Origin: Lentisphaerota bacterium
Lineage (GTDB): Bacteria > Verrucomicrobiota > Kiritimatiellia > RFP12 > JAAYNR01
Reading direction: 5' to 3'
Assembly (NCBI GenBank): GCA_016873675.1
Contig: VGWG01000020.1
Location: 1 to 33,553, forward strand
Length of the DNA: 33,553 nt
Below the pieces are notes generated by a model. The model saw only the letters and a list, made by a program, of their open reading frames with translations. It did not search any database and was not told where the DNA came from. Made by a program: the position numbers and the translations under genes. This document shows positions 1-33,553 of this stretch, piece after piece (position 1 is the first letter of the stretch; every line of letters begins with the position of its first letter).

Positions 1-909
1 GTACTCGGTGAATTCGTCCCAGTAGCGGGTGAAGCCGAGATAGGCGACCCGGGGGCGCGCCTTGCGTTTCCCCGCATAGCCGTCCAGCACGAAGGCCTGC
101 GTGAGCTGGATGGCGCGGTCCTGCCGGTAGTTCGTGTGCATCACCGCGTCGCCGTCGCCCATGCCGGCATAGTCGCCGATCACGCAGCAGGGGATGTATT
201 CGTCGCCCATCTCCTGGCCGTCCGGCGTGCGGTCGGCCGCATACGACGTGCGCACCGCCTCGACGGCCGAAGCCTCGCGCCGCCCCTCGGCGCAGACCAG
301 GCAGTGGTAGGCCGTGTCGGTGAGCGCCCAGTTCTTGGAGCGGTCCATGGCGTAGTAGCGCCCCATCACCGTGCCGATGCGGCAGTGGCCGACCGCCGCC
401 ATTTCGATCTCCAGCCGGCCGAGGTATTCCAGCGTGCTCCGCGGCGGGGTGTCGCGCCCGTCCAAAAAGGGATGGATCACGATCTCGCCCTGCGGGAACT
501 CCTCGCGCGCGCGGCGCATGATCTTGAAGAGATGCTCCTGATGAGCATGCACCCCCTCGTCCTGCAGTAGCCCCAGCAGGTGCAGCCGGCTTTTGTTCTT
601 CCGCCACTGGGCCATCAGCGCCTGCCACTTCTCCGCGCGGAACAGCTCGCCCGTGCTCAGGCCGTCGTCAATCCGCTTCAGCTCCTGGATGACCACCCGC
701 CCCGCCCCCATGTTGAGGTGCCCCACCTCGCTCGACCCCTGATATCCCTCGGGCAGCCCCACCGCCTCGCCACTGCACGCCAGCCGTGTCCACGGGTAGC
801 GCGTGCGATACCGGTCGATGTTCGGCGTTTGCGCCGCAAACACCGCATTGCCCAGCTCGCGGGGATTGAGCCCCCATCCGTCACGAATAATGATAGCTAC
901 CGGTCTCAT
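1..909 (-). CDS. gpmI: 2,3-bisphosphoglycerate-independent phosphoglycerate mutase, C-terminus beyond the window
   Basis: Interconverts 3- and 2-phosphoglycerate in lower glycolysis using two metal ions, in the cytoplasm. The reading frame is open from the ATG at 909 to the left edge, giving 303 residues; the family is usually about 510-550 residues, so roughly 40% is missing off the edge. The N-terminus has the metal-binding DGWG (Asp10) and the motif SSEVGHLNMGAGR, whose second Ser (Ser60) is the expected phosphoserine nucleophile. The downstream HPFLDGRDTPP motif is also typical. A clear GGGAGGA ribosome binding site lies just upstream of the ATG. It is the last gene of a minus-strand run prfB - UDPGP - gpmI. 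A tandem 7/8-nt repeat fills the space before its ribosome binding site. Confidence 0.95.
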   Translation of the reverse strand, partial: MRPVAIIIRDGWGLNPRELGNAVFAAQTPNIDRYRTRYPWTRLACSGEAVGLPEGYQGSSEVGHLNMGAGRVVIQELKRIDDGLSTGELFRAEKWQALMAQWRKNKSRLHLLGLLQDEGVHAHQEHLFKIMRRAREEFPQGEIVIHPFLDGRDTPPRSTLEYLGRLEIEMAAVGHCRIGTVMGRYYAMDRSKNWALTDTAYHCLVCAEGRREASAVEAVRTSYAADRTPDGQEMGDEYIPCCVIGDYAGMGDGDAVMHTNYRQDRAIQLTQAFVLDGYAGKRKARPRVAYLGFTRYWDEFTEY

Positions 910-920
910 CTGTTCCTCCC

Positions 921-1040
921 CATTTCAGCTTTCAGCATTTCAGCATTTCAGCTTTCAGCTTTCAGCATTTCAGCGTTTCAGCTTTTCTCTTCAGCTTTCA
1001 GCATTTCAGCATTTCAGCATTTCAGCTTTTCTCCCCAGCT
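921..1040. repeat. Tandem 7/8-nt repeat (TTTCAGC / ATTTCAGC)
   Basis: About fourteen head-to-tail units fill the space between gpmI and the upstream pyrophosphorylase gene. Most are either TTTCAGC (7 nt) or [A/G]TTTCAGC (8 nt); two longer degenerate units read TTTTCTCTTCAGC and TTTTCTCCCCAGC. On the coding (minus) strand the units read GCTGAAA and GCTGAAAT. The array carries the stop codon and last seven codons of the pyrophosphorylase, and ends about 9 nt before the gpmI ribosome binding site. There are no spacers, so it is not a CRISPR array. Confidence 0.9.
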
Positions 1041-2364
1041 CTTCCGCGTCCAGCGCATACGCCGGATCGATCTCCAGCGGCAGCGCCGACCCGCCCGCTG
1101 CGGCGGGCGCGAGGGTCACGCCCGCCGCCGCGAACCAGCGCGCCCATTTGGCCTGCAGGTCGCGGCGGCAGGTTTCCGGCGAGTCGGGGCCGGAGGCATT
1201 TTTCACCGGTGAAAATTCATCGGCGCGATCAAAGGCCAAATTGACCACCCGCTTCGCGTCGGGCAGCACGTCGAAGATGAATTTCTCGAACTTGTAACCG
1301 GTGTTGGCCGTCGGCTTGACCACCGTGCCGTCATCGGCGCAGAACGGGATCTTCTTGTGCGCCAGATGCAGGGGCAGGGGACGGAGCGCCTCCTGTCTGA
1401 GGAAGGGGAGGCTGAAAACATGGATCGCCACGCTGCCATAGTTGAAGACCAGCCCGCCGTCGGGCGTGCGCCGATGCTTCTGCTCGTCGGTCAGCTCGGA
1501 GTATTCGACCATCTCGCAGCGGCCGTCGCGCATCACCACCACACCCAGACCCTCCTGCGGCTCGCGCTTGGCGCAGACCTTGATCGAAATGTCGGCGTGT
1601 TCCAGCAGGTGGAGCCCGATGAACGCCGGATCGGCGACCTCCACCAGCGGATTGTCGACCTGGAAATAAAAGACCGTGGTCAGGCCGCGGCGTTCCATGT
1701 CGGCCAGCCCGCCGCTCGCCGCCAGCGCCGAAAGCGTGCCGCCGTGGCCGTCGGGGCTCATGAAGATGTGGCCGGGCGCATCCAAAATGATCCGGCCGGA
1801 GGCGTCGAGCGCGGGCCACATCCCCTGCATGAAGAAAAAGACATCCTCGCGCGCCAGGCCGAAAAAGCCCTGCTCCTCGAAATGCGCGCGCGTCGCCGCG
1901 TCGTTGGTGTCGCTCGTCAGGATGTAGAAGGGCACCCGCACGCCGTGCCGCCGCGACAGCGCGAGCACCTTGCGCGCGTGATAGTGGAAGAGCGTCGCGC
2001 CGCTCGCCGGCCCGATCACATACGCGCCCTTCGGGCCGTCGTAGCCGAGGCGCGAGCCTTGTCCGCCCGCCACCAGCAGCACGCCGACGCGCCCCGCGCG
2101 CAGCTCGGCCTCGCCCCGCGCCACGGCCGCCGCCCGCGCCGCCGTGTCGAGCGTCACCACGTCGGCCGGCTGCGGCGCGCCCGCCGCCCCCGCGCCGCCG
2201 CCCGCCGCCAGCATCTCCCGCATCCGGGCGATGCTCTCAAAATCGAGCGTGGCGATCTGCGCGAGCAGCGCCTCGCGCGCCGCCCCATCCAGCCGATCCC
2301 AGAAGCGGAGCACATGCCCCTGCCCGTGATGATGCAAAACCTCTGTGGCGTGTTCAAACGTCAT
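1006..2364 (-). CDS. UDPGP-family UDP-sugar pyrophosphorylase (UAP/AGX-like)
   Basis: Transfers a uridylyl group from UTP to a sugar 1-phosphate, giving UDP-GlcNAc or UDP-glucose for the cell envelope and sugar metabolism. The 452-residue protein carries the nucleotide-binding signature VAGGQGSRLGYDGPKG at about residues 98-113. It also has FYILTSDTN, FFFMQGMWPA and SPDGHGGTLSAL, which follow the pattern of eukaryotic-type UDP-N-acetylglucosamine pyrophosphorylases more than bacterial GalU or GlmU. Substrate choice (GlcNAc-1-P or Glc-1-P) cannot be settled from sequence alone. AGGAGAG precedes the ATG at 2364; prfB ends 40 bp upstream. The C-terminal KAEMLKC is encoded entirely by the tandem repeat, so the end of the protein is not conserved sequence. 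Confidence 0.88.
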   Translation of the reverse strand: MTFEHATEVLHHHGQGHVLRFWDRLDGAAREALLAQIATLDFESIARMREMLAAGGGAGAAGAPQPADVVTLDTAARAAAVARGEAELRAGRVGVLLVAGGQGSRLGYDGPKGAYVIGPASGATLFHYHARKVLALSRRHGVRVPFYILTSDTNDAATRAHFEEQGFFGLAREDVFFFMQGMWPALDASGRIILDAPGHIFMSPDGHGGTLSALAASGGLADMERRGLTTVFYFQVDNPLVEVADPAFIGLHLLEHADISIKVCAKREPQEGLGVVVMRDGRCEMVEYSELTDEQKHRRTPDGGLVFNYGSVAIHVFSLPFLRQEALRPLPLHLAHKKIPFCADDGTVVKPTANTGYKFEKFIFDVLPDAKRVVNLAFDRADEFSPVKNASGPDSPETCRRDLQAKWARWFAAAGVTLAPAAAGGSALPLEIDPAYALDAEELGRKAEMLKC

Positions 2365-2404
2365 GCGTCTCTCCTGTTCATGCGGTAATCCCGCGACCCG
2401 GCGG

Positions 2405-3536
2405 TCACCCCGCCTGCTTCGTCGCGTTCAGGCGCAACATCGCGTCAATAAAGGGCTGCAGCGCGCCGTCCAGCACCGCCTGCACGTTCGATGTCTGCTC
2501 GTCCGTCCGGTGATCCTTGACCATCGTGTACGGCTGGAGCACGTAGGAGCGGATCTGGCTGCCCCAGGCGATTTCGCCCTTCTCGCCGTAAAACCGCTCC
2601 ATCTCCTGGCGCTGCTGGTCGGCCTGCAGCTCGTAGAGCTTGGCCTTGAGGATGCTCATCGCCCGCGCCCGGTTTTTGTGCTGCGAGCGCTCGTTCTGGC
2701 AGGCCACGACGATGCCGGTCGGGAGGTGGGTCAGCCGGACCGCCGAGTCGGTCTTGTTCACATGCTGACCGCCCGAACCGCCGGAGCGGTAGGTGTCGAC
2801 CCGCAGATCATCCTCGTTGACCTCCACGTCGGCGTCGTCTTCCAGCTCGGCGATCACATCGAGCGAGCAGAACGAGGTGTGACGGCGCTTGGCCGAGTCG
2901 AACGGACTGATCCGCACCAGCCGGTGGATGCCCCGTTCGCCCTTGAGATACCCGTAAGCATAGGCCCCCCGCACCGCGAAGGTGATCGATTTGAGCCCCG
3001 CCTCCTCGCCCGCCTGACTGTCCATGACCTCGAGCTCGTAGCCGTTGTCCTCGCAATACCTGCGGTACATGCGGAACAGCATGTCGGCCCAGTCACAGGA
3101 TTCGGTGCCGCCGGCGCCGGAATGAATCGTGAGAAAGGCGTTGCTGGCGTCGAGCTTGCCGCCCAGGAGCGACTGCATCCGCAGTTTCCTGAAGATCGCT
3201 TCGCCGCGGGCCGCGGCGTCGGCCGCCTCCTGCACCGCCTGGTCGCGCGCCGCCTCATCCGGCTCGGCACGCGCCAGATCCATCAGCAGCGCGGCATCCT
3301 CGATCGCCAGGCACAGCCCGTCAAACGGCTTGACGAACGCCCGTTCGCGGTTGGTTTTGCCGATCACATCCCGCGCCGCCGCGGCATTGTTCCAGAATTC
3401 CGGGACCGCGGCCTGAGCCTCCAGCTCGTTTAAACGTTCGCGACGGTTGGCAATGTCAAAGATAACCTCGCATCTCTACCAGTCCCTCGCGCAACTGGTC
3501 GAGGCGCGTCATCACGTCCTCGATGGCAATAGCCAT
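2405..3536 (-). CDS. prfB: Peptide chain release factor 2, with programmed +1 frameshift
   Basis: Releases the nascent chain at UGA and UAA codons. From the ATG at 3536 (AAAGGA upstream) 26 codons are read, ending ...GAGGT-TAT-CTT, followed by an in-frame TGA at 3456-3458. A +1 slip at CTT-TGA-C continues as D-I-A-N-R-R-E-R and gives a full-length 376-residue protein; 1132 nt equals 376 codons plus stop plus one skipped base. This matches the classical RF2 autoregulatory site, including a Shine-Dalgarno-like GAGG just upstream of the slippery CTT. The main frame has the RF2 anticodon-like tripeptide SPF (SPFDSAKRRHTSF) and the catalytic GGQ in GGSGGQHVNKTDSAVR. Automated calling would shorten it to about 320 residues starting inside the gene. 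Confidence 0.96.
3455..3470 (-). promoter_or_regulatory. prfB: prfB programmed +1 frameshift site
   Basis: On the minus strand the site reads CGAGGTTATCTTTGAC: an SD-like GAGG, then TAT, the slippery CTT, and the in-frame TGA followed by C. It is nearly identical to the Escherichia coli arrangement (AGGGGGTATCTTTGAC). When RF2 is scarce the ribosome pauses at UGA and slips +1, so RF2 sets its own level. Confidence 0.93.
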
Positions 3537-3616
3537 GTTAAAAAATCCTTTCACCCGCCCGGTCTGGAGCCCCGCCCGCGCGGTCTCATCATACCGATCA
3601 AGGGGCTAAAGTGCGT

Positions 3617-3646
3617 ATTGTCGCACATGACCGGCCTTAGAGGCAA
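3617..3646 (-). promoter_or_regulatory. Possible promoter for prfB
   Basis: On the minus strand TTGCCT (3641-3646) and GACAAT (3617-3622) are separated by 18 bp and lie about 80 bp upstream of the prfB ATG. The match to sigma-70 consensus is moderate. It is the best candidate I saw between prfB and the insertion sequence. Confidence 0.3.
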
Positions 3647-3694
3647 GAAAGCAAACGCCCTTTTCTCTGCTTCCCATATCACGTCTTATTGGGT

Positions 3695-3768
3695 GAGGCT
3701 CTTGCAAAACCCCCCGGACGCTGCGCCTGACGGCTTGCGTCCGAGAGGTTTTGTAAGATTTTTTGCTG
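3695..3768 (+). repeat. GAGGCTCTTGCAAAA hairpin repeat, copy 1 (left of the transposase)
   Basis: Starts GAGGCTCTTGCAAAACC and returns as GGTTTTGTAAG, so it is an imperfect palindrome around a core containing CGCCTGACGGCTTGCG. It is the inverted partner of the copy at 5241-5315. Confidence 0.8.
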
Positions 3769-3904
3769 AAGCGGCGGGTCCGACGCTAAACAAACGGACT
3801 CGACAGGGCCATCGTTGCGGGTTTCGGCCGTTTTCGGGCAGGCGCCGCCGTCCTCGCCCTGTCGCGGGCGGGTTTGCCGAGGTCGGAGTCCGACTCGATC
3901 AGGT

Positions 3905-5011
3905 TCAGGCGAGCATTCTGAGCATCTGCTCGGCGGCGATGACCAGCAAGCCGAAGGCCAGGTGTGCCGCCACCTTGACCGGGCCGCGCACGCGGACATG
4001 CCGTCCACCGTGTTCCTCATGCAGATGGCTGTTGACCCGCTCGACGGCCGTGCGCTCGTTGTAGCGCCGCGACTCTGCCGGGGAAAACTCGATCTTTTCT
4101 CCCCGCCGCGCATTGTGGTCAATGATGGCCACGTGCCCCAGCCGCGCGGACATCTCGCGAATTTCCTTGGCGTCGTACGCGGCGTCGGCCAAGTCATAGA
4201 GGTTGATGATGCGTTCGGCGGTCATCTGCGCCAAGGGAATGGCGACCTGGCTGTCATGCAGGCTGGCGGAGGTGAGGATGAAGCTGACCGGGATATCGCC
4301 GTCGATCACGTCCAGATGGGCCTTGTACCCACGCCAGCATTCGGTCTTGTCTTGGCTGTTTTTCTTGCAGCCCCAGTCGCAAACTGTTGGCAAATCGGCC
4401 AGATTCGCCTTCAAATCGCGTTCGAGTTGACGTTGCATCCGGGTGGGTTCCGGTGGCTGAGCGGGAGGTTCGTCCTTGCGGCGGCGGCCGCGTTTGAGAT
4501 CGGCATTCGCCTTCGGCTTGGCCGCAGCCTTCTCGCGGGCGTGAATCGCGGTGGCGTCGCGGCTGACGTGTCCGGCGAGCTTCTCACCATAGTGCGTCTT
4601 GAGCATGGCCTCGTGAATCTGCTGCGGCCGGTCGTCGCGGGCGAAGGCGTCGAACGCGCGCGAAAAGGTTGCCTCAGAGGGCACCTCGCCAAGTGACTCC
4701 CAGCCGCACAACCGACGCAGGGCCGGACGGTGGCGGATGGCGTCGATCAGGTCGCGGGTGGTGGCGAAGTTCCACACGGCTTTGGCGATGTACGCCTTGC
4801 ACAGCGTTAACCGATCACTGGGCGGACAGCCGTTGCCGCACCATCGGTAGGTCGCGATGTGATCTTGCGGAGCGCACAGTTCGCAGACGGCCACGAACTG
4901 CCGATGCTTGTCGTCGAGCGCTCCGATTTCGTCCTCCAGCACTGGGAAGAGCCATAACTGGATGCTGCTCCACAACTGGCCCATTGGGTTTTGCTGTCGC
5001 GTGTTCTGCAT
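3905..5011 (-). CDS. IS4/IS5-superfamily DDE transposase
   Basis: Catalyses cut-and-paste movement of the surrounding element. From the ATG at 5011 the protein is 368 residues; this start is chosen because AAAGGAG sits 8 nt upstream, whereas a longer frame needs a TTG at 5095. The N-terminal part (SEATFSRAFDAFARD) resembles the DUF772-type domain of IS5/IS1182 transposases. The likely catalytic triad is Asp152 (SRDATAIHA), Asp276 (LADAAYD) and Glu324 (YNERTAVERVNS), with a basic, Pro-rich insertion after the first Asp. The triad and length look intact, so it may be active. The exact IS family assignment needs a database comparison. Confidence 0.85.
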   Translation of the reverse strand: MQNTRQQNPMGQLWSSIQLWLFPVLEDEIGALDDKHRQFVAVCELCAPQDHIATYRWCGNGCPPSDRLTLCKAYIAKAVWNFATTRDLIDAIRHRPALRRLCGWESLGEVPSEATFSRAFDAFARDDRPQQIHEAMLKTHYGEKLAGHVSRDATAIHAREKAAAKPKANADLKRGRRRKDEPPAQPPEPTRMQRQLERDLKANLADLPTVCDWGCKKNSQDKTECWRGYKAHLDVIDGDIPVSFILTSASLHDSQVAIPLAQMTAERIINLYDLADAAYDAKEIREMSARLGHVAIIDHNARRGEKIEFSPAESRRYNERTAVERVNSHLHEEHGGRHVRVRGPVKVAAHLAFGLLVIAAEQMLRMLA

Positions 5012-5240
5012 GCGCAAGTCTCCTTTCTGCGTGTCCACACCCGTTCTTTTGAGTGACGGATAAGTTATAACATATTGCGCAGCAAAAAGATACAACTATT
5101 TTAATAAAAAATGGGGGGGGGTAGACAAATGCCTTGGAATGTGCGACACTACTCTTGTTCGTTGTGGGCGTGGTATGCTGCCGCGCAGAAAACGATGGGG
5201 CATTGGTTGGAAAGTCAGACGAGTCCACGTTGGGCGACGC
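5012..5240. other. Non-coding part of the insertion sequence
   Basis: This stretch upstream of the transposase is AT-rich near 5050-5110 (on the minus strand it contains TGTTATAAC, a possible extended -10) and includes a run of nine Gs at 5113-5121. Short overlapping frames here look like chance frames. I see no gene. Confidence 0.5.
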
Positions 5241-5315
5241 GGCTCTTCAACTTACAAAACGCCCCGCGACGCAAGCCGTCAGGCGCAGCGTTGCGGGGGG
5301 TTTTGCAAGAGCCTC
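5241..5315 (-). repeat. GAGGCTCTTGCAAAA hairpin repeat, copy 2 (right of the transposase)
   Basis: Read on the minus strand it begins GAGGCTCTTGCAAAACC and ends GTTTTGTAAGTTGAAGAGCC, so GGCTCTT and AAGAGCC can pair and the whole 75 bp can fold. It is the inverted partner of the copy at 3695-3768 and lies 110 bp upstream of fabD. Confidence 0.85.
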
Positions 5316-5361
5316 ATTATCAAGCGTCTCTTTTGTCGAATCAGGTTTTGCGCGGTCTCGG

Positions 5362-5382
5362 GGCATTCCGTGCGGGAATGCC
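5362..5382 (+). promoter_or_regulatory. Leader hairpin before fabD
   Basis: Perfect 8-bp stem GGCATTCC / GGAATGCC with a 5-nt loop, followed by the palindrome GCACGTGC and then the fabD ribosome binding site AAGGAG at 5411. There is no T-run, so it is not a simple terminator. It could be an operator or an mRNA structure. I could not find a convincing promoter between the insertion sequence and fabD. Confidence 0.4.
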
Positions 5383-5424
5383 GCACGTGCGGGATCGGGC
5401 GTGTTTAGCGAAGGAGTTTAAGAC

Positions 5425-6345
5425 GTGGGTAAAGCGAGCGTTTTTTCGGGGCAGGGCGCGCAATACGTTGGCATGGGCAGGGATCTGGCCGCTGCAGACG
5501 GGGCGATTCTCTCGATTTTTGACCGTGCGAACGAGGTGCTGGGCTTTGATCTGAAGTCCCGGTGTTTCGATGGGCCGATCGAGGCTTTGACGCAGTCCAA
5601 CGTCTGTCAGCCGGCGATTTTTGTGGTCAGCGTGGCCTGCCTCCGCGCGTATCAGGCCCGGTTTCCGGAGGCCCGGTTTGATCTGACGGCCGGGCTGAGT
5701 CTGGGCGAGTGGACGGCGCTGCACGCAGCGGGTGTCCTGGGCTTTGACGAGACGCTGCGGGTGCTGGAAGCGCGCGGGCGCTTCATGCAGGAGGCCTGCG
5801 GCGCGCGCGAGGGCGGCATGGTGAGCATCATGGGCGCCACGGCCGATCAGCTCGACGCCCTCTGCAGCGCGACCGGCGTGACCCAGGCCAATATCAATTC
5901 GGAATCCCAGGTGGTGCTTTCCGGCGCCAAGGCGGGCATCGCCGATGCGGCCAGACTGGCAGGCGAGATGAAGCTTAAGGCGGTGCCTCTGGCGGTGGCC
6001 GGGGCGTTTCATTCGCCGTTGATGGCTCCGGCGCGCGAGCAACTGGCCGGCTTCCTGAAGACGGTGCCGTTCGGGACGCCCCGGATGACGGTGCTGTCGA
6101 ATGTGACGGGGCAGCCGCACCCGGCGGACGGCGAAGCGATCAAGGCGCTCATGCTGCGGCAGGTGACCGAGTCGGTGCGGCTGCTCGATTGCGTGCGCAC
6201 GGCGCGCGCGGCGGGCGTCGCCGATTTCACTGAATTCGGCCCGGGGAAGGTGCTCTCGGGGCTGATCAAGCGGATTGACAAGCAGTTCGCTGTGGCGAAC
6301 ATCCAGGACGTGCCGTCGCTCGACGCCTTGACGCCGCCGGCCTGA
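5425..6345 (+). CDS. fabD: Malonyl-CoA:acyl carrier protein transacylase
   Basis: Moves malonyl groups from CoA to ACP to supply fatty-acid chain extension. The 306-residue length is standard. It starts with GTG, preceded by AAGGAG 8 nt away. The nucleophile elbow is GLSLGEW (Ser92) and the catalytic His is in VAGAFHSPLM (His196); the N-terminal GQGAQYVGMG loop and the RGRFMQEA Arg segment are also present. GLSLGE replaces the Escherichia coli form GHSLGE, a variant I recall from plant-type and some bacterial enzymes. First gene of fabD-fabG-acpP; fabH and plsX are not in this window. Confidence 0.95.
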   Translation: MGKASVFSGQGAQYVGMGRDLAAADGAILSIFDRANEVLGFDLKSRCFDGPIEALTQSNVCQPAIFVVSVACLRAYQARFPEARFDLTAGLSLGEWTALHAAGVLGFDETLRVLEARGRFMQEACGAREGGMVSIMGATADQLDALCSATGVTQANINSESQVVLSGAKAGIADAARLAGEMKLKAVPLAVAGAFHSPLMAPAREQLAGFLKTVPFGTPRMTVLSNVTGQPHPADGEAIKALMLRQVTESVRLLDCVRTARAAGVADFTEFGPGKVLSGLIKRIDKQFAVANIQDVPSLDALTPPA

Positions 6346-6397
6346 GCCGCACGCCGGACGAAGATCACAGGATTCACCCACAACAAAGGAACACACT

Positions 6398-7141
6398 ATG
6401 GGACGGTTTGATGGAAAGATCGCGCTGGTTACGGGCGCGGGGCGGGGTATTGGACGCATCATCGCTGAGACGCTCGCGCGGGATGGCGCCGATCTGGTGC
6501 TCTGCGATGTGATGCCGGAGCCGCTGGAGGAGTGTGCCGCGTCTATCACCGCCCTTGGACGCAAGGTGTTGACGGTGGTGACCGACGTGGGCAACAAGGA
6601 CTCGGTTGAAGCGTGCGTGGCGCGCGCGGTGGAGACTTTCGGCCGGATCGACATTCTGGTCAACAACGCCGGGATCACCCGGGACAAGCTGTTGATCCGG
6701 ATGAGCGACGAGGACTGGGATCTGGTTCTGCAGATCAATCTGAAGGGCGCGTTCCTGTTCTCGCGGGCTGCGGCCCGGCTGATGATGAAGCAGCGTTCGG
6801 GGGTGATGATTCAAATCGCCTCCATTATTGGCTTGATCGGGAACGCCGGTCAGTGCAATTATGCTGCCTCAAAAGCTGGCCTCATCGCCATGACGAAGTC
6901 ACTGGCGAAGGAGCTGGGATCACGGGGTGTCCGCGTGAACGCGGTCGCGCCGGGGTTTATTGTCTCGAAGATGACAGACGCCCTTCCGACGGAAGTGCGT
7001 GATCAAATGCTGGCCAACACGCCACTGGGGCGCTTCGGCGCACCGGAGGATGTGGCGAATGCGGTGGCGTTTCTCGCATCGGATGACGCGTCCTACGTGA
7101 CGGGTCAGGTTCTGAGCGTGAACGGTGGAATGTCAATGTGA
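6398..7141 (+). CDS. fabG: 3-oxoacyl-[acyl carrier protein] reductase
   Basis: NADPH-dependent reduction of 3-ketoacyl-ACP in the elongation cycle. It is a classic 247-residue short-chain dehydrogenase: cofactor-binding TGAGRGIG (residues 12-19), NNAG (89-92), and catalytic Asn114, Ser142, Tyr155 and Lys159 (YAASK). The C-terminal VTGQVLSVNGGMSM is typical of FabG. AAAGGA precedes the ATG. It lies 52 bp after fabD and 60 bp before acpP, consistent with one transcript. Confidence 0.96.
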   Translation: MGRFDGKIALVTGAGRGIGRIIAETLARDGADLVLCDVMPEPLEECAASITALGRKVLTVVTDVGNKDSVEACVARAVETFGRIDILVNNAGITRDKLLIRMSDEDWDLVLQINLKGAFLFSRAAARLMMKQRSGVMIQIASIIGLIGNAGQCNYAASKAGLIAMTKSLAKELGSRGVRVNAVAPGFIVSKMTDALPTEVRDQMLANTPLGRFGAPEDVANAVAFLASDDASYVTGQVLSVNGGMSM

Positions 7142-7201
7142 CAAAGCGCGGCGGGAACGATCCTGTCGCGATAAACGGACGAGTGCGAGGAGAATGATAT
7201 C

Positions 7202-7450
7202 ATGGCCAACAAATTGGAAGAACGGGTCAAGGCAATCATCGTCGAGCAATTGGGCGTCAATGCCGAGCAGGTCACACCCGAGGCGTCGTTCATTGACGAT
7301 CTCGGCGCCGACTCGCTGGACACTGTGGAACTGATCATGGCGTTCGAAGAGGAGTTCGGGGCGGAGATCCCGGATGAGGACGCCGAGAAGCTGACCTCCG
7401 TCGGCAAGGTGATCGCGTATCTCGCCGGCAAAGGCTTCGACAAGGAATAA
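7202..7450 (+). CDS. acpP: Acyl carrier protein
   Basis: Carries growing acyl chains on a 4'-phosphopantetheine arm. The 82 residues are mostly acidic, with the attachment Ser38 in [13 protein letters not shown] and the usual helix III segment [19 protein letters not shown] lies upstream of the ATG. It is followed directly by a strong terminator, which marks the end of the fab transcript. Confidence 0.97.
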
Positions 7451-7469
7451 TCGAGCCTGTCACTGCGAC

Positions 7470-7507
7470 AAACCGGGGGACCGTTCGACGGAACCCCGGT
7501 TTTTTTG
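7470..7507 (+). terminator. Rho-independent terminator after acpP
   Basis: Stem AACCGGGG (7471-7478) / CCCCGGTT (7494-7501) with an inner CCG/CGG pair in the loop, followed by a run of T (7500-7506). It ends the fab transcript about 20 bp after acpP. Confidence 0.92.
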
Positions 7508-7573
7508 TTTTCTGGGTGCGGAGCCAGGCGACGCACGCGTCACACGGGTCTGGCGTTCAAGCGGATGTGAACC

Positions 7574-8053
7574 ATGCGAATGAATGAGCGGCTGATTGTG
7601 GCGGTGGCCACGGGTTTCGGATTCGGTTACGCGCCTGTGGCGTCGGGGACGATCGGCACGCTGGTCGCGTTGCCGATCGTTTGGTGGGCGGCTGGTTTTC
7701 ACGAGCAGTGGTGGTGGCAGGCCGCGCTGGCGGCGGGGCTGACGCTGCTGGCGGTTCCGATCTGCGATGCCGCCGAGAAGATCTTCGGCACGAAGGACGA
7801 TGGGCGCATCGTGGCCGATGAGTGGATGTTGTTTCCCATCTGCCTGATCGGGCTCCCCGTGCGAGAGCACGGGCTCATCCTGCTGCCGCTCTGTTTCGTT
7901 GTTGCGCGCGTCTGCGACATTATCAAACCGCCGCCCGCGCGAAGGCTCGAGCGTGTGCCCGGCGGCGCCGGCATCGTGCTCGACGACCTGGTCGCCTCGC
8001 TCTATGCCCTGGCCGTCAACCACCTGACGTGGGAATGGATCCGCCCAGGCTGA
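7574..8053 (+). CDS. pgpA: Phosphatidylglycerophosphatase A
   Basis: Dephosphorylates phosphatidylglycerol phosphate to phosphatidylglycerol at the inner membrane. The 159-residue length fits the family. Visible family features are the N-terminal GFGFGYAPVASGTIGTL, the acidic DDGRIVADEW metal/phosphate segment, KPPPARRLERVPGGAGIVLDDLVAS, and hydrophobic segments between them. Its 3' end overlaps the convergent histidine kinase gene by 38 bp. Confidence 0.92.
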   Translation: MRMNERLIVAVATGFGFGYAPVASGTIGTLVALPIVWWAAGFHEQWWWQAALAAGLTLLAVPICDAAEKIFGTKDDGRIVADEWMLFPICLIGLPVREHGLILLPLCFVVARVCDIIKPPPARRLERVPGGAGIVLDDLVASLYALAVNHLTWEWIRPG

Positions 8054-9653
8054 TCAGCGTGCGGCCGGAAAACGCCCAGAGGACGCGTCCGGCGAGATCC
8101 GCCTCGTTCCACGGCACCGGCAGCACCGGTATGGCCAGTCGGCGCAGCATCTCTCGGCAGGGCTTCGAGATCTCATCGCGCGACATCACCAGCACGGGCG
8201 TCCGCTGAGTCTGCGGATCGTTTCGCAGCTTGAGCAGCGTCTCGGAATTCGGATCCTGTCCGCAGCAGCATTCGAACACCAGCATGTCGGCCGCCTGCGT
8301 GGCGCACAGGCGCAGCGCGTCGTCCAGGGAGCGGGCGCTGTGGACGCGGTACCCGCGGTTCGCGAGTTGCCCCTCCAGCATCAGCGCCACATCTGCGGTC
8401 ATGCAGAAAATCGCCACGGCGGGGGCGGCGGCCAGAGGCAGACGGATGGTCACGGCCGTGCCGCAGTCCGATCCAGGAACCGGGCTGGCCACGTGCAACG
8501 AGCCCCCGTGCAACTCGACGATCTCGCGCGAAATCGCGAGCCCCAGTCCCGATCCGGTCACATGGTCGCCGACCCGGAAATACCGCTGCGTGACCCGTGC
8601 CAGCGCATCCGGCGGAATTCCCACCCCGGTGTCGGAAACGGTGATCAGCGCAAACCCGGAATCCGCCGGGTCGCGTGCGAGCGAAACCGTGATTTGCCCG
8701 CCATCGTCGCCGCAGAATTTGACCGCATTGCCGACGACGTTGATCATGACCCGCTCGATCTTTTGGGCGTCGCACGTGCAAAACAGCTCAGCCGGCGGCA
8801 TGTCGACCCGCATCCGAATATGCTTGGCGTCGGCTTGGACCCGCAGGGTCTCCACGCCAGCCTGAATCAGCGTCGTGCAGGGTGCCCGCGCCAGGGTCAG
8901 GGTGAGGGTTTTCGTTTCCACCTGGCGCAGGTCGAGGATGTCGTTCACCGTCGTCAGCAGCCGTTTGCAGTCCGATCCGAGCCGTTCGAGGTACATCACA
9001 GCCCGTTCGGGGAGCGGCCCCACGACGCCCCGGAGCATGTTGTTGACGGCGTAGATCATCGAGGTCAGGGGGGTGCGCAGCTCATGGGAGACGTTCGAGA
9101 CAAATTCCATCCGAGCCCGATCATGCGCCTGCAGGCGTTCGACCGCTTTCTCAAGCGCCTCCTGGTCCCGCTTGCGTTCCGTGATATTGCGCACGAAGAA
9201 GCAGAGCTGGTGCCCCTCCTCGTCGAGATTCAGGCTGTTGACCGCGATCTCGGCCGTGAACGAGGTCCCATCCGTCCGCAGGCAGATGGCCTCGATGAGC
9301 GTGTATTTGTGGCTCAACAGGTTGGAGTGGATGGTGTCGACCAGCGCTTCGCCCGCTCCGGAGAGCAGATTCCACACCGGGAGTCCCAGCAGCCGATCCT
9401 CGTCGGCGAGGAAGAAATCGGCGGCGCGGCCGTTGAAATCGATCACCCGGCCATAGCGGTTGGTGATCAGCACGGCGTCGTAGACACTCTCCAACAGCAG
9501 ATCGTAAGGGGTGTCGCGATCCAACCGGTCATGCCGTTTCGCCGAGAAGGCGGTGGTCGTCACCGTGTCGGACCGCCGCGTCGCCCGGCGTGGACCCGGC
9601 GCCGCCACCGCCGCGAGGTCGATGCGCATGGTTCGTGCCGCCTGCTTGCTCAT
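8016..9653 (-). CDS. PAS-domain histidine kinase with degenerate C-terminal receiver
   Basis: A 545-residue cytoplasmic sensor kinase with no membrane segment. In order: an unstructured N-terminus, a PAS domain (about 51-160, ending FFVRNITERKRD), a HisKA domain with phospho-acceptor His190 (FVSNVSHELRTPLTSM), and a HATPase domain with the G1 box VSDTGVGIP and the G2 box TGSGLGLAISREIV. A receiver-like domain follows at about 415-530. In that last domain the usual phospho-acceptor Asp position reads MLVFECCC, so it is probably not phosphorylated. The start overlaps the stop of the deformylase gene as ATGA, implying coupled translation. No partner response regulator is adjacent; the single-domain receiver at 17911 is a possible but unproven partner. 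Confidence 0.9.
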   Translation of the reverse strand: MSKQAARTMRIDLAAVAAPGPRRATRRSDTVTTTAFSAKRHDRLDRDTPYDLLLESVYDAVLITNRYGRVIDFNGRAADFFLADEDRLLGLPVWNLLSGAGEALVDTIHSNLLSHKYTLIEAICLRTDGTSFTAEIAVNSLNLDEEGHQLCFFVRNITERKRDQEALEKAVERLQAHDRARMEFVSNVSHELRTPLTSMIYAVNNMLRGVVGPLPERAVMYLERLGSDCKRLLTTVNDILDLRQVETKTLTLTLARAPCTTLIQAGVETLRVQADAKHIRMRVDMPPAELFCTCDAQKIERVMINVVGNAVKFCGDDGGQITVSLARDPADSGFALITVSDTGVGIPPDALARVTQRYFRVGDHVTGSGLGLAISREIVELHGGSLHVASPVPGSDCGTAVTIRLPLAAAPAVAIFCMTADVALMLEGQLANRGYRVHSARSLDDALRLCATQAADMLVFECCCGQDPNSETLLKLRNDPQTQRTPVLVMSRDEISKPCREMLRRLAIPVLPVPWNEADLAGRVLWAFSGRTLISLGGSIPTSGG

Positions 9654-10192
9654 GCGTGCTGAGCCTCTCGTTTGAGGCGCCTGAGCTTGCCGGCGACGGC
9701 GAGTTTCTGAACCTGCGACATGCGGTCGACCAGCAGGACGCCGTTGAGGTGGTCAATCTCATGCATCAGGGCCCGGGCGAGGAGCCCCTGCACGGTGAGG
9801 GTCTGGCGTGACGCGTCAAGCGCCAGGAAGGTGACGGTCACCTGGTTGGGGCGGGAGATGAGGGCGTTGATATCGGGGAAGCTCAGGCATCCCTCGTTGT
9901 TCCGCTGGCTCCCCTCGGTGGCGAGGACCTCGGGATTGACAAGCACGATCGGCATGGGGATCGCGGCGTTGAAGGCGCGACACATCGGCTTCTCGGCGTC
10001 GGGGGGAATGTCGATGACGCACACCGCCTCTTCGCGGCCAATCTGCGCCGCAGCGAGACCGACGCCGCTGGCTTGGTGCATGGTTTCGATCATGTCGGCG
10101 GCGAGCCGCCGTATTTCATCGGTGATGGCCGGAACAGTCCGGGCTGCCCGGCGCAGAGCGGCGTTGCCAAAGGTGATGATCGGATGAGTCAT
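9650..10192 (-). CDS. def: Peptide deformylase
   Basis: Removes the N-formyl group from new proteins using a bound metal. Taking the ATG at 10192 gives 180 residues with all three family motifs: GVGLAAAQ (43-50), EGCLS (100-104) and HEIDH (144-148); Cys102, His144 and His148 are the expected metal ligands and Glu145 the catalytic residue. A longer frame reaches 10267, but its extra 25 residues have no family counterpart and would overlap the upstream gene. The ribosome binding site is weak (AAAAGGG). It sits between a Pro/Ala-rich membrane protein gene and the histidine kinase, with which it overlaps by 4 nt. Confidence 0.93.
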   Translation of the reverse strand: MTHPIITFGNAALRRAARTVPAITDEIRRLAADMIETMHQASGVGLAAAQIGREEAVCVIDIPPDAEKPMCRAFNAAIPMPIVLVNPEVLATEGSQRNNEGCLSFPDINALISRPNQVTVTFLALDASRQTLTVQGLLARALMHEIDHLNGVLLVDRMSQVQKLAVAGKLRRLKREAQHA

Positions 10193-10239
10193 GACGGCGG
10201 CCCTTTTCTGAAGGAAACGCGTTTTCACGTGAGGTCGTT

Positions 10240-11193
10240 TCAAGGCTTGGGCAGAACGATCCGCCACGGGATCGGTTCTTCCGCATGCTTCCCCGGGATG
10301 CCCACCGTGAGACGGTCACCCGATGACTGGTAAGCCTGAGCGACCGCTTCCGGAGGCTGTTCGATCATTTTCCGGGTGACCGCCGGAGCGGCGGCGGCCG
10401 GCAGGGGCGCCGACGCACTGACCGTCGACGGGGGTGCGGGTGCCGGGAGGGTCGGGATCGGCGGCGGCGATTCGGCGACGGGAGGCGGATTCAGATGCTC
10501 GACCGCTGAGCGCGGGACGAGCGGGCCGATGCTGGATGGCCACGCGGGCTGTGCACGAAGCGCCTCATTCTCTTTTTGAATCGCGGCCAGCGTGGCCTTG
10601 ATCTCGTCCAGGGCCGACGATTGCGGAACCGCCGTCACGGGTTCCGGGACGGGCGACTGGGCGGCGGCCAGCCTGGCGGTGACCCGTGCTTCGATGATGC
10701 GTTCCAGAGCGGCGGGGTCGATCGCCGGCGATGCGTCGGGCTCGGGTCTGGCGCCCGCAGCCAGCCGGGCCGCGATCTGTTCCTCGATGGCCCGAGCCAG
10801 AGCGGCGGGGTCGGTGGCAGCGGGAATCGGCGCTGCCGGCGCCGTGCGCTGATCGATCAGAACCGAAAACAGCTTGTCATTCTTGGCCGACAGGTCGCCA
10901 TAGATCGAGACGCCGATGGCGATCAATCCGACCATGACCACGATCAAAAGGACGGCGAAAAAGGCGGACAGGAGGATCAGCCGCTGGCGCGCGCGCTGCC
11001 GTTCGGTCTCCAGATAGTCTTGAAACGCCTTGAGTACCGGGAACGAGTCGGGGGTGGCGTGGAGTGCGGCGTTGTGAATCGAGACCAGGGCGCCCGGTTG
11101 CTCCGGCAGGCCGGCGTACGACGGGTCGAAGGCGGGTGTCGGCGCGCCTGCCGAACCGGTGACCGTTTGCTTGGGCGGGATGTTCGAGGTCAT
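10240..11193 (-). CDS. Pro/Ala-rich single-pass membrane protein, unknown function
   Basis: Not recognised as a known family. From the ATG at 11193 (GGAAA upstream) it has 317 residues; an ATG at 11205 and a TTG at 11217 are alternatives. A short cytoplasmic-looking N-terminus with a charged ETERQRARQR segment precedes one strong membrane helix (about 73-97). The rest is probably periplasmic: two similar segments of the form AL-x-RxIE-x-QIAARLAAG / ALERIIEARVTARLAAA, a short coiled-coil-like piece (DEIKATLAAIQKENEALRAQ), then a long Pro/Ala/Ser linker. The C-terminus holds a small conserved-looking block, QAYQSSGDRLTVGIPGKHAEEPIPW. It is first in an apparent transcript with def and the kinase. 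Confidence 0.7.
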   Translation of the reverse strand: MTSNIPPKQTVTGSAGAPTPAFDPSYAGLPEQPGALVSIHNAALHATPDSFPVLKAFQDYLETERQRARQRLILLSAFFAVLLIVVMVGLIAIGVSIYGDLSAKNDKLFSVLIDQRTAPAAPIPAATDPAALARAIEEQIAARLAAGARPEPDASPAIDPAALERIIEARVTARLAAAQSPVPEPVTAVPQSSALDEIKATLAAIQKENEALRAQPAWPSSIGPLVPRSAVEHLNPPPVAESPPPIPTLPAPAPPSTVSASAPLPAAAAPAVTRKMIEQPPEAVAQAYQSSGDRLTVGIPGKHAEEPIPWRIVLPKP

Positions 11194-11276
11194 GTCTGTT
11201 TCCATGCGATAACGCAATCCGGATAAAGAACGGCGAGCATCATACCGCTAATTCGTCCGTGAAACAAGCGTAGGAA

Positions 11277-11305
11277 TTGCAATTCGTCCGCGCGTTGTGT
11301 ATGCT
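11277..11305 (+). promoter_or_regulatory. Promoter for ybaB-recR-yggS
   Basis: TTGCAA (11277-11282) and TATGCT (11300-11305) are separated by exactly 17 bp in the divergent intergenic region. Transcription would start near 11312, about 60 bp before ybaB. Confidence 0.6.
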
Positions 11306-11323
11306 CTCCCGCGTCCATTACCG

Positions 11324-11343
11324 GGCGACCCCGTTGGGTCGCC
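11324..11343 (+). promoter_or_regulatory. Leader hairpin before ybaB
   Basis: Perfect 8-bp stem GGCGACCC / GGGTCGCC closed by the loop CGTT, located between the predicted transcription start and the ybaB ribosome binding site. No T-run follows, so it is more likely an mRNA structure than a terminator. Confidence 0.45.
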
Positions 11344-11373
11344 TATTCACGAACCGTTAGCAAGAGGATTCCC

Positions 11374-11700
11374 ATGGCCAATATGCTCGAACAGGTCAAG
11401 CAGGCGATGCAGATGCGCAAAGAGGCGAAGCGTCTTCAGGCAGAGGTTGAAAAGATCACCTTTGAATACACCAACGCCGGCATCTCCTGCGTGGCGCGCG
11501 GCGACTTCTCGATCCTCTCGATCAAGATCACCCCCGAGGCGCTGAAGGAGGTGGCCGCCGGCAAGCCGGAGCGCTTTGAGACCATGCTTCACACCGTGGT
11601 CAACGCCGCGCTCAAGGGGGTGCGCAAGCAGACGCAGGAGGCGATGAGCAAGCTGATGAAGGATTCGGGGATGGCCGGCATGTTCGGGGGCCTGGGCTGA
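11374..11700 (+). CDS. ybaB: YbaB/EbfC-family nucleoid-associated protein
   Basis: A small DNA-binding dimer thought to help organise the nucleoid and often found with recR. The 108-residue protein has the family layout: an N-terminal amphipathic coiled coil (MLEQVKQAMQMRKEAKRLQ), a central beta region (ISCVARGDFSILSIKITPEAL), and a second helix leading to the Met/Gly-rich tail (MAGMFGGLG). AGAGGA precedes the ATG. recR starts 5 bp after its stop. dnaX, commonly the gene upstream of this pair, is not here. Confidence 0.93.
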   Translation: MANMLEQVKQAMQMRKEAKRLQAEVEKITFEYTNAGISCVARGDFSILSIKITPEALKEVAAGKPERFETMLHTVVNAALKGVRKQTQEAMSKLMKDSGMAGMFGGLG

Positions 11701-11705
11701 ACGCC

Positions 11706-12305
11706 ATGATCGGTCCGCTGGACAATCTGGTGCGGAGCCTGGCGCGGCTGCCCGGGCTTGGACGCCGCTCGGCGGAGCGGGCGGCGCTGGCGCTTGTCCG
11801 GAGGCCGGAACATCTGCTCGACGAGCTGAGCGCCGCGCTGGCCGCCGCTCGTGAACGGGTGCGCTGCTGCGATGTCTGTGGCGGCTTCACCACCACCGAC
11901 GTCAATCCGTGCCCGCTCTGCACGGGCTCGGGGCGGGATCCCGAAATCCTCTGCGTGGTCGAGGAGCCGGGCGACATCCTCGCGATCGAGCGCTCGGGCG
12001 GCTTTCGCGGCCGCTACCACGCGCTGCTGGGCAAGCTATCGCCGGCGCGGATGACCGGCCCGGCCGAGCTCCGCATTCAGGCACTCCTGGACCGTGTTCA
12101 GACCGGGGGCGTGCGCGAGGTGGTTCTGGCCCTCAGCACCGATCTCGATGGCGACACCACCGCCGGCTATCTCGCCGAACGGCTGCGCGCCCGTGGCGTG
12201 CGGGTGACGCGCCTGGCTTTCGGCCTTCCCGCCGATAGCGGCGTCGGCTATTCGGACCCGCTCACCCTCAAGCGGGCGCTTGGGGGGCGCCAGGAGGTGG
12301 CGTAA
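11706..12305 (+). CDS. recR: Recombination mediator protein RecR
   Basis: Works with RecF and RecO to load RecA on gapped DNA. The 199-residue length is typical. It shows the helix-hairpin-helix LARLPGLGRRSAERAAL (about 12-28), a four-Cys zinc finger (Cys55, Cys58, Cys69, Cys72), a Toprim domain starting ILCVVEEPGD with FRGRYHALLGKLSP, and the C-terminal LPADSGVGYSDPLTLKRAL. It is co-transcribed with ybaB and yggS; its end carries AGGAGG, which serves yggS. Confidence 0.97.
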   Translation: MIGPLDNLVRSLARLPGLGRRSAERAALALVRRPEHLLDELSAALAAARERVRCCDVCGGFTTTDVNPCPLCTGSGRDPEILCVVEEPGDILAIERSGGFRGRYHALLGKLSPARMTGPAELRIQALLDRVQTGGVREVVLALSTDLDGDTTAGYLAERLRARGVRVTRLAFGLPADSGVGYSDPLTLKRALGGRQEVA

Positions 12306-12309
12306 GCGT

Positions 12310-13062
12310 ATGGACGAAAACACGTCGGACAGCATTGCGACAATTTTACAACAGATCCGGGAGCGGATCGCGCGCGCCTGCGAACAGTCGGGGCGGAGCC
12401 CGGACGAGGTCGAGGTGATCGGGGTCACCAAAACGTTCGGTCCCGAGGTGGTTGCCGAGGCGTGGGCGGCCGGCATCCGCCGTTTTGGCGAGAACCGCGT
12501 GCAGGAGGCGGCCTTCAAGATTCCCCAGTGCGTCACCGGTCCCGACTGGCACCTGATTGGCCACCTGCAGCGGAACAAGATCCGGCCCGCCCTGGGGGTC
12601 TTCTCAACGATCCACTCGGTCGACTCGGCCCGGCTCGTCGAACAGCTTGACGACGCCGCCGATGAGGCGGGCGTGCGCCCCGACATTCTGCTGGAGGTGA
12701 ATGTCTCGGGCGAGGCGAGCAAGTTCGGCATCAAGCCCGACGCGGTGGCGCAGGTGGTGGAGCGCGCGCTGGCGTGCCGCGCGCTGACGCTGGTCGGATT
12801 GATGACGCTCGCGCCGTTCTGCCCGGACCCCGATCAGACGCGCCCGTTTTTCGCCAGGCTGCGTGAGCTGCGTGATCGGCTGGCGCGTGATTTCGCGATC
12901 GGCCTGCCCCGTCTGTCCATGGGGATGTCCAACGATTTTGAAGCGGCGGTTCGCGAAGGCGCCACGTGGATTCGCATCGGCTCGCTGCTCTTCGGCCACC
13001 GCCCCACGATGAAGCAGAACCTGCGGCAGCAGATGGCCGCTGACGGCGTCTGGGACGAGTGA
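12310..13062 (+). CDS. yggS: YggS/PLPBP-family pyridoxal phosphate homeostasis protein
   Basis: Binds pyridoxal 5'-phosphate and buffers the cofactor; no enzymatic activity is established for the family. The ATG at 12310 gives 250 residues, with AGGAGG 13 nt upstream inside the recR end. The PLP-binding Lys is Lys41 (VIGVTKTF). Other family blocks are FGENRVQEA, WHLIGHLQRNK, LEVNVSGEASKFG, GLMTLAP and the phosphate-binding LSMGMSNDFEAAV...RIGSLLFG. Four bases separate it from the recR stop. A stem (CCGCC...GGCGG enclosing GCGCT/AGCGC) near 13082-13107 lies between it and the convergent gene. Confidence 0.95.
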   Translation: MDENTSDSIATILQQIRERIARACEQSGRSPDEVEVIGVTKTFGPEVVAEAWAAGIRRFGENRVQEAAFKIPQCVTGPDWHLIGHLQRNKIRPALGVFSTIHSVDSARLVEQLDDAADEAGVRPDILLEVNVSGEASKFGIKPDAVAQVVERALACRALTLVGLMTLAPFCPDPDQTRPFFARLRELRDRLARDFAIGLPRLSMGMSNDFEAAVREGATWIRIGSLLFGHRPTMKQNLRQQMAADGVWDE

Positions 13063-13090
13063 GGCGCGTGCACAACCCCCTCCGCCGCGC

Positions 13091-14002
13091 TCAGCAGCGC
13101 GAGGCGGGGCTCTGCCAGGGCGGCGTGTCGGGAAGGGCGTCGAGGAATGCGCGGGTGAGATCCCCGGCATAGGCGCCTGCGTAGGTTCCGGCGAGAAAGC
13201 GGTCGAAGGATTCATCGTGGAACCGGCACCAGGAGGCGTCTTCGCGGCCGGGGAGGATCGGATAAAAGAGGACGCTCGCTTCGGTTGCCGCAGCAAGGTC
13301 GCCCGGCGCATCCCCAATCAGGAGCACGCGGCCGGGCTGGTAGCGGCCATCGGTGGCGAGCCGGATCTGGCGGGCCTTGGAGCCGACCTCCTGACCGGTG
13401 ATCGCGGCAACCCGATCGGCGATGCCGTGGTGGTGCCACTCCTTGAGCAGGGCCTCTTCGGGGGTTTGCGACACCACGATCGCGTCACAGGCGCGTGCAA
13501 TCCGGTCCAGACTCTTGAGCGCCCACGGGAAGGGCGGCGTCGGCGCCATCCGGGTGTCAATGTCGGCATTGACCGCGAGGCTCCACTCCAGCACGCGCGT
13601 CAGGTCCGGGTCGCCGCTGCGGGCAACCTCGGCGTGCAGCGACGGGTTGCCAAGCGGCAGTCCCGACTGGCAGTACGCCCGCAGCGCCCCGGTGCGCGGT
13701 AGCGGCACGCCGGATGCGCGGACGACGTCCCACGTTTCGAGCAGCTCAAAGGTCAGCAGGAGATTGGTAAACCGGTTCTGGCCGCGCGTTTTCGAGCCGA
13801 TATTCACGAACTCGGCGGCGGCGCGCACCTGTGCCTCGATGCGCTCCAGCCCCCAGAACGAGCAGATGAGGGGATGAAAATGGTTCTTCTGCTTCACATC
13901 CATGGTGTCGAACACACAACCGTCGGAATCCACCCCCACGAAGGCGTCGTGAGCGGGACGGAGGGCAATGAGGTCGGCGGCTGTTGTGCGACGAAGATCC
14001 AT
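13091..14002 (-). CDS. HAD-superfamily hydrolase, substrate unknown
   Basis: A 303-residue Rossmann-fold phosphatase-like protein. Motif I is VGVDSDGCVFD (Asp25 nucleophile, Asp27), motif II is IVVSQTP, the motif III Lys is in GSKARQI, and motif IV is LLIGDAPGDLAAA. The long cap region (about 35-180) contains KNHFHPLICSFWGLE and GSKTRGQNRFTNL, which I do not recognise from a characterised subfamily. The ATG at 14002 has GGGAGTG upstream. It converges on yggS and diverges from the dCMP deaminase gene, so it is probably its own transcript. Nothing nearby indicates its substrate. Confidence 0.85.
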   Translation of the reverse strand: MDLRRTTAADLIALRPAHDAFVGVDSDGCVFDTMDVKQKNHFHPLICSFWGLERIEAQVRAAAEFVNIGSKTRGQNRFTNLLLTFELLETWDVVRASGVPLPRTGALRAYCQSGLPLGNPSLHAEVARSGDPDLTRVLEWSLAVNADIDTRMAPTPPFPWALKSLDRIARACDAIVVSQTPEEALLKEWHHHGIADRVAAITGQEVGSKARQIRLATDGRYQPGRVLLIGDAPGDLAAATEASVLFYPILPGREDASWCRFHDESFDRFLAGTYAGAYAGDLTRAFLDALPDTPPWQSPASRC

Positions 14003-14338
14003 GGCGACACTCCCAATTCATTTCCACGCATTCCAGGGCGACTTCGGCGACTGCTCCGACGAGCCGCAGAAGCGATCATGCGTTGATCTTCTTCATGTAA
14101 CCCCTGGATGACGCACCTCGCGGGAGGTGAATCAAAAGAGTAAATATAGGTTATTTGGAACGTGATTACGAGCCTGATTGCAATACCCCCCAGCCCCGCA
14201 CGCCCAATGAGAATTCGCTAACCTTTTACACCGCCGACCAGCAATTTGGATCCCGATATTGACGACCATAATTGGAATTGCTGACCTCCGACGAACTTCC
14301 CTTGCCGTCTGACCGCGAGACAGGCTAAACTATGCGGC
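14003..14338. other. Gene-free AT-richer intergenic region
   Basis: About 335 bp between divergent genes, clearly more AT-rich than its surroundings. It holds an 8-bp inverted repeat CAGCAATT (14239-14246) / AATTGCTG (14276-14283) and the dCMP deaminase promoter at its right end. I found no convincing open frame or RNA gene. Confidence 0.6.
14302..14331 (+). promoter_or_regulatory. Promoter for dCMP deaminase, placing the start at the ATG
   Basis: TTGCCG (14302-14307) and TAAACT (14326-14331) are separated by 18 bp. The ATG at 14339 begins 8 nt after the -10 box, where transcription would start, and there is no ribosome binding site between them. This predicts a leaderless mRNA. Confidence 0.55.
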
Positions 14339-14824
14339 ATGACAACTCCTGCAGACACCTCCGCCGACACCCGTCCCGACTGGGACACCTATTTCATGGA
14401 CATCGCCCGCGTGGTCTCCAGCCGCGGAAACTGCAGCCGCCGCAAGGTGGGTGCCGTGGCAGTCTCGGATCACCGCATCATCTCCACCGGCTACAATGGC
14501 ACCCCGCGCGGCATCCGCAACTGTTGCGAGGGCGGCTGCGCCCGCTGCGCCTCGAATGCCCCATCGGGTTCGGCGCTCGCTGAATGCGTCTGCTCCCATG
14601 CCGAGGAGAATGCGATCACGCAGGCGGCTTACCACGGTGTCCGCACCAAGGATGCCATCCTCTATGTCACCATCAGCCCCTGCCTGACGTGCGCCAAGAT
14701 GATCATCAACGCGGGCATCCGGGAAGTGGTCTACGGCGGGAACTACGCCTTCAACGAGCAGACACGGGCGCTTTTCGCCGAGGCGGGCGTTGCCTGCCGC
14801 TCGCACGCCCCAACCGGTTCGTAG
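14339..14824 (+). CDS. Deoxycytidylate (dCMP) deaminase family protein
   Basis: Converts dCMP to dUMP, feeding thymidylate synthesis. The 161-residue protein has the zinc-dependent cytidine/deoxycytidylate deaminase signature: His87 and catalytic Glu89 in SHAEENA, and Cys115 and Cys118 in PCLTC. The Cys-rich segment at 62-70 (CCEGGCARC) and GYNGTPRG are typical of dCMP deaminases rather than tRNA or guanine deaminases. There is no Shine-Dalgarno sequence, and the promoter is directly upstream (see promoter entry). galK starts 67 bp downstream. Confidence 0.92.
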   Translation: MTTPADTSADTRPDWDTYFMDIARVVSSRGNCSRRKVGAVAVSDHRIISTGYNGTPRGIRNCCEGGCARCASNAPSGSALAECVCSHAEENAITQAAYHGVRTKDAILYVTISPCLTCAKMIINAGIREVVYGGNYAFNEQTRALFAEAGVACRSHAPTGS

Positions 14825-14891
14825 CCAGTCATCGGATGGAATGTTTGATTTCGGCGTCATCCATCGTTCACCCCCAACGCTCCCCAGCACT

Positions 14892-16067
14892 ATGAAAAAC
14901 AAAGCCATCTATGACGAGCTGTTGCGTCGCTACCGCGCGCATTTCAACCGCGATCCCGAGGTGGTGGCCTATGCCCCCGGGCGGATTGAGGTGATCGGAA
15001 ACCACACGGACTACAACGAGGGTTTTGTCTGTTCAGCCGCCATCAACTTCGGCACCTTTTTTGCGGCGGCCCGCCGCGACACCGGGGCGTGCCGGCTGGT
15101 GGCGGGCGACCTGATGAAGGAGGTCGCCTTTGACGCGTCTTGCGCCGCGCCGTCGACCGGCGACACCTGGTCGAATTATGTCAAGGGGGTGCTCGCCGGC
15201 TTGCGCGAGCGGGCGGCTGTCCCGTGCGGGTTTGACGGCCTGTTTCTCGGCAACATCCCGCTCGGAGCGGGCCTCTCGTCGTCCGCCGCCCTGGAGATCT
15301 CCTCGGGTCTGGCGCTGGCCCGGCTCTATGGCAGGACGATTGACCGGCTTGATCTGGCCAAGATCGGCCAAGCCGCGGAGCATCGGTTTGCCGGCGTCAA
15401 GTGCGGGCTCCTCGACCAGATATCCTCCCTTTTCGGCGCGGAGGAGATGCTGGTCGAGACCGATTTCCGAACCTTCGCCGTGAAGAACGTCCCGCTGGGT
15501 GAGGATGCCTGCTTCCTGATGTGCAACACCCACGCTCGGCATGCGCTGGTTGACGGCGAGTACAACCGTCGCCGGGCGGCCTGCGAGGAGGCGCGCGACC
15601 ATTTTGCCAGGGTCTTGCCGCATCCGGTGCGGGCGCTGCGAGACGTGTCCATGGAGGAGTGGCGGACGCATCGCTGCGGATTGGACGACGGGGTGGCGCG
15701 CCGCGCCGCGCATCCGATCGGCGAGAACGAGCGGGTGCTGGCTGCGGCGGATGCGCTGGCGACAGGCGACCTCGTTCGCTTCGGTCAGCTCATGTTCGAA
15801 TCGCACGAAAGCTCGCGGGTGAATTTTGAGAACTCCTGTCCCGAGCTGGACTGCCTCGTTGCGGCTGCGCGCAAGATCCCCGGCGTGATGGGCGCGCGCC
15901 TCTCCGGCGGCGGATTTGGCGGTAGCGTGGTCGTCCTCGTCCATCCGAGAGACGCCGAGACAGCGGGTGCGGCCCTGGCCAACGCCTATGCCGCAGCCTT
16001 CGGCAAACCGTGCGATGTGCGCCTGATCCGCCCCAGCGCCGGGGCGTCGGTTGTGAGGGCGGGGTGA
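14892..16067 (+). CDS. galK: Galactokinase
   Basis: Phosphorylates galactose at C1, the entry step of the Leloir pathway. The ATG at 14892 gives 391 residues. The N-terminal galactokinase signature APGRIEVIGNHTDYNEG (about 27-43), the GHMP ATP-binding motif PLGAGLSSSAALE (about 122-134) and the C-terminal RLSGGGFGGSVVVLV (about 335-349) are all present. The frame is open another 34 codons upstream, but that stretch overlaps the deaminase end and lacks family similarity. No clear ribosome binding site precedes the ATG. No other gal genes are in the window; the UDP-sugar pyrophosphorylase at 1006 could handle the sugar phosphate. Confidence 0.94.
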   Translation: MKNKAIYDELLRRYRAHFNRDPEVVAYAPGRIEVIGNHTDYNEGFVCSAAINFGTFFAAARRDTGACRLVAGDLMKEVAFDASCAAPSTGDTWSNYVKGVLAGLRERAAVPCGFDGLFLGNIPLGAGLSSSAALEISSGLALARLYGRTIDRLDLAKIGQAAEHRFAGVKCGLLDQISSLFGAEEMLVETDFRTFAVKNVPLGEDACFLMCNTHARHALVDGEYNRRRAACEEARDHFARVLPHPVRALRDVSMEEWRTHRCGLDDGVARRAAHPIGENERVLAAADALATGDLVRFGQLMFESHESSRVNFENSCPELDCLVAAARKIPGVMGARLSGGGFGGSVVVLVHPRDAETAGAALANAYAAAFGKPCDVRLIRPSAGASVVRAG

Positions 16068-16178
16068 GCGGGTGGGGGAGGGGAATGCGGCGGCCCGGCC
16101 GGCTTTCCGATTGTCCCGCGTGTGAGAGACGGGAACGGGGGATCCGGGTGAGCACCCCGGGGTGAGCAAGCGGAGCGT

Positions 16179-16763
16179 ATGAAGACGCGTATGCCAATGG
16201 TTCTCGGATCGGCGTCGCCGCGGCGGCATAAGCTGCTGCGGGGGCTGGGACTTGATTTCGAGGTGGTCGTCGCGGACACCGAGGAGATCCATGACGCGGC
16301 CGATCCGGTGGGCACTGTCGTGCACAACGCCGTGACGAAACACACCGCCTGCCGCACGCTGCGTCCCGATGCCTGCCTCCTTACGGCCGATACGCTGGTC
16401 TGGTTTGACGGACGGCTCATCGGCAAGCCCCGCGACTTGGGAGAGGCGGCTGAATTTCTGCGGGCCTTCTCCGGCCGCACGCAAACCGTTTACACGGCCG
16501 TCGTCCTCTCGCTGCCGGGAACGGCCCCGGACATCCGGGTCGAGGCCTCGGCCGTTCATTTCAAGGAACTGGACGATGAGACGATCCAGCGCTACCTGCT
16601 TCGCACCCGACCGCTCGACCGGGCTGGCGCCTACGACATTGACGAGAACGGGGATTTGCTGATTCACGGCCATGCCGGTTCCTATGCCAACATCATGGGA
16701 CTGCCGATCGAAGCCGTGCGGGATTGGCTCACCGCCCGCCAGTTCCTGACCCCTGATCCCTGA
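16179..16763 (+). CDS. maf: Maf-family nucleoside triphosphate pyrophosphatase
   Basis: Hydrolyses non-canonical or excess nucleoside triphosphates to monophosphates. The 194-residue protein starts with the Maf signature LGSASPRRHKLL and continues with the conserved TADTLVWFDGRLIGKPRD, FSGRTQTVYTAVVL and GAYDIDENG; the C-terminal GSYANIMGLPIEAV is also typical. An ATG at 16194 is a possible shorter start. The 111-bp gap after galK is GC-rich and contains a short dyad CCGGGTG-AG-CACCCCGG near 16145. tatD begins 13 bp after its stop. Confidence 0.93.
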   Translation: MKTRMPMVLGSASPRRHKLLRGLGLDFEVVVADTEEIHDAADPVGTVVHNAVTKHTACRTLRPDACLLTADTLVWFDGRLIGKPRDLGEAAEFLRAFSGRTQTVYTAVVLSLPGTAPDIRVEASAVHFKELDDETIQRYLLRTRPLDRAGAYDIDENGDLLIHGHAGSYANIMGLPIEAVRDWLTARQFLTPDP

Positions 16764-16776
16764 TCCGTAGAGCGCC

Positions 16777-17604
16777 ATGTTTGATGCCCACACACACATT
16801 CAGGATCCGCGCCTCGCCGCATGCCGCGCCGCCGCGTTGGATGCCGCCTGCCGGGCCGGGGTTTCGGGACTTTGCTGCTGCGCAACCGCGCCGGATGACT
16901 GGGACGCAGTTGCTGCGCTGGTGTGCGACCGTCCGTTGATCCTTCCCGCCTGGGGCGTCCATCCGTGGCAGGCAGGCGATCTTCCCGCTGGGTGGGATGA
17001 CCGCCTCGGCGCGCTGCTTCATGCCCATCCGGAGGCAGCGGTGGGCGAGTGCGGTCTCGACGGCATTCGGGCCGAGCCAGTGCCCGGCATCCAGCGCGCG
17101 GTGTTGCAGCGTCAACTGGAACTGGCGGCCGCCTGTGGCCGGCCTGTCGTGCTCCATGGCGCGCGTGCATGGGGCGCGTTGATTGCGGCGGTCAAACCCT
17201 TCGCCGGCCGCATCCCCGCGCTTGTGGCCCACAGTTTCGGCGGCTCGCGCGACATTTTGCGTGACTGGCTGGCCCTCGGTGGTTTTGTCTCGTTCTCCGG
17301 AACGCTCTGCAATGCCGCCGCAACCCGCGTCCGCGCTGCTGCCGCCGCAACCCCGGCCGACCGCCTCCTCGTCGAAACCGACAGCCCCGATCTGTTTCCG
17401 CAAGGAGGCGTCCTCTGTCCCGGCTGTGCCGTCCCGGCCGTTGCCGCCGACACGGGGCCCAATCATCCCGCCAATCTGGCCGTCGTGCTCGCCGCCCTTG
17501 CCGCAATCCGCGGCGTCGCAACCGACGAACTCGCCAGCCTCACCGAACGGAATGCGCGTCGCGCATTCGGACGCTCTACGCACCCCCTGAACCGGATACC
17601 CTGA
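16777..17604 (+). CDS. tatD: TatD-family metal-dependent deoxyribonuclease
   Basis: An amidohydrolase-fold nuclease of 275 residues. The metal and catalytic residues are visible in order: FDAHTHIQD (HxH), WGVHPW, the Glu in AVGECGLD, His in VVLHGARAW, His in VAHSFGG and Asp in LVETDSPDLFP. The C-terminus (NHPANLAVVLAALAAIRG...ERNARRAFG) is typical TatD. It is close behind maf and probably shares its transcript. A long GC-rich antisense frame overlaps it but is not a gene. Confidence 0.94.
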   Translation: MFDAHTHIQDPRLAACRAAALDAACRAGVSGLCCCATAPDDWDAVAALVCDRPLILPAWGVHPWQAGDLPAGWDDRLGALLHAHPEAAVGECGLDGIRAEPVPGIQRAVLQRQLELAAACGRPVVLHGARAWGALIAAVKPFAGRIPALVAHSFGGSRDILRDWLALGGFVSFSGTLCNAAATRVRAAAAATPADRLLVETDSPDLFPQGGVLCPGCAVPAVAADTGPNHPANLAVVLAALAAIRGVATDELASLTERNARRAFGRSTHPLNRIP

Positions 17605-17910
17605 ACCGATCCGATGGAAAACGACGTCAGGCAACCCGCGAAAGCGGTCGCACGTGTCATCGGCTCGCCAAGGCTGAAGAAAGGATAAATGAAAAAATCG
17701 TGACTGACCCATACTTGATTTTTTTCCCGCTTGACGCCGATGAAATAATCGCTATCCTTCCCGGCGTGAACGATTGGGTAATACCCGCTTTTATAACAAT
17801 TTAGCCGTCGTGTCCCCTGTGACGTTCGATGCTCAAGTTTACCAGCGCCTTTCTGCTTCGTTTCACGTTGGCGCCCGGTCGGACGATGAGGACAGCAAGG
17901 AGTTTCTGAG
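17605..17910. other. Gene-free region before the response regulator cluster
   Basis: About 306 bp, AT-rich from 17680 to 17800. It includes a good promoter (see next entry). There is no convincing gene, RNA or terminator. Confidence 0.55.
17731..17758 (+). promoter_or_regulatory. Promoter for the response regulator/KaiC-like cluster
   Basis: TTGACG (17731-17736) and TATCCT (17753-17758) are separated by 16 bp, giving a leader of about 145 nt before the response regulator start. Confidence 0.5.
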
Positions 17911-18270
17911 ATGGGAACGGTTCTAATCATTGATGATGAAAGTGTCATACGCGATTATTTAGCGACCCTGATTCGCCGTCTGGGACACGAACCCGTCACC
18001 GCGGCAACCGCCATGGCCGGACTCGAGAAGCTGGCGGATCCCGATTGCCAGCTTGTGATCGCGGACATCTTTCTTCCCGATTCGCCGCCGCCCGAGATTT
18101 GGATACAGCAACTCGCCCAGACTGCGGCCGGGCGCATGGTCGTGCTCATCTCGGGCGCGCCGTCGCAAGAGCTGAATGAATGCGCAACCGCCTCTGGCAT
18201 CACCACGTTTCTGAGCAAACCGTTTGAGTTGACGTTTATTCGCCGCATCCTGCAAACCGCATTCAACTAA
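17911..18270 (+). CDS. Single-domain response regulator
   Basis: A stand-alone receiver of 119 residues with no output domain. It has the acidic pair Asp8/Asp9 (LIIDDE), phospho-acceptor Asp52 (LVIADIFLPD), Ser81 (VLISGAP) and Lys103 (FLSKPF), so it should be phosphorylatable. AAGGAG lies upstream of the ATG. It is first in a cluster with a KaiC-like ATPase 43 bp downstream, a membrane protein and tcdA. Such receivers act by protein-protein contact, and the adjacent ATPase is the natural candidate partner, by inference. The orphan histidine kinase at 8016 could be its kinase, but nothing in the sequence proves it. Confidence 0.93.
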   Translation: MGTVLIIDDESVIRDYLATLIRRLGHEPVTAATAMAGLEKLADPDCQLVIADIFLPDSPPPEIWIQQLAQTAAGRMVVLISGAPSQELNECATASGITTFLSKPFELTFIRRILQTAFN

Positions 18271-18313
18271 AAGCATGGCCTGATGACTCGCAACCGTGTT
18301 TGGCGAGGGGTTC

Positions 18314-19069
18314 ATGAATACGAAAACCCGGCTTGGCATACCTTTCTTTGACGACGTGTTCGGCGGCGTCTACCGCGGCTGGCAGACGTTGTGTCACGGC
18401 CGTGCCGGGAGCGGCAAGTCCATCTTCGGGATGCACTTCATTAATCAGGCGCTTGTCGAGGGCGACCGCGCCCTGCTTCTGTCGGAAAACCGTGTGGCCG
18501 ACACGCTCAAGATGTCGGAGCGGTTCGGCATGCCGTTCGCCGCAGCCATGGCATCCGACCAGCTCACGCTGCTGGAGTATGGCGCGTTTATCACCGATAA
18601 AGTCGCCAGCAGCCATATCATGCTCCCCCCGCAGGCGTTCGATGAGCTTCAGGACATGATCGAGCTTCAGTCAATCCGGCGTGTGGTCCTGGATACCGTC
18701 CTCCCCTGGGTGGCGATCCAGCCGGTCTCGCATCTGGAGGATCATATTTATTCGTTCATCCACGCCCTTGACCGGATCGGCGTTACGGTCCTGATGACGC
18801 TACCCAAACCGGTTTCCCATGACGCCTTGATTCTGAAAAACCATCTCGAGGATCTGTGTTCGGTCTCGATCAACCTCGATCATGTGAATCAGTCGGAGCG
18901 CTGCCTGAGTGTCATCAAGTATATCGGTCAGGCGAATAACCTGTCGAGGCCGATCGCGTGTGCCATTCAGGACGGCCACGGATTTGTGCGCGCGTCGCCA
19001 GACACTTCCGAACTCACTCTCGCCAGCGCGAGCCCGCCCGAAAACCGCTCATCCCGAGAGGTCTCATGA
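18314..19069 (+). CDS. KaiC-like RecA-superfamily ATPase
   Basis: A 251-residue single-domain ATPase resembling KaiC/RadA-type proteins. It opens with the KaiC-like NTKTRLGIPFFDDVFGG-x-YRGW, then Walker A GRAGSGKS (29-36), a strand and acidic turn LLLSENRVADTL (KaiC proteins usually have an E-E pair here) and a Walker B strand ending in Asp127 (RRVVLDT). The C-terminal part follows the usual pattern through INLDHVN...SVIKYIGQ. It has one domain where clock KaiC has two. The ATG at 18314 is chosen over an upstream frame because GAGGGG precedes it. Its stop overlaps the next start as ATGA. Its function is unknown; signalling or assembly control is inference from the receiver next door. Confidence 0.85.
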   Translation: MNTKTRLGIPFFDDVFGGVYRGWQTLCHGRAGSGKSIFGMHFINQALVEGDRALLLSENRVADTLKMSERFGMPFAAAMASDQLTLLEYGAFITDKVASSHIMLPPQAFDELQDMIELQSIRRVVLDTVLPWVAIQPVSHLEDHIYSFIHALDRIGVTVLMTLPKPVSHDALILKNHLEDLCSVSINLDHVNQSERCLSVIKYIGQANNLSRPIACAIQDGHGFVRASPDTSELTLASASPPENRSSREVS

Positions 19070-19410
19070 CCCTAGCCGGAACCTTTCCGATTCTCAAAAT
19101 CAGCGTCGGCGTCGGCCTGCTGATCTTAGTTGTTGCGGCTGTCGCCTGCTATAGAATCCTGTCCCGCCGCCGGCGACCATCGCGGGAGGTTCTCGTCCAG
19201 GACGAGGCACCCCAAATAGTCAATCGACCGATCCCTGCGCCCTCTCCGGCCGCCAAGCTTTCCGCCGTAACCCCGCAACCGGAAACCCAGCCGGTGCCGG
19301 TCGGGCCTGAACCCGCCAAACCCCCCGCCGTCAGCGCCTTCCGGCAGGTCGCGCCGAAATCAGCGGACGGACGGCATCCTGTTCGGGAGGCCGATTATGT
19401 GTGGGAGTGA
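19066..19410 (+). CDS. Small membrane-anchored protein, unknown function
   Basis: 114 residues starting at the ATG that overlaps the stop of the KaiC-like gene by 4 nt, so the two are translationally coupled. One membrane helix (about residues 8-28, ISVGVGLLILVVAAVACY) is followed by a very basic RILSRRRRPSRE stop-transfer segment, which puts the tail in the cytoplasm. The rest is Pro/Ala-rich and disordered, ending HPVREADYVWE. No known domain was recognised. It could tether the receiver/ATPase pair to the membrane (inference). Confidence 0.75.
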   Translation: MTLAGTFPILKISVGVGLLILVVAAVACYRILSRRRRPSREVLVQDEAPQIVNRPIPAPSPAAKLSAVTPQPETQPVPVGPEPAKPPAVSAFRQVAPKSADGRHPVREADYVWE

Positions 19411-19416
19411 ACGCGG

Positions 19417-20226
19417 GTGAAAGGACCCTCGCCGCGATCCGCCCTCTTTCATCGCACGGAGCTGTTGCTGGGCCGGTCGGTCCTGGAGCAGTTGGCCAGC
19501 ACCCGTGTCATTCTCTTCGGCGTCGGTGGCGTTGGCAGTTGGTGCGCCGAAGCCTTGGTCCGAACGGGCATCCAACATCTGACCCTCGTCGATAATGACG
19601 TGATCTGCGCGACCAATGTCAATCGTCAGATTCAGGCAACCGCCGCGAATGTCGGACAGGTCAAGGTTCATGAGCTGCTAACCCGGCTGGTGTCCCTCAA
19701 TCCGCAAGCTGCGATCGAGGCTCGGGCGGAGATCTACTCCGCCGAAACCCGCGACAGGTTCACCTTGAACGCCTATGATTATGTGATTGACGCCATCGAC
19801 AGTCTGGCGTGCAAGATCGATCTGTTGGCCACGGCCATGACCGCCGGACCCCGCGTCTACTCCTCCATGGGCGCCGCCTGCAAGCTGGACCCCGCCCAAA
19901 TTCGCGTCGCGTCCATTTGGAAGACCTCGGGATGCGCCTTGGCCCGCGCGGTACGGCGGGGGTTGCGCCAACGCCAGGTTTCGGGGGATTGCCTCTGTCT
20001 CTTCAGCGAAGAACACTTCCCCAACCGGGGCGAAGAATCGGCCTGTGGCACAGGAAATTGCCTCTGTTCGGAAATCGGGCGAGACGGGGCGAAGAGCGAT
20101 GTCTGGTGCGGCCAGAAGGCCCGGATCAACGGTTCGCTTGTGCACATCACCGGCATCTTCGGCTTCCACCTGGCTGGCCTGGTGGTGCAGGACGTGCTCC
20201 GGCGAGTGGATGGCGGGGGCGAGTAG
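19417..20226 (+). CDS. tcdA: tRNA threonylcarbamoyladenosine dehydratase, ThiF/E1-like
   Basis: ATP-dependent cyclisation of t6A to ct6A at tRNA position 37. The 269-residue protein has the E1-like nucleotide-binding GVGGVGSW (35-42), TLVDNDVICATNVNRQ (about 56-71) and the DAIDSLACKIDLL segment that follows Asp in this family, then SSMGAACKLDPAQIRVASIWKT typical of TcdA/CsdL rather than ThiF or MoeB. The start is GTG with GGGAG 9 nt upstream, 6 bp after the preceding gene. Extra Cys residues (GDCLCLF, GNCLCSE) are notable. It is the last gene of the receiver cluster, and may be only a passenger there. Confidence 0.92.
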   Translation: MKGPSPRSALFHRTELLLGRSVLEQLASTRVILFGVGGVGSWCAEALVRTGIQHLTLVDNDVICATNVNRQIQATAANVGQVKVHELLTRLVSLNPQAAIEARAEIYSAETRDRFTLNAYDYVIDAIDSLACKIDLLATAMTAGPRVYSSMGAACKLDPAQIRVASIWKTSGCALARAVRRGLRQRQVSGDCLCLFSEEHFPNRGEESACGTGNCLCSEIGRDGAKSDVWCGQKARINGSLVHITGIFGFHLAGLVVQDVLRRVDGGGE

Positions 20227-20247
20227 CGATGGGTCTCCCCATTTCTT

Positions 20248-21714
20248 CTACCAGGTGCAGAGACCTGTGGCCTCCTGGATGCGGTAGCGGAACACGCGCC
20301 AGCGGGAGTCATCCCGAAACGCTTTATAGCCGGTCGTGAAAACGCGGCCGTCGGCGTTCGTCCACAGCCGGTCAACGTAGGCGGCCGCTCCCGTAAGCGC
20401 CGGCGCCGCCCCGGGGCCCGAGACCCGCACGTCGGTCTCCAGATTGTAGTCCCGCACGTTCCGGCGGGTGAAGTTGGCCGAACCGGTCAGCAGGTCGGCG
20501 GTGCCGTCGCTCTTCTTGACCAGCAGCATCTTGGCGTGCATCTGCTCGCCATGGGTCACCGCCCAGCGGACGGGAACGCCCGCAGCGGCCAGCTCGCGCG
20601 CCGCCTGCCGGTTCGGCATCCCGTTCTTCTCCCGGCCGAAGGCGTCTTTGTTCGGGTCGAGCACCACGCGCATCGCCACGCCGCGACGCGCCGCCGCCTT
20701 CAGGGCGCGGAGGATCGGCCGGTCGGCGAGATAGAACATTACCAGGTCGAGCGAGTCCCCCTGTCCCGCCGCTCCGATCATGGCTTCGGCCGCGTCGGCG
20801 ATCGCTTCCTCCGTCACCACCTGTACCCGGACGGCGTTTATCGGCGCGGGGTCCGCCCACGCGCCGGCCGGGTCGGCCGGTGCCGCGCCCGACAACGAAA
20901 CCCGGCTGCCGCTCATGTTCAGGACCGCCTGCTCGGACTCCAGGACCGACCGCGCGGCCGGACCGTTGAAGACGACTCCAACGTTTGAGTGGACGCTGCT
21001 GCCGTCGTGGGGGTTGGCCGACGTGACCAGGGCGTACAGCTCGCCGCCCGCGTCGGCGACCACCACCTTGCGGTGGTTGGCCTTGAAGTTGAGCAGCGTC
21101 AGCCAGCTTCGCACGGTCACCTTGCCATCGCCGAACGGGTTGGCCACCCAGCCGCCCGTGCTGCTGTTGCCCCACGGTTTGAAGAGCAGCCGCCACACGC
21201 CCGACCAAGCCGTGTTGCTGTCGCGCAACCGGTCTAGCCGGGTGACGACGACCTCGACGCCGGCCTCTTGCAGACGCAGCAGGTGGCCGGCTTCGAGTCC
21301 GCCGTAGACCGTGTTCACCGGATCGGTGATCAGCACGGCCAGCAAATCCGGAACCGCGCGCTTGCGGGCGATCAGGGCGGAGGATAGTTCCTCGCACAGG
21401 TGGCGGTTCGGCGGCGGCCCCGCGCCGATGAACGGGTTGAAGAGAAACATGTCGACCACCGCCAGGTGTTCGGCCCTGCCGATCAGGGCGAAGACCTCGT
21501 CGAAAATATGCTGGTCGGTTTGACGCGCGCCCGCGCCGTCGAGGTAGGTCTGGTCGTACAGGAAGCGGACGTCCGAGGCGGGCAGGAGGTCGCTGCTGTA
21601 GGAGAGTCCATTGGGCAGGGGCTTCACCGCGTGGTAGCAGCAGCCCGGCGCGGCCGCCAGCCAGGCAACCGCCGCACCGTTTTTCAACAGAACCCGCACT
21701 TGGATGCCGGACAT
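20248..21714 (-). CDS. Phospholipase D-family protein, probably exported
   Basis: 488 residues with two HKD-type half-sites: NHRKVVVADAGG near residue 214, with SANPHDGSS after it, and MHAKMLLVKKSDG near 393, followed by LLTGSANFTRRN. This is the layout of cardiolipin synthases and related PLD phosphodiesterases, but the length and the absence of the two N-terminal membrane helices argue against a standard cardiolipin synthase. The N-terminus (VRVLLKNGAAVAWLAAAPGCCYHA) looks like a short signal peptide with adjacent cysteines; the lipobox is imperfect. ATG 21714 is preferred; a TTG at 21747 lies inside a hairpin repeat. The gene converges on tcdA with a 21-bp gap. Confidence 0.85.
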   Translation of the reverse strand: MSGIQVRVLLKNGAAVAWLAAAPGCCYHAVKPLPNGLSYSSDLLPASDVRFLYDQTYLDGAGARQTDQHIFDEVFALIGRAEHLAVVDMFLFNPFIGAGPPPNRHLCEELSSALIARKRAVPDLLAVLITDPVNTVYGGLEAGHLLRLQEAGVEVVVTRLDRLRDSNTAWSGVWRLLFKPWGNSSTGGWVANPFGDGKVTVRSWLTLLNFKANHRKVVVADAGGELYALVTSANPHDGSSVHSNVGVVFNGPAARSVLESEQAVLNMSGSRVSLSGAAPADPAGAWADPAPINAVRVQVVTEEAIADAAEAMIGAAGQGDSLDLVMFYLADRPILRALKAAARRGVAMRVVLDPNKDAFGREKNGMPNRQAARELAAAGVPVRWAVTHGEQMHAKMLLVKKSDGTADLLTGSANFTRRNVRDYNLETDVRVSGPGAAPALTGAAAYVDRLWTNADGRVFTTGYKAFRDDSRWRVFRYRIQEATGLCTW

Positions 21715-21734
21715 GAAACCACTCTCATGAGTTA

Positions 21735-21792
21735 GAGGCTCTTGCAAACACCGCGCAAAGATGCGCCTGACGGCTGGCTTCGCGCGGCGGTG
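21735..21792 (+). repeat. GAGGCTCTTGCAAAA hairpin repeat, copy 3
   Basis: Begins GAGGCTCTTGCAAA, contains TGCGCCTGACGGCTGGC as in the copies around the transposase, and can fold through CACCGCGC / GCGCGGCGGTG. It is a solo, diverged copy directly upstream of the phospholipase D-family gene. Confidence 0.75.
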
Positions 21793-21972
21793 AAGTTCGA
21801 TCCCGTCATTCCGGGCGCGACGGTCTCCACCACCCCAGCAATTCTAATCTTTGTTGTTGTGAGAAAAACGAAAAGTTGAAAGCTGATCAACGCCAACAAA
21901 GACGCTGGCGCCTCGGGTCTGAAATCTGAACCCTCTGTCTGCACACATCGAAAAGGATGCAAGCACTTCGGT
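21793..21972. other. Intergenic remainder between the phospholipase D gene and the helical-repeat gene
   Basis: AT-richer, with a short GTTGAAAGCTGA motif recalling the 7/8-nt repeat at 921-1040. A 76-codon frame on the minus strand covers most of it and runs into the hairpin repeat; I regard it as chance. Confidence 0.4.
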
Positions 21973-23256
21973 TCATAAGGCCCCCGCGATTTCGGTCAGC
22001 AACGCGGCCTTCTCGGCGTCCGGAAGGGAGGACTGTCTCAGTATCCGGGCGATTCCGTCAGGATCGAATTGATCGCCATCGAGCTGCCGCCGGACCTGAG
22101 ATCCCAGCGAGGTTTCTCCGGATGCGTTCAGTAGGCCCAAGGCGGTGGCGGCGATGACCCGCACGCGCGCAACACCCGGTTCCATATCCCCAAGCCAGGA
22201 GATATCGGGAAAAAGCCCTTGATTGGCCTGACCATAGGCCACGTTGCTGAGGAAGTAGGCCTGCGCGGCCGAATTGGCGGGCAGCGCGCGTCCCCATTCC
22301 ACGGCGGCAGCATAGTCTCTCAGGCCGCTGACAACACCCAGGATCTTGGTTGCGGTGGCCATCTGCTCGAACACCGTCGGGTCGGTGATGGTGCTCATAC
22401 GGCCGCTGTCGGCATAGCGGAGCAGCACGGCCACGGCATCCTCGATCCGGTCTTGCGCCAGAATGCCCATCGTCTGGGCGATGGCTCGATCATAGGCGGC
22501 TTCAGTGAGCGTGGAGTGATTCAGCCAAGAGAAAACCGAGTGTAGGATCCGTTGTTGGCCGGCTTCATCCAGCGGATCCCGGCCATCGGTCCGTGCCTGG
22601 AGGGCTTGACGCGCAATCTGCCAGCCGAAGTCGGGTGAAAATTGATTCGAGGAGGCCAGATAGGCGAGTGCAGCCTCCGGACGCAGGCGCACCCAGTGGG
22701 CGAGAATGACAGCGAGCATAGCCTGTTGCCCAGCCTCGGGCAGGCGCTGCACCGCCTGGACAGCCGCTTCCGGGTCCTGACGGGCCCAGGCATCGAACAA
22801 CATGCGGGCCGCATGTGCCTGTTGGTCGGGTGGCAGCGACAAGATATAGGTCAGCGCCTGCTGGAAATCCTTGGCCATGAACGTCCGCAAGGTTTCGGAC
22901 CAGTGGCGGGCGTCGGTCTGCGTATCCATGCCGCGGGGCGGGGTTACGGGAGGGGGTCCCGGCGGCGTAGCTGAAGCCGCCGCGGCAGGGGAGGCGCGTC
23001 CCACATTCCGTTTTTCGGGGGCCGCCGCTGTGTCCGTCTTCGGCGCGACCGGAGACGTCGGGGCAGGCGCAGCCGGCCCGATCGATGGATGCGGCGGGTC
23101 CGGGAGAGGGCTTTCATCCGTTTCAATCGTCGCGGATACGCACGGACGCCGCGCCTGGATTGCGTCGACCAGAAAGGCGGAAAGGAGGGGGAGCGCGAGC
23201 AGTAAGATGCCCCCTCCGATATATGAAATGAAGGCGCGTAAGGATGGCCATCTCAT
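21973..23256 (-). CDS. Membrane-anchored protein with alpha-helical repeats, unknown function
   Basis: 427 residues. One N-terminal membrane helix (about 9-30) is followed by a Pro/Ala/Thr linker (about 48-110) and a large all-helical domain. In that domain a unit of about 31-33 residues recurs, visible as FMAKDFQQALTYILSLP, AWARQDPEAAVQAVQRLP and HWVRLRPEAALAYLAS: an aromatic, then [D/R]-P-E-A-A, then LP. This resembles TPR/SEL1-like solenoids and the repeat-rich exported proteins common in Verrucomicrobia (recollection, not a search). No ribosome binding site is obvious at the ATG. It lies 19 bp after glgB, so it is probably in the glycogen transcript. Confidence 0.75.
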   Translation of the reverse strand: MRWPSLRAFISYIGGGILLLALPLLSAFLVDAIQARRPCVSATIETDESPLPDPPHPSIGPAAPAPTSPVAPKTDTAAAPEKRNVGRASPAAAASATPPGPPPVTPPRGMDTQTDARHWSETLRTFMAKDFQQALTYILSLPPDQQAHAARMLFDAWARQDPEAAVQAVQRLPEAGQQAMLAVILAHWVRLRPEAALAYLASSNQFSPDFGWQIARQALQARTDGRDPLDEAGQQRILHSVFSWLNHSTLTEAAYDRAIAQTMGILAQDRIEDAVAVLLRYADSGRMSTITDPTVFEQMATATKILGVVSGLRDYAAAVEWGRALPANSAAQAYFLSNVAYGQANQGLFPDISWLGDMEPGVARVRVIAATALGLLNASGETSLGSQVRRQLDGDQFDPDGIARILRQSSLPDAEKAALLTEIAGAL

Positions 23257-23275
23257 AGAAGCAATGTCATTTCTC

Positions 23276-25285
23276 TCACGGATGGGCGAGCAGCAACGCG
23301 GTGCGGCAGGGGAGGTAGACCCTCACCAGCAACACGCATTCGGACGCGCGCGTTTCGGTGAGCAGGGGATAAGCCTGATCGGCCGTGATGCGCCCCTGGC
23401 CCCCGAAGCGCTGTTCGTCACTGTTCAGAATACCGCGGTATTGCCCGGGGGGCACCCGCACCGGATAGTCGCTCACGGAGCGTGAGCTGTGAAAATTAAA
23501 CAGAAACAGCAGCGGACCACGCTCCAAGACCAGCACCTTGTCGGCTTCGGAGAGGTGCAGCAGGCGCGGCACGGTCTCGCCCAGGACGCCGGCAGCGGTG
23601 ATCAGGCGGAGCATCTCGCGGTCAAAATCGCCCAGACAAGAGAATCGCAGCGCCGGATCGTCGCGCAGGTGCCATTGACGCCGGGCGTAGAGATACGAAT
23701 TGCCGTTGCCCTCGCGGGGGAAGTCAATCCATTCGGGATGGCCGAATTCGTTGCCCATGAAATTGAGGTACCCCGCGCCGGCGGTCGCCAGCGTCGCCAG
23801 CCGGGCGAGTTTGTGCAGCGCCACGCCCCGGTCTGCGACCACGCTTGACGCATTGCGGGCCATGCTGTCGTACATCGCCGCGTCCATCAGTTGGAACAGC
23901 AGCGTCTTGCCGCCGACCAGCGCCTGATCGTGACTCTCGACGTAGTTCACCGTCTGCTCGTCGGGACGGCGGTTGGTCAGTTCGTGCCACAGGTAGCCGA
24001 TGCTCCAATCCTCGTCCCGAACGTCCCGCGCCAGCTTGAACCAGCACTCCGGCACGCCCATGGCCATGCGGTAGTCGAACCCGGCGCCACCCTCCGCGAC
24101 CGGCGCCGCCAGCCCCGGCATCCCGCTCACATCCTCGGCGATCGTGAGCGCATCGGGCCGCACCTCGTGGATCAGCCGGTTGGCCAGGTTGCAGTACAGC
24201 CAGGCGTCCTCATCGACGCCCGCGTCAAAATACTGCCCGTAGTCGGTGAAATCCACGCCGAGTCCGTGGTGCATGTAGAGCATGCTCGTGATGCCGTCGA
24301 AGCGGAATCCGTCGAAATGGAACTCATCCAGCCAATAGCGGCAGTTGGAGAGGAGAAAATGCAGCACGTCCGTCTTGCCGTAATCGAAGCACCGCGAATC
24401 CCACGCATCGTGCCAGCCGCGCAGACCCGAGTGAAAATACTGGCTCGTCGTCCCGTCAAAGCGCGACAGCCCCTCCCGCTCGTTCTTCACCGCGTGCGAA
24501 TGGACCAGATCCATGACCACCGCCACCCCCGCGCCATGGGCATCGTCAATCAACGCCTTGAGCGCTTCGGGCGTCCCGAAGCGCGAGCTTGAGGCGAAGA
24601 AACTCGACACCTGGTAGCCGAACGAGGCGTAATACGGGTGTTCCATGACCGCCATGAGTTGGATCGTGTTATACCCCCCATCGATAATCTTCGGTAACAC
24701 GTTCTGACGGAAGGCGTCATACGTTCCGATTCCGCAGGTCTCCTGGGCCATGCCGATGTGCGTCTCGTAGATCAAGGGTGCCCGCTGGGGGACTCGGAAT
24801 GTATGTCTCCACCGATAGGGTTGAGGGGGTTCCCAGACCTGGGCCGTGAAGACATCGCTTGCCGGATCCTGGACCACCCGGCGCGCGTAGGCGGGGATCC
24901 GCTCGCCGCGGCCGTCTTCCCATGCCATCTCCAGCCGGTAAAACTGGCCGTGGCGTATCGCGTCGGACGGCAGCCTCGCCTCCCAGACATCCCGCCCCGG
25001 CAACCGTGACAGCCGGAAAAAGTCACGGGATTCCCATCCGGAAAAGTCGCCCACCAGCCAGAGCGCCACGGCCTGCGGCGCCCACTCGCGGAAGATCCAG
25101 CCGCCATCGGGAGCGCGGTGCAGTCCGTAATATTCATGCGCACAGGCGAACTCGGCCAGCGACCCCGGCTTCTCGGCGAGCAGCCGGGCCAGTCGGGTTG
25201 CCGCTTCAGCCCGCCGCCGGATCACGTCGCGATACGGCGTCAGCCAGGGATCATCCAGCAGATGGGCGCGTGTCGGTTGTTGCAT
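23276..25285 (-). CDS. glgB: 1,4-alpha-glucan branching enzyme (GH13)
   Basis: Introduces alpha-1,6 branches in glycogen. From the ATG at 25285 (GGAGCAGG upstream) it has 669 residues; a GTG at 25303 is the alternative. A carbohydrate-binding domain (FREWAPQAVALWLVGDFSGW) precedes the GH13 barrel: DLVHSHAVKN, nucleophile Asp in FRFDGITSMLY (about 327), acid/base Glu in TIAEDVSGMP (about 383) and the third Asp in YVESHDQAL. The sequence pattern (SHAVKN, DGTTSQYFHSG, GYLNFMGNEFGHPEWIDFPREGN) is that of eukaryote-type branching enzymes rather than Escherichia coli GlgB. It follows glgA by 33 bp. Confidence 0.95.
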   Translation of the reverse strand: MQQPTRAHLLDDPWLTPYRDVIRRRAEAATRLARLLAEKPGSLAEFACAHEYYGLHRAPDGGWIFREWAPQAVALWLVGDFSGWESRDFFRLSRLPGRDVWEARLPSDAIRHGQFYRLEMAWEDGRGERIPAYARRVVQDPASDVFTAQVWEPPQPYRWRHTFRVPQRAPLIYETHIGMAQETCGIGTYDAFRQNVLPKIIDGGYNTIQLMAVMEHPYYASFGYQVSSFFASSSRFGTPEALKALIDDAHGAGVAVVMDLVHSHAVKNEREGLSRFDGTTSQYFHSGLRGWHDAWDSRCFDYGKTDVLHFLLSNCRYWLDEFHFDGFRFDGITSMLYMHHGLGVDFTDYGQYFDAGVDEDAWLYCNLANRLIHEVRPDALTIAEDVSGMPGLAAPVAEGGAGFDYRMAMGVPECWFKLARDVRDEDWSIGYLWHELTNRRPDEQTVNYVESHDQALVGGKTLLFQLMDAAMYDSMARNASSVVADRGVALHKLARLATLATAGAGYLNFMGNEFGHPEWIDFPREGNGNSYLYARRQWHLRDDPALRFSCLGDFDREMLRLITAAGVLGETVPRLLHLSEADKVLVLERGPLLFLFNFHSSRSVSDYPVRVPPGQYRGILNSDEQRFGGQGRITADQAYPLLTETRASECVLLVRVYLPCRTALLLAHP

Positions 25286-25318
25286 CAGGCCTGCTCCGAT
25301 CACCCGTTTCTGAACGTG

Positions 25319-26857
25319 TCAAAACTGCACCAGCGGGCGGTGCAGCATTTGCTCGTAAATATCGATGTAGTGCTTGGCGCAGACCGCGTGGTTGAATCGC
25401 GACAACCCCTCCCGCATGATCCGGGTGGTCTGAGCGTGGCGCACCTTGTCCGGGAGCGCATGAAACGCCATGGCCTCGTCCATGGCCCACTCGAGTCCGG
25501 CGCTATCATAAATCTTGAACGTGAAGCCATTTCCGTGGTCGGCCGCCACATCGAGGTCAGAAACCGTGTCGTGCAATCCGCCGGTGTCGTGTACGACCGG
25601 GAGGGTGCCGTAGAGCACCCCGGTCATCTGCGGCAGGCCGCACGGCTCGAAGAGGGAGGGCATCAGCACAAAATCGGATGCCGCCATAGCCAGCCGCGAC
25701 AGATCCTCGGTGAAGTCGCACACCGCCACCCGGTCATACACGTTGTGCATCCGCACAATATCCCGGAAATGGCACTGATAGACGCCGTTGGCCACGATCG
25801 CGACTTGCATCCCCCGTTTGGCGTGCTTCGCCACCATCCGGTGCAAGATCGCCGTCAGCAGTTGCGGTCCCTTCTGGACCGGATCAAGCCGTGAAGGCCA
25901 CAAAAAGATCGGCGCGTCCGGGTTGGCCGCCAGCCCCACTTTTTTCTGAAAGAGCGCCTTGTTGGCCCGTTTCCCCTGTGCCTGTGTCTCCGGCGTGTAT
26001 GTGCGGCTGAGCGCCGGGTCGGTCGCCGGGTTGTACGACGCATCGGGCGCATTCAGGATGCCGACAGCACAGCCCGAGTTGCGTTTGTTGATCAGCTCCT
26101 GCCGGATTGAGACGGGCACAAAGTCGAACCAGCCGCGGCAGAGTTCTTCAAGGAACGTCGGGCTGACGGTATTGATGAAGTGTGCGGCGAACGCGCCGCT
26201 CGCAAGCATGTCAACCGGGTTGCTGTCGCGCGTTTCCTCGTAATTGCGGGGCACGCGGGTGTAGTAGAGATATGGCCAAAATTCCGCCGTGTCGATGCCC
26301 ATGTCTTCGGCCTGTGACAATCGCACATGATGGGTGTGGATGTTATGGATCGTGAACAGGCAGGGGATTCCCAGTCGGCGCGCGGCGGCGGGGATCAGTC
26401 CCGTCATCCAGTCGTTGCAGTGGATCAGGTCTGGTGCAACGGTGGGGATGATGTTGTTGATCACCTCGCGCTGGAAGGCGAGCGCGAGCCGCGGGTTCTC
26501 GTTCTGATAATTGCTGTAGACGGCGTCCCGGTAGTAGAAGCAGCGATCTTCGGCAAGGTGGATGCGGCTGTTGGGGAGTCGACTCTTGTACACCCGCAAC
26601 TCGTCGCTGATCAGGCGCGCCGAATCGACATGAAACATGCGCCGGTAATGCGGCAGCGCCACGTGCACATCGGCACCGGAAGCGAACAGTTCGGCGACGA
26701 GCGAAGCCGATACGTCGGCCAGCCCCCCCGCCTTGGCGTTCATCTGGTTGGCCATGTTCCCCATGCCCGCCGGCAGATAGGTGATTTCGGGGGTCACCAC
26801 CAAGATGCGCGGCTTTCGCGTTGTGCCTCTCGCCGCTTGTTTATTTCGCACCGCCAT
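25319..26857 (-). CDS. glgA: Glycogen synthase (GT5)
   Basis: Extends alpha-1,4-glucan from a nucleotide-glucose donor. The ATG at 26857, with GGGGAGG ahead of it, gives 512 residues. The donor-binding KAGGLADVSASL (Lys42) is preceded by an insertion (PAGMGNMANQMN). Other blocks are HCNDWMTGLIPA, FTIHNIHTHH, IFLWPSRLDPVQKGPQL and the C-terminal LMPSLFEPCGLPQMTGVLYGTLPVVHDTGGLHDTV. It reads as a starch/glycogen synthase of the KxGGL type. It lies between a small exported protein gene and glgB. No glgC (ADP-glucose pyrophosphorylase) is in this window. Confidence 0.95.
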   Translation of the reverse strand: MAVRNKQAARGTTRKPRILVVTPEITYLPAGMGNMANQMNAKAGGLADVSASLVAELFASGADVHVALPHYRRMFHVDSARLISDELRVYKSRLPNSRIHLAEDRCFYYRDAVYSNYQNENPRLALAFQREVINNIIPTVAPDLIHCNDWMTGLIPAAARRLGIPCLFTIHNIHTHHVRLSQAEDMGIDTAEFWPYLYYTRVPRNYEETRDSNPVDMLASGAFAAHFINTVSPTFLEELCRGWFDFVPVSIRQELINKRNSGCAVGILNAPDASYNPATDPALSRTYTPETQAQGKRANKALFQKKVGLAANPDAPIFLWPSRLDPVQKGPQLLTAILHRMVAKHAKRGMQVAIVANGVYQCHFRDIVRMHNVYDRVAVCDFTEDLSRLAMAASDFVLMPSLFEPCGLPQMTGVLYGTLPVVHDTGGLHDTVSDLDVAADHGNGFTFKIYDSAGLEWAMDEAMAFHALPDKVRHAQTTRIMREGLSRFNHAVCAKHYIDIYEQMLHRPLVQF

Positions 26858-26886
26858 TCCAATCCTCCCCGCGTTGACACACAGCG

Positions 26887-27372
26887 TCACTCGGCCTTCA
26901 CGGCCGGGTCCGCCGACGGAACCGCCTGCTCGCGCGTTCGCTTGGCCGCCGCGCGAATCATCGCGATCTTCTCCTGTAAAACCCGTAGCTTCACCTGATC
27001 CGCATCCAGGGCTTTGACTGCCCGAGCCACGTCGGGATGCGAGACAACCCGGTCGCGCAAGGCCTGCTGGGCCTCGCGCAGACGCTTCAAGGTGTTGGCC
27101 TTCTCCGAGTCCGTTTTCTCACCGCTCCAGCGCAGGGTCAGCGCGTCCACCGTCAGGCGCGCAGCGGCAATTTCTGGCGACGTGACGGCCGGATCCGACA
27201 CCATCCGCTCGATCGCCTCCCGCTGGGAGCGAATGTCCTGCCCCAGTTCCAGCGCCTCCACAAACACATTCGACTCGCCAGCCGATGGCTCCGCCTCGCC
27301 CGCAACCGCCAACCGGACCCCGAACGCGAGCACGACGATTCCACTGATCCGCATTATTCCGGTTCGCCTCAT
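26887..27372 (-). CDS. Small exported coiled-coil protein, unknown function
   Basis: 161 residues from the ATG at 27372, chosen because AAGGGGTG precedes it and because it starts a proper signal peptide (RRTGIMRISGIVVLAFGVRLAVA, cleavage likely at AVA/GE). A longer frame runs back to 27498 across the promoter region. The mature part is charged and helical, with heptad-like spacing (KANTLKRLREAQQALRDRVV, DADQVKLRVLQEKIAMI), ending in a Lys/Pro/Ala tail. No family was recognised. It is first in the minus-strand glycogen transcript, 29 bp before glgA, and divergent from fba. Confidence 0.7.
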   Translation of the reverse strand: MRRTGIMRISGIVVLAFGVRLAVAGEAEPSAGESNVFVEALELGQDIRSQREAIERMVSDPAVTSPEIAAARLTVDALTLRWSGEKTDSEKANTLKRLREAQQALRDRVVSHPDVARAVKALDADQVKLRVLQEKIAMIRAAAKRTREQAVPSADPAVKAE

Positions 27373-27426
27373 GCACACCCCTTGCACCGCTCTCGCTACG
27401 GCTTTTCTGTCGCAAAACACGATCCG

Positions 27427-27455
27427 ATTATGTCGGAAATCGCCGCCGCTCTCAA
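27427..27455 (-). promoter_or_regulatory. Promoter for the glycogen transcript
   Basis: On the minus strand TTGAGA (27450-27455) and CATAAT (27427-27432) are separated by exactly 17 bp, about 55 bp upstream of the small exported protein gene. Confidence 0.6.
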
Positions 27456-27469
27456 CAAAAAAAACGGTC

Positions 27470-27498
27470 TTGCTCGAAGCCTCGCTTCCCTGTATCAT
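27470..27498 (+). promoter_or_regulatory. Promoter for fba
   Basis: TTGCTC (27470-27475) and TATCAT (27493-27498) are separated by 17 bp. The leader before fba would be about 70 nt. Its -35 box lies only 14 bp from the -35 box of the divergent glycogen promoter. Confidence 0.6.
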
Positions 27499-27577
27499 TC
27501 TCTCCCGTGTTTACGCATCCCGGATTGTCCCCTACGGACGGGGGTGGGCGGTTCGCGGGCACACAGGAGACGCACAC

Positions 27578-28519
27578 ATGATCGTTACCACCAAGAAGCT
27601 CTTCGAGCACGCTTACGGCCACTATGCCATCGGCGCCTACAACATCAACAATCTCGAACAAACCATGGGGCTGTTCAAAGGGAATGTGCAGAGTCAGGCG
27701 CCCTTTATCGTTCAGCTCTCCAAGGGTGCGCGTTCGTACACGCACAAGAAGATGCTGGAGTCGATGATGAAGACCGCCGATGAAATCTTTCCCGAGTCGG
27801 TGTTCGCCATCCATCTGGATCATGGCGACGAGGAGACGTGCCTGGATTGCATCCACTCAGGCGTCTATTCGTCGGTGATGATCGATGCCTCCCATCATCC
27901 CTTGGAGAAGAACATCGAGATCACCCGCCGCGTCGTCGACGCCGCCCACGCCAAGGGGCTGGTCGTTGAGGCCGAACTCGGGCTGCTGAAGGGCATCGAG
28001 GAGGATGTCGTTGCCGCCGACCATGTGTACACGAAACCGGAGGAAGCCGAGTATTTCGTCAAGCAGACCGGTGTCGACTCCCTCGCGTGCGCCATCGGAA
28101 CCTCGCATGGCGCCTTCAAGTTTAAGGGCGACCAGAAGCTCCGTTTCGACATTCTCGTCGAGATCCAGAAACGGCTTCCCCGCTTCCCGCTGGTCATGCA
28201 CGGCTCCTCCTCGGTCCCCAAGGACGAGGTGGCCCGCATCAACGCCGCAGGCGGTAACATCAAGGGCGCATCGGGCGTGGACGCCGATCAGTTTCTCGGC
28301 GCCGCGAAGCTCGGCGTGACCAAGATCAACATTGACACCGACGGCCGCCTCGTCTGGTGCCGCGTCCACCGCGAGTTCTTCCGCGACCACCCCGAGAAGT
28401 TCGACCTGCGCGATCCCGGCAAGGTCTTCATCCCCGAATACGCCGCTTTCATCGCCGCCAAGAACGTGAAGTTGGGCTCGGCTGGCCAGCTCGATGCCGT
28501 GCGGGCGGCCTGCAAGTAG
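27578..28519 (+). CDS. fba: Class II fructose-bisphosphate aldolase
   Basis: Cleaves fructose 1,6-bisphosphate in glycolysis or runs in reverse in gluconeogenesis. The ATG at 27578 with AGGAGA upstream gives 313 residues. Zinc and catalytic residues are visible in FAIHLDHGDEETC, GTSHGAFKFKG and LVMHGSSSVP; INIDTDGRLVW is the phosphate-binding loop. The frame is open far upstream, but that extension crosses the divergent promoter region and is not protein-like. A strong terminator follows. Confidence 0.96.
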   Translation: MIVTTKKLFEHAYGHYAIGAYNINNLEQTMGLFKGNVQSQAPFIVQLSKGARSYTHKKMLESMMKTADEIFPESVFAIHLDHGDEETCLDCIHSGVYSSVMIDASHHPLEKNIEITRRVVDAAHAKGLVVEAELGLLKGIEEDVVAADHVYTKPEEAEYFVKQTGVDSLACAIGTSHGAFKFKGDQKLRFDILVEIQKRLPRFPLVMHGSSSVPKDEVARINAAGGNIKGASGVDADQFLGAAKLGVTKINIDTDGRLVWCRVHREFFRDHPEKFDLRDPGKVFIPEYAAFIAAKNVKLGSAGQLDAVRAACK

Positions 28520-28532
28520 ACCTCCCATTCGC

Positions 28533-28569
28533 GGGGGGCGGCACCGGCCGCCCCCCGGTTTTTCTTTTT
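28533..28569 (+). terminator. Rho-independent terminator after fba
   Basis: Perfect 9-bp stem GGGGGGCGG (28533-28541) / CCGCCCCCC (28548-28556) with loop CACCGG, followed by GGTTTTTCTTTTT. It separates fba from nifJ. Confidence 0.95.
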
Positions 28570-28601
28570 GAGAGTCATCGTTTAACCCACAGGAATCAGC
28601 T

Positions 28602-31600
28602 ATGGCAGAAAAAATCATGGTGGACGGCAACCAGGTAGCCGCCGAAGTCGCTTTCGCATGCAGCGAGGTTGCCGCGATCTATCCCATCACCCCGTCGTCC
28701 AACATGGGCGAGTGGGCCGATGAATGGGCCTCCAAGGGGTTGAAGAACATCTGGGGTACCGTGCCTCAGGTGGTCGAGTTGCAGTCCGAGGGCGGCGCCG
28801 TCGGCGCCGTGCATGGAGCGCTCACAACCGGTGCCCTGACCACGACGTTTACCGCTTCGCAAGGGTTGCTGCTGATGATTCCCAATATGTACAAGATTGC
28901 CGGCGAGCTGACGCCGACCGTCTTCCACGTCAGTGCGCGCGCCCTCGCCGCGCAGGGCCTCTCGATCTTTGGTGACCACAGCGACATCATGGCCTGCCGC
29001 CAGACCGGCTTTGCGATGCTGTGCGCGAACAGCGTCCAGGAAGTCATGGACATGGCCACCATCGCCCATGCCGCGACGCTCGAAACTCGCATTCCCTTCG
29101 TCCATTTCTTTGATGGCTTCCGCACCTCCCACGAAGTGCAGAAGATTGACGCCGTCAGTTCCGACACCATCCGGGCCATGATTGACGACACCCTTGTCGC
29201 TGCGCATCGCGCCCGCGCTCTGAGCCCCGAGAAACCCACGATCCGCGGCACCGCGCAGAATCCCGATGTCTATTTCCAGGGTCGTGAGACCGTTGCCCCG
29301 TACTACACGGCGACTCCCGGCATCGTCCAGAAGACCATGGACAAGTTTGCCACACTGACTGGCCGCCAGTACAAGCTTTTCGACTACGTGGGCGCGCCCG
29401 ACGCCGAACATGTCGTCGTCATCATGGGTTCCGGCGCCGAAGCCGTCCATGAGACCGTCGAAGAACTGGTCCGGAAGGGTGAGAAACTGGGCGTCATCAA
29501 GGTGCGCCTCTACCGCCCGTTCGACGCCAAAGGCTTCGCCTGCGCGATTCCCAAGTCGGTCAAGACCCTCACCGTCCTCGACCGCTGCAAGGAGCCCGGT
29601 TCCATCGGTGAGCCGCTCTATGTCGACATCCGCACCGCCCTCGGCGAGATTATGCAGTATAAGCTCGCCGACATCCGGTCTTGGATCCCGACCTATGGCG
29701 GGCGCTATGGCCTCGGATCGAAGGAGTTCACCCCCGCGATGGTCAAGGCGGTCTTTGACAACGCCCGGAGTGCCGCGCCGATGAACCACTTCTCCGTCGG
29801 CATTCACGACGATCTCACCGGTCTCAGCCTCCCGATCCCGGCCGACTTCACCCTGTCGGACGAAGGCCGCAAGGAGTGCATGTTCTACGGTCTCGGGGCC
29901 GACGGCACCGTCGGCGCGAACAAGAACTCGATCAAGATCATTGGCGAGGACACCGACAATTTCGCCCAGGGCTACTTCGTCTACGACTCGAAGAAGGCCG
30001 GCGCGATCACGGTCTCTCACCTCCGTTTCGGTCCGCATCTCATCCGCAGCACCTACCTCTGCACCAAGCCGGACTTCGTGGCCTGTCACAACTTCTCTTT
30101 TCTTGAGAAATACGACATGCTCGCCAACATCCGCACGGGCGGCACCTTCCTCCTCGCTTCGCCCTTCGAGGCGGACCAGGTGTGGGAGAACATCCCCGAT
30201 GAGGTGGCGCGGCAGATCATCGCCAAGAAGCTCAATTTCTACGTGGTCAACGCGCTCAAGCTCGATCATGAGCTGCATCTCGGTGGTCGAATCAATACGA
30301 TCATGCAGACCGCGTTCTTCAAGATCTCCGGAATTCTGCCTGCTGACGAGGCGATCGCCGCGCTCAAGAATGCCGCCAAGAAGACCTACGGGAAGAAGGG
30401 CGATACCGTCGTCAAGATGAACTGGGACGCCATAGACGCCGCCTCCGACGCAGTCAAGCGGGTGGCCTACCCGGCCCGCCCCGCCGGCAAGGTGAAGATG
30501 CCCAAGGTCGTCTCCGATAGCGCCCCTGCCTTTGTGAAGAGCGTGACCGCCGAGATCATGGCCCAGCGCGGCGATGCGCTCCCGGTCTCCAAGATGCCCG
30601 ATGACGGCGTTTGGCCCACCGCCACGACGCAGTGGGAGAAGCGCAACATCGCCACCGACATTCCCTCCTGGGATCCCGCCACCTGCATCCAGTGCATGCA
30701 GTGCTCGCTGGTCTGCCCGCACGCCTCGATTCGCGGCAAGGTCTATGATCCCGCCGTGCTCGCCAAGGCGCCGCCGACCTTCAAGTCGGCCGACGCCAAG
30801 GGCGTGGTCGGCAAAGGGTTCCCGGGCTTCAAGTACACCATCCAGATCGCCCCCGAGGACTGCACCGGCTGCGGTCTCTGCGTCCAGCGATGCCCCGCCA
30901 AGAACAAGGCCAACCCGGCTCTGAAGGCCATCAACCTTTCGCCGCAGATTCCGCTGCGCGCGGCGGAGGCGGCCAACTGGGAGTTCTTCCTCGGGCTTCC
31001 CGAGGCCGATTGCACCAAGATCGGCGCCACGACGATCCAGGGGAGCCAGCTCAAGCGCCCGCTCTTCGAGTTCTCCGGCGCCTGCGCCGGCTGCGGCGAG
31101 ACCCCCTACATCAAGCTGCTCACCCAGCTTGCAGGCGACCGCCTGCTGATCGGCAATGCGACGGGCTGCTCTTCGATCTACGGCGGCAATCTCCCCACCA
31201 CGCCCTATTGCCAGCGTGCGGATGGACGCGGCCCGGCGTGGTCGAACTCGCTCTTCGAGGACAATGCCGAGTTCGCCTTCGGCATGCGCCTCACCGCCGA
31301 CAAGCTCAATGTCTACGCGCGGGAGCTCATCGACCAGATGCTCGCCGCCGAGACCTGTTCCGCCGCCCTCAAAGCGGTGGCTCAGAAAATCAAGGGTACC
31401 GACCAGAAGGCCACCGAAGGCGTCGAGACCATGCGCGGCCTGGTTGCCGAGCTGAAGACGCTCATCGGCGATGGCGCCTGCTGCGACATTTGCAAGAACC
31501 TGCTCGGCGTGGCCGACTACTTGATTCGCAAATCGGTGTGGGCGGTCGGCGGCGATGGTTGGGCGTATGATATCGGCTACGGTGGACTGGACCACGTCCT

Positions 31601-32177
31601 CGCCACCGGCCGCAACGTCAAGATCCTCGTGCTCGACACCGAGGTCTATTCCAACACCGGCGGCCAAGCGTCCAAGTCCACGCCGCTCGGCGCGGTCGCC
31701 AAGTTCGCTGCGGCCGGCAAGCCGCAGATGAAGAAGAACCTCGGCATGATTTCGATGACGTACAAGAACATCTACGTCGCGCAGGTTAGCTTGGGTGCAA
31801 ACGCAGCGGCCACGGTCAAGGCGTTTGTCGAGGCCGAGGCTTACGACGGCCCGGCTATCATCATTGCCTATTCACACTGCATCGCGCATGGCATCGATAT
31901 GAGCCTCGGCTTGGAGAACCAGAAGCTTGCCGTTGAAACCGGCCACTTCCCGCTCTACCGCTATAACCCGGAGCTCTCCGCCGAGGGCAAGAACGCTTTG
32001 CAACTCGACAGCAAGGCGCCGACGCAGTCGTTCGCCGAGACCGCGCTTCAGGAGAACCGATTCAAGCAACTCCTGACGCTCAACCCGAATGCCCAGGCGA
32101 TGCTGGCCACGGCGGAGAAGAAGTTCCGGGAGAACTTCGAGATGCTGCAGGCCCTGGCCAACCTGCCGCGGTCCTAA
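28602..32177 (+). CDS. nifJ: Pyruvate:ferredoxin (flavodoxin) oxidoreductase
   Basis: Oxidatively decarboxylates pyruvate to acetyl-CoA and passes electrons to ferredoxin or flavodoxin; a hallmark of anaerobic metabolism. The single-chain 1191-residue form has all domains: N-terminal pyruvate-binding YPITPSSNMGEWADEW, the domain II/III region, two 4Fe-4S clusters (CIQCMQCSLVCPHA near 694 and CTGCGLCVQRCPAKN near 750), and the thiamine diphosphate domain starting FSGACAGCGETPYIKLL (about 824) with GDGWAYDIGYGGLDH (about 983). AGGAA precedes the ATG. It has no visible promoter of its own in the 32-bp space after the fba terminator, so some read-through or an unrecognised promoter is needed. Confidence 0.97.
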   Translation: MAEKIMVDGNQVAAEVAFACSEVAAIYPITPSSNMGEWADEWASKGLKNIWGTVPQVVELQSEGGAVGAVHGALTTGALTTTFTASQGLLLMIPNMYKIAGELTPTVFHVSARALAAQGLSIFGDHSDIMACRQTGFAMLCANSVQEVMDMATIAHAATLETRIPFVHFFDGFRTSHEVQKIDAVSSDTIRAMIDDTLVAAHRARALSPEKPTIRGTAQNPDVYFQGRETVAPYYTATPGIVQKTMDKFATLTGRQYKLFDYVGAPDAEHVVVIMGSGAEAVHETVEELVRKGEKLGVIKVRLYRPFDAKGFACAIPKSVKTLTVLDRCKEPGSIGEPLYVDIRTALGEIMQYKLADIRSWIPTYGGRYGLGSKEFTPAMVKAVFDNARSAAPMNHFSVGIHDDLTGLSLPIPADFTLSDEGRKECMFYGLGADGTVGANKNSIKIIGEDTDNFAQGYFVYDSKKAGAITVSHLRFGPHLIRSTYLCTKPDFVACHNFSFLEKYDMLANIRTGGTFLLASPFEADQVWENIPDEVARQIIAKKLNFYVVNALKLDHELHLGGRINTIMQTAFFKISGILPADEAIAALKNAAKKTYGKKGDTVVKMNWDAIDAASDAVKRVAYPARPAGKVKMPKVVSDSAPAFVKSVTAEIMAQRGDALPVSKMPDDGVWPTATTQWEKRNIATDIPSWDPATCIQCMQCSLVCPHASIRGKVYDPAVLAKAPPTFKSADAKGVVGKGFPGFKYTIQIAPEDCTGCGLCVQRCPAKNKANPALKAINLSPQIPLRAAEAANWEFFLGLPEADCTKIGATTIQGSQLKRPLFEFSGACAGCGETPYIKLLTQLAGDRLLIGNATGCSSIYGGNLPTTPYCQRADGRGPAWSNSLFEDNAEFAFGMRLTADKLNVYARELIDQMLAAETCSAALKAVAQKIKGTDQKATEGVETMRGLVAELKTLIGDGACCDICKNLLGVADYLIRKSVWAVGGDGWAYDIGYGGLDHVLATGRNVKILVLDTEVYSNTGGQASKSTPLGAVAKFAAAGKPQMKKNLGMISMTYKNIYVAQVSLGANAAATVKAFVEAEAYDGPAIIIAYSHCIAHGIDMSLGLENQKLAVETGHFPLYRYNPELSAEGKNALQLDSKAPTQSFAETALQENRFKQLLTLNPNAQAMLATAEKKFRENFEMLQALANLPRS

Positions 32178-32182
32178 GAAAA

Positions 32183-32283
32183 GAGGCTCTTGCAAAACCC
32201 ACCGTGGCACGGGCGTCCCGCCCGTGAAACACGGGCAAGATGGCCGTGCCGCGCCCGTACTCCCGGGGTTTTGCAAGAGCCTC
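32183..32283. mobile_element. 101-bp palindromic MITE-like element (hairpin repeat family, copy 4)
   Basis: Ends are a perfect 18-bp inverted repeat: GAGGCTCTTGCAAAACCC at 32183-32200 and its complement at 32266-32283. These are the same ends as the bracketed insertion sequence. The interior differs from the other copies: it holds the self-complementary CACGGGCG..CGCCCGTG and CACGGGCAAGATGGCCGTG blocks. AAA flanks it on both sides, compatible with a 3-bp duplication but uninformative in an A-rich context. It starts 6 bp after nifJ and ends 2 bp before the antiporter ribosome binding site, and as RNA would form a long hairpin. Confidence 0.85.
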
Positions 32284-32297
32284 AAAGGAATGACCCT

Positions 32298-33461
32298 ATG
32301 GCCGTAAGTATTGCCGAAATCATCTTGTTGTGCCTTATAGCCGATTGGTGTTTCCGGCGCATGCGCATTCCGGGTCTCGTCGGCATGTTGCTCGTGGGCG
32401 TTATTCTCGGACCATACGCGCTTGAGTTTCTCGATCCCGGCCTGCTTACAATCGGGCCGGATTTACGCCTGAGCGCCCTCATCGTGATCCTCCTGCGGGT
32501 TGGCTTTGAGTTAAGCCGTTCGACACTTCATAGGATCGGCGGCAGAGCTTTACTCTTGGCTTTTATTCCTGCCACCATTGAAGGCGCGGCCATCACCATC
32601 GCCGGGCCGTGGTTGCTGGGCTTAAGCTTGCTCGAATCGGCTGTTTTGGGATCGGTTCTTGCGGCTGTTTCTCCCGCCGTAGTTGTACCTTCCATGATTG
32701 AGTTCATGAAGGAACGCCGGGGCGCAACCAAAGAGATCCCCTCCATGATCATGGCCGCAGCATCGGTTGACGACGTGTACGTGATCGTCGCGCACACAGC
32801 CATCCTGGGAGTCTATGTCGGCCAACAAGTCAATTTGGCAACACAAATCGTCAGTGTGCCGCTTTCTTTGATTTTAGGAATTGCTGTGGGGATTGCCATC
32901 GGGAGCGTCCTGTACAAGTTGTTCGACCGATTCAACCCCCGGGCGACAAAGAGGGTTCTCATCGTCATTGCCTTGTCCATTCTTCTCGTTCGAATACAAC
33001 ACAGTTTATCAGGCGTTCTGCCGTTTGCCGGTCTGGTTTCCGCCATGGCCATCGGATTCATTATTTTGGAAAAACGGGAATATATGGCTCATGAACTCTC
33101 GGCCAAATTGGCGAAGACGTGGGTGTTTGCGGAAATCATACTGTTCTCGATGGTCGGCGCACAGGTGAACATTGGAATCGCATGGCGAGCGGGTTTGATG
33201 GGAGCAGCAATAATAGGTCTTGGGCTTCTGGCTCGCAGCATAGGTGTCGGCCTTTGTCTTATCGGTAGCCGCTTAAACATAGGGGAGAGGTGTTTTGTTG
33301 CGGTAGCCTACTCTCCGAAGGCCACCGTGCAAGCCGCCATTGGTTCTGCTCCGCTGCTAGCCATGCGTTCAGCAGGGATGGACACAGCCCCAGGGGAAAT
33401 GATCCTCGCGATTGCCGTATTGAGCATTTTTCGGCACTTCACGAGAATCTGTGGGTGGTAG
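32298..33461 (+). CDS. Cation/proton antiporter (monovalent cation:H+ antiporter superfamily)
   Basis: 387 residues, almost entirely membrane helices (about 11-12), for example IAEIILLCLIADWCF, LVGMLLVGVILGPYALEFL and LIVILLRVGFELS. The unwound-helix ion-binding Asp pair typical of CPA antiporters is at SVDDVYVIV (Asp158/Asp159), and RIPGLVGMLLVGVILGP is a classic N-terminal block. There is no C-terminal TrkA or CBS domain, so it is a transport core only. The start ATG at 32298 has AAAGGA upstream, immediately after the MITE. Base composition and codon use (many A/T third positions) are clearly less GC-rich than the surrounding genes, suggesting recent transfer. Confidence 0.88.
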   Translation: MAVSIAEIILLCLIADWCFRRMRIPGLVGMLLVGVILGPYALEFLDPGLLTIGPDLRLSALIVILLRVGFELSRSTLHRIGGRALLLAFIPATIEGAAITIAGPWLLGLSLLESAVLGSVLAAVSPAVVVPSMIEFMKERRGATKEIPSMIMAAASVDDVYVIVAHTAILGVYVGQQVNLATQIVSVPLSLILGIAVGIAIGSVLYKLFDRFNPRATKRVLIVIALSILLVRIQHSLSGVLPFAGLVSAMAIGFIILEKREYMAHELSAKLAKTWVFAEIILFSMVGAQVNIGIAWRAGLMGAAIIGLGLLARSIGVGLCLIGSRLNIGERCFVAVAYSPKATVQAAIGSAPLLAMRSAGMDTAPGEMILAIAVLSIFRHFTRICGW

Positions 33462-33474
33462 TTGATTAAGAAAG

Positions 33475-33534
33475 GCGCATCCGGTTATCCTTCTTGTACA
33501 CAAAACAGAGGAGGATAAACGACACCGGATGCGC
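33475..33534. repeat. Inverted repeat at the right edge (GCGCATCCGG / CCGGATGCGC)
   Basis: A perfect 10-bp inverted repeat (33475-33484 and 33525-33534) encloses a further imperfect pair ATCCT/AGGAT. It begins 13 bp after the antiporter stop and its right arm contains the start codon of the next frame. It may be a terminator-like fold, an operator or the left end of a mobile element. Confidence 0.6.
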
Positions 33535-33553
33535 GTAGAAACTTTACTAAACC
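33529..33553 (+). CDS. Possible start of a gene cut by the window edge
   Basis: ATG at 33529 with GAGGAGG at 33508-33514 reads M-R-V-E-T-L-L-N before the edge. The N-terminus recalls some transposases, but eight residues are too few to assign. The inverted repeat around its start fits an insertion sequence end. Confidence 0.35.

Follow-up and report, generated by a model that had tools for sequence, protein, structure and literature searches.

The window, that is, the whole 33,553-nt stretch of DNA analyzed here, contains a 1,621-bp element at 3695-5315 that we classify as a complete IS1182-like insertion sequence (IS). Its transposase gene (3905-5014, minus strand) is intact and encodes a protein of 369 aa with the domains PF05598 (DUF772) and PF01609 (DDE_Tnp_1). 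The 15-bp sequence GAGGCTCTTGCAAAA is found exactly at both ends in inverted orientation (3695-3709, plus strand; 5301-5315, minus strand), and it recurs in the window at 32183-32197 (plus) and 32269-32283 (minus) and, with one mismatch, at 21735-21749 (plus). When up to three mismatches were allowed, eight matches were found in the window compared with 0.65 expected. Longer inverted arms were also observed, with complementarity of 100% over 23 nt (3694-3716/5294-5316) and 89% between 3706-3741 and 5268-5303. An earlier note on this DNA had proposed a 1.6-kb element defined by inverted ends, which these data confirm, and homologues with the same boundaries, described below, also indicate that the element is complete.

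The perfect ends sit inside hairpin-forming inverted repeats of about 60 bp. At one end (3701-3757, plus strand), the hairpin forms between the outer CTTGCAAAAC and GTTTTGTAAG, an inverted copy of it farther in; the layout is the same at the other end (5251-5309, minus strand) and in homologues. Folding of 3695-3760 and 5248-5315 gave z = -6.1 and z = -6.4, respectively, relative to shuffled sequences. Maintenance of these hairpins by compensatory change was considered and rejected, as covariation among nine sequences did not exceed that of shuffles, though 95.6% of the cells pair. The core CGCCTGACGGCTTGCG, which had been described as common to three copies, is present in both IS ends, but the copy at 21735 has only the variant CGCCTGACGGCTGGC; the core is absent from the element at 32183.

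Stand-alone repeats had been noted at 21735 and 32183, and each copy had been described as an imperfect palindrome. The motif is indeed present at both sites, but they are not two repeats of one kind. Positions 32183-32283 (no strand assigned) form one two-ended element of 101 bp, a MITE whose two 15-bp ends are perfect and whose interior is a palindrome different from that of the IS ends, and its fold (z = -8.8) agrees with the description as a palindrome, as do the folds of the IS ends. The MITE lies in the gap separating the stop codon of a pyruvate:ferredoxin oxidoreductase gene from the next gene, and its flanks match over 3 bp only (AAA), which is not decisive because the site is A-rich. 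Its identity as an intrinsic terminator was rejected, as a terminator scan found none, and no Rfam families were detected in the window. In contrast, 21735-21790 (plus strand) is a degraded single IS end whose partner end is absent. It consists of the motif with one mismatch and the core variant, is 79% identical to the IS end over 47 nt, and was rejected as a hairpin element because its fold is no better than those of shuffles (z = 0.03). A PLD-domain protein is encoded at 20248-21747 (minus strand), and its sole NCBIfam match is DISARM DrmC, at 46.9 bits against a cut-off of 133.

The best NCBIfam model for the transposase was IS1182, with 96.6 bits against a cut-off of 270 (NF033551), and the same model was also the best, again below the cut-off, for the two closest homologues. 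Because the cut-off of this curated model was not reached, the element is filed as IS1182-like and not as a certified IS1182 member. Membership of the IS5 family was rejected, as both IS5 models scored lower than IS1182 (64.3 bits with a cut-off of 140, and 56.1 bits with a cut-off of 110). Membership of the REPIN/RAYT systems, in which the partner is a Y1-type REP-associated tyrosine transposase, was also rejected because the associated enzyme is a PF01609 DDE transposase. The best plasmid relatives are 40-45% identical over 99% of the protein and are mostly annotated as IS1182. They include the transposase of ISUnCu17, an IS1182-like element on an Aeromonas caviae plasmid (NZ_AP026405.1), which is 43% identical to that of the window; for ISUnCu17 and the IS1182-annotated relatives taken together, the range is 43-45% over the full length. 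The termini of ISUnCu17 and of a Comamonas relative (GAGCCTCTTGCAAAA and GAGGCTCTTGCAGAA) resemble the ends of the window IS. ISUnCu17 starts with GAGCCTCTTGCAAAA, finishes with TTTTGCAAGAAGCTC and has ATGA at both flanks, and the Comamonas relative has TGGT at both flanks, so both the terminal sequence and the duplication of 4 bp appear to go with this transposase branch. Both features of the ISUnCu17 branch, similar terminal repeats and a 4-bp target duplication, were found for our element, the duplication (TGCT) coming from an IS copy split over the contigs C55 and C106. However, hairpin ends that include a full inner inverted box, as in the window IS, are not evident in ISUnCu17 and related elements. 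No reports on ISUnCu17 were found in the literature searched.

Close homologues of the transposase (74-86% identity) are present in MAGs labelled Lentisphaerae, Kiritimatiellae and Verrucomicrobia and in one labelled Brocadiia. Where their ends lie within a contig, most of these ends carry GAGGCTCTTGCAAAA or a sequence close to it, and the hairpin layout is usually the same. Elements with such ends are L090 (994-2659), L091 (2694-4345), L095, L098 and L100; no comparable hairpin was found at the right end of L091. Relatives at about 50% identity have ends that are related but different (GAGGTAATTGCAAAAC, GAGGTTCTTGCGAAAC). The earlier note had suggested examining whether other transposase copies end at the motif, and homologues in other MAGs, at 76-84% identity, are bounded by it. 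The same or related ends on homologues indicate that the IS has this motif as its terminal repeat and does not just adjoin it by chance.

The home genome is a Kiritimatiellia-like MAG of 3.17 Mb in 218 contigs. It contains 103 matches to GAGGCTCTTGCAAAA at no more than one mismatch, compared with 0 for the reversed-pattern control, so the statement that only four copies are visible understates the family. Facing motif ends were paired from the stretches around the matches, giving 37 two-ended pairings with independent flanks. The pairings fall into size classes near 35-43, 72, 100, 121, 147-161 and 175-196 bp, plus two nested larger pairings. An exact 4-bp target duplication was found in 19 of the 37, compared with 0.74 expected when the right flanks were shuffled. 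For five related genomes, the corresponding values were 21/45 (0.73 expected) for 4-bp duplications and 5/45 (0.17 expected) for 5-bp duplications. About half of the pairings lack an exact duplication, and the duplicated target words vary, with no strong target preference evident. One pair of perfect ends (C8:5045-8776) was considered as a 3.7-kb cargo element and then treated as two ends, because there is no target duplication and ordinary-looking chromosomal genes lie between them. The small elements have the properties of MITEs: they are short, share terminal inverted repeats with an autonomous element and are in many cases flanked by target duplications, and three of them are absent at orthologous sites in a congener. 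Neither the 15-mer GAGGCTCTTGCAAAA nor the family was found in the literature searched.

The 350-bp element L033 (C4:28345-28694) aligns to positions 1-119 and 1421-1621 of the IS at 88-89% and, judging from this alignment, is an IS whose middle has been lost. G001:C13:2198-2526, in a congener, has the same make-up. In the 100- and 122-bp classes, the palindromic interiors do not come from the IS. The interior motif of the 100-bp class was also found away from these ends (L283, L288), so MITEs of this type may have formed around an independent palindrome. Empty sites in relatives had been proposed as a check, and we joined the flanks of 16 elements without the element and searched them against the congener G001. 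Three of the 16 joins are contiguous there, namely those of L035b (43 bp, TCTT), L061 (176 bp, CACA) and L072 (101 bp), showing that these elements are missing at the orthologous sites. At the L035b site, the element and one 4-bp copy are absent and both sides align. The L061 site has a few further small indels, and at the junction of the L072 site four further bases are missing, as would be seen if a duplication had decayed. At the remaining sites, the flanks are unlinked or not alignable in G001. For the window IS and the 32183 element, the flanking genes are non-adjacent in G001 and G002, so no empty site is readable.

The smallest members are eight elements of 35-43 bp in three genomes; a ninth pattern match, in G012, is outside this set. 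Most of them match one end of the longer MITEs through the inner inverted box and then diverge at a GAGNC terminus of their own. L047 is identical to the left end of the 175-bp class at 38/38 bases, L145 and L035b match the right end of this class, and L066 matches the end of a 146-bp element, while for L050 and L143 the match to ends of longer MITEs did not exceed that of the best controls with shuffled interiors. Exact 4-bp duplications flank three of the eight (L055, GGGA; L035b, TCTT; L143, ATCT), and an empty orthologous site was found for one (L035b). The flanks of the 43-bp L145 (G001:C18:48557-48599) prolong the palindrome (AATGT/ACATT), with no direct duplication.

Single hairpin ends may thus be mobile units, and a hairpin end may be able to move alone. 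We put forward tentatively the possibility that one hairpin end of an IS1182-like element, only 35-43 bp long, can transpose as a unit complete in itself. Such an end would consist of an outer box with a cleavage site and an inverted inner box; once the inner box had gained a GAGNC terminus of its own, the end would move alone with a 4-bp duplication, and two such ends around a spacer would make up a larger MITE. The direction could be either from the ends to the small elements or from small elements that paired to give larger MITEs. If this is correct, few mobile DNA units linked to an identified DDE transposase would be smaller than these elements. It is also quite conceivable that the 35-43-bp elements are non-mobile remnants of longer MITEs whose interior was deleted, as might happen by slippage across the palindrome. 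Palindromes are known to undergo slippage deletion, what is left of a MITE after its insertion would retain the 4-bp duplication and the empty orthologous site, and the exact duplication is present in only three of the eight. However, if a 175-bp MITE simply lost its interior, the outer parts of both of its ends, which differ, would remain, whereas the small elements match one end through the inner box, followed by a second GAGNC terminus, and they recur in three genomes.

Among the nine DDE_Tnp_1 genes in the home genome, only the window transposase has the motif at its ends. In a comparison of 59 genomes, motif copies were most numerous (48 and 62) in the two that have a close full-length transposase. 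G001 and G008 have transposase fragments and 15 and 12 motif copies, respectively, and G031 and G045, with only 46-50% relatives of the transposase, have no motif copies. These results suggest that the small copies are most likely mobilized in trans by this transposase. It is unlikely that they are moved by a different, unseen transposase with similar ends. This explanation would fit the draft genome G029, in which 11 exact motif copies, some with target duplications, were found and no close transposase was detected, and also the lack of IS bodies in these draft assemblies. However, the other eight DDE_Tnp_1 genes of the home genome all lack the motif at their ends, and a high motif copy number accompanies a close full-length transposase. 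Motif copies with no close transposase detected are also found in G009. The earlier note had named hairpin copies in genomes lacking a related transposase as an observation that would count against its interpretation, and G029 is a weak case of this kind. It weakens but does not break the link between the transposase and the repeats, because IS bodies are lost at contig ends in these draft assemblies, as in the home genome. There, the first 127 bp of C106 are identical to an IS end, and C55 ends and C171 begins within IS ends, so the count of a single transposase copy is probably too low. The IS copy split over C55 and C106 has matching TGCT flanks.

From the sequence comparisons, we consider it very probable that the locus is an autonomous IS1182-like IS of the ISUnCu17 branch and that the elements with the same ends and no transposase gene are a MITE population, which it most likely mobilizes in trans. 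The proposal that the structured ends of an IS spawned non-autonomous copies is well borne out by the shared ends, the 4-bp duplications, the three empty sites, the 350-bp deletion derivative and the homologues with the same ends. The DDE transposase would recognize the terminal GAGGCTCTTGCAAAA and presumably cut at the outer G, and insertion would occur through a staggered target cut of 4 bp, sometimes 5 bp. Some MITEs arose by internal deletion of the IS, and in others the palindromic interior is unrelated to it. Each end of the IS and of the 147-196-bp MITEs is a hairpin composed of the outer box and the inner inverted copy of CTTGCAAAAC, and single ends of this type (35-43 bp) seem to have moved independently. 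It is very improbable that the hairpins are an independent family that was spread in some other way and that the transposase gene later landed between two copies, making the IS a secondary composite. In favour of this reading, the window IS lacks a 4-bp target duplication (GGGT left, ATTA right), each IS end resembles a complete hairpin unit, and G029 and G009 have motif copies with no close transposase detected. Against it, homologues in several other MAGs show the same ends at the same distance from the transposase, related ends and 4-bp duplications are found in more distant relatives, diverged transposases have correspondingly diverged ends, and the deletion derivatives carry IS sequence inward of the hairpins.

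An IS with non-autonomous MITE offspring is a kind of system already known, and the single-end small elements are its unusual part. IS-derived MITEs are known, and the partner transposase, target duplications, a deletion intermediate and empty sites are seldom visible together. Small dispersed repeats (SDRs) of cyanobacteria are very short palindromic repeats inferred to be mobile, and we know of no identified transposase for them. Likened by their description, SDRs and our small elements are both very short palindromes; the latter share ends with the element of a transposase. SDRs are named in PMC3116915, where the usual size of MITEs is given as about 100 to 400 bp. REPINs with their RAYT transposases (PMC3116915) are also short mobile hairpins of paired inverted units that depend on a transposase encoded elsewhere, whereas the enzyme of the window family is a DDE transposase and its insertions have 4-bp duplications. 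IS-derived bacterial MITEs are reviewed in PMC10969869, and examples include MITEAba12 (PMC6382973) and the Coxiella QMITEs (PMC5896051). Like the present family, they are short and non-coding, with IS-type terminal inverted repeats, target duplications and many copies; the present family differs in that its series reaches 35-43-bp elements matching a single end. The series from the IS through the 350-bp derivative and the 100-196-bp MITEs to the 35-43-bp single-end hairpins suggests a route for the origin and spread of very small dispersed palindromes. The family also explains many of the breaks between contigs in these MAGs and offers a defined substrate for asking about the minimum length of a DDE transposon.

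The left (prfB side) and right (fabD side) flanks of the window IS do not share a contig in either G001 or G002. This may be due either to recombination between IS copies joining two sites or to a mis-join by the assembler, and the identification of the element is unaffected. The match to the congener G001 stops at or near 3569-5314, 21735-21960 and 32178-32183, so the synteny breaks coincide with motif-bearing repeats and may reflect either rearrangement or mis-assembly. The open frame of prfB (release factor 2; 2405-3367, minus strand) lacks about 50 positions at the start of the profile, which use of the customary programmed frameshift would explain. A short repeat array of the TTTCAGC type is present at 916-1048, and many similar stretches are found in G001. 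A second, GC-rich palindrome family (GTAGGGCAGCGGCGTCCCGCCGCGCCGCAGGC) lies beside L039, L056, L077 and L058, including both flanks of the split IS copy.

What the first reader, a model, noticed from the sequence alone, without database searches (positions are those of the whole stretch)
32183..32283. Chimeric MITE with IS-like ends but an unrelated palindromic core, placed between nifJ and the antiporter
It has perfect 18-bp inverted ends identical to the insertion sequence ends, while its interior (CACGGGCG/CGCCCGTG, CACGGGCAAGATGGCCGTG) is unlike the other three copies. That suggests the ends can mobilise different cargo, possibly another repeat family. It also abuts the antiporter ribosome binding site and could act as the nifJ terminator or as a 5' structure controlling the antiporter.
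Basis: partly seen in the sequence, partly recalled or inferred. Interest (0 to 1): 0.52.

Follow-up and report, generated by a model that had tools for sequence, protein, structure and literature searches.

The report
REP pair riding in insertion-sequence ends
A 101-base hairpin between two genes of an uncultured bacterium is a small jumping element that carries a pair of "REP" palindromes, a repeat normally linked to a different kind of transposase, between the ends of an ordinary insertion sequence, which suggests that such palindromes can change vehicles.

Summary
Window 32183-32283 is a 101-bp hairpin element with perfect 18-bp ends identical to those of the insertion sequence at 3695-5315. 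Its interior is a known kind of repeat: an inverted pair of GTGG-tagged REPs (a REPIN). Siblings in this genome and in related PVC-group genomes share one asymmetric layout, exact 4-bp target duplications (27 of 61) and a clean paralogous empty site. The same ends also carry a second REP pair, other hairpins, an IS deletion, or nothing but a loop. The REP core also occurs without the ends: 4 of 24 groups here, 13 of 49 sampled in two relatives. In one relative it flanks a REP-associated tyrosine transposase gene on both sides; another has 237 REPs and a matching DDE transposase, but no REP-type transposase was detected. Best reading: a REP pair was captured into an IS end-hairpin and is now spread by a DDE transposase. 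The nifJ terminator is not supported, and the antiporter ribosome site stays unpaired. REPs inside MITEs have precedents (Coxiella QMITE2; Anabaena GTAG-15 dimers), so this is a new variant of a known kind.

The parts
32183..32283 (+). the whole 101-bp element (class A: IS ends around a REP pair)
   Evidence: ends; fold; siblings
32183..32200 (+). left 18-bp end, identical to the IS ends
   Evidence: I10 and I19
32266..32283 (-). right 18-bp end
   Evidence: I19 and D13
32204..32226 (+). REP unit 1: GTGG tag plus palindrome
   Evidence: same 23-mer elsewhere
32230..32252 (-). REP unit 2, inverted, with private mutations (tag GCGG, broken stem pair)
   Evidence: compare siblings
32180..32182 (+). 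AAA, left copy of a possible 3-bp target duplication (siblings mostly 4 bp)
   Evidence: sibling statistics
32284..32286 (+). AAA, right copy of the possible target duplication; overlaps the ribosome-site sequence AAGGA at 32285-32289
28602..32177 (+). nifJ, pyruvate:ferredoxin (flavodoxin) oxidoreductase (neighbour)
   Evidence: TIGR02176 1787 bits
32298..33461 (+). sodium/hydrogen-exchanger-type antiporter (neighbour)
   Evidence: PF00999 132 bits
3695..5315 (-). autonomous IS with the same ends, presumed parent
3905..5095 (-). DDE transposase of that IS, 396 aa
   Evidence: DUF772 and DDE_Tnp_1 above cut-off
3695..3760 (+). left end hairpin of the IS: end, palindromic core, degenerate inverted end
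5250..5315 (-). right end hairpin of the IS, same design
21735..21800 (+). solo, degraded end of the IS

Best explanation
A miniature inverted-repeat element moved in trans by a DDE transposase of the kind encoded by the IS at 3695-5315. Its cargo is an inverted REP pair (REPIN), a repeat family that in one relative flanks REP-associated tyrosine transposase genes. Shown: shared ends, many copies, 4-bp duplications, empty sites, an asymmetric layout conserved across genomes, REPs outside the ends, and bare end hairpins with no cargo. Inferred: a REP pair entered, or replaced the core of, the hairpin that this IS uses as an end, and the DDE transposase then amplified the combination, so that REPs multiply without a cognate tyrosine transposase. 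At this locus it is most likely a near-neutral insertion between two genes.
For: Ends identical to the IS; 9 distinct class A sequences among 30 paired elements in this genome; exact 4-bp duplications in 27 of 61 class A elements against 0.67 expected; empty sites for a class A element (L347 vs L185, 3 of 56 mismatches), a class B and two class C elements; same layout in 7 public assemblies and a fixed arm/REP pairing in 76 arms with one exception; GTGG tag in 210 of 235 REP copies and covarying stem pairs; REP groups without ends, 4 of 24 here and 13 of 49 in two relatives; REPs on both sides of a tyrosine transposase gene in G072; G012 with 237 REP hits, a DDE transposase 83% identical with exact ends, and 0 Y1 transposase hits; stand-alone bare hairpins.
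Against: No close DDE transposase was found in G072, G001 or G008, which are rich in the ends. The IS copy in the window has no duplication. This copy has only AAA/AAA and no empty site was found for it. Some end-less REPs may be remnants of chimeras: several sit in decayed ends, and free arrays in G012 carry a linker like that of the chimera. The direction (REP captured by hairpin) is inferred, not observed. All relatives are draft assemblies, where repeats and IS copies are easily lost.
Confidence: 0.78

Rival explanations
1. An ordinary MITE whose two internal palindromes only resemble REPs. It never was a separate repeat; all end-less copies are truncated MITEs, as proposed for the small QMITE2 copies of Coxiella.
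For: Most groups have one or both ends: 20 of 24 here, 36 of 49 sampled in G012 and G072; 10 of the 11 genomes with REP hits also have the ends, the exception being G018 with one single-mismatch hit; fixed asymmetric layout.
Against: GTGG tag with inverted pairs is the REP format; a row of five REPs without ends; REPs next to two genes best matched by the REP-associated tyrosine transposase model in G072; a second REP type in the same ends.
Confidence: 0.25
2. The REP pair is moved by a tyrosine transposase that likes to insert into the loops of IS end hairpins; the outer ends are only the target, not the vehicle.
For: Bare hairpins exist as possible targets; REP dimers in longer palindromes are reported elsewhere (PMC3733652 section 7); Y1 transposases occur in own genome, G001, G008 and G072.
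Against: 4-bp duplications and empty sites lie outside the IS ends, so the whole unit moves; one fixed arm layout points to a single capture rather than repeated targeting; G012 has many copies and no Y1 hit. It may still describe the first capture.
Confidence: 0.12
3. At this locus the hairpin has been kept for a role in expression: terminator or processing site for nifJ, or a 5' control structure of the antiporter.
For: Exact placement between stop codon and ribosome site, and a very stable fold.
Against: No terminator-like site or T-run; ribosome site unpaired in the fold; no Rfam match above its cut-off; second REP is mutated rather than conserved; antiporter relatives in G040, G063 and G078 are not next to nifJ within the fetched flank.
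Confidence: 0.12

Closest known systems
QMITE2 of Coxiella burnetii (PMC5896051: abstract passage and section 8 read)
   Same: A MITE with terminal inverted repeats and direct repeats that contains a GTAG-type REP; truncated copies look like plain REPs; often next to gene 3' ends.
   Different: QMITE2 is about 190 bp with 7-11 bp direct repeats, and the passages I read name no parent IS. Here there are 18-bp ends of an identified IS, 4-bp duplications, REP pairs, several other cargos and bare hairpins.
REP dimers inside long palindromes: GTAG-15 of Anabaena variabilis, CGTC-1 of Halothiobacillus neapolitanus (PMC3733652 section 7 read)
   Same: Inverted REP pairs sitting regularly inside a longer palindrome.
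   Different: There the palindromes were not tied to an IS in the text read, and empty palindromes were not found. Here the outer palindrome is an IS end pair and bare versions exist.
REPIN / RAYT system (PMC3116915 and PMC2817692, passages)
   Same: Tagged palindromes in inverted pairs; in G072 they lie beside REP-associated tyrosine transposase genes.
   Different: Here most pairs are enclosed in DDE IS ends with target duplications, and one REP-rich relative gave no tyrosine transposase hit.
IS elements that insert into REPs (ISPpu9, ISPsy8 and others; PMC1525189, abstract)
   Same: A physical association of IS and REP.
   Different: The nesting is reversed: here the REP lies inside the IS ends.
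IS1182 / IS5 family transposases (NCBIfam)
   Same: Best matches of the 396-aa transposase; DUF772 and DDE_Tnp_1 domains.
   Different: Scores far below the family cut-offs; ends with internal hairpins.

Membership tests
MITE (IS-derived, DDE-mobilised) | terminal inverted repeats shared with an autonomous IS | tested here: met
   18 of 18 bp identical to the IS at 3695-5315; an 83% identical transposase in G012 has the same ends
MITE (IS-derived, DDE-mobilised) | target-site duplication | tested here: met
   exact 4 bp in 27 of 61 class A elements, 0.67 expected; this copy itself only 3 bp AAA/AAA
MITE (IS-derived, DDE-mobilised) | empty sites showing movement | tested here: met
   class A L347 vs L185 with one duplication copy; not available for the window copy
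MITE (IS-derived, DDE-mobilised) | short, multicopy, no transposase gene | tested here: met
   101 bp; 9 distinct class A sequences in this genome
MITE (IS-derived, DDE-mobilised) | interior derived from the parent IS by deletion | tested here: not met
   interior unrelated to the IS ends; not required in the wider use of the word
MITE (IS-derived, DDE-mobilised) | movement in trans by the IS transposase | not testable with these tools
   needs a transposition assay
REP / REPIN (GTAG superfamily), interior only | GTAG-type tag followed by a palindrome | tested here: met
   GTGG in 210 of 235 copies, GTAG in 2; GTGG is a reported variant
REP / REPIN (GTAG superfamily), interior only | inverted pairs forming hairpins | tested here: met
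   covarying stem pairs
REP / REPIN (GTAG superfamily), interior only | association with a RAYT gene | tested here: inconclusive
   met at two G072 loci (L359, L363; NCBIfam 34 and 48 bits, below the cut-off of 80); no REP near the 5 own-genome hits; no Y1 hit in G012
REP / REPIN (GTAG superfamily), interior only | existence independent of other repeats | tested here: inconclusive
   end-less groups 4 of 24 (own, two of them probably one locus) and 13 of 49 (G012, G072), but the majority are enclosed
IS1182 family (parent transposase) | NCBIfam equivalog cut-off | tested here: not met
   96.2 bits against 270
IS5 family (parent transposase) | NCBIfam equivalog cut-off | tested here: not met
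   63.9 bits against 140
QMITE2 | QMITE2 sequence | not tested
   sequence not fetched; duplications differ in length
intrinsic transcription terminator | GC-rich stem followed by a T-run | tested here: not met
   0 sites in 31900-32600 on either strand

The most novel reading that the evidence does not exclude
REP pairs can leave the tyrosine-transposase system. The end hairpins of a DDE insertion sequence act as cassettes in which REP pairs of more than one type are loaded, and the DDE transposase then keeps and spreads REP populations in genomes without a cognate tyrosine transposase. A second, unrelated pair of ends in the same genome that also encloses REP-like dimers would make this a recurrent route of REP dispersal rather than one accident.
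Probability: 0.35. Interest if true: 0.7.

Novelty: new variant of a known kind. Interest (0 to 1): 0.5.

Why it matters
How REPs are disseminated is still described as poorly understood (abstract of PMC8266576 as listed). Here the two halves of a chimera, their separate existence, a parent IS and cargo-free end hairpins can all be seen in one genome and its relatives, so an alternative route, DDE-driven spread of REPs, can be tested directly in a laboratory strain. It also shows that a repeat's wrapper and its core should be counted apart when bacterial palindromes are classified.

Tried and rejected
Intrinsic terminator and promoter: none found. Known RNA family: only two eukaryotic microRNA models far below their cut-offs, taken as chance. 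Sequestration of the ribosome site: not seen in the fold. Strict empty site at nifJ/antiporter: antiporter relatives pass the threshold in 4 of 95 genomes including this one, and the other three have no nifJ within the fetched flank. Two candidate empty sites, L193 (26 of 56 mismatches) and L021 (19 of 56), did not hold up and were dropped. Many of the 58 spanning rows are self-hits of short hairpins and were not counted. Derivation of the REP interior from the IS end: rejected, since the IS ends hold a different palindrome and the 10 relative-transposase loci hold no REP at up to 2 mismatches. Cognate tyrosine transposase in the own genome: 5 loci, no such REP at up to 4 mismatches.

Limits of counts: of the 18 bare hairpins, 13 are the ends of longer class C elements. 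The 5 stand-alone ones are L044, L110, L125, L129 and L150; L044 and L125 have 4-bp duplications, L150 has 3 bp, L110 and L129 none. The stretches (25 of G012, 20 of G072) were taken from the part of the listing that was shown, not at random. The listings were cut by the tool; counts are whole, places are not. One search is an exact-pattern scan and misses diverged copies. Literature searches for a REP pair inside IS ends returned the precedents named and nothing closer; only openly licensed PubMed Central papers are searchable here, so this is no proof of absence in print.

Full report
What is there. Window 32183-32283 is a 101-bp sequence with perfect 18-bp inverted ends. It lies 5 bp behind the nifJ stop codon and directly before the AAGGA of a sodium/hydrogen-exchanger-type antiporter. 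The ends are identical to those of the insertion sequence at 3695-5315, which encodes a 396-aa DDE transposase (DUF772 and DDE_Tnp_1 above the Pfam cut-offs). Its best NCBIfam matches, IS1182 (96 bits) and IS5 (64 bits), are far below their cut-offs, so I assign no family. The whole element folds into one long stem (z = -9.2).

The interior. Between the ends lie two units in inverted orientation: 32204-32226, GTGG followed by CACGGGC-GTCCC-GCCCGTG, and a mutated partner at 32230-32252. A tag of the GTAG type followed by a short palindrome, in inverted pairs, is the published format of REPs and REPINs (PMC3733652 section 5; PMC3116915 and PMC2817692, passages). Over 235 distinct places from all loci held, the tag is GTGG in 210, and the two variable stem pairs stay Watson-Crick in 226 and 228 of 235 (shuffle maxima 137 and 140). 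Three combinations of the two pairs occur, so at least two paired changes are implied; the counts are of copies, not of independent events.

Copies in the own genome. The 101-bp query gives 98 matches. The end gives 154 matches at up to three mismatches, with one in the reversed control. Pairing ends in the loci then held gave 30 distinct element sequences: 9 with this REP pair (100-101 bp), 5 with another REP pair of the form GTGGTGCAGGCG (121-122 bp), 14 long hairpins of 147-196 bp with TCAG-rich arms, one 350-bp deletion of the IS, and one 857-bp pair. Stand-alone bare hairpins of 35-43 bp (an end, a loop and an inverted end) exist at five places, three of them with 3-4 bp duplications. The IS's own two ends are hairpins of the same design, an end followed by a palindromic core and a degenerate inverted end, and so are the ends of the long hairpin class. 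In two close relatives of the IS (G012, G064) only the right end shows this hairpin.

Transposition. Of 61 distinct class A elements from all sources, 27 have an exact 4-bp duplication (0.67 expected from shuffled flanks), 5 have 3 bp and 5 have 5 bp. For the second REP class it is 4 of 7 with 4 bp. Paralogous empty sites with a single copy of the duplication were found for a class A element (L347 versus L185, 3 of 56 mismatches), a class B element (L172 versus L140, 3 of 56; both lie in a repetitive GATTAC tract) and two class C elements (1 and 4 of 56). Two other candidates failed. The copy in the finding has only AAA on both sides, and no empty site could be found for it.

Beyond the own genome. 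One scan of the genome-contig collection for end plus REP found 37 loci in 7 assemblies: two labelled Lentisphaerae, one Verrucomicrobia, one Kiritimatiellae, one PVC group, one uncultured bacterium and one Woesearchaeota contig, which may be mis-binned. In 32 of 37 a right end with up to 4 mismatches followed; four of these are 133-134 bp long with a third REP. In 76 distinct arms, short arms (20-22 nt) join the GTC type of REP with a single exception, and long arms (28-33 nt) always join the ATC type. This is one asymmetric element, most simply with a single origin, now spread over genera. Matching contig lengths identify G012 with JAAYLN01 and G072 with DUPH01.

Are the two parts separate? 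In 95 genomes (relatives plus the own one) the REP pattern hits 11 and the end pattern 24. Counts differ widely: G012 237 REPs and 123 ends, G072 367 and 91, own 36 and 92, G001 2 and 53, G008 3 and 33. In the own genome 15 of 24 REP groups have both ends, 5 have one and 4 have none; two of those four (C83, C90) are probably one locus at contig ends. In the stretches taken from G012 it is 10, 9 and 8 of 27 groups, and from G072 13, 4 and 5 of 22. A row of five REPs plus one inverted lies without ends in G012 (L308). In G072 a gene best matched by the REP-associated tyrosine transposase model (34 bits, below its cut-off of 80; Pfam Y1 just above cut-off; interrupted by one stop codon) has such REPs on both sides without IS ends (L359). 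A second gene (48 bits; Pfam match below cut-off) has a pair about 14 bp behind its stop (L363). No such REP was found near the 5 hits in the own genome at up to 4 mismatches, nor near the 11 loci of G001 and G008 apart from one 4-mismatch match in L364; the other three G072 loci also had none. G012 gave no Y1 transposase hit, while its DDE transposase is 83% identical to the window's and has the same ends.

How it works. Shown: a mobile unit bounded by IS ends and carrying a REP pair, in many copies, with duplications and empty sites. Inferred: the DDE transposase acts in trans; the REP pair was captured into an end hairpin; this lets REPs multiply where no cognate tyrosine transposase exists. 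Against it: no close transposase was found in G072, G001 or G008, the IS copy in the window has no duplication, and some end-less REPs may be remnants of chimeras.

Local effect. There is no terminator-like site on either strand. In the fold the ribosome-binding sequence stays unpaired. The gene pair is not seen in the three other genomes with antiporter relatives, within the fetched flanks. A near-neutral insertion between two genes is the simplest reading; RNA data would be needed to say more.

Known or new. REPs inside MITEs are known: QMITE2 of Coxiella contains a GTAG REP, and its truncated copies look like REPs (PMC5896051, abstract passage and section 8). REP dimers inside longer palindromes are noted in Anabaena and Halothiobacillus, where empty palindromes were not found (PMC3733652 section 7). 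A 2024 review repeats the QMITE2 case (PMC10969869, passages). What is added here is an identified parent IS, cargo-free end hairpins, two REP types and other cargo in the same ends, a relative with REP-flanked tyrosine transposase genes, and a REP-rich relative in which none was found. I therefore rate it a new variant of a known kind.

Noticed in passing
L147 382-523, L166 212-353, L168 357-498 (own genome C64, C162, C58): A second, unrelated end type (GGGCGCATCCCCGTTTCG, 18 matches in this genome) encloses a different REP-like dimer (GGGAGCGCGGGCG...) in three 142-bp elements, and other cargo elsewhere.
   Followed up: partly
L308 1670-1862 (G012 C70): Row of five direct REPs at 34-bp spacing plus one inverted REP, without IS ends.
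   Followed up: no
L062 46-105 and L063 (own genome C83:46, C90:81): REP doublet that joins one class A and one class B-like REP, apparently in frame inside a reading frame; both contigs end there.
   Followed up: no
L331-L334 (own genome C99, C105, C107, C155): Shortened version of about 70 bp with a single hybrid REP between the ends, lying beside another repeat that contains GGGCAAACGCATCTAAAT.
   Followed up: no
L179 167, 924, 995, 1027 (own genome C106): A weak Y1 transposase hit is surrounded by a different GTAG-tagged palindrome, GTAGGGCAGCGGCGTCCCGCCGCGCCG: a possible second REP system.
   Followed up: no
L190, L191, L210, L214: 133-134 bp chimeras with three REPs between the same ends.
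   Followed up: partly
window 930-1048: Tandem TTTCAGCA repeats; a similar stretch flanks the class C empty site in L139/L140.
   Followed up: no
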